A stretch of DNA of 64,000 nt, taken from assembly GCF_000423125.1 (NCBI RefSeq), contig NZ_AUHJ01000011.1, positions 1 to 64,000 on the forward strand, given 5' to 3'. Both the position numbers and the translations under genes were made by a program. Shown piece after piece: positions 1 to 64,000 of this stretch. A model generated the notes under the pieces. The model had not been told where the DNA came from. It saw only the letters and a list, made by a program, of their open reading frames with translations, and made no database searches. This DNA comes from Haliea salexigens DSM 19537 (GTDB lineage Bacteria; Pseudomonadota; Gammaproteobacteria; Pseudomonadales; Halieaceae). The stretch's first letter is position 1, and each line of letters opens with the position of its first letter.

Positions 1-2
1 TC

Positions 3-917
3 GGCGTCAACATCCCCCGCGCCACGCTGGCGAACTGGATGATCCGGGCGGGTCAGTTGGTACAGCCCCTGATCAACCTGTTGCGGGACCAGCTTCTGGC
101 CCATGATCTGATCCAGATGGACGAGACCACGGTGCAGGTACTCAAGGAATCGGGCAAGGCTGCCCAGTCCAAATCGTATCTGTGGTTGCAGCGCGGCGGG
201 CCACCGGGTCAGCCGGTGGTGTTGTACGGCTACGATCCGGGCCGCGGCCAGGCCGTGCCACTGCGCCTGCTGGCGGGCTTCAAGGGTTATCTGCAGACGG
301 ACGGCTACAATGGGTATAACGCCGTGGTGGCCGCGCAGCAGCTCACCCACGTTGGCTGCATGGCTCACGCTCGGCGCCGGTTCAGTGAGGCAGTGAAAGC
401 CCAGGGCAAGCGCGGGAAAACCGGCAAGGCCCACCAGGGCCTGGCCTATATCCAGAAGCTGTACCGGGTGGAAACGGAGGCTCGGCAGCTGCCGCCGGAA
501 CAGCGTCGTGAGCTGCGGCAGGAGAGGGCTGCGCCTGTACTGCAACAGCTGCGGCAATGGCTGGACCAGAGCCTGCCACAGGTCCCGCCAGGGAGTGCCA
601 CGGGAAAGGCCTTGCAGTATCTGCACAACGAGTGGGACAAGCTGGTAGTCTACCTGGAAGACGGTCGGCTGGAGATCGACAACAACCTGGCCGAGAACGC
701 GATCCGGCCGTTCGTTACAGGTCGCAAAAACTGGATGTTCAGTGACTCGGTGGCGGGCGTGAACGCCAGCGCCAACCTGTATTCACTGATCGAGACGGCG
801 AAAGCCAATGGCCTCGAGCCTTACGCCTACCTGCGCCAGGTCTACGAACAACTGCCCCGGGCCGACACCGTGGAGGCCATTGAGGCGCTGCTACCGTGGC
901 ATCGGAGAACAGCATGA
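3..917 (+). CDS. tnpC: IS66 family transposase TnpC, C-terminal part (5' truncated by window edge)
   Basis: This is the catalytic DDE part of an IS66-type transposase, which cuts and joins the ends of its own element. The frame is open from base 3, so the protein starts upstream; the first in-window ATG at 39 is internal. Visible signatures are the QMDETTVQVL stretch (first Asp), QTDGYNGYN (second Asp) and EIDNNLAENAIRPF (final acidic residue region, a hallmark of IS66). The C-terminal GLEPYAYL segment is also typical. The stop overlaps the start of the next ORF as ATGA at 914-917, which suggests translational coupling. No frameshift is visible in this part. Confidence 0.93.
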   Translation, partial: GVNIPRATLANWMIRAGQLVQPLINLLRDQLLAHDLIQMDETTVQVLKESGKAAQSKSYLWLQRGGPPGQPVVLYGYDPGRGQAVPLRLLAGFKGYLQTDGYNGYNAVVAAQQLTHVGCMAHARRRFSEAVKAQGKRGKTGKAHQGLAYIQKLYRVETEARQLPPEQRRELRQERAAPVLQQLRQWLDQSLPQVPPGSATGKALQYLHNEWDKLVVYLEDGRLEIDNNLAENAIRPFVTGRKNWMFSDSVAGVNASANLYSLIETAKANGLEPYAYLRQVYEQLPRADTVEAIEALLPWHRRTA

Positions 918-1228
918 GCATCGAGATTGATCACTTGAGTGCCGATGAGTTGGTGGCACTCAACCACCGAATTGTTGAACGCTTGAAGATGCTGGAATCA
1001 CTGCAGGCACACCAGTCCATGATGCAGTTCCACCCCGGCGCCCGGGTCAGCTTCGAGTCCCCACAAGGTGGCCGCCTGACCGGCACCCTCATGAAGTTCA
1101 ACCGCAAGACGGTGACCGTGGTGACGGATAACGGACAACGCTGGAACATCTCCCCGCACTTGCTCTCGCCGATCAAAGACGTAGCGAGAGGCAACGTGGT
1201 GGAAATCTCGCCACACAAAATAAGGTAG
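914..1228 (+). CDS. Small IS66-associated passenger protein with a KOW/SH3-like C-terminal half
   Basis: This ORF encodes 104 residues from the ATG at 914, chosen because it overlaps the transposase stop as ATGA. The in-frame start at 896 would lie inside tnpC. The N-terminal half, up to about residue 40, is helical and rich in Glu and Leu. The C-terminal half (FHPGARVSFESP, GTLMKFNRKTVTVV, NISPHLLSPI) resembles a small beta-barrel of KOW/Tudor type that might bind nucleic acid or protein. It lies inside the element, before the right terminal repeat, so it travels with the transposase. I know of no assigned function; the domain reading is inference. Confidence 0.65.
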   Translation: MSIEIDHLSADELVALNHRIVERLKMLESLQAHQSMMQFHPGARVSFESPQGGRLTGTLMKFNRKTVTVVTDNGQRWNISPHLLSPIKDVARGNVVEISPHKIR

Positions 1229-1400
1229 AACTGCGCGAGCTACCCCTGCCACAAGTCCTGGCCACTGCATATCCTGTGGTTCAATTGGCGCTTACGTAGA
1301 TTCTGCAGTACCTGTGGATTTTCAAAGACTGATATCGTCAGACCCGTAGACGAAGAAATGCATGAGCAAATTGGCAGGTGCAGCAACCAGCAGGCGTGAT

Positions 1401-4400
1401 TTATCCGTCTGATTTGAAAAAGCGCCGTTCAAAGTCAGCGATCGACTCCGGCCGGTGAAGGTGAAAGCCTTGCAGTCGGTCACAGCCGAGCGACACCAGC
1501 AAATCCTGCTGCGTCTGACTCTCGACGCCCTCGGCGATAGTTTGCAAGTTCAGGCTTTGTGCCAAAGCGATAATCGCACTACACAGGGCCTGTTGATCAC
1601 GCTTTGTCTCGATATCCCGTATGAATGCCTGGTCGATTTTAAGTTTGTCGATGGGAAAGCGCTGCAAATACGTCAATGACGAGTAACCGGTGCCGAAGTC
1701 ATCGAGGGATAGCATGTGGCCCAAATCCTTGATGCGCCGCAGTGCCAGGGTCACTTTCTCCAGATCGCTGGCTAGAACCGATTCGGTGATTTCAATTTCC
1801 AGCAGCGAAGGTTCGAGGGGATAGCGGTCCCTGAGTCTTTCCAGAACGGCGAAAATGCGGCCCGTTACGAAGGTATCCGCCGACACGTTGACGGCGATGC
1901 TGAACACATTTGTGTACTTCGCCTGCCAGTGATGCAAGCGACGCCAGACCTGCTCAATCACCCATTCATCCAGCTCCAGGATGAGGTCGGACTCTTCCGC
2001 AAGGGGCACAAAAATGCCGGGTGAAATGGCGCCACGCTCAGGGTGCATCCATCGACAGAGTGCCTCCGTGCCAACGAGCACCCCGCCGCAATCAAATTTG
2101 CCCTGCAAATACACTTCCAGCGAGTTCTCGCGAATGGCCTGGCGCAGGTCGCTCTCCAAACTGAGTAGATCGATAGCACGCCTGGTCATGCTGCGATCGT
2201 AAAATGCAAAGTTCTCCGCTTGCCCGACATCGTTATCCTGAGCAGCCGTACTGGCGGACTCTATCAGTTTGATGGCAGTGTTCCCGTCCTGTGGAAAGGT
2301 GGCGATACCTGCAAACACCGAAACGTGCAGTTGGCGACCATCATGATAAACAGGGGTGGAGATCGCTTTGCATAACCTGTTTGCCCAGATCGCGGCTTCG
2401 CTTTTCGGGTCGTCCAACAGAACATAAGCTGCTAGCTCGGTCTCGCTTATACGCGCCAGATCACAGGTTGTGGTCGCTTGCCCGGCGCCAAACATTTGCT
2501 GTGTCAGACGTGGCACTACAGTGCTCAACAGTTCATCCACCGAACCCAGGCCGAGGATATTTCGTAACCTGGCGAAGGTCTTGAGTCGGAGTGTAATGAC
2601 AACCAGTGAACGTTGATCGTCGCTGGCTTCGCTCAAGGCTGCTGCGGTTCGCTGTGTAAACAGGTCCAGATTGGGCAAGCCGGTGCGGCGATCATAAAAT
2701 GCCAGCTGTCGGATGCGGGCCTCGCGTTCGATAACCCGCAAACGCCAGCGGAAAAAGCCGTATAACACCGCACCGATGAGTATGCAGTAGGCGAAATAGG
2801 CCTGCGGCGTTGCCCAGGGTGCTGCGTTAATCGTTACGCCAATCTCAAGTGGACTGTTGCTCCACGCGCCGTAACCGTTGGCGGCACGTATCTGGAATAC
2901 GTAACGGCCTGCGTCAAGATTGGTATAGGTACTGCGCGTGCGCTTGCTGGGCTGTGTCCAATCTTGATCGAATCCCTGGAGCTTTACCGAATATAGATTG
3001 TTTTCCGGCGCCAGAAAGTCGAGCGCCGCATACTCGAACGTGATTGCATTCTCGTTGTAATCAAGCGCGAGTCCCCCGGCGTCCGCCAGCATCGCGACCG
3101 CGTGAAGCGGTTTATTGGCCACCCCAATTTCCGTGAGCGCAATCCTTGGCCCCTGATCGAGATCACCGAACTCCATAGGGTCAAACGCGTTGTAGCCGCC
3201 CGTTCCGCCAAACAGGAACTGCCCGTCACGACTTTCGTGGAAAGCGCCGAAATTGAACTCTTCGTTTTGCAGGCCAAGGGCGCGAGGGAAATAGCGAATG
3301 CTGTCCGATTGCGGGTTGAAGCGCATCAGTCCCCGATTGGAACTCAGCCAGAGTTGTCTCGCCGAGTCCTCCAAAATGCCGTAGATCACATTATTGGTTA
3401 AACCGTCTGCTGTGCCCAGGTGATCAAAGGACGGGTCCTGATTCCATTCTTCTGTATCGCGTAGCCGAGCCAGCCCCGCGCCGGAGGTGCCTATCCACAG
3501 CGACCTGTCCTGCGAAATATGAAGAGAAAAGATCAGGTCAGAACCAAGGCTTCCCGCGGTCTCCAGCGAATGCCGAAAACTGTGCACGGAACCCGATCCG
3601 GGTTCCAGGCGGATCAGGCCTTCACCATCCGTCCCCAACCACAGAGCACCGGCGGTATCTTCACGGATTGCGCTAATCCGCGTGCCCGGAACATAGCGTG
3701 TCGCGGTTAATGTCCCGGGGTCGATCAAAGACAGGCCGCCGCCAAACGTGCCGGCCCAAATGCGATGCTGGCTATCCTCGTACAAACTCATAATGCCGTC
3801 TGCACTCAGGCTCTCGTCATTTGTGGGGTCATGGCGCATTACGTGCAACTGGTTCTGGCCCGGCAGATACATCTGCAGGCCCTCTCCCATTGTGCCAATC
3901 CATAAGCGATTTTCACTGTCCCTCAAAAGTGCCGATACCGGTGCGTCACCCCGGTCGACGTAACCACTTTCGCGATCAAATTCTGCAACGACGTTGCCAC
4001 GGGTATCCAGTTGCAGCAGCGCCGTTGTAAAAGCACCAACCCAGATTCTGCCTTCTCCGGCATCCTCGAATGACAGTACCGCTGTGTTTTCCAGTATGGG
4101 GGGAGTGATAGCGCCCAGGGTCCAGCTATCGGGATTCCACCGATTTACACCGCCCAGACGGGTGCCTACCCACAACACCCCGTCCTCGCTTTGGTGCAAA
4201 GACATGACATGGTCGTCGGACAGGCTGAATCGATCCCGGTCATTGTGGCGATAGATTCGGAAGCCCTGATCCTCTCCCAGGAACAGGTGCAATCCGTCGT
4301 GTGTCGCAACCCAGATTCTGCCCTCGGTATCTTCCAGCACATCGCGGATTTCATTGTTGCCCAGCCCGGCGGGCCCCACTGAGTTCGCGTTGAAAGCGAG

Positions 4401-5201
4401 GGCTTCTCCGGTCTCGAGGTTGTGCCGTACCAGGCCCTGTTCCAGCGTGCCAATCCAGAGAATGCCCGTTCGATCGAGATACAGGGTGGATACGTCGCTG
4501 TAGCTCCACGGGAATCTTTCAAACGTTCCGGTTTCGACCTTAAACGTGTAAAGGCCGCTAGTGGCCCCCACCAGAAGTGTACCCGCCGATACCTCCAGCA
4601 GTGCGTAAATGACGTCGTCTTCTGCGGGTGATTGCTGCTCATTGCCCAAGGGGTAGCGATGTGTGAATTGTCCCTGCTCATCGAACCGAAGCAGCCCGGC
4701 TCCGCGCGTGCCAACCCACAGCGAGCCAATGTGGTCGATCATCACCTGGCGAGCGAATCGTTTCCTCGGGTCCAGATCCTCTCCAGGCACCACAATGTTC
4801 TTGAAGGTTTCCGTAGCGCGTTGCCACTGAACCAACCCGCCTCCTTCTGTTGCCATCCACAGATCGCCGTGACCATCTTCGGCGATTGACCAGACGAAAT
4901 CATGGGCGATTGTGCTTTGATCCGCGGGGTCGGCGTGGAACTGCAGCAGGGTGCGACCGTCATAGCGATTGAGGCCATTTTCGGTGGCAAACCAGACAAA
5001 TCCCCGGGAGTCCTGAAAAATGTCATTTACGGTGACTTGAGACAGCCCCTCGTCGCGACTGAGAACGTTGAAAACCATCTTCTCAGAGGGTGAAGCAGCA
5101 CCTGCTATTGAGCACCATAGAGCGAGAACAACAGCGAGCCTGGGCAACCTGCTTGAGGTAAAGGTGCTCACGTCCAGGAAATCCTCACTTATAAAGGGCA
5201 T
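1401..5201 (-). CDS. Sensor protein: beta-propeller, Y_Y_Y domain, degenerate GGDEF and EAL (c-di-GMP phosphodiesterase)
   Basis: This 1266-residue protein probably senses an extracytoplasmic signal and degrades cyclic di-GMP. An N-terminal signal sequence (about residues 17-36) is followed by many two-component-regulator propeller repeats of the form D..G.LW.GT (about 40-650), then a Y_Y_Y domain (about 690-790) and one membrane helix (about 795-815). The GGDEF domain is degenerate, with SETEL where the signature should be (near 920). The EAL domain looks catalytic: EALCRW (near 1047), NVS, EIEITES, DDFGTGYSS, KLKID and AEGVES are all present. The architecture matches hybrid propeller sensors whose kinase output is replaced by GGDEF-EAL. 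It is transcribed away from the ADH operon. Confidence 0.9.
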   Translation of the reverse strand: MPFISEDFLDVSTFTSSRLPRLAVVLALWCSIAGAASPSEKMVFNVLSRDEGLSQVTVNDIFQDSRGFVWFATENGLNRYDGRTLLQFHADPADQSTIAHDFVWSIAEDGHGDLWMATEGGGLVQWQRATETFKNIVVPGEDLDPRKRFARQVMIDHIGSLWVGTRGAGLLRFDEQGQFTHRYPLGNEQQSPAEDDVIYALLEVSAGTLLVGATSGLYTFKVETGTFERFPWSYSDVSTLYLDRTGILWIGTLEQGLVRHNLETGEALAFNANSVGPAGLGNNEIRDVLEDTEGRIWVATHDGLHLFLGEDQGFRIYRHNDRDRFSLSDDHVMSLHQSEDGVLWVGTRLGGVNRWNPDSWTLGAITPPILENTAVLSFEDAGEGRIWVGAFTTALLQLDTRGNVVAEFDRESGYVDRGDAPVSALLRDSENRLWIGTMGEGLQMYLPGQNQLHVMRHDPTNDESLSADGIMSLYEDSQHRIWAGTFGGGLSLIDPGTLTATRYVPGTRISAIREDTAGALWLGTDGEGLIRLEPGSGSVHSFRHSLETAGSLGSDLIFSLHISQDRSLWIGTSGAGLARLRDTEEWNQDPSFDHLGTADGLTNNVIYGILEDSARQLWLSSNRGLMRFNPQSDSIRYFPRALGLQNEEFNFGAFHESRDGQFLFGGTGGYNAFDPMEFGDLDQGPRIALTEIGVANKPLHAVAMLADAGGLALDYNENAITFEYAALDFLAPENNLYSVKLQGFDQDWTQPSKRTRSTYTNLDAGRYVFQIRAANGYGAWSNSPLEIGVTINAAPWATPQAYFAYCILIGAVLYGFFRWRLRVIEREARIRQLAFYDRRTGLPNLDLFTQRTAAALSEASDDQRSLVVITLRLKTFARLRNILGLGSVDELLSTVVPRLTQQMFGAGQATTTCDLARISETELAAYVLLDDPKSEAAIWANRLCKAISTPVYHDGRQLHVSVFAGIATFPQDGNTAIKLIESASTAAQDNDVGQAENFAFYDRSMTRRAIDLLSLESDLRQAIRENSLEVYLQGKFDCGGVLVGTEALCRWMHPERGAISPGIFVPLAEESDLILELDEWVIEQVWRRLHHWQAKYTNVFSIAVNVSADTFVTGRIFAVLERLRDRYPLEPSLLEIEITESVLASDLEKVTLALRRIKDLGHMLSLDDFGTGYSSLTYLQRFPIDKLKIDQAFIRDIETKRDQQALCSAIIALAQSLNLQTIAEGVESQTQQDLLVSLGCDRLQGFHLHRPESIADFERRFFKSDG

Positions 5202-5228
5202 TCAACTAGTTTACACCACAGATGGCGT

Positions 5229-5246
5229 GTCACTTCGGTGAGTGAC
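5229..5246. promoter_or_regulatory. Perfect inverted repeat in a divergent intergenic region (operator candidate)
   Basis: GTCACT and AGTGAC form a perfect 6-bp inverted repeat separated by 6 bases. It lies in the 174-bp gap between the GGDEF-EAL gene and the ADH-KOR operon, about 130 bp before the ADH start. It could be an operator for either gene or a small hairpin. I can name no regulator. Confidence 0.3.
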
Positions 5247-5375
5247 GCGTGGAAGGGTGCATCGCTGCGGCTTCTCAGTCCTGCCTGATCTGCATCAATG
5301 GAAAGGACTTACCTGTTTGCTGCTTTGGTGTGTGCTTGCTAGCTTGAATGTACTGGCAATCGGGAGTAGGCAGCG

Positions 5376-6455
5376 ATGGCAAAGATGAAAGCGGCAGTGT
5401 TCGTGGAGCCGGGCAGGATCGAGATTCAGGACAAGCCCATACCGGATATCGGTGACAACGATGCCCTGATGCGGGTTACGACGACCACCATTTGTGGCAC
5501 TGACGTGCACATCCTCAAAGGGGAGTACCCGGTAGAGAGCGGGCTGACGGTCGGGCACGAACCGGTGGGCGTTATCGAGAAGCTCGGGAAGAATGTGCAG
5601 GGCTACCGCGAAGGCCAGCGGGTCATCGCCGGTGCAATTTGCCCGAGTTACACCTCCTACGCCTGCCAGGATGGTTGCCCATCGCAGGATGGCGGCCACC
5701 ACGCCCACGGTTACAAATCCATGGGTGGTTGGCGCTTCGGCAATACCATCGACGGTGCCCAGGCGGAGTATATTCTGGTGCCCGATGCCCAGGCCAATCT
5801 GGCGCCGGTACCGGACGGACTCAGCGACGAAGAAGTGCTGATGTGCCCGGACATCATGTCCACCGGCTTTGCCGGCGCCGAGTCTGCCGGTATCAACATC
5901 GGCGACATCGTGGTGGTGTTTGCGCAGGGCCCCATCGGCCTGTGTGCGACCGCCGGCGCCCGGCTGAAGGGTGCCGGGCTGATTATCGCGGTTGATGGCA
6001 TTGACGAGCGCCTGGCGATGTCCCGGCAGATGGGCGCTGATATCACGCTGGATTTCCGCAAGGTGGACGTGATTGATGAGATCTTCAAGATTACCGGGGG
6101 GCGCGGTGTCGATGCCGCCATTGAAGCACTGGGCACACAGCAGACTTTCGAGTCAGCGCTTCGGGTGCTGAAACCTGGCGGGACCTTGTCCAGCCTCGGC
6201 GTGTATTCATCCGACCTCAGCATCCCGCTGGGAGCTTTCGCAGCGGGCCTGGGCGATCACCGGATCGTGACCAGCCTGTGCCCTGGCGGCAAGGAGAGAA
6301 TGCGGCGCCTGATGAGTGTCATTCAGTCCAGCAGGCTGGACCTGAAGCCCATGGTGACCCATCGCTACGCGCTTGACGATATCGTGGCGGCTTACGACCT
6401 GTTTTCCCATCAGCGCGATGGTGTGCTGAAGATCGCGCTCAGTACCGGCTCGTAA
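5376..6455 (+). CDS. Zinc-dependent alcohol dehydrogenase (medium-chain, NAD(P)-linked)
   Basis: This 359-residue medium-chain dehydrogenase probably oxidises an alcohol to an aldehyde or ketone. The GroES-like domain has the catalytic zinc ligands in TICGTDVHILKG (Cys) and GHEPVG (His, Glu). The nucleotide fold (about residues 165-300) carries GPIGLCATAGA and ends with the AVDG strand. The usual structural-zinc four-Cys loop is replaced by a loop around CPSYTSYACQDGCPSQDG, as in isopropanol-type secondary alcohol dehydrogenases. It has a GGGAG ribosome site and is the first gene of a run with korA three bases downstream, so its product may feed that enzyme. The substrate is not readable from sequence. 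Confidence 0.88.
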   Translation: MAKMKAAVFVEPGRIEIQDKPIPDIGDNDALMRVTTTTICGTDVHILKGEYPVESGLTVGHEPVGVIEKLGKNVQGYREGQRVIAGAICPSYTSYACQDGCPSQDGGHHAHGYKSMGGWRFGNTIDGAQAEYILVPDAQANLAPVPDGLSDEEVLMCPDIMSTGFAGAESAGINIGDIVVVFAQGPIGLCATAGARLKGAGLIIAVDGIDERLAMSRQMGADITLDFRKVDVIDEIFKITGGRGVDAAIEALGTQQTFESALRVLKPGGTLSSLGVYSSDLSIPLGAFAAGLGDHRIVTSLCPGGKERMRRLMSVIQSSRLDLKPMVTHRYALDDIVAAYDLFSHQRDGVLKIALSTGS

Positions 6456-6458
6456 AAG

Positions 6459-8156
6459 ATGGGTGACACGCAATTGTCGATAGCCATTACCGGCGCGGGC
6501 GGTGCCGGGGTCATTTCCTGTGGCGAGTTGTTGCTCAAGGCCTGGGCGCACTGTGGTGGCCGGGGACTTTTGCGCAAGGCTTTCGGCCCCCAGATTCGCG
6601 GTGGGGAGGCTGCTGCGCTACTCAAGTTTACCCGTCATGAGGTGTACACCGCGGCGGCTCATTACGACATCATCGTGGCCCTGGACTGGGCGAACTTCGA
6701 GCGTTTTCAGGATGAGATCGTTGCGGGTCCGAACACGGTGGTGGTCTGTGAGGACAGTGAACGTATTCCTGCCTCCCTGAGAGGCTTGCCTGTGATTCAG
6801 CTCGCATTCGCGCAGCTCGCCAGCCGCAGTCACCCCGAAGGCCGCGTGAATATGGTGGCTGCTGGCTTGTTGGGACGTGCGTTGCAGCTGCCCCAGAGCG
6901 CTCTGCTGGAGCAGGCGCTCACCAGGCTGGCAAAAAAGCCCGAAGCGTATCGTGAGGGCGCCAGGGCCTGCATTGAGGCGGGTTATGCCGAGCCCGCGAA
7001 CATTGATTTGCCCTTGCCTTCCCGCGACGCCAGTGGCGCCTGGTGCATTACGGGCAACCAGGCGGCGGGTTTCGGCGCGCTGTCAGCCGGGGTCCGTTTT
7101 GCCGCCGCCTACCCGATTACGCCGGCTTCCGACGCTCTGGAGTGGTTGGCCGGTGGCCTGGAGGCTGTGGGCGGTCATTTGGTGCAGGCGGAGGATGAGC
7201 TGGCAGCGATCAATATGACCATTGGAGCGGCGTTTGGCGGTGTGCCGGCGTTTACCGCCACCTCTGGCCCCGGCCTGGCCCTTATGAGTGAAAGCATTGG
7301 CCTGGCAGTCGCCAGTGAAACACCGTTAACGCTTCTCAACGTCATGCGGGGCGGCCCGTCTACGGGTATTCCCACCAAGTCGGAGCAGTCTGATCTCGAT
7401 ATCGCATTGTACGGCCTGCACGGCGATGCCCCCCATCTGGTATTGGCCGCGCTCGACATACCTGACTGTGCATTCGCCACCGGCTGGGCGGTGCAGCTCG
7501 CGCAGGCCCTGCAGGTTCCCGCCATCGTCCTGTCGGACCAGTTTCTCGGCCAGTCCACAGCCGTGGTTGCGCCGCCGAGGCTGCCGTTAGCATTCTCGCC
7601 TGGCGAGACAACAGCACCTCCGAGCAACGAATACCTGAGGTACCGGCTTACAGCAAGCGGTGTTTCCACGCTTGCCCACCCGGGGGATGCTGATGCCCGC
7701 TACACCGCAGATGGCCTGGAGCACAACGAACGTGGCACGCCGTCGGCACGCGCATCGGACCATCACGAGCAGCTCGACAAACGCCGCCGCAAGCTGGAAA
7801 CATTCGATTTCGGCGAGGATTGGGGCCGCTGCGGTGGCACGGGCGATACGGCCCTGGTGAGCTTCGGCTCCGCCAGCGCCGCCGCAGACGAAGCCGCCGC
7901 GCGGCTTGCAGAGCGGGGTACGTCGGTGCGTACTGTCGCTTTGCGACTGCTTGCACCGCTGCCCTTGGCGGGGCTCGAGCGCGCTCTTGCGGGTTGTTCA
8001 CGCGTGGTGGTGGTGGAACAGAATCACGGTGCGCAGCTCTATCATTACCTGAAAGGTCGCCTGAATCTGCCGCTGGAAAGCCTGGCGATTCCAGGCCCTG
8101 TGCCACTCAACCCCGAAACGATCGCCGAAGTGGTCGGTGCAAGGCAGGTCACATGA
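6459..8156 (+). CDS. korA: 2-oxoacid:acceptor oxidoreductase, fused gamma-alpha subunit
   Basis: This 565-residue subunit belongs to the CoA-dependent 2-oxoacid:ferredoxin oxidoreductase family, which converts a 2-oxoacid plus CoA to acyl-CoA and CO2. Residues about 1-180 are the gamma domain (GAGGAGVISCGELLLKA, FGPQIRGGEAAALL). From about 190 comes the alpha pyrimidine-binding domain (GNQAAGFGALSAGVRFAAAYPITPAS, ATSGPGLALM). The C-terminal transketolase-like domain starts near 450. The gamma-alpha fusion is usual for KorA-type enzymes. Its stop overlaps the korB start as ATGA at 8153-8156. No ferredoxin gene is nearby, so the electron acceptor must be encoded elsewhere. Confidence 0.92.
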   Translation: MGDTQLSIAITGAGGAGVISCGELLLKAWAHCGGRGLLRKAFGPQIRGGEAAALLKFTRHEVYTAAAHYDIIVALDWANFERFQDEIVAGPNTVVVCEDSERIPASLRGLPVIQLAFAQLASRSHPEGRVNMVAAGLLGRALQLPQSALLEQALTRLAKKPEAYREGARACIEAGYAEPANIDLPLPSRDASGAWCITGNQAAGFGALSAGVRFAAAYPITPASDALEWLAGGLEAVGGHLVQAEDELAAINMTIGAAFGGVPAFTATSGPGLALMSESIGLAVASETPLTLLNVMRGGPSTGIPTKSEQSDLDIALYGLHGDAPHLVLAALDIPDCAFATGWAVQLAQALQVPAIVLSDQFLGQSTAVVAPPRLPLAFSPGETTAPPSNEYLRYRLTASGVSTLAHPGDADARYTADGLEHNERGTPSARASDHHEQLDKRRRKLETFDFGEDWGRCGGTGDTALVSFGSASAAADEAAARLAERGTSVRTVALRLLAPLPLAGLERALAGCSRVVVVEQNHGAQLYHYLKGRLNLPLESLAIPGPVPLNPETIAEVVGARQVT

Positions 8157-8992
8157 ATGAGCCTATCGCGGTAACCCCGAAGAGTTTCAAATCGGCGGTG
8201 AAGCCGATCTGGTGCCCCGGTTGCGGCCATTTTTCTGTACTTAACGCCATCACCAAGGCCATGGCAGCCCTCGCTATCGACAAGGACAACAGTGTCCTGG
8301 TTTCGGGAATCGGCTGCTCCTCGCGCCTGCCGGCCTATGTGGATACCTATGGCTTCCACGGGGTGCACGGGCGCGGTCTTGCGGTTGCACAGGGCTTGAA
8401 GGTGGCGAGGCCGGAACTCACCGTTATCGCCCTGGGCGGTGATGGGGATGGCTTTTCAATCGGTGGCAATCACTTCCTGCACGCCTGCCGGCGCAACGTC
8501 AACCTGGTGTACATAGCCATGGATAATGAGGTCTATGGCATGACCAAGGGGCAGGCTTCGCCGACCACCCCTTGCGACTGGAGTCACAGCAAGCTCACCC
8601 CCCATGGGCCGGGTGTGCGGCCCTTCAAGCCGGCGGCAATTGCCCTGGCGGCGGGGGCGCCGTGGATCGCCCGCGGCTATTCCGGCAACCCCAACCAGAT
8701 GGCGAAGCTGATCGCAGAGGCGATTGCGTTCGAAGGCTTCAGTTTTATTCATGTGCTTTCGCAGTGCATCACTTTCTGTCCGGAGCAGACCGACTGGAAG
8801 GCCATCGTGCACGAGCGCAGCGAACCTCCGGTGGATAGCGCGGAGCAGGCGGCGCGTTTGTTTCTGGCGGACGATGGGTTTGCGACTGGCGTGCTCTACC
8901 GCGAAGCGCGTGCGACCTGGCCACCCCTGTCGCACCTTTCGAAAGATGAGAGCGAGGCGCTGACGGACCTGGCTGCGGCCTTTGGAGCGTAA
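8153..8992 (+). CDS. korB: 2-oxoacid:acceptor oxidoreductase, beta (TPP-binding) subunit
   Basis: This 279-residue beta subunit binds thiamine diphosphate and one 4Fe-4S cluster. I chose the ATG at 8153 because it overlaps the korA stop; the frame stays open far upstream without homology. WCPGCGH near the N-terminus and the Cys residues in GIGCSSRLP and LSQCITFC are the expected cluster ligands. LGGDGDGFSIGGNH is the TPP/Mg motif, followed by DNEVYGMTKGQASPTT. The length is normal for the family. The next gene starts one base inside its stop codon, so the operon continues into the ferritin-like gene. Confidence 0.93.
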   Translation: MNEPIAVTPKSFKSAVKPIWCPGCGHFSVLNAITKAMAALAIDKDNSVLVSGIGCSSRLPAYVDTYGFHGVHGRGLAVAQGLKVARPELTVIALGGDGDGFSIGGNHFLHACRRNVNLVYIAMDNEVYGMTKGQASPTTPCDWSHSKLTPHGPGVRPFKPAAIALAAGAPWIARGYSGNPNQMAKLIAEAIAFEGFSFIHVLSQCITFCPEQTDWKAIVHERSEPPVDSAEQAARLFLADDGFATGVLYREARATWPPLSHLSKDESEALTDLAAAFGA

Positions 8993-9504
8993 TGATGTTG
9001 CATAACGAGCTGGCATTGTTTCTCGCGCACTCGCTGGCCCTTGAGAGCGAGGCCCGGGAGCGCTACCTGGAATTGTCGGAATCGCTGGCCGCACACCACA
9101 ATGGCGATGCCGCCGCGTTCTTCCAGCGTATGGCGCGCGAAGCCGAGCAACATCTGGAAGAGGTGGCAGAACTCGCTGCCGACCAGGCACTGCCGCAGCT
9201 GCAGCCCTGGGACTACACCTGGCCCGGTCCTGAGGCACCCGAGAGCGCCAGCTATGAAGCGCTGCACTATCGCATGAGCCTCGGCGAGGCCATGCACCTT
9301 GCTCTCGGCAAAGAGCGCGATGCAGCGGCCTATTACCGGGAGGCAGCAAACGCCAGTCTGGACGCGGAAACCCGGCGCGTGGCGGCGGGCTTCGCCGCTG
9401 AGGAAGAGCGGCACGCCGCGGCGCTGGAGGCGATGATCGCCGAGCTGGACGAGCCGGGAGAGTATCACCGGCTGGATGAGGACGACCCACACCTGCCTGC
9501 CTGA
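8992..9504 (+). CDS. Ferritin-like / rubrerythrin-type diiron protein
   Basis: This 170-residue protein is predicted to be a four-helix bundle with a diiron centre. Two pairs of ligand motifs are visible: Glu in ALESEARERY with EAEQH, and Glu in GKERDAAAYY with EEERH. This matches the rubrerythrin-like ferritin superfamily without the C-terminal rubredoxin domain. Proteins of this class reduce peroxide or handle iron in the cytoplasm. Its start overlaps the korB stop by one base. A role protecting the oxygen-sensitive iron-sulfur enzyme encoded upstream is plausible but inferred. It has no signal peptide. Confidence 0.85.
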   Translation: MMLHNELALFLAHSLALESEARERYLELSESLAAHHNGDAAAFFQRMAREAEQHLEEVAELAADQALPQLQPWDYTWPGPEAPESASYEALHYRMSLGEAMHLALGKERDAAAYYREAANASLDAETRRVAAGFAAEEERHAAALEAMIAELDEPGEYHRLDEDDPHLPA

Positions 9505-9527
9505 CGTGGCTCATTCGCCAGCGCGCT

Positions 9528-9547
9528 GCGGGCCCTCGTGTGCCCGC
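9528..9547. terminator. Hairpin between convergent genes (weak terminator candidate)
   Basis: GCGGGC, an 8-base loop and GCCCGC form a perfect 6-bp GC stem followed by GTTT. It lies just past the ferritin-like stop and just before the stop of the convergent P450 gene. The T run is short, so Rho-independent activity is uncertain. Confidence 0.35.
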
Positions 9548-9549
9548 GT

Positions 9550-10722
9550 TTACCACCCTACGGGCAAACGAGCCGGCCCACGCAGAATCGCCCCGCGCGG
9601 GCTGGCGGCCTCCCGCTCCCGTAACTGCAAGCCGGGCAAGCGCTCCAGTATCACATCCAGGGCGACGGCGAGCTGGCGTCGCGCCAGGTGCATGCCCGGA
9701 CAAAGTCTCGGCCCGGGGCCAAAGCTGAGCAGCTTCTTGCTGCTGTCGCGGTGCAGGTCGAACACCTCTGGTTGCTCGAATACGCTGGGGTCGCGGTTGG
9801 CTGCGGCAATGGCAAAAAGACAAAAGGTGGCGGGGGGGATTTCTGTCCCGTGGAACTCAATGGCATGCGGCGCTGACAGCCGCGGCAATACGGCTACCGG
9901 TGTCTCCCAGCGCAGCAGTTCCTCAATGGCGCCGGCGCGAAGCGCGGGCTCTGCCAACAATGCCTGCCAGCGTTCGGGTTCTGCCAGCAGCGTGTATATC
10001 AGGTTGCCCAACGCGTCTGTGGTAGTGGAGGCGCCGGCGCTGAACAGCAGGCGGATGTGCGCGAGAACTTCCTCGTCGGTGAGCCTGCGCTCATCCACTT
10101 CAGCCGCCACGAGCCCGGAAAGAATGTCGTCGCGGGGTTCCTGCCGCCGTTCTGCCAGAATGGGCAGCAGGTATTGCGTGATCTCATCTGCGCATTGCCG
10201 CGAGTGCGCGGGGTCGCGCGGAAACTCGAGGAAACCCACGGCCCAGTCGCGAAAAACATCTTCTCGATTGGTGGGAATGCCAAGCATACGGCTGATCACG
10301 GCAAACGCCACGCGGTGTGTGAATTCGTGGGCGAAGTCGGCGCTGCGCCGCGCGCCCAACCGGTCAATCAGCTCGTGGGCTATGCGGGCCAGTCCTTCCT
10401 GTTCCATCGCTTCCACCACGCGCGACTGGAATGCGGGTGTGGCGAGACGCCGGTAGAGTCGGTGCTGGTCGCCTTCCATGGTCTGGAAGGTGACCCCTTG
10501 TACGGGCTCTATCGTGATGCGGTAGGCATCCGCGGGCGGAAAGCGGGCGTTGTCGCGGAAGGCTTCCGCCAGTGACTGGTGGCTGCAGATGAGAAAGGCG
10601 GGCTGCCCGCCGAACAGCGCGGGTTGCACCGGGCCGCGCTCGCGAGCGTCACGCAATGCATTGTGCAGCGCATTGCCGGTCAGGTCTTCATGCGCAAAAT
10701 CGTGCAGTTCTGCGGCGGGCAT
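9550..10722 (-). CDS. Cytochrome P450 (first of two)
   Basis: This 390-residue soluble class I-type bacterial P450 is a haem mono-oxygenase needing electrons from a ferredoxin and reductase that are not in the window. Visible motifs are the I-helix oxygen-activation segment LLFSAGASTTTD (about residue 240), the K-helix ExxR in EELLR, and the haem loop SFGPGPRLCPGMHLARRQ with the Cys ligand near residue 340. The N-terminus has no membrane anchor. It is convergent with the ferritin-like gene and divergent from the first ANL gene. The substrate is unknown; a hydrophobic alkyl, terpenoid or sterol compound is typical for such enzymes. Confidence 0.93.
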   Translation of the reverse strand: MPAAELHDFAHEDLTGNALHNALRDARERGPVQPALFGGQPAFLICSHQSLAEAFRDNARFPPADAYRITIEPVQGVTFQTMEGDQHRLYRRLATPAFQSRVVEAMEQEGLARIAHELIDRLGARRSADFAHEFTHRVAFAVISRMLGIPTNREDVFRDWAVGFLEFPRDPAHSRQCADEITQYLLPILAERRQEPRDDILSGLVAAEVDERRLTDEEVLAHIRLLFSAGASTTTDALGNLIYTLLAEPERWQALLAEPALRAGAIEELLRWETPVAVLPRLSAPHAIEFHGTEIPPATFCLFAIAAANRDPSVFEQPEVFDLHRDSSKKLLSFGPGPRLCPGMHLARRQLAVALDVILERLPGLQLREREAASPRGAILRGPARLPVGW

Positions 10723-10843
10723 CTTTAGGGGTCTCCAGCGTGGGTTTTTATCTCACTTCAAACTAGCAGCGTTTTCGGCTGCTGGCCACGCGGCGGTGTA
10801 GTATGTCTCACCAGCTACTCACACGGCGTTGCAGGCGCACCGC

Positions 10844-12292
10844 ATGTTCATCGCAGAGTACATTGCCGATTTTGCCTCGCGGGCCCCCGGGTCTCTGGCC
10901 GTCATTCACAACGGGCGCGCGATCTCCTACCGTGCGTTTGCTGGCGCTATCGCCCATGCATCGCGGGAGCTTGTACCGCATCTTCCCCCTCGACCCGCCA
11001 CGGTGGGAATCACAATAGATGATCTTGCGGACTGTTGGGTGGCAACCCTTGCCTTGCAGGCGCTTGGTTACACGACGATCTGCGCTGCATCACGTGAGGG
11101 GCTCGCCTCACTCGAGGTTGAAAACCTCTGTGCCATCGTGGTCAGTGCGGTAGAGGGACGTGTGCCGGAAGTGCAGGATGCAGCCCGGGTTTATGCCATG
11201 GACAAGCCCGTATACGAGGAAGTGCAACGGCTCGACGTGCCTGCGCTCGCAGAAACGACGGATGACTGCGGGCATATCCTCTATACATCGGGCACAACGG
11301 GTAAGTATAAAAAAGTATTCAAACCCGCCGCCACGCAGTGTGAGTCTGACCGGGAGCGTAGTCACCATCAGGCATTCGACAGCTCGACGAAATACCATAT
11401 GCTCGGCTTCGGCTTGTGGACCGCCATTGGTTTCAAGATGCCGCCTGCTGTGTGGTCTGTCGGCGGCACGGTGATTTTTGAACAGCGCACTGGCTGGCCG
11501 GAAAAATTTATCGCCAGCCGCTTCACTCATGCGACCCTGCTCCCGGATCAGGCCACGATCCTCAGCCAGAGTGAAGCCTTGCAAGACGCGGTTGGGCAGT
11601 GCGCCCCCCGGCCCACGGTCTCAGTGGGCGGGGGGTTCACGTCGGCCAGGGTGACGGCAAAGCTCGCCCGGGTTTTTCGTCTGCGGAGTATTTATGGCTG
11701 CACCGAGGTGAATGTGGGAGTTCTGTTTGAAGAGCTGGACGCGCCCCCTCCTGGAGGCTGGTTCACATTGCAGGGAGCGCGAGAGGTGGAAGTGGTGAAT
11801 GAGTTACATGAGCCCTGTGCGGCCAATGAGGTGGGCAGCTTGCGTATCAAGTTGACGGAGCTGGATGCCGCAGGGTATCTGGGCGATTCAGACACCACCC
11901 ATGCCGTGTTTCGCGCTGGCTATTTTTACCCCGGTGACACGGCGATACAGCGTGATGATGGCAGGATTCGAATCCTTGGCCGCGTTGCTGATGTCCTCAA
12001 CCTCGGCGGACAAAAAATCGCTGTTGCGCCAATCGAGGCAAACCTGCAAAACCTGCTTCAGGTCGATTATGTTTGCTTGTTTGCGGGCGTCAATGCGGCC
12101 GGTGAGCCCGAGGCGGTGATAGCGATGGAGACCGCTGAGCAGCCCGACCAGGAGCGGCTCGACCATGTGGGACGGGAATTCTCGCAGTGGGGTGAGGTGC
12201 GCTTTGCCCTGGTCGACAGATTTCCACGCACGCAATCCGGTACCAGCAAGATTGACCGCAAACGGCTGAGAGGTTTGCTTTTCCCCGATTGA
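10844..12292 (+). CDS. ANL superfamily AMP-forming acyl-CoA synthetase/ligase, copy 1
   Basis: This 482-residue enzyme is expected to activate a carboxylic acid as an acyl-adenylate. I chose the ATG at 10844 (MFIAEYIADFA) because it aligns with the start of copy 2 and gives exactly the same length; a TTG at 10829 is possible. The P-loop is HILYTSGTTGKYKKV, with Lys where most relatives have Pro. YGCTE, YPGD, RILGR and the C-terminal lysine in SGTSKIDRK are present, so it looks catalytically complete. At 482 residues it is shorter than most acyl-CoA synthetases (about 520-560). It is the first of a tandem pair between two P450 genes. The substrate cannot be predicted. Confidence 0.87.
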   Translation: MFIAEYIADFASRAPGSLAVIHNGRAISYRAFAGAIAHASRELVPHLPPRPATVGITIDDLADCWVATLALQALGYTTICAASREGLASLEVENLCAIVVSAVEGRVPEVQDAARVYAMDKPVYEEVQRLDVPALAETTDDCGHILYTSGTTGKYKKVFKPAATQCESDRERSHHQAFDSSTKYHMLGFGLWTAIGFKMPPAVWSVGGTVIFEQRTGWPEKFIASRFTHATLLPDQATILSQSEALQDAVGQCAPRPTVSVGGGFTSARVTAKLARVFRLRSIYGCTEVNVGVLFEELDAPPPGGWFTLQGAREVEVVNELHEPCAANEVGSLRIKLTELDAAGYLGDSDTTHAVFRAGYFYPGDTAIQRDDGRIRILGRVADVLNLGGQKIAVAPIEANLQNLLQVDYVCLFAGVNAAGEPEAVIAMETAEQPDQERLDHVGREFSQWGEVRFALVDRFPRTQSGTSKIDRKRLRGLLFPD

Positions 12293-12440
12293 TGTCAGTT
12301 GCCGGTGCGGTTTGCGTTCATCGGTACGTGCCTGACAGAGATCAATGACACGTTGGTCAGGCTTCAAACCCTGCGCGTTCGCGCCTGCAGGGTGTGGTAA
12401 CGTCATGATTATGCACGTTTGTTGTTGCCAGAGAACACGC

Positions 12441-13889
12441 ATGATTATCGCCCAATACATCTTCAGCTTCGCCGCACGGACACCGGCGGCACCTGCCATG
12501 GTGCACAACGACCGCACGATATCCTATCGTGCGTTTGCCGGTGCGATTGCCCGGGCCTCCGCGGAGCTGCCACTACACCTATCACCGCCCTCGGGCACCG
12601 TGGCAATCAAGATACACAACCTCGCACACTGCTGGGTGGCGACGCTAGCGCTCCAGGCGCGGGGGTATACCACTATCTGCGTTGGATCGCTGGATGTGCT
12701 GGTTGCTCTCGAGGTCAGGAACTTGCGGGCCATTGTTGTCAGTGCCGCGGAGGAAAATCTGCAGGCAGCGGAGGATCTCCCCCCCGTTTACGCCATGGGC
12801 CGGCCTGTGTTCGACGATATACAGGACTTCGAGGTGCCTGCGTTGGCGGAAGATGTGCATGCATGCGGGCATATTCTTTACACCTCGGGGACGACAGGGA
12901 AGTACAAAAAGGTGCTGGTGCCAGCCCGTACGCAACGGGAGGCCGACCGTGAGCGATGTGATTTCCAGGCGTATGACAGCTCAACCCGATATCACGCGCT
13001 GGGCTTTGGCTTGTGGACAGGCAATGGCTACAAGGCACCCTCTTCCGTGTGGTCAGTCGGAGGTACCGCAATTCTTGATCAGCGCAGCGACTGGGCAGAG
13101 TCCTTTGTCTCCAGTGGCGTGACACGGGCAACGCTACTACCGGACCTGGCCCTGAAGCTGAGTGAATGCGCGAGCTTGCGCAGCCTGCCGCCCCGCAGGG
13201 GTGCTCGCCCCGTTTTCTCGATGAGTGGCGGCTTTGTCTCAGCGAAGGCCACCGCCGTGCTGAGCCAGTATTTCGATCTGGTCAATTCTTATGGATGCAC
13301 CGAGGTCGGTCTGGGCGTGTTGTTCCATGATTACTCGCTGCCGGCGCACCTCAGCTGGATGAAGTCCACGGGTGCTCGCGTGGTTGAGGTGGAGAACGAG
13401 CAGGGTCAGGTGAGCGCGCTCAACGAGGAGGGGCGATTGCGTATCAAGCTTACCGAGCTGGATGCCGATGGCTACCTGGACGACGCAGACGCGAGCAGAT
13501 TGGCATTCAGCAAGGGTTACTTTTATCCCGGTGACCTCGCCCTGCAACGCGAGGACGGCGCTTTTCGTATCCTGGGCCGCGCGGCGGACGTGGTGAATCT
13601 CGGCGGACAAAAATTGGCTGTCGCACCCATTGAGGCCAACCTTCAGGACGTCCTGCAGGTTGACTACGTGTGCCTGTTCGCCGGGATGACGGCCACCGGC
13701 GAGCCCGAGGCGGTGATTGCGATGGAGGCTCCCGAACTGCCCGGCGAGGATCGTCTCGAACACGTAGGGCAGGAATTCTCGCAATGGGGTGAGGTGCGCT
13801 TTGCCCTGGTCGACAGGTTTCCACGCACACAATCCGGAACCAGCAAGATTGACCGCAAGCGCTTGCGGAGTCTCGTTTTTCCCGATTAG
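12441..13889 (+). CDS. ANL superfamily AMP-forming acyl-CoA synthetase/ligase, copy 2
   Basis: This is the tandem paralogue of the preceding gene, also 482 residues from the ATG at 12441. An upstream in-frame start at 12345 would add 32 residues with no match to copy 1. The motifs mirror copy 1: HILYTSGTTGKYKKV, SYGCTEVGLGVLF, YPGDLALQ, RILGR and SGTSKIDRK. The N-terminal and middle parts have diverged clearly, while the last 40 or so residues and their DNA are nearly identical. This suggests duplication followed by divergence of the acid-binding part, or gene conversion at the 3' end. The two may have different substrates or form a heteromer. Confidence 0.87.
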   Translation: MIIAQYIFSFAARTPAAPAMVHNDRTISYRAFAGAIARASAELPLHLSPPSGTVAIKIHNLAHCWVATLALQARGYTTICVGSLDVLVALEVRNLRAIVVSAAEENLQAAEDLPPVYAMGRPVFDDIQDFEVPALAEDVHACGHILYTSGTTGKYKKVLVPARTQREADRERCDFQAYDSSTRYHALGFGLWTGNGYKAPSSVWSVGGTAILDQRSDWAESFVSSGVTRATLLPDLALKLSECASLRSLPPRRGARPVFSMSGGFVSAKATAVLSQYFDLVNSYGCTEVGLGVLFHDYSLPAHLSWMKSTGARVVEVENEQGQVSALNEEGRLRIKLTELDADGYLDDADASRLAFSKGYFYPGDLALQREDGAFRILGRAADVVNLGGQKLAVAPIEANLQDVLQVDYVCLFAGMTATGEPEAVIAMEAPELPGEDRLEHVGQEFSQWGEVRFALVDRFPRTQSGTSKIDRKRLRSLVFPD

Positions 13890-14010
13890 CCGCCGGGCCC
13901 CGTCAGCGCTCGTCGCGAGCCTCTCGCCATCAATTCGGCTCGCACCCTACACTTCCGGCGCGTGCCGCACTAGACTGGTCGCATAACCCGACTCAAGGAG
14001 AAGCACTCGC

Positions 14011-14364
14011 GTGGCCTATGACCTCACCGGCAAGATCAAACTCATCCAGGAACCCCAAACCTTCAACAGCGGCTTTACCAAGCGTGAAATGGTGGTGACG
14101 GTTGAGGACGGGAAATATCCCCAGGACATCAGCCTGGAATTCGTGCAGGACAAGATCGGCCTGCTTGAGGGGTTGCAGCCCGGCCAGGAAGTGACGGTCA
14201 CCTTTGATATCCGCGGGCGTGAGTACAACGGCCGCTACTTCAATAACCTGCAGGGCTGGAAGATCAGCGCCGCCGGCGCGCCCGCACAGGCTCAGGACGA
14301 CTATGCGGGCATGCCCTATCAGGCCGGTGACCCTGGCCCGACGGATGACGACATTCCGTTCTAG
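14011..14364 (+). CDS. DUF3127 family protein with SSB-like acidic C-terminal tip
   Basis: This 117-residue protein starts at GTG, supported by an AAGGAG site ending 10 bases upstream. The body (MAYDLTGKIKLIQEPQTF, FTKREMVVTVEDG, GLQPGQEVTVTFDIRGREYNGRYFNNLQGWKI) matches DUF3127, which is predicted to adopt an OB-like fold. The C-terminal 30 residues form a Gly/Pro/Gln-rich linker ending in DDDIPF, the same tip that E. coli SSB uses to recruit repair and replication proteins. A single-stranded nucleic acid-binding role is therefore plausible but inferred. Its position among P450 and ANL genes gives no metabolic clue. Confidence 0.8.
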   Translation: MAYDLTGKIKLIQEPQTFNSGFTKREMVVTVEDGKYPQDISLEFVQDKIGLLEGLQPGQEVTVTFDIRGREYNGRYFNNLQGWKISAAGAPAQAQDDYAGMPYQAGDPGPTDDDIPF

Positions 14365-14408
14365 GCGGTGCATGATAGGCCCTGATGAGGCCAGAAGAGC
14401 ATAAGAAC

Positions 14409-15626
14409 ATGAGCACCGCCACCCGCACATCCGCCAGTGATTGGTTCTTCCCGGAAATCGACTTTGCGATTGATCCGCTGCCCGATTTTCACTCGCGCAT
14501 GGCCGAGCTGCGCGATTCCGGCCAGCGCGTGGTGCCGGTCAAATACCTGGGTGAAACCGCCTGGATTATTCTGCGTCACGATGACGTGTCCGCGCTTTAT
14601 CGCAACGAGGCGGGCGTGCCCGCCGGCCCAGCTTACCGCAGGCATTCCGAACCCGCCCAGGGCAAGACGCTGCTCTGTATGGAGGGTGACGAACACCGCG
14701 TTAACCGCCTGCTGGTATCCGGCGCGTTTCACCCGGGCGCCATACGGCGCAGCATCAGTACGCTGCTGCGGCCACTGGCGGATGAGCTGATCGATGGTCT
14801 GACAGGCCAGACCGGTGTGGACCTGGTGGCGGCCTATACCCACCGCTACCCCTTCAAGGTAATTACCGGCCTGCTGGGCATTCCGGTGGCAGATGAGCCC
14901 GAGCTTCACCAGTGGTTGCAGGGTCTGTTCCAGTTCCCCTGGAACCCCGAGCTGGCGCTGGAGGCACGCGCTGCTATCACCGCGTACCTCGCTCCCATCG
15001 TACGGCAACGTCGTGCCGATCCCCGCGAGGATCTTCTGTCGCTGTTGGCGACAGCCGTGGTGGAGGGCAAACAGCTCTCGGACGAAGAGATTTTTTCTTT
15101 CGTGCGGCTCATTTTCCCGGCCGGCGCAGACACCACGTACTTGTCGCTGGGCAGCCTGCTGTGGGCGGTTTTGCGGGACGACACCCTGCGTCAGCAGTTG
15201 CGGGCCGAGCCGGCGCTGCACGCGGCGGCGGTGGACGAGGGTTTGCGGCTGTATGGGGCGGTCTGCCTGCAGCCGCGCTACACCGAGCGGGAGGTTGTAG
15301 TGGCGGGTGTCACCATCCCCGCCAACTCACCCCTGTTGTACGGCAATGCCACGGCCAATCGCGACCCGGCGGTGTTTGCAGATGCCGACACGTTCCAGCT
15401 CGACCGAGGTGCGCACCACAAATCGGTCACCTTTGGTGGCGGGCCCCATTTCTGCCTCGGCTCGCACCTGGCGCGCGCGGAAATCGAGGTGTCGTTGGGA
15501 GCCCTGTTGGCCCGTTTGCCGGGGCTGAGGCTGGCGGATCCTGCGCAGCCTGGGCCGCAGGGGGCGGTACTGCGTGGGGTGCGGGAGCTGCCTGTGCTGT
15601 TCGACACCGTGTTGCCAGCGGAGTAG
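14409..15626 (+). CDS. Cytochrome P450 (second of two)
   Basis: This 405-residue soluble P450 starts at the ATG at 14409; an in-frame ATG at 14385 would add eight residues. Motifs are FPAGADTTYLS in the I-helix, EGLR as the ExxR motif, and TFGGGPHFCLGSHLARAE with the haem Cys near residue 349. It shares the general plan of the first P450 but is clearly different in sequence, so the pair is not a recent duplication. No ferredoxin or ferredoxin reductase gene is nearby. It is convergent with the SnoaL-like gene, with a six-base gap. Confidence 0.93.
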   Translation: MSTATRTSASDWFFPEIDFAIDPLPDFHSRMAELRDSGQRVVPVKYLGETAWIILRHDDVSALYRNEAGVPAGPAYRRHSEPAQGKTLLCMEGDEHRVNRLLVSGAFHPGAIRRSISTLLRPLADELIDGLTGQTGVDLVAAYTHRYPFKVITGLLGIPVADEPELHQWLQGLFQFPWNPELALEARAAITAYLAPIVRQRRADPREDLLSLLATAVVEGKQLSDEEIFSFVRLIFPAGADTTYLSLGSLLWAVLRDDTLRQQLRAEPALHAAAVDEGLRLYGAVCLQPRYTEREVVVAGVTIPANSPLLYGNATANRDPAVFADADTFQLDRGAHHKSVTFGGGPHFCLGSHLARAEIEVSLGALLARLPGLRLADPAQPGPQGAVLRGVRELPVLFDTVLPAE

Positions 15627-15631
15627 CTCGC

Positions 15632-16141
15632 TCAGGATGGCTGCGGCGGCATATGGTTGCCTGCCCAGACAACCGTGTCATTTCCGCTGGAGTAGTCAGT
15701 GATGAAGGCCGAGCACACGTTGAAGGTACTGGCGCTGATCAGCCAATCGCCATCAATGCGACGGTACTCGTCTTCGTAAAAGCCGCTGAGTTGCACGGTG
15801 GTCTTGTCCTGTGTGTTGATGCTGTGGAAGCGCAGCCCCACGCGGCCTCGTGCGCTGTCAGGCCCTGTTATCTCCACCAGCGGGTTCTGTGCGTGGTGCA
15901 TGTCGACAATGTGTTCATGGCAGCCGAGTTCAACAAAGACGGCGACAAAATCCTCGCGGTTGGCAAATTGGCCTATGTGCCCGAAGTTGATCTCCACCGG
16001 TCCTGGGGCAAAACAGGCGGTTACGCGCTCCGGGGCCTTGTCGTCACAGGCATTCAGATAGCGGTATTTGAGTTCGCAAATGGCCTGCTTGTCGAGCAGA
16101 GCCTGCAAAGAGTCCTGCTGGTCGGTGCTGTGGTTGGACAT
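15632..16141 (-). CDS. SnoaL-like / nuclear transport factor 2 family protein
   Basis: This 169-residue protein has the cone-shaped alpha+beta barrel signature of SnoaL-like domains. The N-terminal helix with KQAICELKYRYLNACDDK, the FGHIGQFANRE segment, and the final strands (GFYEDEYRRIDGDWLISAS) fit the SnoaL_4 group. Family members include isomerases, dehydratases and ring-hydroxylating accessory proteins acting on small hydrophobic molecules. It has no signal peptide. Placement next to a P450 and near two ANL enzymes suggests a shared metabolic route, but the reaction is not predictable. Confidence 0.8.
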   Translation of the reverse strand: MSNHSTDQQDSLQALLDKQAICELKYRYLNACDDKAPERVTACFAPGPVEINFGHIGQFANREDFVAVFVELGCHEHIVDMHHAQNPLVEITGPDSARGRVGLRFHSINTQDKTTVQLSGFYEDEYRRIDGDWLISASTFNVCSAFITDYSSGNDTVVWAGNHMPPQPS

Positions 16142-16325
16142 GGTGATCTCCTCGGCGTGAAAGCGCTTTCGCGAAGAGCTTACCGGAGACGTCCCCGGCT
16201 GTAATTGTCCGGCCAGGGAAACGCTCTACCCCGGCAATTTCTTGAACCACGGGGCAGAGGTTGGCGCAGACCGCCATATCCAGTTCGGCAGGCCTGCGTG
16301 GTGGCTGGTGTTACCCGCGTTGCCC

Positions 16326-16802
16326 TCAGCGCATTGCGCGCAGCATCCAGGCGGTTTTCTCGTGGATGCGCATGCGGTCGGAGATCAGCGCCGCGGACGA
16401 TTCATCATCCGCCTCCTGTGCCGGTCCCAGCGCGTCGCGGCAGGTTTTAACCACCTGCTCGTGTCCACGATTGAGGATCTCGACCATATCAGTGGCTGCA
16501 GGCACACCGTCCACTTCCTGGATGGAGCTGAGCGCCGCGAAGGCCTTGTAGGTGCCGGGGGCGACCTCCCCGAGCGTGCGAATACGCTCGGCGATGTCAT
16601 CGACCGCGGTAGCCAGTTCGGTGTAGTGCTCCTCGAACATCAGGTGCAACTGGCGGAACTGCGGTCCGGTCACGTTCCAGTGGAAGTTATGGGTTTGCAG
16701 GTAGAGCGTGTAGGAATCCGCCAGCAAGCGCTTAAGACCTTCTGCCACACGGGCGCGGTCGGAACTGGAGATGCCGATATCAATGTCTGTCATGTGTGTC
16801 AC
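16326..16802 (-). CDS. dps: Dps / ferritin-like DNA-protection protein
   Basis: This 158-residue Dps-family protein forms dodecamers that oxidise ferrous iron with hydrogen peroxide and store it, protecting DNA. The ferroxidase ligands are in [29 protein letters not shown] (His, His, Asp/Glu region, about residues 35-65). The length is typical. Translation could start at M1 or M4. It follows katG on the same strand with an eight-base gap, so the two are probably one oxidative-stress operon. A basic N-terminal tail of the DNA-binding type is not evident. Confidence 0.93.
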
Positions 16803-16810
16803 TCCTCTAA

Positions 16811-19180
<2,370 letters not shown>

Positions 19181-20203
19181 TCAGGTCCCTACATCGAGCT
19201 TGGAGGGTGCCCCGGCTACCTCCTGAACCAATCGTGGCAGCAGGTAGCCGGGCAGGCGTGCAGCCATCTCCTGGTGCAACGCCAGGGCTTGTGCGCGATC
19301 CACTTCAAAGTGCGCGGCACCGTCCACCCGGTCGAGCAGGTGCAGGTAGTAGGGTAGTGCACCGGCATCAAACAGACGTTCGCTGAGTGCGACCTGCGCT
19401 GCCGCTGAGTCGTTGATGCCTGCCAGCAACACGGCCTGATTGAGCAGGGTGATACCCGCGGTGCGCAGGCGGGCAAAAGCCGCCACCACATCGGCGTCGA
19501 TTTCATTGGCGTGGTTGCTGTGCACCACCACTGTGCTCTGCAGGCGTGAGTGGGTGAGGACCTGCAGCAGGCCTTCGGTGATCCGCTGGGGGATGACGAT
19601 CGGCAGGCGTGTGTGTACCCGCAGGCGCCGTACGTGCGCAATGTCGGCAATCTGCACCACCAGCGCCGCCAGCTGTTTGTCGTTGGCCATGAGTGGGTCG
19701 CCGCCACTCAATATGACTTCGCTGATGCTCGCATCCCGCGCGATATACTCCAGCGCGGTAGACCACTCGCTGCGGCTGTTCTGGTTATCGGCATAGGGGA
19801 AATGCCTGCGGAAACAATACCGGCAATGAATGGCGCAGCTGCCGGTGACGATCAGCAATACCCGCCCATGGTACTTGTGAATAATGCCCGGGTGCGGATT
19901 GGCGCTGCCGGTTTCACCGGTCGGGTCGGCGCTGAAACCCGGCGCTGGCTGCATTTCCTGTGCCCCGGCAAGCACCTGCAGCAGAAGGGGGTCCCGCGGG
20001 TCGCCCTGGCGCATGCGCGACACAAAGGCGCGCGGTACACGCAGCGGGAAGGATTGCCGCGCTGCCTCACTCCAGCCCAGTGCCGCGGGGGGGATATCCA
20101 GGGCGGCACAGAGTTCAGCGGGTGAGCTGATCAGGTCGCGTAGCGCGGCCTGCCAGTCGGTGTCGGAGGCCAGTGTGTTGTGCAGGGGGATCGGGGACGA
20201 CAT
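19181..20203 (-). CDS. epmB: EF-P beta-lysylation protein EpmB (lysine 2,3-aminomutase family radical SAM)
   Basis: This 340-residue radical SAM/PLP enzyme converts alpha-lysine to (R)-beta-lysine, which EpmA attaches to elongation factor P. The ATG at 20203 (MSSPIPLHNTL) gives the usual EpmB length; the longer frame adds 40 unrelated residues and overlaps the gene before it. The cluster motif is CAIHCRYC. ILSGGDPL and the HTRLPIVIP strand are typical of the KamA family. The C-terminal LLPRLVQEVAG region carries the PLP-contacting end. It lies seven bases after the puuB-like gene. epmA and efp are not in the window. Confidence 0.93.
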   Translation of the reverse strand: MSSPIPLHNTLASDTDWQAALRDLISSPAELCAALDIPPAALGWSEAARQSFPLRVPRAFVSRMRQGDPRDPLLLQVLAGAQEMQPAPGFSADPTGETGSANPHPGIIHKYHGRVLLIVTGSCAIHCRYCFRRHFPYADNQNSRSEWSTALEYIARDASISEVILSGGDPLMANDKQLAALVVQIADIAHVRRLRVHTRLPIVIPQRITEGLLQVLTHSRLQSTVVVHSNHANEIDADVVAAFARLRTAGITLLNQAVLLAGINDSAAAQVALSERLFDAGALPYYLHLLDRVDGAAHFEVDRAQALALHQEMAARLPGYLLPRLVQEVAGAPSKLDVGT

Positions 20204-20210
20204 GCGCTGC

Positions 20211-21494
20211 TCAGCCCAGCCGGTCACGTAAACTGTAGAAAAGCATGCCAGCCACCAGGCCGGGCCAGCGCAGCAGGGTGCCGCCGGGAAAACGCGGCGA
20301 GGGTACGCTGGCCATAACGTCAAAGCGCTCGGCGCTGCCGCTGATAACTTCTGCCAGCAGCTTGCCCGCCAGAGTAGCGGTGGGTACGCCGTGCCCGGAA
20401 TAGCCGTGGGCGTAAAAAACGCCCTGGGAAAGCCGACCGAAATCGGGCATGCGGTTGAGCGTTATAGCGAGTGTGCCGCCCCAGCCGTAGTCGATGCGCG
20501 TTTGCGCCAGTTCCGGATAGATGCGCAGCATGTACTTGCGTACAAAGCCCTTGATGTCCGCCGGGAAGCGCCGGCTGTAGGATTCGCCGCCGCCGAAGAG
20601 CAGGCGACGGTCGGCGGACAGCTTCCAGTAATTCACCACAAACAACGTATCCGACATGGAGCAGTCATCGCGGATCAGGCGTGCCGCCAGCGCGTCCGAC
20701 AGCGGCTCGGTCGCCAGCATGTAGTTGTTGATGGGCATGATGCGGCCGGCCGCACGCGGCTCCAGGCGCTCCAGATAGCCGTTGCAAGCCAGCACCAGGT
20801 AATCGCAGCTTACGCTGCCTGCCGCGGTGGATACCTGCACTTTGCCGTTTTCCCGGTAGTGCGTCACGCGGCTCCCTTCGTGCAGGGTGGCGCCCGCGTC
20901 GGCGGCGGCGCGGGCCAGCCCCAGTGCATAGTTGAGCGGGTGCAGATGGCGTGCGCCGCTATCCAGCGTTGCGCCATGGAAACCCTGCCCGGAGGTCATG
21001 CCTGCCAGCTCATCGGCTTCCACGTAGCGGAGGTCGTCGTAGTGGTAGACCCGGCTCAGGTGGTCGACCTCGGCGGCGAGTTCAGCGGCATCGCCGGGCT
21101 TGGAGGCGACATGCAGATTGCCGCTGCGCAGGTCGCAATCGATACTGTGCTCGGCGACCAGGTCACATACGGTCTCCACCGCTTCCAGCCCCAGCTGCCA
21201 CAGCGCCTGTGCCTGCGCCTGGCCTACCCACTTTTCCAGTTGTGCCTGCCCGGCGCGCTGGCCGGTGCCCACATGTCCGCCGTTGCGTCCCGATGCCCCC
21301 CACGCCACTCGGTTGGCTTCCAGCAGAATAACGCTGTAGCCGCGCTGGCGCAGATGAAGGGCAGCCGACAGGCCTGTGTAGCCGCCGCCCACAATACACA
21401 CGTCCGCCGCGGCCCCGCCACGCAACGGTGGAAAGGACAGGCTCAGGTTGGCCGTGGCGGCGTACCAGGAGTCGATGTGGGCTTGGGATTGCAT
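20211..21494 (-). CDS. puuB: FAD-dependent amine oxidase, gamma-glutamylputrescine oxidase (PuuB/OrdL) type
   Basis: This 427-residue DAO-family flavoenzyme has the dinucleotide-binding VCIVGGGYTGLSAALHL near residue 32 and GRNGGHVGTGQR, which is typical of PuuB/OrdL oxidases. The C-terminal GYSGHGVPTATLAGKLLAE closes the FAD site. PuuB oxidises gamma-glutamylputrescine to the aldehyde with release of ammonia and peroxide. A puuA-like ligase gene is divergent on the other side of a 112-bp gap, which strongly supports a polyamine route. The aldehyde dehydrogenase and hydrolase of the Puu pathway are not in the window. The substrate could be another gamma-glutamyl amine. Confidence 0.85.
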   Translation of the reverse strand: MQSQAHIDSWYAATANLSLSFPPLRGGAAADVCIVGGGYTGLSAALHLRQRGYSVILLEANRVAWGASGRNGGHVGTGQRAGQAQLEKWVGQAQAQALWQLGLEAVETVCDLVAEHSIDCDLRSGNLHVASKPGDAAELAAEVDHLSRVYHYDDLRYVEADELAGMTSGQGFHGATLDSGARHLHPLNYALGLARAAADAGATLHEGSRVTHYRENGKVQVSTAAGSVSCDYLVLACNGYLERLEPRAAGRIMPINNYMLATEPLSDALAARLIRDDCSMSDTLFVVNYWKLSADRRLLFGGGESYSRRFPADIKGFVRKYMLRIYPELAQTRIDYGWGGTLAITLNRMPDFGRLSQGVFYAHGYSGHGVPTATLAGKLLAEVISGSAERFDVMASVPSPRFPGGTLLRWPGLVAGMLFYSLRDRLG

Positions 21495-21519
21495 GGGGTG
21501 ATTATACGGAATGTTGCGC

Positions 21520-21535
21520 CAAAAGCCGCATTTTG
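21520..21535. promoter_or_regulatory. Short inverted repeat between divergent puuB-like and puuA-like genes
   Basis: CAAAA-N6-TTTTG forms a small dyad in the 112-bp region that must hold the promoters of both divergent genes. It may be an operator for a polyamine-responsive repressor, but no regulator gene is adjacent and the match is short. Confidence 0.25.
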
Positions 21536-21606
21536 CCGACGGTCAGGCCCTTGCGGCGCCGCAGGCAGTGCTGCAAACTCAAGCGCTTGCCCACTTTGGA
21601 ATGTGT

Positions 21607-22956
21607 ATGAGCACCGACACCCAGGCCATTCACGAATGGCTCAAGCAGCACAAGATTTCGGAAGTCGAGTGCCTGGTCCCCGACATGACCGGCAATGCGC
21701 GTGGCAAGTTCATTCCCGCGCACCAATTCCTGAGTATGGGCAACCCCAAGTTGCCGGAAAGCATCATGATCCAGACTGTCACCGGGGAGTACTCCGATGA
21801 CCACTGGGATTTCGTCGAGCCCACCGATGCGGACATGATTCTCAAGCCAGACCCGGCAACGCTGCGGGTGGTACCCTGGGCGCGTGAACCCACCGCACAG
21901 ATTATCCACGACTGTTACAAACGCTCGGGCGAGCGCCACCCCCTGTCCACGCGCAATGTACTGCGCCACATCCTCGACCTGTATGCCGCTGAGGGGTTGC
22001 AGCCGGTGGTGGCGCCCGAGGTGGAATTTTACCTGGTGGCCAAGAATACCGACCCGGACTACGAGTTGATGCCGCCCAAGGGGCGTTCAGGCCGTCGCGA
22101 GTCGGCGCGTTTGTCCTACAGCATCGATGCGGTGACCGAGTTTGAGGACTTCGTCGAGGACATGTACGACTACGCCGACGAACAGAAACTGCAGGTGGAC
22201 ACGCTGATCCATGAGAATGGCGCGGCGCAGATGGAAATCAACTTCCTGCATGGCGACGCCATGTCCCTCGCCGACCAGGTGTTTGTGTTCAAGCGCACGG
22301 TGCGTGAAACCGCGCACAAGCACGGTATGTACGCGACCTTCATGGCCAAGCCCATGCAGAGCGAACCGGGCAGTGCCATGCACATTCACCAGAGCGTGGT
22401 GCGTGCCGGCAGCGGCGAGAATATTTTTGTCGACAGCGACGGCAAGCACACGCCGGCGTTCCTGTCCTATATCGCCGGTCTGCAGCGCTACACGCCGGAA
22501 CTGATCAGCCTGTACGCCCCCAACGTGAACTCCTATCGCCGTCTGGCGCCGGAAATTGCCGCCCCGATCAACCTGAACTGGGGCATGGACAACCGCACCA
22601 CCGCCTTTCGAGTGCCCTGGGGGCCGCCCGAGGCGACACGGGTGGAGAACCGTTTCCCGGGTGCCGATGCCAACCCCTACCTCGCCATTGCCGCCACCCT
22701 GGCCAGCGGCTACCTGGGGATGAAGCAGGGGCTGAGCCCCACCGAACCGCACCAGGGCACGGCAAACGAAGACGATGTGGCGGTAGCTCGTACGCTCGAG
22801 GAAGGCCTGCGCAACCTGCACAACACGGCAGAATTGCAGGACATGTTTGGCGATCTTTTCCTGCGGGCCTATGCCGCGGTGAAGCTGGACGAGTTCGAGG
22901 AGTTTAACCGGGTGATCAGTTCCTGGGAGCGCGAGCACCTGCTGTTGCAGGTGTAG
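21607..22956 (+). CDS. puuA: Glutamine synthetase family protein, gamma-glutamylputrescine synthetase (PuuA) type
   Basis: This 449-residue member of the glutamine synthetase family is expected to ligate glutamate to an amine such as putrescine, using ATP. I chose the ATG at 21607 (MSTDTQAIHEWLK); the ATG at 21601 is nearly equivalent and the frame continues upstream without homology. Family features include APEVEFYL, NGAAQMEINFLHG, KPMQSEPGSAMHIHQS, NSYRRLAPE and RVENRFPGADANPYLA. It lacks the adenylylation Tyr context of true GlnA. The divergent PuuB-like oxidase supports polyamine use. Confidence 0.88.
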   Translation: MSTDTQAIHEWLKQHKISEVECLVPDMTGNARGKFIPAHQFLSMGNPKLPESIMIQTVTGEYSDDHWDFVEPTDADMILKPDPATLRVVPWAREPTAQIIHDCYKRSGERHPLSTRNVLRHILDLYAAEGLQPVVAPEVEFYLVAKNTDPDYELMPPKGRSGRRESARLSYSIDAVTEFEDFVEDMYDYADEQKLQVDTLIHENGAAQMEINFLHGDAMSLADQVFVFKRTVRETAHKHGMYATFMAKPMQSEPGSAMHIHQSVVRAGSGENIFVDSDGKHTPAFLSYIAGLQRYTPELISLYAPNVNSYRRLAPEIAAPINLNWGMDNRTTAFRVPWGPPEATRVENRFPGADANPYLAIAATLASGYLGMKQGLSPTEPHQGTANEDDVAVARTLEEGLRNLHNTAELQDMFGDLFLRAYAAVKLDEFEEFNRVISSWEREHLLLQV

Positions 22957-22972
22957 CTCCAGCCCTGCCGGC

Positions 22973-23179
22973 CTAAAGCTCCTCGTCGAGCCCGATGTGC
23001 TCGATGCGGGGGTAGGGGCGCCAGGTGAAGACCTGCTGGTGGTCACAGATCATGCAGCGGTGGTCGATGTTTCCGCTTTTCGGGTCCATGTCGCCGCAGG
23101 CCGTCATCATGCCCTTGCCGCAGGCATCGCACACGTAATTGACTTCCACTGGCCGGACTTCGCGTTTCAATTCTGGCAT
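22973..23179 (-). CDS. Small zinc-ribbon protein
   Basis: This 68-residue protein has two Cys pairs, YVCDACGKG and HRCMICDHQQ, spaced as in a zinc ribbon. The remainder is charged with a C-terminal acidic end (HIGLDEEL). A GGGGAG site lies upstream of the ATG. It sits 29 bases downstream of the radical SAM gene on the same strand, so the two are probably co-transcribed. I do not recognise a named family. The fold suggests a metal-binding adaptor. Confidence 0.65.
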   Translation of the reverse strand: MPELKREVRPVEVNYVCDACGKGMMTACGDMDPKSGNIDHRCMICDHQQVFTWRPYPRIEHIGLDEEL

Positions 23180-23208
23180 GACCCAGCAACTCCCCTGTGA
23201 ATACCCGC

Positions 23209-25086
23209 CTATGCTAGCGCGACTGCCAGTGTAGCTGAAGTGCTATCTTCACGGGCCAGCACAACCCCGCGCAACCAGCTGCCACCGTCGGCATCGCGCA
23301 GGATGTCACCCACGCCGCCCGGGTGCCGGATGCGCAGGGTGCAGGGCTCCTGTGCCAGGCCCTCCTGGGGCAGGCTCATGGCCGAGAGCGCCTGTTGCAC
23401 CTGGTCGGCTGCGAAGTCGAAGTGCTCGAGCGTGTCCTGCTCTGGCCCCACCCGCGGGCACAGGGCGCGGTCCAGCGCCAGCACCTGCAATACGGGCTGC
23501 GGGTTCTGTCCGTGCGCGCGGCAATGCGCCGCGATCACCTGGATGAGCGTGCTGTAGAGCAGCTCGGGAGAGGCGAGCGCAGCCAGATAAATGGCGTTGC
23601 GCTGTTCATACACCGCCATGCGGTCACCCGGGTCCAGCTCACACAAAACGTTCTGCACTACTGTGATGATGGCGCGCAGGCATTCGCGCAGCAGTGGTGA
23701 CACCGGCACGGCACCAGTAAGCGCCAGCAGCCGCGTGGTCAGTGGCATGATATAGCCGTGTACCAGCAGGATGTGGGCACTGATGAGGAAATAGCCCTCC
23801 TCGCCCTCATCGCGTGAAAAGCTGTGACAGCCCACCACGTATTCCCCCTTCGCCTTGCCATAACCGGCGACGGGAATGGCTTCGATGCGATACTCCTCGC
23901 GCCGCGCATAGAATTCGGTGCCGGGGAGCAAGGTGTAGCCGAAAATGTTGATGTTGGGGAAGGTGGCCAGCAGCGTATCCAGGTTGCGCTCGAAATCCGC
24001 CAGGTTGTCACCCGGCAGACCCCAGATGAGTTCGGCAGCGATCGGCACGCCCTGTTCGGACATTTGCCGCGCAATCGGCTGGTACTCATTGGCGCTCATA
24101 TTCTGCCGGTTGCTGAGCCGCAGCGCCTCGGGCGTGAGTGTCTGCAGGGCGAGCTGATAGTGGGGCAGCAACTGGTTGCGGTGCAGCAGCAGGGCAATTT
24201 CCTGCACCTGTCGGCTGTGCTTCTTCGACCAGGATGTGGCGAAGCTGCGCGGCAGCCCTGTTCGATCCTTCAGTTCCACGATCATCTGCGCCTTTGCCAA
24301 ATCCTGCTTGAGGGCGCCGAAATTGGAGTCCGCCAGCCAGATATTGGCGATGCCGGCGGCAACAATCTTCTCCCAGTCGCTGCGCACACGGTCCAGCGAC
24401 CACTGGTACATCTTGCTGCCGATGGCCCCGGTACCCCATTCGCAGAAGGCGCATTTGAAGGGGCAGCCGCGGCTGGTTTCGTAGGCGATAGCGTCATACC
24501 GCGGGCGGCCGTCCGGGTGGGTCAGTTCCAGCACATCAAGGGGTGAGGGGAAAACGTCTAGTTGCTGGCAGCGCTCACGGGGGGCCGTGCGCACCACCTC
24601 ACCATTCTGCAGGTAGGCCAACCCATTGATGCGCGGCCAGTCGGCCGGTGTTGCGCTGTCGAGGAACTCCTGCAATGTCACCTCGGCCTCTCCGAGAAAC
24701 ACAACATCCAGGGCCTCTTCGCCCACGTAGTCCTCTGCTTGCTGTACATGTGGGCCGCCGGCAATCAGGGTCAGCTCCGGTGCGAGCTGGCGCAGCTGGT
24801 GAGCCAGCGCCAGAAACTCGGCCGCATTCCAGGTATAGACGCTGAAGCCGAGCGTGGGCCGCAGGCCGGCAGCGGCAGCCGCACGCACCTGTGCCGGCCC
24901 CGTCGCGGACCAGTCGCCGAGCCAGCGCTCAATGTCATCGGCGTGCTGGAAGTGAACCAGGTCGATATGCGTTTCGGCACTGCGAGCGCCGTAGCGCCGG
25001 TAGTAAGATGACAGGCCCGCGGTGGTGGTGGGCGGGGCATTGAATTGCTCTGAGTCCATACTCAGCAGCCAGACGGGGCGCTGCAC
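23209..25086 (-). CDS. B12-binding-domain radical SAM protein
   Basis: This 625-residue protein has an N-terminal cobalamin-binding-like Rossmann domain (about residues 60-165, with LIAGGPHVQQ and FLGEAEVTLQEFL) and a radical SAM barrel (about 190-400) with the cluster motif CPFKCAFC. The canonical DxHxxG cobalamin ligand motif is not obvious, so B12 binding is unsure. The C-terminal 200 residues are helical. Relatives methylate or rearrange unactivated carbons or act as anaerobic-type cyclases. A downstream zinc-ribbon gene may be a partner. Translation may start at M1 or at MDSEQFNAP ten residues in. The substrate is unknown. Confidence 0.82.
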   Translation of the reverse strand: MQRPVWLLSMDSEQFNAPPTTTAGLSSYYRRYGARSAETHIDLVHFQHADDIERWLGDWSATGPAQVRAAAAAGLRPTLGFSVYTWNAAEFLALAHQLRQLAPELTLIAGGPHVQQAEDYVGEEALDVVFLGEAEVTLQEFLDSATPADWPRINGLAYLQNGEVVRTAPRERCQQLDVFPSPLDVLELTHPDGRPRYDAIAYETSRGCPFKCAFCEWGTGAIGSKMYQWSLDRVRSDWEKIVAAGIANIWLADSNFGALKQDLAKAQMIVELKDRTGLPRSFATSWSKKHSRQVQEIALLLHRNQLLPHYQLALQTLTPEALRLSNRQNMSANEYQPIARQMSEQGVPIAAELIWGLPGDNLADFERNLDTLLATFPNINIFGYTLLPGTEFYARREEYRIEAIPVAGYGKAKGEYVVGCHSFSRDEGEEGYFLISAHILLVHGYIMPLTTRLLALTGAVPVSPLLRECLRAIITVVQNVLCELDPGDRMAVYEQRNAIYLAALASPELLYSTLIQVIAAHCRAHGQNPQPVLQVLALDRALCPRVGPEQDTLEHFDFAADQVQQALSAMSLPQEGLAQEPCTLRIRHPGGVGDILRDADGGSWLRGVVLAREDSTSATLAVALA

Positions 25087-25199
25087 GCGACGTGCTCCAA
25101 CAAGAGTGACGTTGCAATGTAGCGAATTGCGGGAGCAATGCCCAGAATTTCGGCTACCGGGAGACGCGGTGGGCGCAGATAGGCGCCCACCGGTGAGTG

Positions 25200-25421
25200 C
25201 TAGAAGTCGCCCAGTTCCAGGTCGTAGTAGCCCAGTTCTTCGCGCAGCCGACGCTGTTCAATCCGCTGTTCCGCGCGCCGACGCTTCTCCGCGAGGCGCT
25301 GTTTCTCGGTGGATACCGGGATAGCATCGTCGAAGTCGTCGTCGCTCATGTCCAGCAGCGCGGGTTCGAATATGTCGTCCAGGCTGTCGGAGTTTGCCTG
25401 TTCCTGCGTGCGTTCAGTCAT
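25200..25421 (-). CDS. PA3496-family small protein (putative envelope integrity protein)
   Basis: This 73-residue acidic-then-basic protein has an Asp-rich N-terminal half (DSLDDIFEP, DMSDDDFDDAIP) and a basic helical C-terminal half (EKRRRAEQRIEQRRLREELGYYDLE). This layout fits the PA3496 family of small gammaproteobacterial proteins, whose role is poorly known. The ribosome site is an extended AGGAGGTGA match. That site sits in the loop of a small hairpin (25422-25441), so translation may be controlled. Confidence 0.78.
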   Translation of the reverse strand: MTERTQEQANSDSLDDIFEPALLDMSDDDFDDAIPVSTEKQRLAEKRRRAEQRIEQRRLREELGYYDLELGDF

Positions 25422-25441
25422 AAATCACCTCCTGATGATTT
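25422..25441 (-). promoter_or_regulatory. Hairpin presenting the Shine-Dalgarno of the PA3496-like gene
   Basis: On the transcript, AAATCA and TGATTT pair as a 6-bp stem around an 8-base loop containing AGGAGG, ending one base before the ATG. The stem is AT-rich and weak, as in a thermosensing or protein-controlled leader. The GGA in the loop recalls RsmA/CsrA sites, but the consensus match is incomplete. Confidence 0.4.
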
Positions 25442-25763
25442 ACAGCCTCGATTTCGGCGCAATATCACTCAGCGTTTTCGGCGAGTAAATCAAAATTTTG
25501 TGGCATTTATAACAAAATTCCGGCGCCTGCCAGGCCCCCGGAGGAGGTTTCGGGTAAGTGTGGTGGCCCGTGCCCTTCCCGGGCTTTCCCTGTACGCGAG
25601 GCTACGTCCCTGTAGTCTGTCTTCCCTGACCGATAGTTAACGGGCCACCATGCGCAGCACACTGCAAAGCGCATGCCACCGCGCCAGCGCCGGTGCATAC
25701 AGGCAAGGGGGGCCGTAGCGGGCTGTCCGTTGTGTGCCTGGACGTGTTCGAGGGCGTCCGTGG
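25442..25763. other. Gene-free stretch between aroK-like and PA3496-like genes
   Basis: I find no credible gene here on either strand; the open frames are extensions or shadows of the shikimate kinase gene. The part next to the PA3496-like gene (25442-25510) is AT-rich and may hold its promoter. The middle contains a 90-bp symmetric element listed separately. The rest is unremarkable. Confidence 0.6.
25561..25650. repeat. Symmetric 90-bp element with outer 11-bp stem and two inner hairpins
   Basis: TGGTGGCCCGT (25561-25571) and ACGGGCCACCA (25640-25650) are a perfect inverted repeat enclosing two further hairpins: GCCC/GGGC at 25572-25584, and a 7-bp stem at 25599-25605 with 25612-25618 around a 6-base loop. 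The plan resembles a three-way-junction RNA or a small palindromic mobile repeat. No coding frame, T tract or clear target duplication was seen. Confidence 0.45.
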
Positions 25764-26291
25764 TCAGCGCGCCGACGGGGCCGCTGTCAGAAGCTGCAGG
25801 ATCTGCTGCGCTGTGGCTTGCGGGTCGCCATCTTCGGCTGTAACGGTGTGGCTGGCATAGCGTTCGTAGAGAGGCGTGCGCTCCCGGAACACATCGGCGA
25901 AGCTGTGCGCGCTGTCGCTGGCGATGCCTCGCGGCGGTGCGGCCGCTATGCGCTGGCACAGAGTTGCGAGCTCGACCTGCAGGTACACCACCGGCCCCGC
26001 TGCGCGCAGGCGCTGCATGATGGCGGGGCTGTAGGCCACACTGCCGCCGGTGGCAATGACGCTGTGCGCCAGGGGTACGGTGAGGAGCACGTCCTCTTCC
26101 ATTGCCCTCAGTGCGAGATATCCGTGCGCGTCGACGATCTCCTGCAGGGTGGCGTTGGCGTGCCGTTGAATGGCCAGGTCGGTGTCATTGAAGTCCAGCC
26201 CGGCCAGTTTGGCCAGCAGTACGCCTACGGTGCTCTTGCCGGCACCCGGCATGCCGATAAGGCTGATGGTTTGTGGTAGCGAGTCCTGCAC
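25764..26291 (-). CDS. aroK: Shikimate kinase
   Basis: This 175-residue P-loop kinase phosphorylates shikimate at the 3-hydroxyl in aromatic amino acid biosynthesis. I chose the GTG at 26291 because an AGGAT site precedes it and the length is then standard; the longer frame adds 26 poorly conserved residues. Walker A is GMPGAGKST, the shikimate-binding Asp is in NDTDLAIQ, and the GG motif is in VIATGGSVAY. The LID region (about RERTPLYERYA) is present. The arginine contacts are less canonical than in E. coli AroK, so a related small-molecule kinase is a minor alternative. It stands apart from aroB. Confidence 0.8.
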   Translation of the reverse strand: MQDSLPQTISLIGMPGAGKSTVGVLLAKLAGLDFNDTDLAIQRHANATLQEIVDAHGYLALRAMEEDVLLTVPLAHSVIATGGSVAYSPAIMQRLRAAGPVVYLQVELATLCQRIAAAPPRGIASDSAHSFADVFRERTPLYERYASHTVTAEDGDPQATAQQILQLLTAAPSAR

Positions 26292-26476
26292 GGCGAATCC
26301 TGTTGCGCGTGTCGGACTATTATCCGCTGGCGCCGGGCCGCTGTGAAGTGTCACCCGCGTGGCGCGCACTCGCGTGGCGCGCGTTTGGGGGCGGCGGCAT
26401 CTGGCGCCGCTTTGTTGCGCGGCTGCGGGCCACTGGGTAGAGTGCTGGTTGGTTTCCTGGACGAATCACACAAGGC

Positions 26477-27592
26477 ATGCCGATGACATTGCAGCATACT
26501 CCGCTCGACGCACTGCACCGGGAACTGGGTGCCCGCATGGTGCCCTTCGCAGGCTACGACATGCCGGTGCAGTACCCGGATGGCATCATCCGCGAACACC
26601 AGCATACCCGCCGTGCAGCCGGGCTGTTTGACGTCTCGCACATGGGGCAGCTGGTGTTGCGCGGGGCGGGCAGCGCTGAATTGCTGGAAACGCTCGTTCC
26701 CGCCGATGTGGTCGGGCTGGGCGAGCATTGCCAGACCTACGCCCTGTTCACCAACGATGACGCCGGGGTGCGCGATGATCTGATCATTACCCGCTGGGGG
26801 CCGGACACCTTTTTCCTGGTGGTCAACGCCGCCTGCAAGGCGCAGGACATCGCCCATGTGCAGGCCCACCTTCGGGGCCAGACACTCGAGGTGCTTGAGC
26901 AGCAGGCCCTGCTCGCCCTGCAGGGGCCCGGCGCACGCGAGGTGCTTTGCCGGCTGTGCCCCGAACTCGCGTCGCTGACCTTCATGCACGGACAGCCCGC
27001 CGTGCTGGATGGCGTGGAGGTGTATATCACCTGTTCCGGGTATACCGGGGAGGACGGCTTCGAGATATCGTTGCCTGCCGCTGACGCCGAGGCCATCGCC
27101 CGCCGCCTGTTAGCCGAACCCGGGGTGGCACCGGTAGGGCTGGGCGCGCGCGATTCCCTGCGGCTTGAAGCCGGCCTCTGCCTGTACGGTCATGAGTTGA
27201 GCCCGACCATCGACCCGGTACAGGCCGGGCTGCTCTGGTCGGTGGGCAAGGCGCGCCGTCCCGGTGGCGCGCGCGCCGGTGGCTTTCCGGGTGCGCAGCG
27301 TGTATTCGAGCTGATTGAGAACAAGCCGCTGCTGCGGCGCGTGGGGTTGCAGGTAGAGGGCAAGCGGCCGGTACGCGAGGGCCAGGTGGTGCTCGATGAA
27401 CAAGGGCAGCAGGTGGGGGAGGTGTGCTCGGCGGGGTTTGGCGCCACGCTGGGCGGGCCTGTCGCCATGGCCTACGTGCAGCGCTCGCTGGGCGAGCCCG
27501 GCACCCGGCTGGCGGTCGATGTACGTGGCAAGGCGCTGCCGGTCACGGTGGTCACCATGCCCTTCGTGCCCCAGCGCTACTTTCGCGGCTGA
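26477..27592 (+). CDS. gcvT: Glycine cleavage system T protein (aminomethyltransferase)
   Basis: This 371-residue enzyme transfers the methylene group from the H-protein-bound intermediate to tetrahydrofolate, releasing ammonia. GcvT hallmarks are RAAGLFDVSHMGQL near residue 46, the folate-binding CSGYTGEDGFEI near 190, and LRLEAGLCLYGHEL. The C-terminal beta-barrel domain with GEVCSAGFGATLGGPVAMAYV is complete. The gcvH and gcvP genes are not adjacent and no glycine riboswitch is visible upstream. The following HNH gene is convergent with a six-base gap. Confidence 0.95.
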   Translation: MPMTLQHTPLDALHRELGARMVPFAGYDMPVQYPDGIIREHQHTRRAAGLFDVSHMGQLVLRGAGSAELLETLVPADVVGLGEHCQTYALFTNDDAGVRDDLIITRWGPDTFFLVVNAACKAQDIAHVQAHLRGQTLEVLEQQALLALQGPGAREVLCRLCPELASLTFMHGQPAVLDGVEVYITCSGYTGEDGFEISLPAADAEAIARRLLAEPGVAPVGLGARDSLRLEAGLCLYGHELSPTIDPVQAGLLWSVGKARRPGGARAGGFPGAQRVFELIENKPLLRRVGLQVEGKRPVREGQVVLDEQGQQVGEVCSAGFGATLGGPVAMAYVQRSLGEPGTRLAVDVRGKALPVTVVTMPFVPQRYFRG

Positions 27593-27598
27593 AGGCGC

Positions 27599-28150
27599 TC
27601 AGTGCGCCCAGTCGCGCGGCGCGCGAAACTGCTGTGACAGATAATCCATCTGGTCGGCCAGCACCCGGTCACGGCTGAGGAAATGCCACTCCCAGGTATT
27701 GGGTCGGAATGGCACGGCGAGCAGCGGCATGCCCGCCTCTTCCGGCGTGCGATTGTCCTTGGCCCAGTTACAGCGGCGGCAGGCCGCCACTACGTTCTCC
27801 CAGCGATCATCGCCGCCGCGGGATGTCGGCAGTACATGGTCCCGGGTCAGCTCTGCCCGCGAAAATTGCAGGCCGCAATACAGGCATCGGTGCTCATCGC
27901 GACGGAACAGTGTGCGGTTGCATAGCGGCAGGCTGAACCCGGGCCGCACCCGCCCCTGCAGTGCGATGATGGGCTGCAGGTGAATGGCTGAGCGCTGCCC
28001 GGTGAGCCTTTGAATGCCACCGAACATGGGCGGCAGCGGCTCGCCGATGCCATAGACAACATCGCCGCGCGCGTACGCAGACACCGCTTCCTGTGCGCTG
28101 AGCCAACCGCGTGGTTGGCCTGCGACGTCCAGTTTCAGGATGTTTTGCAT
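27599..28150 (-). CDS. HNH endonuclease family protein
   Basis: This 183-residue protein carries an HNH nuclease domain at about residues 85-140. Zinc ligands are CLYCG and CRRCN, and the catalytic segment is LTRDHVLPTSRGGDDRWENVVAACRRCN. The first 80 residues form an accessory domain without a motif I know. Proteins of this layout are widespread and chromosomal in proteobacteria, usually alone, with no proven role. No methyltransferase or phage gene is nearby, so a restriction role is unlikely. Confidence 0.87.
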   Translation of the reverse strand: MQNILKLDVAGQPRGWLSAQEAVSAYARGDVVYGIGEPLPPMFGGIQRLTGQRSAIHLQPIIALQGRVRPGFSLPLCNRTLFRRDEHRCLYCGLQFSRAELTRDHVLPTSRGGDDRWENVVAACRRCNWAKDNRTPEEAGMPLLAVPFRPNTWEWHFLSRDRVLADQMDYLSQQFRAPRDWAH

Positions 28151-28234
28151 GGGTCGCCACTCCGTGGGGTTCCCTAAAGCTACTCAAGATACGCGACATT
28201 TACAATCGCGCAGAATGCCGACAGTGGGAGCCGG

Positions 28235-28846
28235 CTAGCGGGCTGTCCAGCTACCCTCAACCAGCAGCGTGTCTCCCGCCAGTATGCGACCGTGGAACCG
28301 ATCCCCACGCCGCACCTCGCCCACGCCGGCGGGGGTGCCGGTCATTACCAGGTCGCCATCCTCCAGGGTGAGGAAGTCCGCCAGGTTCGCCAGGATTGCG
28401 GGTGGCGAATAGAGCATCATGCCGACGTTGCCCGTCTGGCGCATTTCGTCGTTTACATACAGTTCCAGTGCCAGGGTTTCCAGCGGCGTGTTGAGTGCGA
28501 CGAACTCACTGCAGAGGGCCGCGCCATCGAAGGCCTTGGCGCGTTCCCAGGGGAGTCCCTTGGCTTTCAGTGTGTTTTGCAACTCGCGCCGGGTGAGGTC
28601 CAGCCCGAAGCCCACGGCGCTGAAACCGCCGTTTTCCCACAGCAGCACAATCTCGCCTTCGTAGTGCAGGGGCTCCCCACGCTCGGCATACAGTGTGTCA
28701 CCCAGGGCGGAATTGGGCTTGATGAACACCACCATGTCATCGGGCACGTCGTTGCCGAGCTCACTGATGTGTGCGGTGCAGTTGCGGCCGATACAGACGA
28801 TCTTCGAAGGCTGCAGAAAGCGTTGGTTCAGGCAAATACTGTGCAC
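28235..28846 (-). CDS. Fumarylacetoacetate hydrolase family protein (YcgM-like)
   Basis: This 203-residue FAH-fold hydrolase/decarboxylase starts at GTG 28846, after AAGGA; an ATG at 28885 would add 13 residues. Motifs are KIVCIGRNCTAHISELGN near the N-terminus, the metal-binding HYEGEIVLL, GFGLDLTRRELQ, KAFDGAAL and VMTGTPAGVGEV. This matches the short YcgM/FAHD1 group, which acts on acylpyruvates or oxaloacetate-like substrates in the cytoplasm. It is divergent from the TauE/SafE gene. The exact substrate is unknown. Confidence 0.86.
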   Translation of the reverse strand: MHSICLNQRFLQPSKIVCIGRNCTAHISELGNDVPDDMVVFIKPNSALGDTLYAERGEPLHYEGEIVLLWENGGFSAVGFGLDLTRRELQNTLKAKGLPWERAKAFDGAALCSEFVALNTPLETLALELYVNDEMRQTGNVGMMLYSPPAILANLADFLTLEDGDLVMTGTPAGVGEVRRGDRFHGRILAGDTLLVEGSWTAR

Positions 28847-29041
28847 GCGAGGAGTCCTTGCTGCGGGGCTAAGGCTATGCAGCATGGTCCACCCAGGCGC
28901 CTTGCGCAATACAGGGCAGTTGCCTTCGCGGGCAACAGACCCTCTCTCATCGAGGCCATGACCTGGCGCATGGTGTAAACTCGATGTCTCGCCCGCGCGC
29001 TGTGCGGGCTCACCGCAAGCCGGGTAACAGGAACGCGGGCA

Positions 29042-29863
29042 ATGATGGAGTGGATGAACTGGGCGCCGCTGGTGCTGACCATGCTGGCCACCGGGGTGCT
29101 GGCGGGCGTCATGGCGGGGCTGCTCGGAGTTGGCGGAGGCATTGTGATTGTGCCGGCGCTGGATACCGCGCTGGGTGCGCTGGGGGTCGACCCGGCAATC
29201 CGCATGCATGTGGCGGTTGCGACATCATTGGCGACGATTGTTCTCACCTCGCTGTCGTCAGCGCGGGCACACCACCAGCGCGGCGCGGTGGATTTCACCC
29301 TGGCGCGCCGCTGGGGGCCATTGATTTTTCTGGGCGCTGTGCTGGGAGCCTGGCTGGCCTCGCGGCTGCACGGCAATGCACTGGCGCTACTCTTTGGTGG
29401 TGTGGCGGTATTGCTCGGCCTGCGCATGCTGCTGTTTGGCGGTCGCAACCCGGCGCCCGGCCGCGAGCTGGCAGCGGGCGGGCTGGCGCGACTCTTCCCG
29501 CTGGGCATAGGCGGTTTATCGAGCATGATGGGTATTGGTGGCGGCACCTTCAGTGTGCCGGTGTTAACCCTGCTCGGGCACAGCATTCATCGAGCGGTGG
29601 GCACGTCGGCCCTGTTCGGTTTGCTGATCAGCCTGCCGGGTGCTCTGGCGTATGTCGCCACCGGGTGGGGCGACGCGCGTTTGCCCGCCGGGAGCCTGGG
29701 GTTTGTCAGCCTCCCCGGCCTCGCCTGCATCGCTCCCATGACCGTACTGGCCGCTCCGCTGGGCGCCCGGCTGGCGCACCGCCTCACGGCGCGCCAGCTC
29801 AACCTGGCGTTTGGCGTGTTTCTGGTGCTGGTGGCCAGCCGCATGTTGTACCGGGCGCTCTAG
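29042..29863 (+). CDS. TauE/SafE (TSUP) family membrane permease
   Basis: This 273-residue integral membrane protein has about eight predicted helices and two repeat halves beginning AGVMAGLLGVGGGIVIVPAL and GGLSSMMGIGGGTFSVPVL, the classic TSUP signature. Family members export sulfite, sulfoacetate or other organosulfur anions. A cytoplasmic loop near residue 80 (SARAHHQRGAVDF) is conserved in the family. It stands as a single gene, so the substrate is not indicated by context. The SulP sulfate-type carrier nearby is on the other strand and separately transcribed. Confidence 0.88.
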   Translation: MMEWMNWAPLVLTMLATGVLAGVMAGLLGVGGGIVIVPALDTALGALGVDPAIRMHVAVATSLATIVLTSLSSARAHHQRGAVDFTLARRWGPLIFLGAVLGAWLASRLHGNALALLFGGVAVLLGLRMLLFGGRNPAPGRELAAGGLARLFPLGIGGLSSMMGIGGGTFSVPVLTLLGHSIHRAVGTSALFGLLISLPGALAYVATGWGDARLPAGSLGFVSLPGLACIAPMTVLAAPLGARLAHRLTARQLNLAFGVFLVLVASRMLYRAL

Positions 29864-29899
29864 GGACCGTTACTTACCCCTGCCGCGCCCGCCGAGGTG

Positions 29900-30757
29900 C
29901 TAGCGCAGCAGTAGCAGGGTCATCTCCGCCTGGCTGAGCATGCGTGTGGTGTTGCTGCCGACAAAAAACTGGCGAATCCGTGAGTGGCCCCAGGCCCCCA
30001 TGACCATCAGGTCCACCTGTTGCTCACGGTGGTAGCGGTTGAGTGCGGTTTGCACTTCACCCTCGAGTGTTGCGGTGGTCACACTGAAGCCCGCACCGGA
30101 AAGCGTTGCCGTCGCCTCGCTTACCTGTCGCTGTTGTTCCTCCGATAGTGGCCCGACGGACACCAGGTGGCAGGGGAGGCCGGCCAGCAGGGGGCTGCCC
30201 GCCACGCGACTCAGCGCTTTCTGTGCCGTGTCGCTGCCGTCGAAGGCAATCATGAAAGAGCGTGGTGGGCGAAACGCCCGCAACGTAACGAGGATAGGGC
30301 GCTGAATGCGGCGTACCACACTTTCCAGGTGAGAGCCGATGGCGTGCTGTTCAGCGGCGTGGTCCTCGCCCTGGCGACCGAGGATAACCAGGCGTGCCTC
30401 CTCTTCCAGCTCCGCCAGTGAGCCGACCAGGTCGTCGTGGCGCTGGCGCTGGGTGACCTCTGCCGCACCGGCTGCCCTGGCGGTCGCCTCGGCGGCCTGT
30501 AACAGGTGCTTGCCATGCTCCAGGGCCAGTCGCTCCCGCCGCTCATCCAGTGCGGTGAGTTCTTCCAGCAGATGCTCGCGACTGCCCAGGCCAATGGCGC
30601 CGGACAAGTCCGCTGCCGGTGGCGTAGCGGGCTTTTCCAGCGCGTGCAGGAGTGTCAGGGGTTGTTCCAGTCGCTGGCTCGCCCAGGCACCGGCGAGGCT
30701 GATGGCCTCGGTGCTGGCGGACCCGTCGATGCAGGCAATAATGGTGTGCATGGCCAT
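29900..30757 (-). CDS. Universal stress protein with tandem UspA domains
   Basis: This 285-residue protein has two UspA domains (about 1-145 and 150-285). The second has the ATP-binding signature G-2X-G-9X-G-S in MGAWGHSRIRQFFVGSNT. The first has a similar but less exact version near GRQGEDHAAEQHAIGSH. Tandem Usp proteins bind ATP or AMP and act in stress survival. It lies eight bases after the SulP transporter gene and is probably its operon partner, a pairing seen in other bacteria. Confidence 0.9.
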   Translation of the reverse strand: MAMHTIIACIDGSASTEAISLAGAWASQRLEQPLTLLHALEKPATPPAADLSGAIGLGSREHLLEELTALDERRERLALEHGKHLLQAAEATARAAGAAEVTQRQRHDDLVGSLAELEEEARLVILGRQGEDHAAEQHAIGSHLESVVRRIQRPILVTLRAFRPPRSFMIAFDGSDTAQKALSRVAGSPLLAGLPCHLVSVGPLSEEQQRQVSEATATLSGAGFSVTTATLEGEVQTALNRYHREQQVDLMVMGAWGHSRIRQFFVGSNTTRMLSQAEMTLLLLR

Positions 30758-30765
30758 CTCCCCGG

Positions 30766-32253
30766 TCAGTGTCCGGCCAGCAGCGGGTCGCTGGCATCGG
30801 GTTTATCGTGTACGCCGAAGCGGTCGACAATGGTGGCACTGGCGGCGTTCATGCCGATCACCTCCACCACCGCACCTTCGCGGCGGAACTTGATCACCAC
30901 CTTGTCGAGGGCCGACACGGCGGTAATGTCCCAGAAATGTGCCCCGCTGACGTCGATAGTGACACGCTCCAGTGCCTCCTTGAAGTCAAATGCCGCCGTA
31001 AAGCCGTCCGCTGTGGCAAAGAACACCTGTCCGATGACCGTGTAGATACGGTGCCCGTCGCCGGCATCGGCGGAGCGCACCAGCATGAAGCGGCTGATCT
31101 TGTTGGCGAAGAACAGGGCGGCGAGGAGTACGCCTACCAGCACCCCAAGCGCCAGATTGTGAGTGCTCACTACCACGATAACCGTTGAAACCATAACAAT
31201 GCTGGAAGACAGCGGGTGCGACTTCAGGTTGCGTAGCGAGTCCCAGGAGAAGGTGCCGATCGACACCATGATCATCACCGCCACCAGCGCGGCCATGGGG
31301 ATCTGGCTGATCCAGTCATCCAGGAACACCACCATGATCAGCAGCAGCGTACCGGCGGCAAAGCAGGACAGGCGGCCACGCCCGCCCGATTTCACATTGA
31401 TCACCGACTGGCCGATCATGGCACAGCCCGCCATGCCGCCCAGCAGGCCGGCTCCGATGTTGGCGATGCCCTGCCCTTTGCATTCGCGGTTCTTGTCACT
31501 CTCGGTGTCGGTGAGGTCGTCGATGATGGTCGCGGTCATCATCGATTCCAGCAAACCGACCACGGCCAGTGCAGCGGCATAGGGGAAAATGATGCGCAGG
31601 GTGTCCAGTGACAGGGGCACGTCCGGCCAGAGGAAGACCGGCAGCGTATCGGGTAGTTCCCCCATGTCGCCCACGGTACGGATATCCAGGCCCAGCAGCA
31701 GCGCGATTGCGGTGAGGGTGAGAATGCACACCAGCGGTGAGGGCACCAGTTTGCCCACGACCGGCAGCCACGGGAAGAGGTAGATAATGCCGAGCCCGCC
31801 GGCTGTCATGGCGTAGACGTGCCAGGTCACCCCCGTCAACTCTGGCACCTGCGCCATGAAAATCAGGATGGCCAGCGCGTTGACGAAGCCCGTGACCACC
31901 GAGCGCGAGACGAAGCGCATCAGCGAGCCCAGTTTCAGGTAGCCCGCCGCAATCTGCAGGACACCCGTCAATACGGTGGCGGCCAGCAGATACTCAAGAC
32001 CGTGCTCCTTGACCAGCGTGATCATCAGCAGGGCCATGGCGCCGGTGGCGGCGGAAATCATCCCCGGCCTGCCGCCGGTGAAGGCAATCACCACGGCGAT
32101 GCAGAAAGAGGCATACAGGCCCACTTTCGGGTCGACGCCGGCAATGATGGAGAAGGCGATGGCTTCGGGTATCAGCGCCAGTGCAACAACGAGGCCGGCG
32201 AGCAGGTCGCCCCGCACGTTGCCCAGCCAGTCTTGTTTTAGGGTGTCGAGCAT
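30766..32253 (-). CDS. SulP family anion transporter with C-terminal STAS domain
   Basis: This 495-residue carrier has a 12-14 helix SLC26/SulP membrane domain and a C-terminal STAS domain (about residues 390-490). The N-terminal [31 protein letters not shown] is a hallmark. The segment [31 protein letters not shown] is also characteristic. SulP proteins move sulfate, bicarbonate or dicarboxylates, often with sodium or protons. This shorter marine-type form with a linked Usp gene is often read as a bicarbonate or sulfate carrier. The ion cannot be decided from sequence. Confidence 0.92.
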
Positions 32254-32438
32254 GCTGTCGGTCTTCTTGCCTGCGGTGGGTGAGGGCCGAAAACAGCGTG
32301 CGCCGGGGCGTTGCGGCTCCGGGAGGTCATCGGCAGTGTTGGAGGGGGCGGATTATCCGGCAAGCGGCCGGGGGTCGCCACTGCGATGTGAACTTCTACC
32401 GGGATTGCCGCCGCCTGTCGGGGAGCAACAAGGGGTGG

Positions 32439-33296
32439 CTATTCCTTGAGCGGGCCATTTTCGGGGCTGGCTGCCCCCCGGCCCTGTTCCACCGCAGCGG
32501 TGAGCAGGCGCAGTTGTTTTTGCACGTCATCCAGTTGCTGCGCAATCAGGTCGCGCTCATCGTGGGCCTGCTGAGCCTCACGGGCATTCTGTTCCGCGGT
32601 CATCACACCCAGCACGGCCCCCACCATCATGTTGAGGAAGATGAATGCGGTGAGAAAAATGAAGGTCAGGTAGTAGAACCAGCTGAGCGGATAGGCTTCC
32701 ATGGTGGCGTACATGACATCCGTCCAGTCCTCAAAGGTGGCCACGCGAAACAGCGTGAGCATGGCAATCGCGACATCGCCCCACAGTGTTTCGTCCACCT
32801 CGGCGAACAGCATGGAACCAACTGCCGCATAGATATAGAAAATGATGAACATGAGCAGGGCGATGTAGCCCATGCGCGGTATGGCCTTGAGCAACGAGTT
32901 GATCAGGAAACGCAGTTCGGGCACCACCGAGACCAGACGCAGTACCCTGAAGACCCGCAGCAGCCGCCCCAGCAGCACGGCCTGTGAGTTGTCCAGGGGT
33001 ATCAGGCTGCCGATCACCACGAGAGTGTCGAAAATGTTCCAGCCATCGCGGAAAAAGCGCCGTTTGTCGGGGCAGGCCGCGAAGCGAAAGAGGATTTCCA
33101 GCAGGAAAAACAGGGTGATGGCCGTGTCCAGGAAACCCAGTGAACGCTCAGCCAGCGGCGGCAGGTCGTAGGTTTTTGCACCGATGGTCAACGCGGACAG
33201 CAGAATGATGGCGATGACCGCACCCTGGAACAGGCGGCTTGATTCAATACGCCGCAGCAGACCGGAGCCGGTAGAAGAGAGGGATGCGCTGGACAT
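32439..33296 (-). CDS. Single-domain voltage-gated cation channel with Cav-like selectivity filter
   Basis: This 285-residue protein has six transmembrane segments plus a C-terminal coiled coil (about residues 233-270), the plan of homotetrameric bacterial Nav-type channels. S4 carries four regularly spaced arginines (111, 114, 117, 120). The pore has TLFRVATFEDWTDVMY with TFEDW at 187-191. Typical BacNav channels have TLESW there; this form with extra Asp and the WTDVMY tail looks more like eukaryotic Cav domain I, so calcium or mixed permeation is possible. It is a single gene. The coiled coil fits tetramer assembly. Confidence 0.9.
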   Translation of the reverse strand: MSSASLSSTGSGLLRRIESSRLFQGAVIAIILLSALTIGAKTYDLPPLAERSLGFLDTAITLFFLLEILFRFAACPDKRRFFRDGWNIFDTLVVIGSLIPLDNSQAVLLGRLLRVFRVLRLVSVVPELRFLINSLLKAIPRMGYIALLMFIIFYIYAAVGSMLFAEVDETLWGDVAIAMLTLFRVATFEDWTDVMYATMEAYPLSWFYYLTFIFLTAFIFLNMMVGAVLGVMTAEQNAREAQQAHDERDLIAQQLDDVQKQLRLLTAAVEQGRGAASPENGPLKE

Positions 33297-33403
33297 GGGG
33301 TGTTGCCTGAGTCGATCTGTGAGCGGGGGATTCTAGAGTGCGGCGACCGCCTTGAACAGTCGCCTGTGCGCGCGGCGGAAGCGGGGATTCAGAGGCTGCG
33401 CGC

Positions 33404-33985
33404 TCAGTTGCGGCAGCTGTCAATCTCGTCCTGTGACAGTCCCAGGTCTCGCGCGGCCTGCTCGAAATCCTCTTTCGTCGCGTTGGCGTCGGCAATGTCC
33501 CGACTTGCCTCGGAGATATCACTGGCGATCTCGCTGCCACCGCCATAGCGCGAGGCGGTGCGCGACACGGTATTGAAGAGGCTCATCAGCCCTTTTTTCT
33601 GCTTCCTGGCCTGCTCAGCTTCAGCGACCTTGCGTTGCAGGCATTCCTGTTCCGTTTCGACGGGGGCAGCCGCCTGCGCGCTGGTGGTGGCGCTGCTGCT
33701 GGTTTTGGACTTGATGATCCCGGCCAGCTGCGGGCTTGCGGTTCCGGTCACTTCAAGCTGATTGTCCGCCTGGAACTGGGAAATGGCGATCTGTGTTTCC
33801 ACGGTCTCCACACCATCCACAGGCCCTGTCTGGTAGCCGAGGGCGGCGAGGTCGGTTTCGATGCTCTGTATCAGGGCATCGGCATGTGCAGTTGCCACCA
33901 GAAGCGGCAGGGTGAGCGCGGCGAGTGCCCCCGTCAAGCCTCGCATTCGGGAGGGTTGTGGTGTGCATGGCTTCAACTGACGCAT
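33404..33985 (-). CDS. Exported protein with peptidoglycan-binding-like domain
   Basis: This 193-residue protein starts at the ATG at 33985, after an AGAGG site, and has a signal peptide ending near TAHADA. Residues about 35-90 (IESDLAALGY-like start, VDGVETVETQIAISQFQ) resemble the small helical peptidoglycan_binding_1 domain. The C-terminal half is charged and Ser/Ala-rich with one Cys pair (ECLQRK and DSCRN). It probably sits in the periplasm. It follows the M20 peptidase on the same strand with a 62-bp gap, so read-through is possible. Confidence 0.75.
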   Translation of the reverse strand: MRQLKPCTPQPSRMRGLTGALAALTLPLLVATAHADALIQSIETDLAALGYQTGPVDGVETVETQIAISQFQADNQLEVTGTASPQLAGIIKSKTSSSATTSAQAAAPVETEQECLQRKVAEAEQARKQKKGLMSLFNTVSRTASRYGGGSEIASDISEASRDIADANATKEDFEQAARDLGLSQDEIDSCRN

Positions 33986-34047
33986 GGTGTCATGACCTCT
34001 TGATTGCCCGCGGGCGGTGAGTACGGTGGTGCCTGCAGTCGCGCGGC

Positions 34048-35445
34048 TCATTCGGCGCCGGTCAGGTCGCGAATGATGATACTCCAGTGATCCAGTGCCT
34101 CGTCAAAGGCTTTGATCGGTACGCGCTCGTTGAGCCCGTGGGCGTACATCTCGTCGGGGTTCATGAAAATGCTGCCCACACCCCAGGTGGGTATGCCTGC
34201 GCTGCGAAAGTGCATGGCATCGGTGCCACCGGACGACATGTAGGCGATAATCCGCAGGTCAGGATGACGGCTGTGCACGGCCTTGCCCACCGCCGCAACC
34301 ACATCGGCGCGCAATTCTGAAATGGGGCTTTCCGTTGCCTCTGCCAGGAGTTCGAATTCGGCGCCGGTGTTGGCGACAACCGCTTCCAGTTCTGCCTGGA
34401 TGTCCGCAGCCTTGACGCCGGGAAATATACGGCAATTCACCGTTGCGGTGGCGGACTGGGGCAGGGCGTTTTCCGCGTGTCCGGCGCGCAGCATGGTCAC
34501 CACGCAGGTGGTGCGGGTGGAGCCCACGTAGGACGGTTCGGTGCGCAGCTGCTCCGCGGCGTGTTCATCGTCTGGGTTGTAGGCGAAGCGCACCATGGTT
34601 TCGCCGAGTTCCCCGCCGAGTTGCTCGCCGATATTCTGGAAATAGGACAGCGTCATTTCGCTCCACATGACGGGGAAGCGATGGGCCTCAATGGCTTTGA
34701 TGACATCGGCCAGTTCATAGATGGCGTTGTCGTCCCGCGGCCGGCTGCTGTGGCCGCCGGGATTGCGCACGGTAATCTCCCACGTGGCATAGGTTTTTTC
34801 CGCTGCCTGAATCTTGTAACTCACGGCCTTGCCACTCGCATCCAGGTCCCCGCCCCCGGCGTCGGAGTTCAGGGCAAACTCGGCCTCGGCGAGCTCCGGC
34901 ATTTCGTAGGCCATCATGCGCGTGGTCGTCATGCCGCTTTCCTCGTCGCCCGAAAACGCCAGGACGAGGTCGCGATCCGGCACAAAGCCCTCGCGACGCA
35001 GGCGAATGAACGTGGCGGTGAGCTGTGCCACGCCAAACTTGTTGTCGATGCTGCCCCGCGCGTAGTAGTTCACATCATCCTGGGTCAGGCTGAAGGGCGG
35101 GCGTTCCCAGTCCTCTGCCAGAGCCTCGACCACATCAAGGTGGCCGAGAAAGAGAATGGGCTTGCGGCCGGCGCTACCGTCGCCCCGGTAGGTGGCGATA
35201 AGCGTGGCGAAATCGCCTTTTGGCACCACCCGCACATCGTCTGCCGGGAATCCCGCCGCGATGAGTTCGTCCGCCAGGTAGCGCGCCACCCTCGGCGTGT
35301 TGCCCTGTGCCTTCGAGGTATCCACTTCAACGATCGTCTTGTAGATTTCAAACGCCTTGCGCGCGTGCTCATCGTCGCCCTGCGCAACGGTTTGTGTGGC
35401 GAGCAATGCGAGGCAGGCGCTGCTGATCAAATTTCGAAGGGTCAT
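34048..35445 (-). CDS. M20 family metallopeptidase, exported
   Basis: This 465-residue dizinc peptidase is predicted to be periplasmic, with a signal peptide MTLRNLISSACLALLATQTVA. I chose the ATG at 35445 so that the signal peptide starts properly. Metal-site motifs are FLGHLDVV, GSIDNKFG, SGDEESG and LNSDAGGG, and GGHSSRP marks the lid domain. The C-terminal MSSGGTDAMHFRSAGIP supplies a late metal ligand and substrate contacts. It is related to CPG70/Xaa-His-type exopeptidases that trim peptides or amidated amino acids. It probably works on imported peptides in the periplasm. Confidence 0.9.
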   Translation of the reverse strand: MTLRNLISSACLALLATQTVAQGDDEHARKAFEIYKTIVEVDTSKAQGNTPRVARYLADELIAAGFPADDVRVVPKGDFATLIATYRGDGSAGRKPILFLGHLDVVEALAEDWERPPFSLTQDDVNYYARGSIDNKFGVAQLTATFIRLRREGFVPDRDLVLAFSGDEESGMTTTRMMAYEMPELAEAEFALNSDAGGGDLDASGKAVSYKIQAAEKTYATWEITVRNPGGHSSRPRDDNAIYELADVIKAIEAHRFPVMWSEMTLSYFQNIGEQLGGELGETMVRFAYNPDDEHAAEQLRTEPSYVGSTRTTCVVTMLRAGHAENALPQSATATVNCRIFPGVKAADIQAELEAVVANTGAEFELLAEATESPISELRADVVAAVGKAVHSRHPDLRIIAYMSSGGTDAMHFRSAGIPTWGVGSIFMNPDEMYAHGLNERVPIKAFDEALDHWSIIIRDLTGAE

Positions 35446-35556
35446 GACAGGTTCTCTGCGGGGTGTTGTGAAAAAGGTTAGCACATTCACCGCGCTCTGC
35501 CGCTGGCCGTGTGCAGGTTTTGGCGTATGCTATTCGGTGACTGATCGAGGATTTCC

Positions 35557-36954
35557 GTGAACACAACGCCTCCTGCTACCCAGCGGCGCAATGTCTGGCT
35601 GCGCGACACCTTGTCGCGCTCGCGCCGCGACGCTGTCTCCAGTTCCGTGATGACCGGCATTTGCGATAACTACCTCGGTGCATTTGCGGTCTCCCTGCGC
35701 GCCAGCCTGGCGCAGATGGGCTGGTTGATGGCGGCCCCGCAGCTGGCCGGGGCGCTGTTCCAGTTGTTATCGGTGTGGCTGTGTCCACGGTTCTCACGCC
35801 GCCGGGCCATCGTCACTGGCGTGGTCATGCAGGCGCTGGCGGTGCTGGGCATGGCGGGTATTGCGCTGTCGCGGCCCGACAACGCCGTGACCTGGCTGAT
35901 CGGTTTTGCCATTCTTTATCAGGCCAGTGCCAACTTCGTGCAGCCCCAGTGGCGCGGCTGGATGGGCAGTGTGGTGCCGCCGCGACGTCGCGGCGCTTTC
36001 TTTGCCGGGCGCACACGGCTGACAATGATTACCAGTTTTACCGTGTTTGCCGGCGGCGGCGCCCTGCTTGGCCTGTTCCAGCGTTACGAACTGGCCTGGC
36101 TTTGTTTCGGCGGCCTGTTCCTGCTCGCGGCGGTGGGTCGCGGCACATCCGCCCACCAGCTGCGTCACATGCACGACCCCGACCACAGTGGCGAGCGCGC
36201 CGCGATATCCTTTACCACGACCCTGAGCCGGGTGCGCGAGGCATTCCGCGACAAAACCTTCTATCAGTACAGTCTGTTCATCGCCGGCATGCAGTCGGCG
36301 GTCGCCATTTCGGCCCCGTTCTTCAGCGTGTACATGTTGCGCGACCTGAACTTCACTTACTGGCAGTTCGCCGCCAACACCGGGGTCGCCATCCTCACGC
36401 AATTCTTCACCCTGTCTGTGTGGGGGCGCATCTGCGACCGCTGGGGCAACCGCTGGGTGATGGTTTCGAGCAGCTTGCTCTTGCCTGTGGTGCCGGCACT
36501 CTGGCTGGTATCCAGCGACTTTGGCTACCTGCTCCTGGTTCAGGTGTTGTCGGGACTGGCCTGGGGCGGTTTTACCCTGAGTACGGCTAACTACCTCTAC
36601 GATCTGCGCCCACCGCGGGCGGATTTCGCCAGCTACGCCGCAGTGCAGTCGTCACTGGGTGCGGTGGGCATTTTCTGTGGGGCTCTGTTTGGCGGCTATC
36701 TCGCCGGCCACCTTGCCGAGCTTGCCGCGTGGTTGCCCGCCAGCTGGCAACCCCTGCACCCGGTGGTGTTGATCTTTCTGGTGTCCGGGTTGCTGCGCGG
36801 GATTATCCTGGCCTGGTTCATCCCCCGCTCCGTGGAGCTGCGTGTGCGCCAGCACCCCGACCTGCTGCAGGTGGTGTACAGGATCTCGCGCTTCACCCCG
36901 GGAGCAGGCATCGTCCTGGACTGGTTGACGGTGACGCGCAAGCGTCGCGACTGA
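35557..36954 (+). CDS. Major facilitator superfamily transporter
   Basis: This 465-residue protein starts at GTG and has about 12 predicted helices in two bundles. The loop between helices 2 and 3 carries RFSRRRAIVTG, the usual basic A motif. A second basic loop at CDRWGNRWVMV lies in the C-terminal half. The overall sequence resembles the group of MFS proteins found with no assigned substrate in gammaproteobacteria. No regulator or enzyme is adjacent. The WS/DGAT gene follows on the same strand 61 bp later with its own ribosome site. Confidence 0.85.
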   Translation: MNTTPPATQRRNVWLRDTLSRSRRDAVSSSVMTGICDNYLGAFAVSLRASLAQMGWLMAAPQLAGALFQLLSVWLCPRFSRRRAIVTGVVMQALAVLGMAGIALSRPDNAVTWLIGFAILYQASANFVQPQWRGWMGSVVPPRRRGAFFAGRTRLTMITSFTVFAGGGALLGLFQRYELAWLCFGGLFLLAAVGRGTSAHQLRHMHDPDHSGERAAISFTTTLSRVREAFRDKTFYQYSLFIAGMQSAVAISAPFFSVYMLRDLNFTYWQFAANTGVAILTQFFTLSVWGRICDRWGNRWVMVSSSLLLPVVPALWLVSSDFGYLLLVQVLSGLAWGGFTLSTANYLYDLRPPRADFASYAAVQSSLGAVGIFCGALFGGYLAGHLAELAAWLPASWQPLHPVVLIFLVSGLLRGIILAWFIPRSVELRVRQHPDLLQVVYRISRFTPGAGIVLDWLTVTRKRRD

Positions 36955-37015
36955 GGCTATACTCACAACAGGGCGCGCAGCATGCGGCCCGCAATTGACC
37001 GGGAGTAGGCACGAC

Positions 37016-38662
37016 ATGCACCAACTCAGTGGGCTCGACGCAACATTTCTGTATGCGGAAATGAACAACTCACCAATGCATATCGCGCCGTTGCTGATTT
37101 ACGATCCCGCCACTACCGGTCGCGATGTGGTGCGCTTCAAGGACATTCTCCAGACCTTTGCTGAACGGCTGGACCGTTCCCCGGTGTTTCGGCGCAAGCT
37201 GGCCATGGTGCCATTGAACCTGGATCAGCCCTACTGGGTGGACGACGATCGCTTCGATCTTGAATTTCATGTGCGGCACATTGCCCTGCCCAAGCCTGGC
37301 GACTGGCGGCAGCTATCCATTCTGGCGGCGCGCCTGCATGCCCGCCCCCTGGATCGGGCGCGCCCCTTATGGGAGGCCTATATCATTGAGGGGCTGGACA
37401 ATGTGGCGGGCCTGCCGCAGGGCTGCTATGCCATGCTGCTCAAAGTGCACCACGCCGCCATAGATGGCGCCTCCGGTGTGGAGCTGATATCCGCGCTGCA
37501 CGATTTCACCGCAACGCCGCCGCCGCCGCGCCCCGCGGCGCCGCCGCTGCTGGATTCACCACCCAGTCAGGCGGAGATGTTGTGGCGTGCCTACAAGGCC
37601 AATATGAAAGCGCCGTTTCGCCTGGCGCGCATGGTGGGGCAGGGTATTCCGGCCTGGCGGCGTGTGCACGAGGGGGTGAAAGCGAAAAAATTCCGCACGC
37701 TGGGCGACAAGGAGCGCACCCGTTTCAATGCGGCCGTATCGCCGCACCGTGTGTTTGGCGCCGCCGACTTCGACCTCGCGGTGATTCGCAAAGCCCGCGA
37801 GGCAGTGCCAGGTGCCACGGTCAACGATGCCATTCTCAGCATTGTAGGTGGGGCCCTGCGGCAGTACCTGATGGACAAGAAGGAACTGCCCGCCAAGAGC
37901 CTGGTGGCCGGTGCACCGGTCAACGTGCGCAGCCGCGATGAGGCAAAAACCGGCGGCAACCAGGTGTCGATGATGACGGTGCCGCTGGGTTCCGATGTGG
38001 CCGACCCTCTGGAGCGGCTGCGCGGTGTGCACCGGGACGCCGTGGGCTCCAAGGCCTACCACGAGGCCGTGGGTGCCCGCTTTATGACCGACATGACACA
38101 CAGCCTGCCCGCCGAGCTGGCCGCGCTGGGTGTGCGGGCGGCGCTGAGCTCCGGCCTGATGGCGGGCATGAAGCCGATTTTCAACACCATCGTGACCAAC
38201 GTGCCGGGCCCGCAGGTGCCCTTGTATATGCGCGGTGCACACGTGGTGCGCAGCTATGGGTTGGGCCCCTGCATCGACAACATGGGGTTGTTTCACGCGG
38301 TAACCAGCTACGACGGGCAGATTGCGGTGTCGTTTCAGGCGTGCCGGGCCATGATGCCGGACCCCGGGTTCTATGAGCAGTGCCTGCAGCGCGCCTACCG
38401 GGAGTTGCAGGCGGCGGCCGAGGGCCTCTTGCGCGGGGGCAGGAAAAAGACCGCGGTACGCAAAAAGTCCGCGGCCAAAACGCAATCGGGTACATCCCCG
38501 GGCAAGGCAGGCCCCGGGCGGACGAAAGTCAAAAAGGATGCTGTGACGCGCGCGACGACAAAAGCCATACGGAAAAAACCGGCGCCCGGGAAGGCGGTCC
38601 CCAAGGGCAAGAAAGTGCCTGCGGCCGCCGCCAGTCGTCGCCCGCGCAAACCGCGGGCCTGA
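37016..38662 (+). CDS. Wax ester synthase / diacylglycerol acyltransferase (WS/DGAT) with long basic tail
   Basis: This 548-residue enzyme joins acyl-CoA to fatty alcohols or diacylglycerol to make storage lipid. I chose the ATG at 37016 (MHQLSGLDATFLY), preceded by GGGAG. The catalytic HHxxxDG motif is KVHHAAIDGASG near residue 145. Other family motifs are RPLWEAYIIEGL, ATVNDAILSIVGGALRQYL and NVPGPQVPLYM. The usual enzyme is about 450-480 residues. Here residues 473-548 form an added tail with 27 Lys/Arg and one acidic residue, resembling histone H1-like or granule-associated repeats. That tail is unusual. Confidence 0.93.
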   Translation: MHQLSGLDATFLYAEMNNSPMHIAPLLIYDPATTGRDVVRFKDILQTFAERLDRSPVFRRKLAMVPLNLDQPYWVDDDRFDLEFHVRHIALPKPGDWRQLSILAARLHARPLDRARPLWEAYIIEGLDNVAGLPQGCYAMLLKVHHAAIDGASGVELISALHDFTATPPPPRPAAPPLLDSPPSQAEMLWRAYKANMKAPFRLARMVGQGIPAWRRVHEGVKAKKFRTLGDKERTRFNAAVSPHRVFGAADFDLAVIRKAREAVPGATVNDAILSIVGGALRQYLMDKKELPAKSLVAGAPVNVRSRDEAKTGGNQVSMMTVPLGSDVADPLERLRGVHRDAVGSKAYHEAVGARFMTDMTHSLPAELAALGVRAALSSGLMAGMKPIFNTIVTNVPGPQVPLYMRGAHVVRSYGLGPCIDNMGLFHAVTSYDGQIAVSFQACRAMMPDPGFYEQCLQRAYRELQAAAEGLLRGGRKKTAVRKKSAAKTQSGTSPGKAGPGRTKVKKDAVTRATTKAIRKKPAPGKAVPKGKKVPAAAASRRPRKPRA

Positions 38663-38851
38663 TTACCGGCTGCTATAGTCCGGCCCGCGGTGCAGCGGTG
38701 CGCTGAGGGTGCCATCGGGCGCGATGCGCCACGGCGCACCCTCGCAAATGGCATAGTTGCGGCAATCGGGCAAACAACCGCGGCACGGTAGCCGGGGGTG
38801 TTGTGTGGGGGCGGGCTTGCCGGCGTTCTCAGCCCTGTGGTTCTCTGCCAT
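38663..38851 (-). CDS. Small Cys-rich protein abutting the WS/DGAT gene
   Basis: This 62-residue ORF is convergent with the WS/DGAT gene and its stop directly abuts that stop. It is supported by a GGAG site eight bases before the ATG. The core PCRGCLPDCRNYAICEGAPW has four Cys spaced CxxCxxxCx5C, which could bind zinc or a cluster. I recall similar short ORFs in gammaproteobacteria but no function. It is small enough that it could be a chance ORF, though the ribosome site and Cys spacing argue for a gene. Confidence 0.6.
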   Translation of the reverse strand: MAENHRAENAGKPAPTQHPRLPCRGCLPDCRNYAICEGAPWRIAPDGTLSAPLHRGPDYSSR

Positions 38852-38916
38852 GTCAAAGTCTCCAGAATGCAGGCCAGTATACGGGATTGGCGCGCTGCCC
38901 GATCAGCGGGCGGTGC

Positions 38917-39894
38917 TCAGCCATTGCGTGCGAGCAGATGGCAGGCCGCCAGATGTGTATCGGCCAGCGGGGCCAGCACGGGCTCCGTGGCGCTGCACTG
39001 GGGCTCGGCGCGCGGGCAACGCGGGTGAAAGCTGCAGCCCTGTGGGGGATTGATGGGTGAGGGCACGTCGCCGCGCAGCACCTCGCGCTGCGCGCGGCGG
39101 TGTGGGTCGGGCACGGGAATGGCCGCAATCAGGCTTTGGGTGTAAGGGTGGGCCGCCTCCCGGTAGAGCGTTTCACTGGCGGCGGTTTCCACGATTTTTC
39201 CCAGGTACATGATCGCCACCCGGTCAGATACATGCTTGACCACAGCCAGGTCGTGGGCAATGAAGAGATAAGCGAGATTGAACTCGCGTTGCAGGTCCAC
39301 CAGCAGGTTGAGGATCTGGCTCTGGATTGACACGTCCAGCGCGGATACCGGCTCATCACAGATCACCAGCTTCGGATTCAGGGCGATGGCGCGCGCTATG
39401 CCGATACGCTGTCGCTGGCCCCCGGAGAACTCGAAGGGAAAGCGTGTAGCCGAACGCGCCGGCAGGCCGACGATGTTCAGCAGTTCCGCGACCCGCTTGC
39501 GCCGCCAGAGGCGATCACCGATGCGGTGCACGATGAACGGCTCCTCCAGAATGTCGCCCACGGTGTGCCGTGCATTCAGCGACTCCATCGGGTCCTGGAA
39601 GATCATCTGGATGTCCTGGCGCAGCGGGCGCAGGCGGCGCGCGCGCATCTGCGTGATGTCTTGCCCGGCAAAGTGGATACTGCCTCCCGTGGGTGTGTAG
39701 AGGCGCGTGATACAACGCCCGAGGGTCGATTTGCCACAGCCTGATTCGCCCACCAGGCCAAGGGTTTCGCCCGGGTTGATGTTGAATGACACCCCGTCGA
39801 CCGCGCGGTTGAAGGCACGGGCGCGCAGGAACAGGCCCTCGCGCACGGGAAAGTGCATTTGCAGGTTGTTCACCTCCAGCAGAGGCGCGCTCAC
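38917..39894 (-). CDS. Peptide ABC transporter ATP-binding protein (OppF/DppF type)
   Basis: This 325-residue ATPase powers import by the permease pair encoded upstream. I chose the GTG at 39894 because it overlaps the previous stop as GTGA, after a GGTGG site; a TTG at 39915 would add seven residues. Walker A is GESGCGKST, the signature is [17 protein letters not shown], Walker B is LVICDEP, and AHDL is the H-loop. The C-terminal [14 protein letters not shown] resembles the Cys-containing oligopeptide-transporter tail (oligo_HPY). It is the last gene of the five-gene operon. Confidence 0.93.
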
Positions 39895-40862
39895 AGTGCT
39901 TGCCACCGCAGGCAACTGACCGTGTGCCCCGCGGCTAGCAGCTCCGGTGCGGGTACTTGCTCCCGGCAGCGGTCGATGGCGTGCTCGCAGCGGTTTTCGA
40001 AGCGGCAGCCGATGGGCAGGTCGCGCAGCCCGGGCACCATGCCCTCAATGACGCCCAGGCGCGATTTTGCCGGCGTTTCCAGCCTGGGAATGGACGCCAA
40101 CAGGCCGCGTGTGTAGGGATGTGCCGGGCGGTCGAAAATATCAAAGACACTGCCCTGTTCCGCGACCTTGCCCGCGTACATCACCACTACCTGCTCGCAG
40201 GTCTCCGCAATCACGCCAAGATCATGGGTGATCATGATCACCGCCATCCCCATGCGGCGCTGCAGGTCGGCGATCAATTCCAGGATCTGTGCCTGAATGG
40301 TCACGTCCAGTGCGGTGGTGGGTTCGTCGGCAATCAGCAGGTCCGGCTCGCAGGCCAGCGCCATGGCGATCACCACCCGTTGGCGCATGCCACCGGACAA
40401 CTGGTGGGGGTATTCACCCAGGCGCAGGTCTGGCGAGGGAATACCCACGCGATCCAGCATATCGGCGGCGGCGCGCAGGGCATTCGCGGGCTCACAGACC
40501 TTGTGCAGTAACATGCCCTCGGTGAGCTGGCGACCGATGGTGTGCACAGGGTTCAGTGCGGTCATCGGTTCCTGAAACACCATGCCGATGCGCCGCCCGC
40601 GGACTTTCTCCATTGCTGGAATGTCCAGCCGGGTGAGGTCAGTGCCCTGAAAGGTGATGCTGCCCCCGGCAATGCGCCCCATGGGCTGCGGCAGCAGGCG
40701 CATCATCGACAGCGCGGTCACGCTCTTGCCGCAGCCCGATTCGCCAACAATGCCCAGCGTGGCGCCTGCCTCAACTTCGAAACTGACGCCGTCAACCGCG
40801 CGCACCAGGCCTTCATCGGTGGCGAATTCGGTGATCAGCTGATCGACTTCAAGCAGCGCCAC
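39891..40862 (-). CDS. Peptide ABC transporter ATP-binding protein (OppD/DppD type)
   Basis: This 323-residue ATPase is the partner of the OppF-type protein. It starts at GTG, three bases after the stop of the solute-binding protein. Walker A is GESGCGKSV, the signature is [16 protein letters not shown], Walker B is [12 protein letters not shown], and ITHDL is the H-loop. The C-terminal [14 protein letters not shown] is the oligo_HPY motif that forms an iron-sulfur or metal site in some Dpp proteins. In E. coli YejABEF the two ATPases are fused as YejF; here they are separate. Confidence 0.93.
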
Positions 40863-40865
40863 GGC

Positions 40866-42818
40866 TCACTCCGCCCACTGGTCGTACACGGTAATCACCG
40901 GGTCGAAGGCCTTGCCCTCGCGGCGGGCGGCTTCTGTTTCCGCTTTCATGTCGGTGTCGATCCAGTGCACGAAAGCGTCGCCCGGGCCCGCGGCGTGTTT
41001 CTGGGAGAAACCCTCGGGGTAGCGCAGCCAGCGCCAGTGGCCAATGCGGAAGAAGCCCTGGTAGAAGCCGGGGACGAAGGAGGCGTGGGCGTGATGCAGT
41101 TCAGTCATCTGATGCGCGAGCCGGACCATTTCGTCTTGATCGCTGGAGCGCCGATAGCGCTCAATCAGCGCGTCCATCTCCGCGATCGCGAAACTCTCCA
41201 GATTGTTGGTCTGGGCTTTCAGTTTGCGTTCGGGGTTGACGCTGCCGTCCTCGAGGAAGGCTTTGTCATAGGCATTGTCCGAGTGGTAGTGCTCCCAGAA
41301 GCGGGGGTACAGCTCCAGGAATACGCCGAAGGCGGTGAAGAAGATATCGTGTTGCTTCTCCTGCGCCTTCTTCCAGCCAACCGTGCTGTCCAGCACCTCG
41401 ATACGCAGCTCCAGGCCGGCTTTGGCGGCCTCTTCACGCAATATGGTCAATACATCACGCAGGCTCTCGTAGCCGGTGGAGAGGGTGAAGGCCAGCCGCC
41501 GGCCCTCGGCATTGACCAGAATGCCATCGGCACCGCGTGTGTTGAAACCGGCCGCCGCAAAATGCGCCTGTGCCTTGTCGATATCGAACGCGCGGGCGGT
41601 GATGGTGGGGTGCGTAAATTCGCCAAACCCTTCGTGCGAGGTGTTCATGCGCGTGTTATCACCGCGGAAGAACTTTTCAATCACCAGGCTCCAGTTGGTC
41701 GCGTAATTGATGCCCAGGCGGATTTCCTGATTGTTCAGCAGGGGCTGCGCCGTGTTGATCCACAGGCCGAAATTGGGGCGTGGGCGCTGGTTGTAGTACA
41801 TCACCTTGTGGATGTAGCCGGCCTGCACGTCGGGGTCGCTGTCGGGCAGCTTTTCGTACCAGTACTCCGCCAGGCCCAGCCCGAACTGGTCGATGTCACC
41901 GCGTTTGAACGCTTCGAAGGTCTTGGCGTCGTCGCGGATGACGCTGAACTGGATGCGGTCCGGGTTGAAGCGGTAGCGCCAGTACTTCTTGTCTTTCGCC
42001 CACCCGTCCTTGTTGCGTGTGAGGGCGATGGAGCGGCCCTTGCGCACGTCCTCTGGTCGCACCACGTAAGCGCCGGTAGTGGGTTCGAATCGCCATTGAT
42101 AGCGTTCAGTGAAGTCGTCACCCATTTCCCGGTAGAAGTGCTGGGCGATGGGCCGCAGGAGCAACACGCGCTCATCGAGGTCCGGCTTCAGTTCGCGGGT
42201 GGTGATGGAGAGAGTGTGGTCGTCATAGCGTGTGATGTTGCTGTACGTGGTGCTGTAGAAGTTGTTGTACCAGGGCGCCATGATGTATGGCGAGCGGTAG
42301 AACCAGAACATGAACAGATAGTCGTCGGCGGTGACGGGCTCTCCATCCGAGAAGCGGGCTGCCGGGTCCAGCTTGACGTACACCGTGCGCGATTCTTCAT
42401 CAATTGCCCAGGATTCGGCCAGGCCGGGGTAGAGGTCTCGCGTGTCCGGGTGCACATGGGCCATGGTCATGGTGGTGTCGTCGAGCAGGAAAGTCCGGAA
42501 GCCGCCGTTGGAGTCCGGCCCGACCGTGCGCAGCGTGCGCGGGAAGTCCTGGAGGGCGGCGTTTTGCGTGCCGCCCTTTACCGCCTCGGGCGAGCCGATG
42601 TCGGGTAGATGGTCGTTGTTTTCCCACACCAGGCCTGTGGGCAAGTCAGCCGCGGTTTTGAAGCTGAAGAATTCCGGGTTGGCGGCGTAGAAGGCCTCGA
42701 CCTCTGCCGTGATATCGGCAGCGCCAGCGCCGTCAGCGCTATCCGGCTGCTCCTCGGGCGACTCGCTACAGCCCGCTACGCACAGGCCCAGCAGCAGGCA
42801 GTACAGGATTTTTCTCAT
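40866..42818 (-). CDS. Peptide ABC transporter solute-binding lipoprotein (YejA-like, family 5)
   Basis: This 650-residue lipoprotein has a signal peptide ending in LCVAGC, so Cys17 is the predicted lipid anchor. The family 5 fold is recognised from LYPGLAESWAID near the N-terminus, WINTAQPLLNN and RLGINYATNW in the middle, and the C-terminal lobe with HAHASFVPGFYQG. YejA-type proteins bind peptides, including microcin C-like heptapeptides and host-derived peptides. It lies between the permease and ATPase genes. Its placement after the permeases is different from yejABEF, where it comes first. Confidence 0.9.
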   Translation of the reverse strand: MRKILYCLLLGLCVAGCSESPEEQPDSADGAGAADITAEVEAFYAANPEFFSFKTAADLPTGLVWENNDHLPDIGSPEAVKGGTQNAALQDFPRTLRTVGPDSNGGFRTFLLDDTTMTMAHVHPDTRDLYPGLAESWAIDEESRTVYVKLDPAARFSDGEPVTADDYLFMFWFYRSPYIMAPWYNNFYSTTYSNITRYDDHTLSITTRELKPDLDERVLLLRPIAQHFYREMGDDFTERYQWRFEPTTGAYVVRPEDVRKGRSIALTRNKDGWAKDKKYWRYRFNPDRIQFSVIRDDAKTFEAFKRGDIDQFGLGLAEYWYEKLPDSDPDVQAGYIHKVMYYNQRPRPNFGLWINTAQPLLNNQEIRLGINYATNWSLVIEKFFRGDNTRMNTSHEGFGEFTHPTITARAFDIDKAQAHFAAAGFNTRGADGILVNAEGRRLAFTLSTGYESLRDVLTILREEAAKAGLELRIEVLDSTVGWKKAQEKQHDIFFTAFGVFLELYPRFWEHYHSDNAYDKAFLEDGSVNPERKLKAQTNNLESFAIAEMDALIERYRRSSDQDEMVRLAHQMTELHHAHASFVPGFYQGFFRIGHWRWLRYPEGFSQKHAAGPGDAFVHWIDTDMKAETEAARREGKAFDPVITVYDQWAE

Positions 42819-42843
42819 GGCAGGTTCCTCATGTGCGTTGGCC

Positions 42844-43911
42844 CTAGCGGTAAACGGAGAAGGTCTTCGGGTCGAATGATTCGCGGATGGCTTCGCCGAT
42901 AAAGGTCACCAGCGTCAGCAGTGCCACCAGCGTGCCAAAGGCGGAGATCACGATCCACGGTGCGGTGCGCAGGTTGGCGGTGCCCTGCTTGAGCAACTCG
43001 CCCAGGCTGGGCGTGGGCACGGGCAGGCCGAAACCCAGGAAATCCAGCGCCGTGATAGCGGAAATGGCCGCTATCACAGTGAAAGGCATGAAGGTGATGA
43101 GTGTCGACAGCACGTTGGGCATGATGTGGCGGAAAATGATGCGCGTATTCGAGGCCCCGATAATGCGTGCGGCAGCCACGTAGTCCCGGGCCTTTTCCTT
43201 GTAGGTTTCCGTGCGCATGTAATACGTCATGCCGGTCCAGGAGAACAGCACCATCACCAGCAGCAGAATGCTGATGCGCGTCGGCACAGCCACCGTCGAG
43301 GGAATGACCGAGAAAATGATAATAACCATGTACAGGAAGGGCACGTTGGACCAGATCTCGATCACGCGCTGCAGTGCGAGGTCGAAGACCCCGCCAAAAT
43401 AGCCCATGGCGCAACCGATCGCGATGCCGATCAGGTAGACGGACAGTGTAAAGCCGAGGGCAAACAGCAGCGCAATACGGGTGCCGTAGAAAAGCCGCGC
43501 CAGAATGTCGCGGCTGGTGGTGTCGGTGCCGAGGTAATGCTGCGCTTCAGCGCTGGGTGGCTGGGGTCGGAACACGCCGCCGGCGGCATTGTTCTCGTAG
43601 GGGTTGTAGGGCACCAGGGGCAGCAGCAGCCAGTTGCCCTCATCGGCCGCGGCGAAGCGCGCCTGCAATTCGCGGTAGTTGGTTTCGTACTGGTAGTCGA
43701 GGCCGAAGTCGCTGCCCGGATGGAAGTCACCGTAAGTGGGGAAATACAGCTCGCCCTGGTAGCTGACCACCAGGGCCCGGCTGTTGATCAGCAGTTCGCC
43801 GCAGGCGAGCAGTGCCGAGAGGCCCACCAGAATCAGGAAGCTGTAGTAGCCGCGCTTGATCTGCCGAAAGCGGCGGAGCTTCTTGCGCGTTTGTGGGGTG
43901 AGGTTCAGCAC
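42844..43911 (-). CDS. Peptide ABC transporter permease (YejE-like)
   Basis: This 355-residue inner membrane permease starts at GTG, three bases after the previous stop. It has one N-terminal helix, a long periplasmic loop typical of YejE (with SFLILVGLSALLACGELLINSRALVVSYQGELYF-like context), and five more helices. The ATPase-contact EAA loop is EKARDYVAAARIIGASNTRIIFRHIMPN. It pairs with the YejB-like permease to form the channel. Confidence 0.93.
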   Translation of the reverse strand: MLNLTPQTRKKLRRFRQIKRGYYSFLILVGLSALLACGELLINSRALVVSYQGELYFPTYGDFHPGSDFGLDYQYETNYRELQARFAAADEGNWLLLPLVPYNPYENNAAGGVFRPQPPSAEAQHYLGTDTTSRDILARLFYGTRIALLFALGFTLSVYLIGIAIGCAMGYFGGVFDLALQRVIEIWSNVPFLYMVIIIFSVIPSTVAVPTRISILLLVMVLFSWTGMTYYMRTETYKEKARDYVAAARIIGASNTRIIFRHIMPNVLSTLITFMPFTVIAAISAITALDFLGFGLPVPTPSLGELLKQGTANLRTAPWIVISAFGTLVALLTLVTFIGEAIRESFDPKTFSVYR

Positions 43912-43914
43912 GGT

Positions 43915-44934
43915 CTACTGGAACCGTATCCGCGGATCGACCAGCGCGACCAGAATGTCCGAGAGAATGTTGCCAATCAGCAGCAACAGGCTGGCCAGCA
44001 GCACCACGCCCATGACCACCGGGTAGTCGCGATCGAGGATGGCGGTCAGGCCCAGCAAGCCAAAGCCGTCGATATCGAAAATGGTTTCAATGAGGAATGA
44101 TCCGGAGACCAGCAGGGTGATGTTCTGGCCGAAGGTGGTGGCGATGGGGATCAGCGAGTTGCGCACGGCGTGACGGGTGACCGATTGCCGGAACGACACC
44201 CCCTTGGCGATTGCGGTGCGTATGTAGTCCGCCGCCAGGTTGTCCATCAGGTGGTTTTTGAGTAGCAGCGTGACCAGCGCAAAACTGCCCACGAGGTAGC
44301 AGATGAGGGGCAGTATCGAGTGGCTCAGCAGATCCAGTGCCTGTGCCCCCGGGGACAGGTCTCGAAAGTCGTAACTGACGAACCCGCCCATGGGAAACCA
44401 ATCGAGGCGTACCGAAAACAGCAGTATGAGGAGTGAGCCCAGGGCGTAGCCGGGGATGGCATAGCCGATGAAAATCAGCACCGAGCTGATATTGTCGACA
44501 AAGGTGCGATGGCGTATGGCTTTCAGAATACCCAGGGGTATGCACACGGCATAGGTGATCACCAGGGTCACCAGCCCGTAGTAGAGCGACACGGGAAAGC
44601 GTTCACTGATCACGTCCCAGACCGGCTCGTTGTAGCGATAGGAACTGCCCAGGTCCCCGCGCAGCACCTTGCCCAGCCACGCGGCGTAGCTCTGCAGTAC
44701 GGGCTTGTCGAAGCCGTAGTACTCGCGCAGGCGATCCAGTTGTGCCTCGGAAATGGCCATGCCCTGCCCCGCCATTTGCGAGCCGCCGCCGGACAGGTTC
44801 ATCTGCTGGGTTTCCATGATGGCGCGTTCAAGCGGGCCGCCCGGCACCAGGCGGGTAATGGCGAAGACGATAATGGTCACGCCAATGAGTGTGGGGGGAA
44901 CGAGCAACAGGCGTCTGAGAAAGTAGTCGCGCAT
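43915..44934 (-). CDS. Peptide ABC transporter permease (YejB-like)
   Basis: This 339-residue permease is the first gene of the transporter operon. It begins MRDYFLRRLLLVPPTLIGVTIIVFAITRLVPGGPLE in the way typical of DppB/YejB proteins, and has an inserted periplasmic loop before helix 2. The EAA loop is DYIRTAIAKGVSFRQSVTRHAVRNSLIP. A promoter must lie in 44935-45118, which it shares with the divergent nei gene. No operator is obvious there. Confidence 0.93.
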   Translation of the reverse strand: MRDYFLRRLLLVPPTLIGVTIIVFAITRLVPGGPLERAIMETQQMNLSGGGSQMAGQGMAISEAQLDRLREYYGFDKPVLQSYAAWLGKVLRGDLGSSYRYNEPVWDVISERFPVSLYYGLVTLVITYAVCIPLGILKAIRHRTFVDNISSVLIFIGYAIPGYALGSLLILLFSVRLDWFPMGGFVSYDFRDLSPGAQALDLLSHSILPLICYLVGSFALVTLLLKNHLMDNLAADYIRTAIAKGVSFRQSVTRHAVRNSLIPIATTFGQNITLLVSGSFLIETIFDIDGFGLLGLTAILDRDYPVVMGVVLLASLLLLIGNILSDILVALVDPRIRFQ

Positions 44935-45118
44935 GCGATGTCCGGTGGTGCCTCGGTCGTGTTCCCTGCTGTACGGTGCGCCAGCGTGACGTTGGATGGT
45001 GCCACAAAGCCACCCTCGGGCAAAGCGTTGGTCGCGATCTCATCCGCTCTGGCGCCAGCCGCGTAAGCCATGACATTGTGGACGGTGTGAAAACACCCTG
45101 TAGGGATAGAGGTAAACG

Positions 45119-45940
45119 ATGCCAGAAGGCCCTGAAATCCGACGTGCGGCAGACAGGATTGCTGCTGTACTGGAGGGGCGCAGGGTGGAGACCGTGCGGG
45201 TCGGTTTGCCGCGCCTGCAAAAAGCGGTGGCACAGTTGCAGGGTCACAGGGTGCAGGCAGTGGAAACCCGGGGCAAGGCCATGCTGGTGCATTTCGAGCA
45301 CGGTCTGACCGTGTATTCACACAATCAGCTCTACGGCGTCTGGCGCGTGGTGTCAGGGCACGCGTTGCCCGAAAGCAGGCGGTCTTTGCGCCTGTTGCTG
45401 CAAACCGCAACTGACTCCGCCATTCTTTACAGCGCCTCGGATATCAGCGTGTGGCCAGTGGAGGAGCTCGGGTTGCATCCTTTTCTGGCCCGACTGGGCC
45501 CCGACATCATGGCCGCGGACCTTGCCTGGCGGACGATCGCGCAGCGCCTGCAGAGTCCGCAATTCACCGGGCGCAAACTCGCCAGCCTGTATCTGGACCA
45601 GGGTTTCCTTGCCGGCATCGGCAATTATTTGCGCAGCGAAATCTTGCATGAGGCTTCCCTGCACCCGCTGCGGCGGGCGGCGAGCCTGAGTTCCGGTGAG
45701 CGTGGCCGACTGGCGCGTGCGACGCTTGCTATCAGCCGGCGCAGCTACGACACGGGAGGCGTGACACTGGCGGCACCGCTGGCGCGATCGCTGCAGCGCC
45801 GTGCGCTGGAGTGGGAGCAGCGCCGGTTTGCCGTGTTTGGGCGTGCGGAGTTACCCTGCTACCGCTGCGGCACACGCATTGTGCGCAGGGAGTTCAATAG
45901 CCGCCGCCTTTACTTCTGCCCTGTATGCCAAGTGGAGTGA
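45119..45940 (+). CDS. nei: Endonuclease VIII (Nei) DNA glycosylase/AP lyase
   Basis: This 273-residue enzyme removes oxidised pyrimidines and cuts the abasic site in base excision repair. The N-terminus MPEGPEI supplies the catalytic Pro1 and Glu2 after Met removal. The helix-two-turn-helix is FLDQGFLAGIGNYLRSEIL-like, at about residues 160-180. The C-terminal zinc finger is CYRCGTRIVRREFNSRRLYFCPVC. An AGAGG site precedes the start. The residue pattern after the first helix fits Nei rather than MutM. Confidence 0.93.
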   Translation: MPEGPEIRRAADRIAAVLEGRRVETVRVGLPRLQKAVAQLQGHRVQAVETRGKAMLVHFEHGLTVYSHNQLYGVWRVVSGHALPESRRSLRLLLQTATDSAILYSASDISVWPVEELGLHPFLARLGPDIMAADLAWRTIAQRLQSPQFTGRKLASLYLDQGFLAGIGNYLRSEILHEASLHPLRRAASLSSGERGRLARATLAISRRSYDTGGVTLAAPLARSLQRRALEWEQRRFAVFGRAELPCYRCGTRIVRREFNSRRLYFCPVCQVE

Positions 45941-45968
45941 TGGTCGGCGGGCGAGTGGCGCCCGCCTG

Positions 45969-46619
45969 CTAGCGGTTGCTGTTCAGGCGCTGCTGGCGTC
46001 GCCAGTCCCAGGGTGGCATGGGATCGTCGGCCGCCCATAAACCGCGTCGCGCCGAGCGCGCGTCCCGTTCGGCGGCTTCCAGGGCGTGCTCCTGGCGCGC
46101 GAAATACTGGTACCACCAGGCGTGGCCCTGCTGCACCATTGCCAGGTTCACGTTGCGCCCTTCGGCATAGACCGTGCCGACCTTGCGGCCGTAGTCGTCC
46201 TCTTCAATGACCACCACGCCGAGGCGTTTACCCGACACCAGCGCGACCAGCGCTTCCCGGGCGCGATTGCCGTGGGGCTGGTCCCTCTCTGGTGCGTCAA
46301 TGCCGTAAAAGCGCACCTTGTGCTGCGTGTTGCCTGCATCCAGCAGCGACAGGGTATCCCCATCGGCGATCCTGACCACGCGACCGGTGAGGTCGAACTG
46401 TGTGGGCGCTTGCCCCTCGCGCGCGGCGCCTGCGGTTTCCAGCGAGTCTACCGCCTTGCCCCAGCCAGTGCCCTCTCCGCGAGTGCCGGATAATGTATCC
46501 AGTGCCTGTCTGTGCCAGTTGATTTCGCCGTCGGTCGCGAGCTGGAACAGGCTGAGGGCCAGCAACACCACGGCGATGCGCACCAGGTTGCGAGGGGAGA
46601 GCATGGAGAAGCGTTTCAT
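45969..46619 (-). CDS. Staphylococcal nuclease (SNase)-like protein, membrane-anchored or exported
   Basis: This 216-residue protein has an N-terminal hydrophobic segment (NLVRIAVVLLALSLFQLA) and a thermonuclease domain at about residues 80-205. The ATG at 46619 (MKRFSMLSPRN) was chosen because it puts the hydrophobic segment near the start. Domain signatures are VVRIADGDTLSLLD, VRFYGIDAPERDQPHG, DDYGRKVGTVYAEGRNVN and GHAWWYQYFA. The catalytic Arg-Glu-Arg region looks complete. It probably acts in the periplasm on external nucleic acid. Confidence 0.88.
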   Translation of the reverse strand: MKRFSMLSPRNLVRIAVVLLALSLFQLATDGEINWHRQALDTLSGTRGEGTGWGKAVDSLETAGAAREGQAPTQFDLTGRVVRIADGDTLSLLDAGNTQHKVRFYGIDAPERDQPHGNRAREALVALVSGKRLGVVVIEEDDYGRKVGTVYAEGRNVNLAMVQQGHAWWYQYFARQEHALEAAERDARSARRGLWAADDPMPPWDWRRQQRLNSNR

Positions 46620-46697
46620 AGGCGTGGCGTGTGTCGGGTCAGGTGGCACTATACCGCAGCCGTTGGCGCGAGCGCACGGCGGCCCGGCACTGGGGGT

Positions 46698-47237
46698 TCA
46701 GGCCTTCAGCGAGCTCGGCGTAATACTCAGGGTCTCCCCTTCGCCGCTCACCATGATTTCGCCGTCACTGAGGGTGCACTGCAACTGCAGTCCCGGGCGG
46801 GCCATGTCTGCCAGGGAGCGCAGGCTGCTGTCGCCAACCTGCCATACGCTGAGGTGTTTGAACCGTTCCAGGGCGGCGCCGTGCTTCTGCCACCACACCG
46901 GTACTGCGCGGTCGCCGTAAGTGTATAGAATCACTTTTTGCCCGCGCGAACAGGCCTTGCGCAGTCGGTCGGGGTCGGGCGTGCCGAGCTCGATCCACAG
47001 CTCGATGCTACCGGTGAGGTCTTTCTGCCACAGGTCGGGCTCGTCGTCGGTGCTGATACCGCGGCCAAAGCTCAATTGCTCGTTGGCATGCAGGGCGAAC
47101 GCCAGTACGCGCAGCATCATGCGCTCCTCGGTTTCCGAGGGGTGGCGCGCCAGTGTGAGTGGAAAATCGCCATAGACGTGACGGTCGAGGTCGGCGACGT
47201 TGAGGTCCATTTTGAAAATGGTCGATTTCAGGGCCAT
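46698..47237 (-). CDS. yaeQ: YaeQ family protein
   Basis: This 179-residue protein matches YaeQ throughout: MALKSTIFKMDLNVADLDRHVY at the start, LARHPSETEERMMLRVLAFAL, and LWIELGTPDPDRLRKACSRG. YaeQ has a PD-(D/E)XK nuclease-like fold of unknown role. In E. coli it was reported to suppress hemolysin-transcription defects of RfaH loss, but the mechanism is unclear. It stands 51 bases before the DUF1295 gene on the same strand. Confidence 0.93.
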   Translation of the reverse strand: MALKSTIFKMDLNVADLDRHVYGDFPLTLARHPSETEERMMLRVLAFALHANEQLSFGRGISTDDEPDLWQKDLTGSIELWIELGTPDPDRLRKACSRGQKVILYTYGDRAVPVWWQKHGAALERFKHLSVWQVGDSSLRSLADMARPGLQLQCTLSDGEIMVSGEGETLSITPSSLKA

Positions 47238-47288
47238 GGTACGGAGCTGCTCGTGAGGCGGGTGCGCACTATAGCCCAGCGCAGCGGC

Positions 47289-48167
47289 TCAGGCACGTGG
47301 CACTGCGCTGCGGGCACGCAGGCGTGGTATCAGCGCCGGTGTCCGCGCCTTGTAGGCCTGCCAGTCCGGGTTTTGCCCCCAGCGTTGCTCGGCCTTGCGC
47401 TCCAGCAGCGGTATGCCGCTGACGCGGGTTAACAGCAGAAACACGAACAGCGGTGAGATCAGCGTGGCCCACTGCCAGCCTGCAAGTGCCGGCAGGGCCA
47501 TCAGTGCAATGCCGAGCCAGAGCAGGATCTCACCGAAATAATTGGGGTGGCGGCAGTAGGCCCAGAGCCCGGTATCGATAAAGCGCTCCGCGCTGTTTGC
47601 GTGTCGAAAGCGCCGCTTCTGCTGGTCGGCGACCACTTCCACCACAAAGCCGAGCAGCCATAGGGTCAACCCGGTGATCGCCAGGCCTCCGGGTTCGGCT
47701 GCACGCCCGCTGCTGATGGCCGCCAGTGCGCAGCCGGCAGTAATCACCACCCAGAGCCCCTGCAGGGTCCAGGTGAACAGGAAACGACCGGCATAGGGCT
47801 TGATCCGGTCGAAGCGGGAGTCTTTGCCATCGGCGCGAATGCGCAGAAACAGGAAGCTGCCCAGGCGCAGTGCCCACAGGCTGATGCAGCCTGCCAGCAA
47901 AAGGCCCAGCGCGCTCTGGTCGGGTGTCAGGGCCACGGCCAGCCAGGTGACCGACAGGTAGGTGAGGGCGCCGGTCAGGTCGTAGAAAGCTTCGGTTTGC
48001 AGTCGCCAGGCAGGGAGGAAGGCCAGCCACTGGATTGTGAACGCCAGCAATGCACACAGGGCAAACACCGGTATTCCCTGCCAGCTTGTGCCGGTGTGGC
48101 TGCCCGCGGCGGCCATACCCAGGCCGAGGCCGAGTACAACGCCAAAACGTAGCAGTGTTTGCCCCAT
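47289..48167 (-). CDS. DUF1295 (steroid 5-alpha-reductase-like) membrane protein
   Basis: This 292-residue protein has about seven membrane helices and the C-terminal DUF1295 signature: QKRRFRHANSAERFIDTGLWAYCRHPNYFGEILLW. The RHPNYFGE segment is the NADPH-binding core shared with 5-alpha-reductases and isoprenylcysteine methyltransferases. The reaction is not established for bacterial members; lipid or sterol-like reduction is an inference. It is upstream of yaeQ on the same strand and divergent from the SDR gene. Confidence 0.87.
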   Translation of the reverse strand: MGQTLLRFGVVLGLGLGMAAAGSHTGTSWQGIPVFALCALLAFTIQWLAFLPAWRLQTEAFYDLTGALTYLSVTWLAVALTPDQSALGLLLAGCISLWALRLGSFLFLRIRADGKDSRFDRIKPYAGRFLFTWTLQGLWVVITAGCALAAISSGRAAEPGGLAITGLTLWLLGFVVEVVADQQKRRFRHANSAERFIDTGLWAYCRHPNYFGEILLWLGIALMALPALAGWQWATLISPLFVFLLLTRVSGIPLLERKAEQRWGQNPDWQAYKARTPALIPRLRARSAVPRA

Positions 48168-48241
48168 GCCGGTATCTCCGTAGTGCTGGCGGGGCCCCGG
48201 GTTCGGCGCCCATCCTGAGGGGCAAGACTAGCACAGGTATT

Positions 48242-48301
48242 TTCAGGCAGGGCCGCTTCAGGCAGGGCCGCTTCAGGCAGGGCCGCTCTAGGCAGGGCCG
48301 G
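48242..48301. repeat. Tandem 15-bp repeat, four copies
   Basis: TTCAGGCAGGGCCGC occurs three times perfectly (48242-48256, 48257-48271, 48272-48286) and once with three changes (48287-48301). It lies in the 202-bp region between the divergent DUF1295 and SDR genes. No credible gene covers it. Copy number may vary between strains and shift promoter spacing. Confidence 0.9.
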
Positions 48302-48369
48302 CCGAAAGTTTTGCCCTGCGCGGGTTTTCACGGAGATAATGCGAGCGGTTCTCCAACTGAGGAATGCTC

Positions 48370-49230
48370 ATGATAAATGCTCCTGCAACGCCGGCCCCTG
48401 CCGAGGTGTTTGCTGAACAGGTCGTGTGGATTACCGGTGCCTCCAGCGGTATCGGGGCGGCGCTGGCTGTCGAGTTTGCTGCCGCCGGTGCGCGGCTGGT
48501 GTTGTCGGCGCGCCGCCGTGACAGGCTGGAGGCAGTGCGTCACCAGTGCATTGAGGCGGGAGCGCCCCCCAACGATGTGCTTGTGCAGCCGCTGGATGTG
48601 GCCGCGGCCGAGGCCATGCCGGCCACGGTCGATGGCGTGCTGGCGCACTTCGGCCAGATTGATCTGCTGATCAACAACGCGGGTATTTCCCAGCGCTCGA
48701 TTTGCCTGGACACAGACCTTGCCGTCTACCGCCGACTGTTCGAGGTGGACGTGCTGGGGCAGATTGCCCTGACCAAACAGGTGCTGCCGCACATGGTCGC
48801 GCGCGGCCAGGGGCATATCGCAGTCACGGCGAGCGTGGCCGGCAAGGTGGGGGCGCCTTTGCGCACCGGCTATTGTGCGGCCAAGCATGCAGTAATGGGG
48901 TTTTTTGACGCCTTGCGCACCGAAGTGGCGCATCTGGGTGTCAAGGTGACGACCATAGTGCCAGGTTACATTCGCACCGATATTGCCCGACAGGCGCTGA
49001 CAGGCACTGGCGCCGAGGCGGGCGACGTTGAAGACGATGTCGACAATGGCATGGACGTGGTCGAATGTGCCCGGGTGATTCTGCAGGGCTTCTGCAACGG
49101 CACGGAAGAAATCGAGGTGGGCAATGGGCCTGAAATGGGCCTGCTGGAATTGAAGCGCAAGGACCCAACGGCGACCTTCAGGGCCCTTGAGGGCATGGCG
49201 GCGGAGGTGCTGGCGCGCAGCCGCCCATAG
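48370..49230 (+). CDS. Short-chain dehydrogenase/reductase (DHRS7-like)
   Basis: This 286-residue SDR uses NAD(P)H on an unknown carbonyl or alcohol. I chose the ATG at 48370, with GAGGAAT before it. The cofactor motif is TGASSGIGAAL near residue 20, LLINNAGISQRS follows, and the catalytic Ser-Tyr-Lys triad is in TASVAGKVGAPLRTGYCAAKHA. PGYIRTDIA fits the conserved PG motif. Sequence features place it near the DHRS7-type group. The repeat block lies in its upstream region. Confidence 0.9.
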   Translation: MINAPATPAPAEVFAEQVVWITGASSGIGAALAVEFAAAGARLVLSARRRDRLEAVRHQCIEAGAPPNDVLVQPLDVAAAEAMPATVDGVLAHFGQIDLLINNAGISQRSICLDTDLAVYRRLFEVDVLGQIALTKQVLPHMVARGQGHIAVTASVAGKVGAPLRTGYCAAKHAVMGFFDALRTEVAHLGVKVTTIVPGYIRTDIARQALTGTGAEAGDVEDDVDNGMDVVECARVILQGFCNGTEEIEVGNGPEMGLLELKRKDPTATFRALEGMAAEVLARSRP

Positions 49231-49281
49231 ACGTTGAGGCTGCTCACCGCCCCGCAGGCAGCGGGGCGCGCTGTCTGGCGC

Positions 49282-49527
49282 TTAGGCAGTGGTGGGGGCC
49301 CCCAGAATCTGGGCGACGAATTGCAGGTGTTCGGCGGCTTCGTGCCCCAGTGGCGTGAGGAAGCCGCCATCTTCCTGGTCGATCAGGCCCTTGCCGTACA
49401 GGCGCTGCGCCGCCGCAATCATCTCCGGATTCGCATTACTGTGCACCTTGAGGCCCACTTGCGCGCTGCTGAGGTCGAACTTCAGCAGCAATTCGATTTC
49501 CTCTATCTGTTCTCTGGGCAGGGTCAT
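49282..49527 (-). CDS. TIGR02647 family small protein
   Basis: This 81-residue protein starts at the ATG at 49527, after a GAGAAG site; a longer frame to 49587 has no support. The sequence (IEEIELLLKFDLSSAQVGLKVH, ANPEMIAAAQRLYGKGLIDQEDGGFLTPLGHEAAEHLQ) fits TIGR02647, a short gammaproteobacterial family of unknown role. The second half looks like a winged-helix fragment, so DNA binding is possible but unproven. It follows the sugar dehydrogenase gene by the order on the minus strand, but that gene lies upstream with its own start. Confidence 0.82.
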   Translation of the reverse strand: MTLPREQIEEIELLLKFDLSSAQVGLKVHSNANPEMIAAAQRLYGKGLIDQEDGGFLTPLGHEAAEHLQFVAQILGAPTTA

Positions 49528-49605
49528 GTTCTTCTCTCGTATGAGCGGGCTTTCAGCATAGCGGAAATACGTCGTGGCTGCGCGCACAGCGGCTGCGCAT
49601 GCGGG

Positions 49606-50778
49606 TCACTCGAAGCGCTGCGCAATGGGCACCGGCTCCAGGCGCACAATGGCCGAGGGTTTCGCACCTCTATCGTCCAGCGCGAGGTAGAGATATCCGT
49701 CCGGTCCGGTGCGCACGTCGCGCAGGCGCCCGATGTCGCGCGCGAGGGTCTCCTCGTGTACAACCTTGCCGTCCTCCATGCCCAGCAACGTCAGTTGCTG
49801 TCCGGACAGGCCGCCGGCAAACAGGTACCCGTCCCAGTTGGGGAAGGCGCTGCCCCGGTACAAGGCCAGACCGGAGGTGGCAATCGAGGGCACCCAGATC
49901 TTCAGCGGCTGTTCCATGCCGTCCGCGTGTGTGGTGGCGTGGATGGTGGTGCCGACGCCGTAGTTCACGCCGTAGCCGATCACAGGCCAACCATAGTTTG
50001 CGCCGGGTGTAATACGGTTCAGCTCATCGCCCCCCTGGGGGCCGTGCTCAGTGATCCACAGGGTGCTGCTCGCGCGATCCAGGGCCATGCCCTGCGGGTT
50101 GCGATGGCCGTAACTCCAGATCTCCGGCAGTGCCTTGGCGTCTTGCACGAACGGGTTGTCGGCTGGTATGCGACCGTCGTCGTGCAAACGGATGATCACG
50201 CCGTGATGATCCGAAAGCTGCTGTGCGGGATGCGCGGCCAGGTCGCCGGTGGGCGGTACCTGGCGGTCGCCCACGCTGATGAACAGATAGCCCTGCTCGT
50301 CAAATGCCAGGCGGGAACCGTAGTGCCCGCGGCCGCGGGACTGCGCCACGAAAACCTCTTCCACGTCGCTCAGTGCGCCATCGCTATAGCGGCCGCGAAT
50401 GACCGCCGTGGTGGATTCTTCATCCTCCAGCGGCTTCGAGTAGGACAGATAGAGCAGACGATTGCTGGCAAAGTCCGGGTGCAGCACAACATCCAGTAAG
50501 CCACCCTGGCCTTTGTAGAAAACTTCCGGCACGCCGCTCACCGGCTGCTCCAGCAAACGGTCGTCGCGCACAATGCGCAGGCGGCCCGGCTGTTCGGTCA
50601 CAAGCATGTCGCCGTTGGGCAGGAACGCCATTGACCAGGGTCGAATCAAGCCGTCCACCACCGGCACGATGCGGTAGTCATGGTAGGTGGAATGGCGGAC
50701 TTCCTGGGATTGACCGGAGGCAGCGCCGGCAAACAGCAGCAGGGCGCAGGGGAGTAGTGTTCTGGCCAGGGCTCGCAT
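49606..50778 (-). CDS. PQQ-dependent soluble aldose/sugar dehydrogenase (YliI type), exported
   Basis: This 390-residue periplasmic protein has a signal peptide ending near GAASGQ and a six-bladed propeller. Family features are LIRPWSMAFLPNGDMLVTEQPGRL, EVFYKGQGGLLDVVLHPDFA, the catalytic His in SRGRGHYGSRLAFD, SYGHRNPQGMALD, and WITEHGPQGGDELN with ligands for calcium and PQQ. Such enzymes oxidise aldoses and pass electrons to the respiratory chain. PQQ biosynthesis genes are not in the window, so the cofactor may be made elsewhere or acquired. Confidence 0.92.
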   Translation of the reverse strand: MRALARTLLPCALLLFAGAASGQSQEVRHSTYHDYRIVPVVDGLIRPWSMAFLPNGDMLVTEQPGRLRIVRDDRLLEQPVSGVPEVFYKGQGGLLDVVLHPDFASNRLLYLSYSKPLEDEESTTAVIRGRYSDGALSDVEEVFVAQSRGRGHYGSRLAFDEQGYLFISVGDRQVPPTGDLAAHPAQQLSDHHGVIIRLHDDGRIPADNPFVQDAKALPEIWSYGHRNPQGMALDRASSTLWITEHGPQGGDELNRITPGANYGWPVIGYGVNYGVGTTIHATTHADGMEQPLKIWVPSIATSGLALYRGSAFPNWDGYLFAGGLSGQQLTLLGMEDGKVVHEETLARDIGRLRDVRTGPDGYLYLALDDRGAKPSAIVRLEPVPIAQRFE

Positions 50779-50918
50779 GAGTCTCTCTCAGTGACAGTAC
50801 AGAGAACAGTATAGCGACTTGTGTGCGGATTCTCGAAGTCCCACTCGGCCAGATGGATCTTGCTTCCTGCACCCGCCGGTGTAAGTATCGTCGGCAATCG
50901 TTTCGGATGTGTGGTGTC

Positions 50919-52148
50919 ATGTTGTTGCGCGCGCTTGTTGTTGTGGTTTGCCTGCTCGGCTCTCTTTCGGTTCGGGCAGAGGAGGCTTTTGCGGCTTGCC
51001 TGGAGGCCCTGCAGGGACAGGCGCGAGCAGCTGGAGTGGCAACGCAGATAGTGGATGATGTGGTGCCTACGCTGCAGCAGCAGGCGCGTGTGCTGGAGCT
51101 GGACGGCAAGCAGCCGGAATTCGTCCAGACCTTCGCCCAGTACTTCAATGCGCGTGTGTCCGAGAGCCGCATCGAGCAGGGCAGGGCGCTGTACGCGCAG
51201 CACCGTGAGTTCCTGGCACAGCTACAGCGGGAATACGGCGTACCCGGTCACTACCTCGTGGCTTTCTGGGGGTTGGAGACCAATTTCGGCTCCTATCTCG
51301 GGCGCATGCCTACGCTTGATTCCCTGGCGACCCTGGCCTGCGATACCCGCCGCGCCGATTTCTTCGGCACTGAATTCATCGCCGCACTGCAGTTGCTGGA
51401 GCGGGAGGGCTTGAGCCCTGTCGACATGCAAGGCTCATGGGCCGGCGCTGTGGGGCACACCCAGTTCATGCCCTCCAACTATCTGCGCTATGCGGTTGAC
51501 GGTGACGGTGATGGCCGGATCAACCTGTGGCGCAGCGAGCGCGACGCCCTGGCGTCCGGCGCGCGCTTCCTGCGCGACCTGGGTTGGGTTCCGGCGCTGC
51601 GCTGGGGCCGTGAAGTGCGCCTGCCAGCGGAGTTTCGCTACGAGTTGGCACTGTCCGGCGAGGCCTTGCCGCTCGCCGAGTGGGCGCGTCTGGGAGTGAT
51701 GCGCAGTGACGGCGCAGCCCTGCCCACCGCGGAGCTGCAGGCGTCGCTGCTGGTGCCCGCCGGCGCGTCGGGACCGGCGTTTCTCGTGTATGACAATTTC
51801 GACGTGATCATGCGCTGGAACCGCTCCGAGTCCTACGCACTGTCGGTGGGGCATCTGGCAGACCGTATCGCGGGCGCTGGGCCTCTGCAGCAGGCGCCGC
51901 CGGCGAGCCAGCAGCCGCTGGCGCGCGCGGATGTGCTGGCTCTGCAGCAGGGGCTGAATGCACTGGGCTTCGACGCCGGCGCCGAGGACGGCCTGTTCGG
52001 CTCGGGAACGCGCGCCGCCCTCAGTCGCTTCCAGCGCAGCGTGGGTGTCGTGGCGGACGGCTATCCCAGCGCGGAGATCCAGCAGCGCCTGCAGGAGGTA
52101 GTACGCGGCAGTCTGCAGGACTCGGCGGGCGCTGCGGGAGACAGCTAA
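50919..52148 (+). CDS. Lytic murein transglycosylase (MltB family) with peptidoglycan-binding domain
   Basis: This 409-residue cell wall enzyme cleaves the glycan strand with formation of 1,6-anhydromuramic acid. I chose the ATG at 50919, which gives signal peptide MLLRALVVVVCLLGSLSVRA; 50907 is an alternative. The catalytic Glu is in WGLETNFGSYLG. QGSWAGAVGHTQFMPSNY and VDGDGDGRINLW are typical of SltB-type domains. Residues about 345-400 are a peptidoglycan_binding_1 domain (LQQGLNALGFDAGAEDGLFG). There is no lipobox, so it is the soluble SltB-like form. Confidence 0.92.
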   Translation: MLLRALVVVVCLLGSLSVRAEEAFAACLEALQGQARAAGVATQIVDDVVPTLQQQARVLELDGKQPEFVQTFAQYFNARVSESRIEQGRALYAQHREFLAQLQREYGVPGHYLVAFWGLETNFGSYLGRMPTLDSLATLACDTRRADFFGTEFIAALQLLEREGLSPVDMQGSWAGAVGHTQFMPSNYLRYAVDGDGDGRINLWRSERDALASGARFLRDLGWVPALRWGREVRLPAEFRYELALSGEALPLAEWARLGVMRSDGAALPTAELQASLLVPAGASGPAFLVYDNFDVIMRWNRSESYALSVGHLADRIAGAGPLQQAPPASQQPLARADVLALQQGLNALGFDAGAEDGLFGSGTRAALSRFQRSVGVVADGYPSAEIQQRLQEVVRGSLQDSAGAAGDS

Positions 52149-54196
52149 CGCTCCAGCGTCGGCTGCAGCATGTCATCGTGCTCGGCCATGTTCCAGGGCA
52201 GGCTGGCTGGGGAGATATGCAGGAAATGCAGGTGTTTCTCCAGCTGGTCAAGGATGTCGGTGATGATGTCGTGCTGGTCGAAGCCGTAGATGTCATAGGA
52301 CTGTCCGCCCCGGCGCAGGAACACTTCGGCGCGGTAGTAGTGCGCAACGTCCGCGCCGTGATGTGTCATCTCCGGGAACGCGTAGTGGGGCAGGCTGTGC
52401 TCCAGCAGGCGAATCTCGTAGATAAAGTCCACGGCCTCCTCTTTGGTTACCTCCAGCCACAGGCGTGCGGGTGCCTCTTCTTCGTGAAGCGTTGCATGCC
52501 ATCCCTGCTTGTCGAGTTCGCGCTGTACACGCCACATGGCCTTGCGCACGGTGGTGGTGGCGAACTGTTCAACGTCTTCCCTGTCGGGGAATGTGACCAG
52601 CCCCGCCAACCGTCGCCGCCAGAGGCCGCGGCCGCTGGTGCCGGATAGGCGGGTTTGCACGCCGGTGTTCAGGCTGGTGTGGTGGTGGCCTTCAATGACC
52701 AGTGCGCGCCACATGCCCAGCGCCGCGGCAATCATGATCAGGGAAAACGGCAGGGCACTGGCGATGGTCATGGTTTGCAGTGCACCGAGGCCGCCGGCGA
52801 GCAAGAGGGCGGCGGCCACTGCCCCTTCGCTGCTGGCCCAGAACACGCGCTGCCAAACCGGCGTCACAGGAGCGCCCCCTGAGGCGAGGGAGTCAATCAC
52901 CAGTGAACCGGAGTCTGAGGAGGTGACAAAGAAAGTGACGATGAGAATCACCGTCAGGAAGGAGACCACTGCAGAAAAGGGCAGCCGCTCGAACAGTTTG
53001 AACAGCGCCACGGCATGGTCTGCCTGCACTTCGCCGATCAAGGTGTGATAGCCCTCGTTCATGATCAGGTGCAGCGCGGTGTCGCCAAAGATGGAAAACC
53101 ACATGAAGGTGAATATCGTGGGCACGAACATCACGCCGACGACAAATTGCCGTATGGTGCGACCCCGGCTGATCTTGGCAATGAATAGGCCGACGAAAGG
53201 TGCCCAGGCGATGGTCCAGCCGAAGATGAACAGGGTCCAGTTGCCAATCCAGTCACTGCGCGAATAGGCCTGCAGGTTGAAAGTGCGCTCGACGATGTGG
53301 TTCAGGTAGCTGCCCGTGTTCTGCAGGAAGCTCTCCAGAATGTGCACCGTGGGGCCCACGCTGAAGACGAACAGCATCAGCGCTACCGCCAGCGCCATAT
53401 TGAGGATGGATAGCCGTTTGACGCCTTTGTCCATGCCGGCCACCACGGAAAAGATCGCCAGCCCGGTGATGACCACGATGGCGATGATCTGCACGGTCAC
53501 GTTGACGGGAATCTGCGGCCACAGGTAGTTGATGCCGGCGTTGATCTGCGCGACCGACAGCCCCAGCGTGGTGGCAATGCCGAACATGGTGCCCAATATC
53601 GCGAACACATCCACTGCGTGGCCGATCGGCCCGTGGATACGGTCGCCGATCAGCGGGTAGAGCGCCGAGCGGATGGACAGGGGCAGGCCGTGACGAAACG
53701 CAAAATAGGCGAGCACCAGGCCCACCAGCCCGTAAATGGCCCAGATGTGAAAGCCCCAGTGGAAAAAGGCGATCTGCATGGCCTGGCGCGCCGCGTTCAC
53801 AGTTTCTGCGGCGCCCGCAGGCGGAGATGAGTAATGCAGCACGGGCTCGGCGACGCCGAAAAACAGCAGCGCAATGCCGTAGCCGGCGGAAAAGAGCATG
53901 GCGAACCAGGCGGGGAAGCTGTATTGCGGGTCGGCGTGGTCCGGCCCCAGCTTGATATTGCCCCAGCTACTGAAAGCCACCACAACAATGAACATCAGGA
54001 AGAATGCCACCGACAACATGTAGAACCAGCCGAAGGTAGTGGTAATCCAGGCCAGGGACGAACTGAACAATTGTCCCGCGAGATCCGGGCTGCTGATAGT
54101 GCCGACAACAAGCAGCACAATCACCACGAGCGCCGGAATAAACACCGGAAGCAGGACCGTAGAGCGGGGTGTTACGGCGGGTTGCGCCTCGTTCAT
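52145..54196 (-). CDS. BCCT family betaine/choline/carnitine transporter (BetT type)
   Basis: This 683-residue carrier has 12 membrane helices with the BCCT signature FFHWGFHIWAIYGLVGL and the following Trp-rich helix region (WTLFIFGWTIAWAPFVGLFIAKISRGRT). I chose the ATG at 54196 after GAGGAACC. The long cytoplasmic C-terminal domain (about residues 520-683) is typical of osmoregulated BetT-like members. The substrate is likely choline, betaine or DMSP. It overlaps the transglycosylase stop by four bases in convergent fashion. Confidence 0.93.
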   Translation of the reverse strand: MNEAQPAVTPRSTVLLPVFIPALVVIVLLVVGTISSPDLAGQLFSSSLAWITTTFGWFYMLSVAFFLMFIVVVAFSSWGNIKLGPDHADPQYSFPAWFAMLFSAGYGIALLFFGVAEPVLHYSSPPAGAAETVNAARQAMQIAFFHWGFHIWAIYGLVGLVLAYFAFRHGLPLSIRSALYPLIGDRIHGPIGHAVDVFAILGTMFGIATTLGLSVAQINAGINYLWPQIPVNVTVQIIAIVVITGLAIFSVVAGMDKGVKRLSILNMALAVALMLFVFSVGPTVHILESFLQNTGSYLNHIVERTFNLQAYSRSDWIGNWTLFIFGWTIAWAPFVGLFIAKISRGRTIRQFVVGVMFVPTIFTFMWFSIFGDTALHLIMNEGYHTLIGEVQADHAVALFKLFERLPFSAVVSFLTVILIVTFFVTSSDSGSLVIDSLASGGAPVTPVWQRVFWASSEGAVAAALLLAGGLGALQTMTIASALPFSLIMIAAALGMWRALVIEGHHHTSLNTGVQTRLSGTSGRGLWRRRLAGLVTFPDREDVEQFATTTVRKAMWRVQRELDKQGWHATLHEEEAPARLWLEVTKEEAVDFIYEIRLLEHSLPHYAFPEMTHHGADVAHYYRAEVFLRRGGQSYDIYGFDQHDIITDILDQLEKHLHFLHISPASLPWNMAEHDDMLQPTLER

Positions 54197-54380
54197 GCAG
54201 GGTTCCTCAGCCCGCACTCAAGGTCGGACTCAATTCACGGGAGCGCCAAGCAGGGTAGCAGACGGGGCCGCACAGGTGTACCGCGGCAAAGTGGGGCGCC
54301 GTGGGCAATTCTGTTACTGTGCAGCTTCGCCTGCCCCTGCGTTCCTGCCGGGGCGTTCGAGTTAATAACGGAGACCCCCC

Positions 54381-55397
54381 ATGACTGTTCCCGAGAACCG
54401 CCAATTCCGCCTTAAGGCGCGCCCCACTGGCCGCATTGAGCGCAGCCATTTCGATTTCGCCACCCAGCCCGCGCCTGAGCCGGGCCCGGGGCAGGCACTG
54501 GTGCGGGTGCAATACCTCAGCCTGGATCCGACCAACCGTATCTGGATGAGTGACATGGACCAGTACATGCCGCCGGTTGCCATTGGTGAAGTGATGCGCG
54601 GTGGCGGCATTGGCGTGGTGATGAAGTCGGAGTCCGACCGCTATCAGGTGGGCGATCATGTCATGGGCTTGACCGGCTGGCAGGACTATTGCCTGGCTGA
54701 TGAGGGGGAGAATGCCATGGCGGTACTGCCCGCCAACCTGCCCATTCCACTGTCGGCGATGCTCGGTGCCTGCGGTATGACCGGTCTTACTGCCTACTTC
54801 GGGCTGCTGGAAATCGGCCGGCCGCAGGTGGGAGAGACGGTACTGGTCTCCGCCGCTGCCGGCGCAGTGGGCTCGGTAGTCGGGCAGATCGCCAAAATTC
54901 GTGGTTGCCGCGTTGTGGGCATAGCCGGCGGTGAAGCGAAGTGTCGCTACCTGCTCGACGAACTCGGTTTTGATGCAGCGGTGGATTACAAGGCCAGCGA
55001 CTGGCGTGAACAGCTGGCTGCAGCCACCCCGGACGGGATCGACGTCAACTTCGAGAACGTGGGGGGCGAGATCATGGAAGCGGTGATGGCGCGGATGAAC
55101 CTGTTCGGGCGCATGCCCCTGTGTGGCATGATCTCCGGCTACAACAGCGGCGAACCGATGCGCGCGGATTTCTCATCCATCCTCATGCGTCGTATTGAAG
55201 TACGGGGCTTTATTGTCTCCGACTTCATGGACCGTTTCCCCGCCGCTACGCAAGAGCTGGCAACGTGGTACCTCGAGGGCCGCCTGAAGCATCAGGAAAC
55301 CGTGATCGATGGCCTGGAGCAGGCCCCCGAGGCGGTCAACCTGCTGTTCGACGGCGGCAACAGGGGCAAGCTGGTAGTGCGGGTCAGCGACGACTGA
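54381..55397 (+). CDS. NADP-dependent oxidoreductase, medium-chain reductase (CurA/YncB-like)
   Basis: This 338-residue enzyme reduces enones or quinone-like substrates with NADPH, as in the prostaglandin reductase/leukotriene dehydrogenase branch of the MDR superfamily. It lacks the zinc ligands of alcohol dehydrogenases. The cofactor segment is VLVSAAAGAVGSVVGQIAKIRG near residue 155, with NFENVGGEIMEAVMARMN further on. SLDPTNRIWMSDMDQYMPPVAIGEVMRG is the family's N-terminal signature. A CGGAGA ribosome site precedes the ATG. Its 3' end overlaps the convergent sulfatase by 14 bases. Confidence 0.93.
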   Translation: MTVPENRQFRLKARPTGRIERSHFDFATQPAPEPGPGQALVRVQYLSLDPTNRIWMSDMDQYMPPVAIGEVMRGGGIGVVMKSESDRYQVGDHVMGLTGWQDYCLADEGENAMAVLPANLPIPLSAMLGACGMTGLTAYFGLLEIGRPQVGETVLVSAAAGAVGSVVGQIAKIRGCRVVGIAGGEAKCRYLLDELGFDAAVDYKASDWREQLAAATPDGIDVNFENVGGEIMEAVMARMNLFGRMPLCGMISGYNSGEPMRADFSSILMRRIEVRGFIVSDFMDRFPAATQELATWYLEGRLKHQETVIDGLEQAPEAVNLLFDGGNRGKLVVRVSDD

Positions 55398-56838
55398 CGC
55401 AGCCGACACCCAGTGCACTTTTCAGGCGGGCAATTTCCCCCGGGTTGAGCAGCGGGTCGCCGGTGCGCTGGCGCCACTGCATCAGCGCCGCCTGCATATT
55501 GCCCAGGCGCTGCGCCTGGGTCGGTTTCTGCGCCAGGTTGCTGGTTTCGAACGGGTCGTTCCGCAGGTCATAGAGTTCGAATTCCGGCGGCTGAAACAGG
55601 TTGCGGTAGGTCGGGTTCCAGCCGGGTGCCGGGCGCACTGTAGGGCTCAAGCGCGTATTGCCGATATAACTCAGGGGGTTGCGGCAGGCGCTGTCGAGGT
55701 TGTGGATCAACTTGTAACGCGCCGTGCGTACGGCGCGCCGTGGGTAGAAGTGCTCCGGTGCGTGCGCGTTGTACTCTGCAAACAACACGCCGCGCCACTG
55801 CGCGGGTGTATTACCACTGAGTAGGGGGCGCAATGAGCGCCCTTCGGTGCGCGGGGGGACTATCCGCGCAGCTTCCAACAAGGTGGGCATCAGGTCCACC
55901 GTCGATACCAGCGCTTCGCTGCGCAGTCCCGCGCGGCTGGTGCCTGGCCAGTGAATGATCAGGGGCACGGCCACGCCCGCCTCGTAGGCAGTGGTTTTGG
56001 CGCGACTGAAGGGCGCACCGTGGTCGCTGACGAAGACCACCACGGTGCGGTCCAGCACCCCCGCCCGCTTGAGCTCCTGGAGTAACAACCCCACCCCGGT
56101 ATCCAGCCGGCTGATGCCGTTGTAGTAGGAGGCGACTTCGCTGCGAATCTGCGGACTGTCGATACCCAGAAACGGTAGCGGGGTAACATCCGCGGCGGTG
56201 TAGGGGGCGGCGGGCAGCCCCAGGAACTGGTCTGCGTCGCTGTCGTAGGGACGGTGCGGATCGAAGTAGTTCACGTAGAGGAAAAAGGGCTTTGTGCCTC
56301 GCTGGCGAACAAAGTCGCCCGCCACCCGGGCGACACGGCGCACATCGCGGCTTTCTATGGCGCCGTTCTGGTCGTTCCAGCGCCGGTCGAAAGGAAACGC
56401 CGCGGGCGGGTCGATGTGAAGCTTGCCGATAATGCCGTTGAAATAACCTGCCGAGCGCAACAAGCCGGGCAGGGTGGCGAGCCCGGGTCGCAAGCGGAAT
56501 TCTTCATGCTGACCGGCCAGGCCGATCTGCCCATGCTGGTGGGGATAGAGTCCGGTGAGCATGGAGGCTCGCGATGAACTGCAGGACGCCTGCGAGACCC
56601 AGGCGCGCTCGAAGAGCACACCCTGGGCCGCCAGTGCGTCCAGGTTGGGTGTCTGCGCCATTGGATCGCCGTAGGCACCGAGAGACTTGCCCAGGTCGTC
56701 CGCGGTGATAAGCACAATGTTCAGGCGCTGCGCCTGCGCCGGTGAGAAGTTCCGTTCGGGCAGGCTGATGCCCGCGGCGGCAGGTGCTGTCGCGCAAAGC
56801 CACAGCAGCAGGCCGGGTAGCCAGGAGAGGCGGCGCAT
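55384..56838 (-). CDS. Exported sulfatase (heparan N-sulfatase/SGSH-like) with variant active-site motif
   Basis: This 484-residue type I sulfatase has a signal peptide ending near APAAAG. Metal ligands are in LITADDLGKSLGAYG and FVSDHGAPFSRAKTTAYEAG. The modified-Cys site is SQASCSSSRASMLTG, so Ser replaces the usual Pro or Ala at the third motif position. Following residues LYPHQHGQIGL and GIIGKLHID resemble SGSH-type N-sulfatases. It should release sulfate from a sulfated sugar or ester in the periplasm, if the Cys is converted to formylglycine. No anaerobic sulfatase-maturase gene is in the window. It is downstream of the GDPD gene by 14 bases. Confidence 0.88.
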   Translation of the reverse strand: MRRLSWLPGLLLWLCATAPAAAGISLPERNFSPAQAQRLNIVLITADDLGKSLGAYGDPMAQTPNLDALAAQGVLFERAWVSQASCSSSRASMLTGLYPHQHGQIGLAGQHEEFRLRPGLATLPGLLRSAGYFNGIIGKLHIDPPAAFPFDRRWNDQNGAIESRDVRRVARVAGDFVRQRGTKPFFLYVNYFDPHRPYDSDADQFLGLPAAPYTAADVTPLPFLGIDSPQIRSEVASYYNGISRLDTGVGLLLQELKRAGVLDRTVVVFVSDHGAPFSRAKTTAYEAGVAVPLIIHWPGTSRAGLRSEALVSTVDLMPTLLEAARIVPPRTEGRSLRPLLSGNTPAQWRGVLFAEYNAHAPEHFYPRRAVRTARYKLIHNLDSACRNPLSYIGNTRLSPTVRPAPGWNPTYRNLFQPPEFELYDLRNDPFETSNLAQKPTQAQRLGNMQAALMQWRQRTGDPLLNPGEIARLKSALGVGCVSRR

Positions 56839-56852
56839 GAAATGGGTTCTCG

Positions 56853-58229
56853 TCAGTCGCAGCGGCGTTCAGAAGGTGGTGTGTCCAGCAGGGACTGCAG
56901 GAGCACGGGACGGTCGGTCATTATAGCATCGACCCCCAGCGCCATCATCTGCAGCATGTCTTCGCAGGCATTGATGGTCCACACCTGAACGGCCAGGTTG
57001 GCGGCGTGTGCGTCGGCGACAAAATCCTCGTTGACTACCTGCAGGAAGAAACCCTCGGGCAGCTGCCCGTCGCCAGTAATCTGGCTGGTGTCAGGTGGTA
57101 CCTGAAAGGATACGTGCTCCGGCACCGGCGGGATTATGCCGGGTCCCTGTGCGGCCAGTACCAGGCCGGTGCCCTGGCCCAGTGGCACGGAGGTGGGGAT
57201 GCAGGGCGCAGCCTGCTTGAAGGCCGTGGCGGCTTCGTCGACGAATGACGCCGCGATGATGTCGCTGGTGCGCCCGTAGCGCAGCAGCAAGGTCGCGATC
57301 TGTTGTTCGTAGTCGCCTATACCGTCCAGGTCGGGTTTCAATTCCACGTTCAGGAGATTCCCGGCAAAGCGCTGTAGCGCCTCCTCCAGGGTGGGGATAC
57401 GGAAATCCTCCCGGCTGTACCCGGGGGGTGGCGGGCGATCGCCGGTGGCGATGCCGCGAAACACGTAGTCGGCCTCCGGGCGATCGCGCGGAGTGCCAAC
57501 GCCAGGCACAAACCAGTACGCGGCGTCGAACTCGCGCAGCTCAGCCAGCGTCAGGTCCACAACCTGCCCCCCGCCATTGGTGGTGCGATCCACGCTCAGG
57601 TCGTGGAGGATCACCAGCTCGTTGTCGAGGGTCTGGTAAACGTCCATTTCCAATACGTCGGCGCCAACCGTGGCCACCTCGGCGTAGGCATAAAGCGTGT
57701 TTTCGGGGAAGTCGATCACACCGCCCCGGTGGGCGTAGTTGAGCGGATCGGCACCGAACACGCGCCAGGGGTTGGGCTCTTTCAGCGCCGGGCTCGTGCA
57801 CTGTGCATCGTCATTGGCGATGGTGCCCAGCGCCGCGTCACCGGTGGCTTCTGCGTTGCCGTCAACGGTGTAAACCAGGCGCAGTGTCTTGGCCGGCTCG
57901 TCAGCCGCGTTGCCAAACACATCAACGGTGATAGCGGCGCTGAGTGCCCCCGGCTCGAGGGTGACTTCACCTTCGGCAGGCAGGAAGTCGACATCGGGCT
58001 GTGCGCTGTCGCCCTCTGTGCGGTAACGCACACGCACGGCGGCCGGCTGAGCCTCGGTCATGCTGATCCGAAAGCGGAGCGCATTCATTTCCCCTGGCGC
58101 ACCCTCCGGGATGGCGGTGGGCGCTATGCTCAGCGACGAGGGCGGCGGCGGTGGTACATCAGTACCGTCGGAGCAGCCCGCCAGCACAGCAATGGCGAGC
58201 GGAAGAAGCAGCGGTCGGGATGTATTCAC
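56853..58229 (-). CDS. Lipoprotein with Calx-beta-like domain and glycerophosphodiester phosphodiesterase
   Basis: This 458-residue lipoprotein has a lipobox LAVLAGC (Cys19) followed by a Pro-rich linker. Residues about 30-140 resemble a Calx-beta repeat (DVDFLPAEGEVTLEPGALSAAITV with DEPAKTLRLVY). Residues about 160-450 are GDPD: YAHRGGVIDFPENTLYAY, DVLEMDVYQTLDNELVILHD, LNVELKPDL and the final VWTINACEDMLQMMALGVDAIMTDRP. It should cleave glycerophosphodiesters outside the cytoplasm. The pairing with a Calx-beta domain is unusual. It is the first gene of a two-gene run with the sulfatase. Confidence 0.9.
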   Translation of the reverse strand: MNTSRPLLLPLAIAVLAGCSDGTDVPPPPPSSLSIAPTAIPEGAPGEMNALRFRISMTEAQPAAVRVRYRTEGDSAQPDVDFLPAEGEVTLEPGALSAAITVDVFGNAADEPAKTLRLVYTVDGNAEATGDAALGTIANDDAQCTSPALKEPNPWRVFGADPLNYAHRGGVIDFPENTLYAYAEVATVGADVLEMDVYQTLDNELVILHDLSVDRTTNGGGQVVDLTLAELREFDAAYWFVPGVGTPRDRPEADYVFRGIATGDRPPPPGYSREDFRIPTLEEALQRFAGNLLNVELKPDLDGIGDYEQQIATLLLRYGRTSDIIAASFVDEAATAFKQAAPCIPTSVPLGQGTGLVLAAQGPGIIPPVPEHVSFQVPPDTSQITGDGQLPEGFFLQVVNEDFVADAHAANLAVQVWTINACEDMLQMMALGVDAIMTDRPVLLQSLLDTPPSERRCD

Positions 58230-58298
58230 AGGGAACAGTTCCTTGGTGGGAGGCGCATAACGCTACGCAATTTCCGTGACAATCGCTAGCGCATCTCG

Positions 58299-59243
58299 TT
58301 AGCGAATAGCGACAGGGTTGATAATGGCCTGCACGGCACCGACAAAGCGTGGCTGCCCGAGCACAAACAGGAACTCCTGCACCTGATCCGCCACCAGGGC
58401 GCGCGTGTCCATGTTTTCCAGTATGTAAACGCCCTGGCGTGCGAGCAGTTCCTGATGGGCCGGGAACAGTACCTCGGCTTTATCGCCGGGCAGGGCGTCG
58501 AGCCCCCAGGTGTCTGCCCCCACCGCGACCACGCCGAGCTCCCCCAGGTAGCGTGCGCCGTCCTCACCCAGGCCGGGTTCGCCCGCCATGAAGCGGGCCG
58601 GGTCACTGTCGGCGATCGACAGCCAGCCGGTATGGAACAGCACCACGTCACCCTGTTTCAGGCGCACATTCTGGGCACGGGCGGCGGCTTTGATGTGTTC
58701 ACTGTTGAACACGGTGCCCGCATCCAGCATGGGTTGGTTGAAGTGCGCGGCCATGTTGAGCAGCACGCCGCGGCTGACGATGGGGGGCAGGCTGTCGATG
58801 CTGAACGTGGTGAGGCCGGTCACTGTGACGAATTCGCTGGCGTGCTTGCCGTTGTAGTAGCGATGATCGATGCCGAGGTGGCCGAGGCCATCGATCTGGC
58901 TGCCGATACCCATCCAGGTTTGCAGCAGGTCGTCGTTGGAGGTCATACGATTCGAAGCCATCGGTGTGCCCAGGCCGTCATCCAGTTGCAGCACTGTCAT
59001 GGCGTAGCGGCGCGGCCCGTAGGCGGGTGAGTTTGGCCCCGTCGGTACGCCCAGGGCGTAGGTTTTACCGGTGGTCACCAGCCGCGCGGCCTCCACGACA
59101 ATCTCCGGTGACAGGAAGTTGATGGCGCCCAGCGTGTCATCCGCGCCGTGGCGAGAGGGGTACCAGTCATCCGCCAGTGCCGGAGTCGCGAGCAGCAGTG
59201 CTGCCAGAAGTGTTCGCAGTTGAGCCTTGCGTGAAGCTGTCAT
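58299..59243 (-). CDS. Exported cyclase-family hydrolase (KynB-like PF04199)
   Basis: This 314-residue protein starts at the ATG at 59243, after GAGGAATC, with signal peptide TLLAALLLATPALA. The metal-site region GMGSQIDGLGHLGIDHRYYNG matches the cyclase/kynurenine formamidase-like family, with the conserved D and H spacing. The C-terminal GDVVLFHTGW and VGADTWGLD are also typical. Most relatives with this extra signal peptide are periplasmic amidases or lactonases of unknown substrate. A link to the nearby kynureninase is possible but unproven. It is divergent from the lipoprotein gene. Confidence 0.83.
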   Translation of the reverse strand: MTASRKAQLRTLLAALLLATPALADDWYPSRHGADDTLGAINFLSPEIVVEAARLVTTGKTYALGVPTGPNSPAYGPRRYAMTVLQLDDGLGTPMASNRMTSNDDLLQTWMGIGSQIDGLGHLGIDHRYYNGKHASEFVTVTGLTTFSIDSLPPIVSRGVLLNMAAHFNQPMLDAGTVFNSEHIKAAARAQNVRLKQGDVVLFHTGWLSIADSDPARFMAGEPGLGEDGARYLGELGVVAVGADTWGLDALPGDKAEVLFPAHQELLARQGVYILENMDTRALVADQVQEFLFVLGQPRFVGAVQAIINPVAIR

Positions 59244-59345
59244 GCCGAGATTCCTCAGTCTTGTTATCGTTGCGGCCTGTAGTCGCCAGCCGCTCTGGGA
59301 TAGCATACGGTGCCAGACCCCGTCGACCAAGAGGATTCACCCGTC

Positions 59346-59954
59346 ATGAAAATCATTGTTGCGCTGCTGTCCGCGCTACTGGCCGCCTGCCAGGCGGGTG
59401 CGCCGGCGCCCCAGGCCTCAGCCCCCGCGCTGAGCGCCTGCGATATGAGCGAGAACCTGCTGGGCAATCCGGGTTTTGCCAGTGAGGGCGAAAGCGGTTC
59501 CCGCCGCCCCTGGTCCGGCTCACAGCACGCCGGCGAGCCCTCTTTCACCACGGAAGTGGATGACGGCGTGTTGACCATCGAGAAAATTGCCACCCAGCCG
59601 TGGTTCAAGTTCAGCCAGGCCCCCAGAGCCCGTCCCCTGCGAGGCGAGCAGTTGCTGTTTCAGGCGGAGCTGAAACTGGCGCTGGATACCCATGAGGTTA
59701 TCCACGGCTTCAAGCGCGGCGGCGGTGCGCAGATTCTCATCTGGGGCGACCCTGACCCGGTGATGGGCGGTGATCGCCTGATGCTGGAAAGCACCCTCGA
59801 GCACGAGCCGCATCTGGGGCAGACGGACTGGTTCACGGTACGTATCCCGGTGAGTGTGCCGGCAACGGCCACGCGGATGAACGTGGGCTTTGTGCACCAG
59901 GCCAACGGGGTGATGCAGGTGCGTAATCCCGGCCTGTATCGCTGTGCCCCGTGA
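59346..59954 (+). CDS. Small lipoprotein with beta-sandwich-like domain
   Basis: This 202-residue lipoprotein has signal peptide and lipobox MKIIVALLSALLAAC (Cys15). After an Ala/Pro linker the remainder contains NLLGNPGFASEGESGS, GVLTIEKIATQPWFKFSQ and TRMNVGFVHQANGVMQV, which recall carbohydrate-binding type 4/9 jelly-roll domains. Carbohydrate binding is an inference only. Its stop overlaps the next gene's start as GTGA at 59951-59954, making it the first gene of the kynureninase operon. Confidence 0.72.
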   Translation: MKIIVALLSALLAACQAGAPAPQASAPALSACDMSENLLGNPGFASEGESGSRRPWSGSQHAGEPSFTTEVDDGVLTIEKIATQPWFKFSQAPRARPLRGEQLLFQAELKLALDTHEVIHGFKRGGGAQILIWGDPDPVMGGDRLMLESTLEHEPHLGQTDWFTVRIPVSVPATATRMNVGFVHQANGVMQVRNPGLYRCAP

Positions 59955-60817
59955 GCCTGCCTCGACGCCTGCAGGCGCTCCTGCTGCACCTGTCGTTGAC
60001 CTGGCTGGCAGCGACGGCTAGCGCTGAGCAGGTCGTCATGCCTGTGAGTTTTGACGAGGTGTTGGCCGCGCAGTCTGCGTCGCACAGTGGACAGTTTGCC
60101 TACGGTGCGGCACAGAGCCAGTATGCCCGGCTCTGGCGGGCGCCTGTTGCCCACGAGCCGGCGCCGGTGGTGGTTCTGGTGCACGGCGGTTGCTGGCTGC
60201 AGGCGTACGACGTGGCACATATCGCGCCGCTGGCCAGCGCGCTTGCCGCGGCCGGTTTCGCGGTGTGGGCGCCTGAATACCGGCGGCTGGGTGAGCCCGG
60301 GGGCGGCTGGCCGGGCAGTGCCGAAGATGTGCTGGTGGCGGTTCAGGCCCTGCGCGAACTGGGCCCGGCCCATGTGGACCTGCAACGCGTGGTGCTAGCC
60401 GGGCACTCCGCGGGCGGTCAGCTCGCGCTGTGGGCCAGTGCCGCGTTACCCGGCGATGGCGAGGCTGGCCTGCGGGTGCGCGGGGTCATCGGGCTTGCAG
60501 CCATCACCGACCTTCACGACTATGCGGCGGGCAATAACAGCTGCCAACAAGCCGCTGTGCGTTTTCTCGGCGGGCGGCCCGACGAGGTGCCCGCGCACTA
60601 TGCTGCGGCGTCCCCGCGAGAATTGACCCTGCCTCAGGCGACCATTCTGCTGCATGGCGATGTCGATCCCATTGTGCCTCTCGCGCAGGCACAGGCGATC
60701 ACCGCGGCCGAGATGCGGGTTGTGGGGGGCGCGGGACATTTCGACCTGATTCACCCGGACACGGCCGCTTTCCCCGCGCTTGTGCGGGCACTGAACGATG
60801 TGCTGGAGCAACCATGA
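59951..60817 (+). CDS. Alpha/beta hydrolase, HGGxW type (arylformamidase candidate), exported
   Basis: This 288-residue hydrolase has a hydrophobic N-terminus (LQALLLHLSLTWLAATASA) and a complete alpha/beta hydrolase triad: oxyanion HGGCW near residue 79, nucleophile in VLAGHSAGGQLAL, Asp in HGDVDPI, and His in GAGHFDLIHP. It starts at GTG and overlaps both the lipoprotein stop and the kynureninase start by four bases. HGGxW with GHSAGG is the arylformamidase/esterase pattern, so it may hydrolyse N-formylkynurenine. The signal peptide would place it outside the cytoplasm, which conflicts with a purely intracellular step. Confidence 0.8.
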   Translation: MSLPRRLQALLLHLSLTWLAATASAEQVVMPVSFDEVLAAQSASHSGQFAYGAAQSQYARLWRAPVAHEPAPVVVLVHGGCWLQAYDVAHIAPLASALAAAGFAVWAPEYRRLGEPGGGWPGSAEDVLVAVQALRELGPAHVDLQRVVLAGHSAGGQLALWASAALPGDGEAGLRVRGVIGLAAITDLHDYAAGNNSCQQAAVRFLGGRPDEVPAHYAAASPRELTLPQATILLHGDVDPIVPLAQAQAITAAEMRVVGGAGHFDLIHPDTAAFPALVRALNDVLEQP

Positions 60818-62043
60818 AAGACGCCGCCGCACTGGATGCAGACGATGCCCTCGGGTATCTGCGCGGACGTTTTCAGCTGCCAGCAGACACCGTCTACCTG
60901 GACGGCAATTCACTCGGCGTGCTACCGGCTGCCGTGCCGGCGCGGCTGGCGCAGTTACTTCGCGACGAGTGGGGCCAGGACCTCATCAGCAGCTGGAATC
61001 GCCACGACTGGATCGGGATGCCGGTTGCCGTTGGCGAAAAAATTGCCGGGCTGCTCGGCGCCGGCCCCGGGCAGGTCATTTGCTGCGACAGTATTTCGGT
61101 CAACCTGTTCAAGCTGCTCACCACCGCGCTGCAGTTGCGGCCCGGGCGCACCGTGATTCTCAGCGAAGAGGGCAACTTTCCCACCGATCTGTACCTCACC
61201 CAGGGCATCAGTGACCTGCTCGGTACTGCGCGCTGCTCGGTGCGCAGTGTGCCGCCGGAGGAGTTGATCAGCGCCATGGCCGAGGATGTCGCCGTGCTCA
61301 TGCTCACCCAGGTGAATTTCCGCGACGGCAGCCTGCACGATATGCAGGCACTGACGCGTGCGGCGCATGACCGGGGCATCCTCGTACTCTGGGATTTGGC
61401 CCACAGCGCCGGTGTGCTGCCGATTGAACTGGATGCCTGGCAGGTGGATATGGCGGTGGGCTGCGGCTACAAGTTTCTCAATGGCGGGCCGGGCGCGCCG
61501 GCCTTTGTCTACCTGGCATCGCGTCATCAAAACCAGGTGGCGCAGCCGCTGTGTGGTTGGCTGGGGCATGCGCAGCCCTTTGCCTTCGAGCCGGGCTATC
61601 GCCCCGCGGCGGGGGTGCAGCGCTACCTTGCCGGGACCCCGGGTATCCTCGGCATGGCCGCCCTGGACACGGCTCTGGACTGTTTTGCCGGTGTGTCGAT
61701 GACCGCCCTGCGCGCAAAGTCCCTCGCGCTCTCTGGTTATTTCATCAATGGCCTGCAGGAAGAATTGCACGGTGGTGTGCTGCGCCTGCTCACGCCGCGC
61801 GATGCGTCGCGCCGGGGCAGCCAAGTGGCGCTGTCGCACCCTCACGCCTGGGGGGTGTCCCAGGCGCTGATTGCCGCCGGGGTTATTGTCGATTTTCGTG
61901 AGCCGGACGTTGTGCGTTTCGGGTTCGCGCCGCTGTACAACAGCTTCTCTGACGTGGCTTATGCGCTTGGCCGGCTGCGGCACATTCTCGCCACCGAGGC
62001 TTACCGCGATGCCCGCTTCAGTGAGCGGCCCCGGGTCACTTGA
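60814..62043 (+). CDS. kynU: Kynureninase
   Basis: This 409-residue PLP enzyme cleaves kynurenine to anthranilate and alanine. Family features are YLDGNSLGVLPAAVPARL, the ISSWNRHDWIGMP segment, CCDSISVNLFKLL, LWDLAHSAGVLP and the PLP lysine in GCGYKFLNGGPGAPAF. The C-terminal VDFREPDVVRFGFAPLYNSF contacts substrate. It begins inside the preceding hydrolase stop (ATGA). TDO (kynA) is not in the window, so the upstream step is encoded elsewhere. It fits tryptophan catabolism. Confidence 0.95.
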   Translation: MKDAAALDADDALGYLRGRFQLPADTVYLDGNSLGVLPAAVPARLAQLLRDEWGQDLISSWNRHDWIGMPVAVGEKIAGLLGAGPGQVICCDSISVNLFKLLTTALQLRPGRTVILSEEGNFPTDLYLTQGISDLLGTARCSVRSVPPEELISAMAEDVAVLMLTQVNFRDGSLHDMQALTRAAHDRGILVLWDLAHSAGVLPIELDAWQVDMAVGCGYKFLNGGPGAPAFVYLASRHQNQVAQPLCGWLGHAQPFAFEPGYRPAAGVQRYLAGTPGILGMAALDTALDCFAGVSMTALRAKSLALSGYFINGLQEELHGGVLRLLTPRDASRRGSQVALSHPHAWGVSQALIAAGVIVDFREPDVVRFGFAPLYNSFSDVAYALGRLRHILATEAYRDARFSERPRVT

Positions 62044-62107
62044 ATACCCACTCGTCCCGGCGGCTGCTATCCTGCCGTTGCCGCGATCCTGCCTGCCGGA
62101 GACTGTC

Positions 62108-63853
62108 ATGCCCTGTTTATTGCGCCACCGAGCCCTGCTCATTGCCGTTGCTTTTTTTTCACCGCTTGCCTGGACGGCGGATGCCCGCGAGCAACTGCAC
62201 ACACTGCTGGATGAGTACTGGGCGCGCGCAACGCAGGAGCAAGTGTTTTTTCGCACCGACCCGGATGCTTTCCGCCCGGCAGGCAAATTACCCGACCTGA
62301 GCCCGGCGGGCCGTGAACGGCGTCGTCAGTTCAATGCAGAGATGCTGGAGCGACTGGACGGAATCGATACCGGCGCGCTGACCGGCCAGGATGCCATCAG
62401 CGCGCGACTGTTCCGCTACGAGCGCGAGACGGAGCGCGCGAGCTACGGCTACCAGGACCACATGTTCCCTATCACCAGCCTGTTTGGCTACCACAGCTAC
62501 TTCGCCAATGCGCCGACGAACATGCCCTTTGCTACGCTTGCAGACTATGAGCAGTACCTGGTCAGCCTGGCCGACTTTCCGCGCTACAACCGCGAGCAGA
62601 TAGCTGCACTGCAGGCCGGGGTGGACAGCGGGTTCACGCAGCACTGCGGTGCGCTGGGAGGTGTGGAGGCGAGCATTGCCGAGTTGCTGGTGGAAAGCCC
62701 CGAGCAGAGCAGCCTGTATGCGCCCTTTGTTGCGCTGCCCGATGCCGTGCCGGCCGCTGAGCGCGCACGCCTGCGCGATCGCGGAGAGGCGCTTATCGCC
62801 AACGCCGTGTTGCCCGCCTACCGCGAACTGTTCGCCTTCTACCGCGACCGCTATCTGCCGGCGTGTCGTGAGCAGGTAGGAATCACCAGCGTGCCGGGCG
62901 GCGATGCCTACTATGCGTATCTTCTCAATTACTTCACCACGACGGACCTGAGCGCGGAGGATATCCACGAATTGGGCCTGCGGGAAACCGAGCGTATCCG
63001 CGGTGAAATGGCGGAGATCATCGCCCGCACCGGCTTTCAGGGCAGTTTCCGCGGCTTTCTCGATCAGCTGCGCGCGGCCCCTGAGTCCTACGCTGGCTCC
63101 GCTCAGGAGCTGATGGAGAAAACCGCCCTGGTGGCCAAGCGAGCCGACGGCATGATGCCGCGCTTTTTCGGCCACCTCGCACGCAATACCTACGAAATCC
63201 GCAATGCACCGGGGCGGGGCGCCTATTACGTTAGTGGCCCCGCAGACGGGCGCACCGCCGGGGTGTACTTTATCGATGCCAGCAGTTTTCCGTCGCAGCC
63301 CCTGTACGCACTGGAGGCGCTCACCCTGCACGAGGCTGTACCCGGTCATCACCATCAGTCGGCACTGGCGCTGGAGCTTGATTTGCCCGCATTCCGCCGC
63401 CCGCTGTACCACGCTGCGTTCGGCGAGGGCTGGGGCTTGTACGCTGAAAGCCTGGGCAAGGAGATGGGTTTCTACACCGACCCGCACAGTGACTTCGGGC
63501 GCCTGACCTATGAGATATGGCGCGCCAACCGGCTGGTTATTGATACCGGCCTGCACGCGTTTGGCTGGTCGCGCCAGCAGGCCATATACTACCTGCTGGA
63601 AAACTCCGCGTTGTCAGAGGCAGAGGTGGTATCGGAAGTGGACCGCTATATTACCTGGCCCGGCCAGGCCACGGCGTACAAGATCGGCGAGTTGCGCATT
63701 CAGGCGCTGCGGGCGCAGGCGCAGGAGGCGCTGGGTAGTGACTTTGATCTGCGCGCTTTCCACGACGTGGTGGTCGGCAACGGCTCGCTGGCGATTGCGA
63801 TTCTGGAAGACGTGGTCGAGGGCTGGATTGAGGCTCAGCGCGCCGCCCTGTGA
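62108..63853 (+). CDS. DUF885 family exported metallohydrolase
   Basis: This 581-residue protein starts at the ATG at 62108, which gives signal peptide HRALLIAVAFFSPLAWTADA; the frame is open upstream without homology. The zinc-site motif LHEAVPGHHHQSAL is the HExxxGHH-like signature of DUF885 proteins. GEGWGLYAESLGKEMG and WPGQATAYKIGELRI are further family marks. Relatives behave like gluzincin peptidases acting on peptides or amides. It lies 64 bases after kynU on the same strand and may share its promoter. Confidence 0.9.
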   Translation: MPCLLRHRALLIAVAFFSPLAWTADAREQLHTLLDEYWARATQEQVFFRTDPDAFRPAGKLPDLSPAGRERRRQFNAEMLERLDGIDTGALTGQDAISARLFRYERETERASYGYQDHMFPITSLFGYHSYFANAPTNMPFATLADYEQYLVSLADFPRYNREQIAALQAGVDSGFTQHCGALGGVEASIAELLVESPEQSSLYAPFVALPDAVPAAERARLRDRGEALIANAVLPAYRELFAFYRDRYLPACREQVGITSVPGGDAYYAYLLNYFTTTDLSAEDIHELGLRETERIRGEMAEIIARTGFQGSFRGFLDQLRAAPESYAGSAQELMEKTALVAKRADGMMPRFFGHLARNTYEIRNAPGRGAYYVSGPADGRTAGVYFIDASSFPSQPLYALEALTLHEAVPGHHHQSALALELDLPAFRRPLYHAAFGEGWGLYAESLGKEMGFYTDPHSDFGRLTYEIWRANRLVIDTGLHAFGWSRQQAIYYLLENSALSEAEVVSEVDRYITWPGQATAYKIGELRIQALRAQAQEALGSDFDLRAFHDVVVGNGSLAIAILEDVVEGWIEAQRAAL

Positions 63854-63859
63854 GCGTGC

Positions 63860-64000
63860 TCAGGCGGCGTTGTGATAGACGTTCTGCACATCGTCCAGGT
63901 AGTTGAGCATATCCAGCAGGCGCTCCATGACCTGCGCATCCTCGCCCTCAAGTGCCACTGACGCCTGGGGGACAAACTGCACCTCGTCGACTTCAAACTC
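63860..64000 (-). CDS. yebC: YebC/PmpR family transcriptional regulator, C-terminal fragment (5' cut by window edge)
   Basis: The minus strand is open from 64000 to the stop at 63860-63862 and gives 46 residues that match the C-terminus of YebC-family proteins: the AQVMERLLDMLNYLDDVQNVYHNA end mirrors LIDMLEDCDDVQEVYHN of E. coli YebC. YebC proteins act as transcription regulators and aid ribosomes on proline stretches. The end is one residue or so after the His-Asn motif, shorter than in E. coli. The remainder of the gene is outside the window. Confidence 0.85.
   Translation of the reverse strand, partial: EFEVDEVQFVPQASVALEGEDAQVMERLLDMLNYLDDVQNVYHNAA

Follow-up and report, generated by a model that had tools for sequence, protein, structure and literature searches.

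A conserved Haliea block of two cytochrome P450s and a divergent adenylate-forming subfamily, with a possible role in the oxidation and activation of hydrophobic compounds

Described relatives and layout of the locus

The closest described relatives of the genes considered here are acyl- and aryl-CoA ligases, NRPS adenylation domains, gene sets for steroid side-chain degradation, and dehydratases with a SnoaL/NTF2 fold. The last include the bile-acid 7alpha-dehydratase BaiE, in which we take Tyr30, Asp35 and His83 to be the catalytic residues, as to both role and numbering. These residues were not found in PMC9426597. SteC, a SnoaL/NTF2-fold steroid dehydratase according to the available text of PMC13101464, is likened to the present SnoaL protein by description only. 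For the family that hosts the locus, the accessible part of PMC5790920 describes one Halieaceae isolate that grew on cholesterol. No account of the block was found in the titles and opening lines of abstracts on Haliea P450s, DUF3127, steroid degradation in Halieaceae, Haliea alexandrii and BaiE, and a literature search for a gene cluster of SnoaL, P450 and acyl-CoA synthetase in Gammaproteobacteria returned nothing.

The locus occupies positions 9550-16141 of the window, the whole stretch of 64,000 nucleotides analysed from a Haliea (Halieaceae) genome, and holds two P450 genes with two tandem AMP-binding enzymes between them, a DUF3127 gene and a SnoaL_4 gene. P450a (390 aa; 9550..10722, minus strand; PF00067, 112.6 bits) is divergent from the adenylate-forming enzymes ANL1 (paralogue type B; 10844..12292, plus strand) and ANL2 (paralogue type A; 12441..13889, plus strand), whose starts were set by conservation and which score 53.1 and 49.4 bits against the Pfam AMP-binding profile (PF00501, cut-off 29.9). 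Between ANL2 and P450b lies the gene for a DUF3127 protein of 117 aa (14011..14364, plus strand; PF11325, 95.7 bits), followed on the same strand by P450b (413 aa; 14385..15626, plus strand, although the conserved start may be 14409; PF00067, 100.3 bits), with 20 bp between the annotated DUF3127 stop and the first P450b ATG. The SnoaL_4/NTF2-fold protein (169 aa; 15632..16141, minus strand; PF13577, 81.5 bits) is convergent with P450b. The first-pass annotation, in which two P450s flank a duplicated AMP-forming enzyme and are followed by a SnoaL-type protein, was right in this, and essentially right in its coordinates, the P450s being 40% and the ANLs 63% identical to each other; it had missed the DUF3127 gene. 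A carrier protein was sought in the gap between ANL2 and P450b and DUF3127 was found instead, the only conserved reading frame there among those of at least 30 aa; as this is the only extra gene, the block lacks a carrier protein, a condensing enzyme and a transporter.

The locus is not one operon, because P450a is divergent, SnoaL is convergent, and DUF3127 and SnoaL have separate histories. No conserved palindrome that might mark a shared operator or promoter is obvious by eye in the divergent P450a-ANL stretch, and a pattern scan stayed near the level of shuffled sequence (promoters 3 versus 1.3, terminators 5 versus 5.2). The earlier observation that redox partners are missing locally was borne out, with none encoded within the locus stretch and six Fer2 matches elsewhere in the genome, one of them about 3.4 kb from another P450.

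Conserved gene order and older residents

The order P450a, ANL (one or two copies), DUF3127, P450b is identical in five Haliea genomes, while a sixth has contig ends at the ANL position. A close ANL orthologue occurs in four other genomes, and the order of the block is the same in all four. To the left of the block the five genomes show three different kinds of neighbourhood, throughout which the adjacency of P450a and ANL is kept. The P450, ANL and SnoaL genes of the window are under purifying selection, with dN/dS of 0.06-0.17 against their Haliea orthologues, many dS values being near saturation. The genome of the window has 11 P450 loci over the cut-off in 4.26 Mb, a density at which chance would give about 0.16 pairs of P450s within 6 kb, so that the pair alone is unremarkable and the conserved gene order, not the P450 pairing, is what counts beyond chance. 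An apparent natural deletion in P450b/SnoaL of genome G002 proved to be a run of N and was discarded.

Both P450s carry the heme-cysteine loop and the ExxR motif (ELLR in the P450a sequence, where the pattern search had halted at EPER). In P450a the heme loop reads FGPGPRLCPG and the I-helix AGASTT, which lacks the usual acidic residue; this motif is found in all eight Haliea P450a sequences, with AGATTT in the relative from genome G884, and a member of the P450a clade is present in 8/8 Haliea genomes. P450b has FGGGPHFCLG and AGADTT at these positions. Its orthologues were found in five more Haliea genomes and, as the only case outside the genus among 140 family genomes searched, in G009 (73.1% identical over 386 aa). 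The P450 of G024 (L067) is in neither P450 tree, L072 is absent from the second, and the long branches of the second tree, L097 among them, carry a warning.

Judged by their sequences, the ANLs are a divergent, catalytically complete and undescribed subfamily. The P-loop TSGT, YGxTE, PGD, GR and a C-terminal lysine that aligns with that of LgrA are invariant in 12/12 family members. They fall under no named family: among the NCBIfam matches listed (the 25 best of 67 and 68) all scores fall far below every cut-off, at most 102 bits versus 476. A profile search found the subfamily in 8 of 140 Halieaceae genomes and not convincingly outside the family; it added three genomes, and the notion of a Haliea-only ANL was dropped. 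A Shinella plasmid ANL (26% identical) and a partial match in G455 (82 bits) are different genes. ANL2 orthologues are 74-86% identical in four Haliea genomes, and type A is the single-copy type at L013, L014 and L015, while ANL1 has its closest grouping, with support of 100/100, with the second of the two ANLs in H. alexandrii (L016). The paralogues diverge most at residues 230-340 (identity 0.47-0.49) and least in the last 62 residues, in the C-terminal domain (0.84-0.85). Structure models, with mean pLDDT of 42.6 and 53.6, were too poor to use, the latter value, that of SnoaL, being too low for a fold search.

DUF3127 stands at the same position of the block in all five module genomes and has matches in 28 of the 37 family genomes searched; it is a core family gene and an older resident, and its C-terminus DDDIPF resembles, we assume, an SSB tip. 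SnoaL is likewise an older resident, of the right flank, since in G004, G006, G017 and G024 it lies near a block of KamA-like (radical-SAM), PuuB-like (DAO) and glutamine-synthetase genes, with neither these P450s nor this ANL there. Two of the six proteins thus have histories of their own and may be old bystanders. The five genes which the first-pass annotation had joined as one set accordingly came apart in the neighbourhood comparison among relatives: ANL and P450b stay with the set, while SnoaL belongs to a separate conserved neighbourhood, as does the DUF3127 gene that the annotation had missed.

These histories bear on the most serious rival explanation, namely that the block consists of functionally unrelated neighbours kept by vertical descent, ANL and P450b having arrived separately beside the old DUF3127 and SnoaL. 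It accords with the older neighbourhoods of the latter two, with the four transcription directions, with the low bar that chance sets for a P450 pair, and with the Haliea genomes G004 and G006, which have P450a and neither ANL nor P450b. The absence of ANL from these two also argues against a genus-wide function. However, P450a and ANL stay adjacent although the genes to their left are of three different kinds, and ANL recurs in similar company: in G822 and G823 it immediately follows a SnoaL_4 gene, and in G884, which has three ANL copies, it lies 5 kb from an enzyme of the P450a clade. A P450 lies within 6 kb of a gene with a chance of 3%, and each recurrence alone has a chance of a few per cent. 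We consider mere neighbourhood rather unlikely.

Proposed function and its rivals

The reading that we tentatively favour, while granting it somewhat less than an even chance, is that P450a, ANL (one or two copies), DUF3127 and P450b may supply the opening steps, oxidation and activation, in the conversion of a hydrophobic compound that resembles a steroid or isoprenoid. P450b, perhaps joined by P450a acting at a different position, would hydroxylate an unactivated carbon with a ferredoxin and reductase encoded elsewhere, and the product would be oxidised further to a carboxylate. ANL would then adenylate the carboxylate, most likely yielding a CoA thioester, to be shortened by acyl-CoA dehydrogenase, ChsH2-type and thiolase enzymes encoded elsewhere; in the two species with two paralogues, these would take different acids and the same acceptor. 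SnoaL need not belong to the pathway, but could dehydrate a hydroxylated intermediate. Against known structures, BaiE is its nearest match (E 5.6e-8; profile E 2.7e-7) and the only one below 1e-4, and Y28, D33 and H82, which align with Tyr30, Asp35 and His83 of BaiE, recur in all 12 Halieaceae orthologues compared, as well as in the protein from G822.

This oxidation-and-activation reading is supported by the order kept in five genomes with three left-hand neighbourhoods, by purifying selection, and by intact ANL catalytic motifs in paralogues that differ most at residues 230-340. It is also supported by the surroundings of the P450b orthologue in G009. There the P450 gene follows a TonB receptor gene (PF00593) after 11 bp, and the other genes of this run, all on one strand, include those for an AMP-binding ligase, a lipid-transfer thiolase (NF005892, 647.6 bits versus a cut-off of 469), a MaoC protein, an acyl-CoA dehydrogenase and a protein with FAS1_DH and ChsH2 domains. 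The growth of one Halieaceae isolate on cholesterol (PMC5790920) and the invariant ANL Trp discussed below also count in its favour. The reading is weakened by the solitary P450a of G004 and G006, by the lack of any match of either P450 to the steroid P450 models of NCBIfam, and by the best whole-length PDB profile match of the ANL family, an NRPS A domain, followed by 4-chlorobenzoate-CoA ligase. The host genome (G000) has seven KshA_C (PF19298) matches over the cut-off, against none in 14 controls, a domain that may also cover other Rieske oxygenases, and six OB_ChsH2_C matches. KshA_C proteins, six to nine each, occur in 12/12 relatives tested, and G004 and G006, where ANL and P450b are absent, have just as many; they therefore describe the host and not the block. 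The block itself lacks beta-oxidation genes, a TonB receptor and a regulator. The first-pass annotation had seen no match of the full set to the alkane, sterol or camphor pathways; steroid-like catabolism is at present the leading context. The first-pass idea of oxidation with CoA or adenylate activation of a hydrophobic molecule is thus retained as the best reading, while its five genes do not form a single unit in evolution. A bolder version, which we judge unlikely, is that the Halieaceae-restricted ANL subfamily, shaped by tandem duplication, swapped order and C-terminal homogenisation, might form with two lineage P450s a separate entry route from algal sterols or terpenoids to CoA esters, with SnoaL drawn in as dehydratase from its older surroundings.

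One of the three G884 ANLs is convergent with, and 3 bp from, a gene for an RPE65-family carotenoid oxygenase (PF03055, 394.9 bits), whose best NCBIfam match, 8'-apo-carotenoid 13,14-cleaving dioxygenase, is under the cut-off (356.5 versus 675 bits). This points to another substrate class, and a block that handles apocarotenoid or other terpenoid acids, in catabolism or tailoring, instead of steroids would also suit the dinoflagellate phycosphere given as the source of H. alexandrii in the available text of PMC7256253. The oxygenase is found, however, at one of three G884 loci, beside an ANL 37-39% identical to the Haliea ANLs, and no such gene lies near the Haliea block, which makes this alternative improbable. 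Biosynthetic adenylation, in which the acid activated by the ANLs would be an aryl or acyl acid destined for a natural product that the P450s tailor, draws on the profile similarity of the ANLs to NRPS A domains, dihydroxybenzoyl-AMP ligases and MenE and on their duplication and diversification, but is likewise improbable given a block devoid of carrier protein, condensing enzyme and transporter and the invariant Trp discussed below.

If the favoured reading is true, the block would provide abundant marine bacteria with a defined enzyme set for the steps from uptake to CoA ester of a recalcitrant hydrophobic compound, and the new ANL subfamily would offer paralogues that can be assayed in parallel for the substrates and acceptors they use. 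The locus also illustrates that an apparent single-pathway gene block can include old bystanders.

Comparison with known systems

With acyl- and aryl-CoA ligases (PRK06187, PRK06164, PRK06155, 4-chlorobenzoate-CoA ligase, MenE) the ANLs have in common the fold family and the catalytic motifs, including the C-terminal lysine; from curated ligases of the superfamily they differ in scoring far under the cut-off among the matches listed and in being confined to eight genomes. LgrA lacks the two-residue insertion that the ANLs have before the catalytic lysine. An invariant Trp of the ANLs (W195) is aligned, beside an alignment gap, at the Asp of this NRPS domain. In NRPS domains that Asp binds the alpha-amino group of the substrate, and the Trp speaks against an alpha-amino acid; a carrier protein, moreover, is neither in nor beside the ANL gene.

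The nearest P450s are bacterial enzymes that we take to be CYP107-like, together with P450s on plasmids of Sphingobium, Rhodococcus and Mycobacterium that lie beside ferredoxin or limonene-epoxide-hydrolase-like genes; identity is about 40% over the length. Those of Rhodococcus and M. chimaera adjoin an NTF2-fold gene; the plasmid genes have no ANL of the Haliea subfamily beside them, and the Haliea P450a differs in lacking the I-helix acid. The likeness to steroid side-chain degradation sets (ChsE, ChsH1-ChsH2, Ltp2) lies in the G009 cluster, with its ChsH2-domain protein, thiolase, acyl-CoA dehydrogenase and ligase, whereas the Haliea block is without genes of these types except for a ligase of another subfamily. 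ChsE and Ltp2 are here names that we assume for the side-chain set, not established equivalents of the G009 genes. As for BaiE, the SnoaL protein keeps its Tyr/Asp/His triad at low overall identity, and its own old neighbours are those of a radical-SAM, DAO and glutamine-synthetase block.

Gene content and conservation of the block in Haliea

Ten proteins encoded in the window were scanned against Pfam and NCBIfam and include P450a (9550-10722, minus strand), the tandem AMP-binding, adenylate-forming (ANL) enzymes ANL1 (10844-12292, plus) and ANL2 (12441-13889, plus), P450b (14385-15626, plus) and a SnoaL_4 protein (15632-16141, minus). The block has a sixth gene, overlooked in the first-pass annotation, which encodes a DUF3127 protein (14011-14364, plus). 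Left of P450a lie a zinc alcohol dehydrogenase, 2-oxoacid:acceptor oxidoreductase subunits (a fused alpha/gamma and a beta) and a rubrerythrin/ferritin-like protein (5376-9504), a set common only to the window and the Haliea alexandrii locus, and right of SnoaL_4 lies a Dps-like ferritin. A further scan of the flanks recovered an IS66-family transposase (39-917) at the window's left edge, a 1266-aa regulator-propeller/Y_Y_Y/GGDEF/EAL protein (1401-5201), a peroxidase, a radical SAM protein, a DAO protein and a glutamine synthetase (GS); the labels KatG (peroxidase), KamA-like (radical SAM) and PuuB-like (DAO) were assigned by eye. A third P450 is found at position 68950 of the host's contig C11, about 5 kb past the window's right end.

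The initially proposed cluster of two P450s, tandem ANL enzymes and a SnoaL-like protein consists of real genes whose order is kept in four other Haliea loci, but the unit is P450a-ANL-P450b around DUF3127. Named matches to ANL2 all belong to Haliea or Halieaceae, i.e. UBA5085 (L013), an uncultured Haliea (L014), UBA5044 (L015) and H. alexandrii LZ-16-2 (L016), and all four loci retain the order P450a(-)/ANL(+)/DUF3127(+)/P450b(+)/SnoaL(-). Their coordinates match those of G001, G005, G003 and G007 in the genome set, and on this basis we take the genus concerned to be Haliea and its family Halieaceae. Two ANL copies are present in the window and L016, and one each in L013, L014 and L015. The left neighbourhoods are of three kinds (the window with L016; L013; L014 with L015). 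To the right lie KamA-like, PuuB-like and GS genes. A Dps-KatG insert between SnoaL and the KamA-like gene (window 16326-19120) is shared with L016 and L013, the sequence of which stops inside KatG, and is absent from L014 and L015.

In genome G002, P450a lies at the extreme end of contig C4 and contig C30 opens with DUF3127-P450b-SnoaL, the P450b/SnoaL junction being covered by a run of N; we infer that these contig ends are neighbours. ANL searches of this genome found none. Genomes G004 and G006 carry P450a and SnoaL at separate places, together with a P450 of 47% identity to P450b, and genome searches found neither this ANL nor a P450b orthologue in them.

DUF3127 and SnoaL outside the block

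We read both DUF3127 and SnoaL as bystanders. Of 37 family genomes searched for DUF3127, 28 have matches (30 of the 58 genomes overall), nearly always a single copy. Among 25 loci fetched around DUF3127, only that of G002 has P450b and SnoaL beside it, and six have more distant P450s (26-30% identity) within 8 kb. The protein ends in DDDIPF, which we take to resemble an SSB interaction tip. In the parts of the literature available, DUF3127 is named by a phage genome paper and by none other found.

SnoaL orthologues (E 1e-15 or better) are present in 22 of 33 genomes. SnoaL follows P450b in all four loci, but is a doubtful member of the cluster, as it sits near KamA-like, PuuB-like and GS genes in four of the seven block-free loci fetched (G004, G006, G017, G024; the other three, G009, G022 and G033, lack these genes nearby). 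The association of SnoaL with GS thus predates that with P450b.

Distribution and divergence of the ANL enzymes and P450s

A profile built from seven Haliea ANL sequences matched (cut-off E 1e-25) in eight of 140 family genomes: five Haliea, G822 and G823 of one other genus, and G884 of another, with three copies. A search of 398 genomes drawn across the phylum, at 1e-18, returned the host itself and, beyond it, nothing but a partial match of 82 bits in G455. Members outside Haliea are 35-43% identical to ANL2, and catalytic motifs are intact in all 12 members. Within the libraries searched the subfamily is new; the proposed chemistry is of a known kind.

G822 and G823 have a SnoaL_4 gene immediately upstream of ANL on the same strand (gaps of about 195 and 119 bp; 93% identical between the two). 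At these loci (L099, L100) glutamine-synthetase-like and aminotransferase genes lie near the pair, comparable to the GS gene near the Haliea block, and L100 has a partial second SnoaL copy after ANL. One ANL copy of G884 is convergent with a carotenoid oxygenase; another has a P450 5 kb away that groups with P450a (support 100/99, with a long-branch warning); the remaining copy follows a class-I glutamine amidotransferase gene (L098 7244-9430, 30 bp upstream), with a FAD_binding_2 protein nearby. Such differing neighbours weaken any claim of a single pathway.

In the tree, the partner of ANL1 is the second ANL copy of L016 (100/100) and that of ANL2 is the first copy (94/96), so the two species carry the tandem pair in opposite order (window 10844-13889; L016 9998-13035). 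Amino-acid identity between ANL1 and ANL2 over five successive segments is 0.60, 0.63, 0.49, 0.71 and 0.84, and four-fold sites agree at 19/25 in the last 62 codons versus 9/33 to 16/41 elsewhere; the L016 pair has the same 3'-end pattern (18/28 identical at the end). This fits C-terminal gene conversion or strong constraint, along with divergence of the likely substrate-binding stretch, presumably residues 230-340, as placed in ANL enzymes generally.

P450a and P450b are 40% identical and form separate, well-supported clades. The P450a I helix reads AGASTT, the usual acid missing, in all eight Haliea sequences. P450b has seven orthologues at 1e-120 in the 140 family genomes (six Haliea and G009), and none beyond the host at 1e-60 in 369 class genomes drawn from a larger group. 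In G009, 11 bp separate the orthologue from a TonB receptor gene upstream of it, exact gene starts being uncertain there because ORFs overlap, and the orthologue lies in a same-strand run with a ligase, lipid-transfer thiolase, MaoC, acyl-CoA dehydrogenase, ChsH2-domain protein and TetR regulator; a second acyl-CoA dehydrogenase diverges from the run. P450s of 44-47% identity (G017, G022, G023, G004, G006) stand among LLM oxidoreductase, sulfotransferase-like, SDR and ligase genes, assigned mostly by eye.

Possible function and relation to known systems

The best mechanism, which we put forward tentatively and at somewhat under even chances, is that the substrate would first be oxidized, and that the resulting steroid- or isoprenoid-like acid would be adenylated and then converted to its CoA ester. 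Steroid catabolism by the host is plausible: KshA_C matches number 6-9 in each of the 12 genomes tested (seven in the host), with none above cut-off in 14 control genomes, the host has six OB_ChsH2_C matches, and the available part of one report describes a sponge isolate assigned to Halieaceae that grew on cholesterol (PMC5790920). This capacity does not link the block to steroids, since G004 and G006 have it as well.

Compared to the adenylation domain of the NRPS protein LgrA, the ANLs carry an invariant Trp at the A-domain Asp position and differ by two extra residues ahead of the catalytic Lys. For SnoaL, the bile-acid 7alpha-dehydratase BaiE is the sole solved structure matched well; the two have the aligned Tyr/Asp/His positions in common, and these residues are kept in all 12 orthologues. 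SteC of Comamonas, which is reported to act in steroid-ring degradation as a dehydratase of the SnoaL/NTF2 type and is described as BaiE-like, offers a precedent for a SnoaL-type dehydratase role in steroid degradation (PMC13101464).
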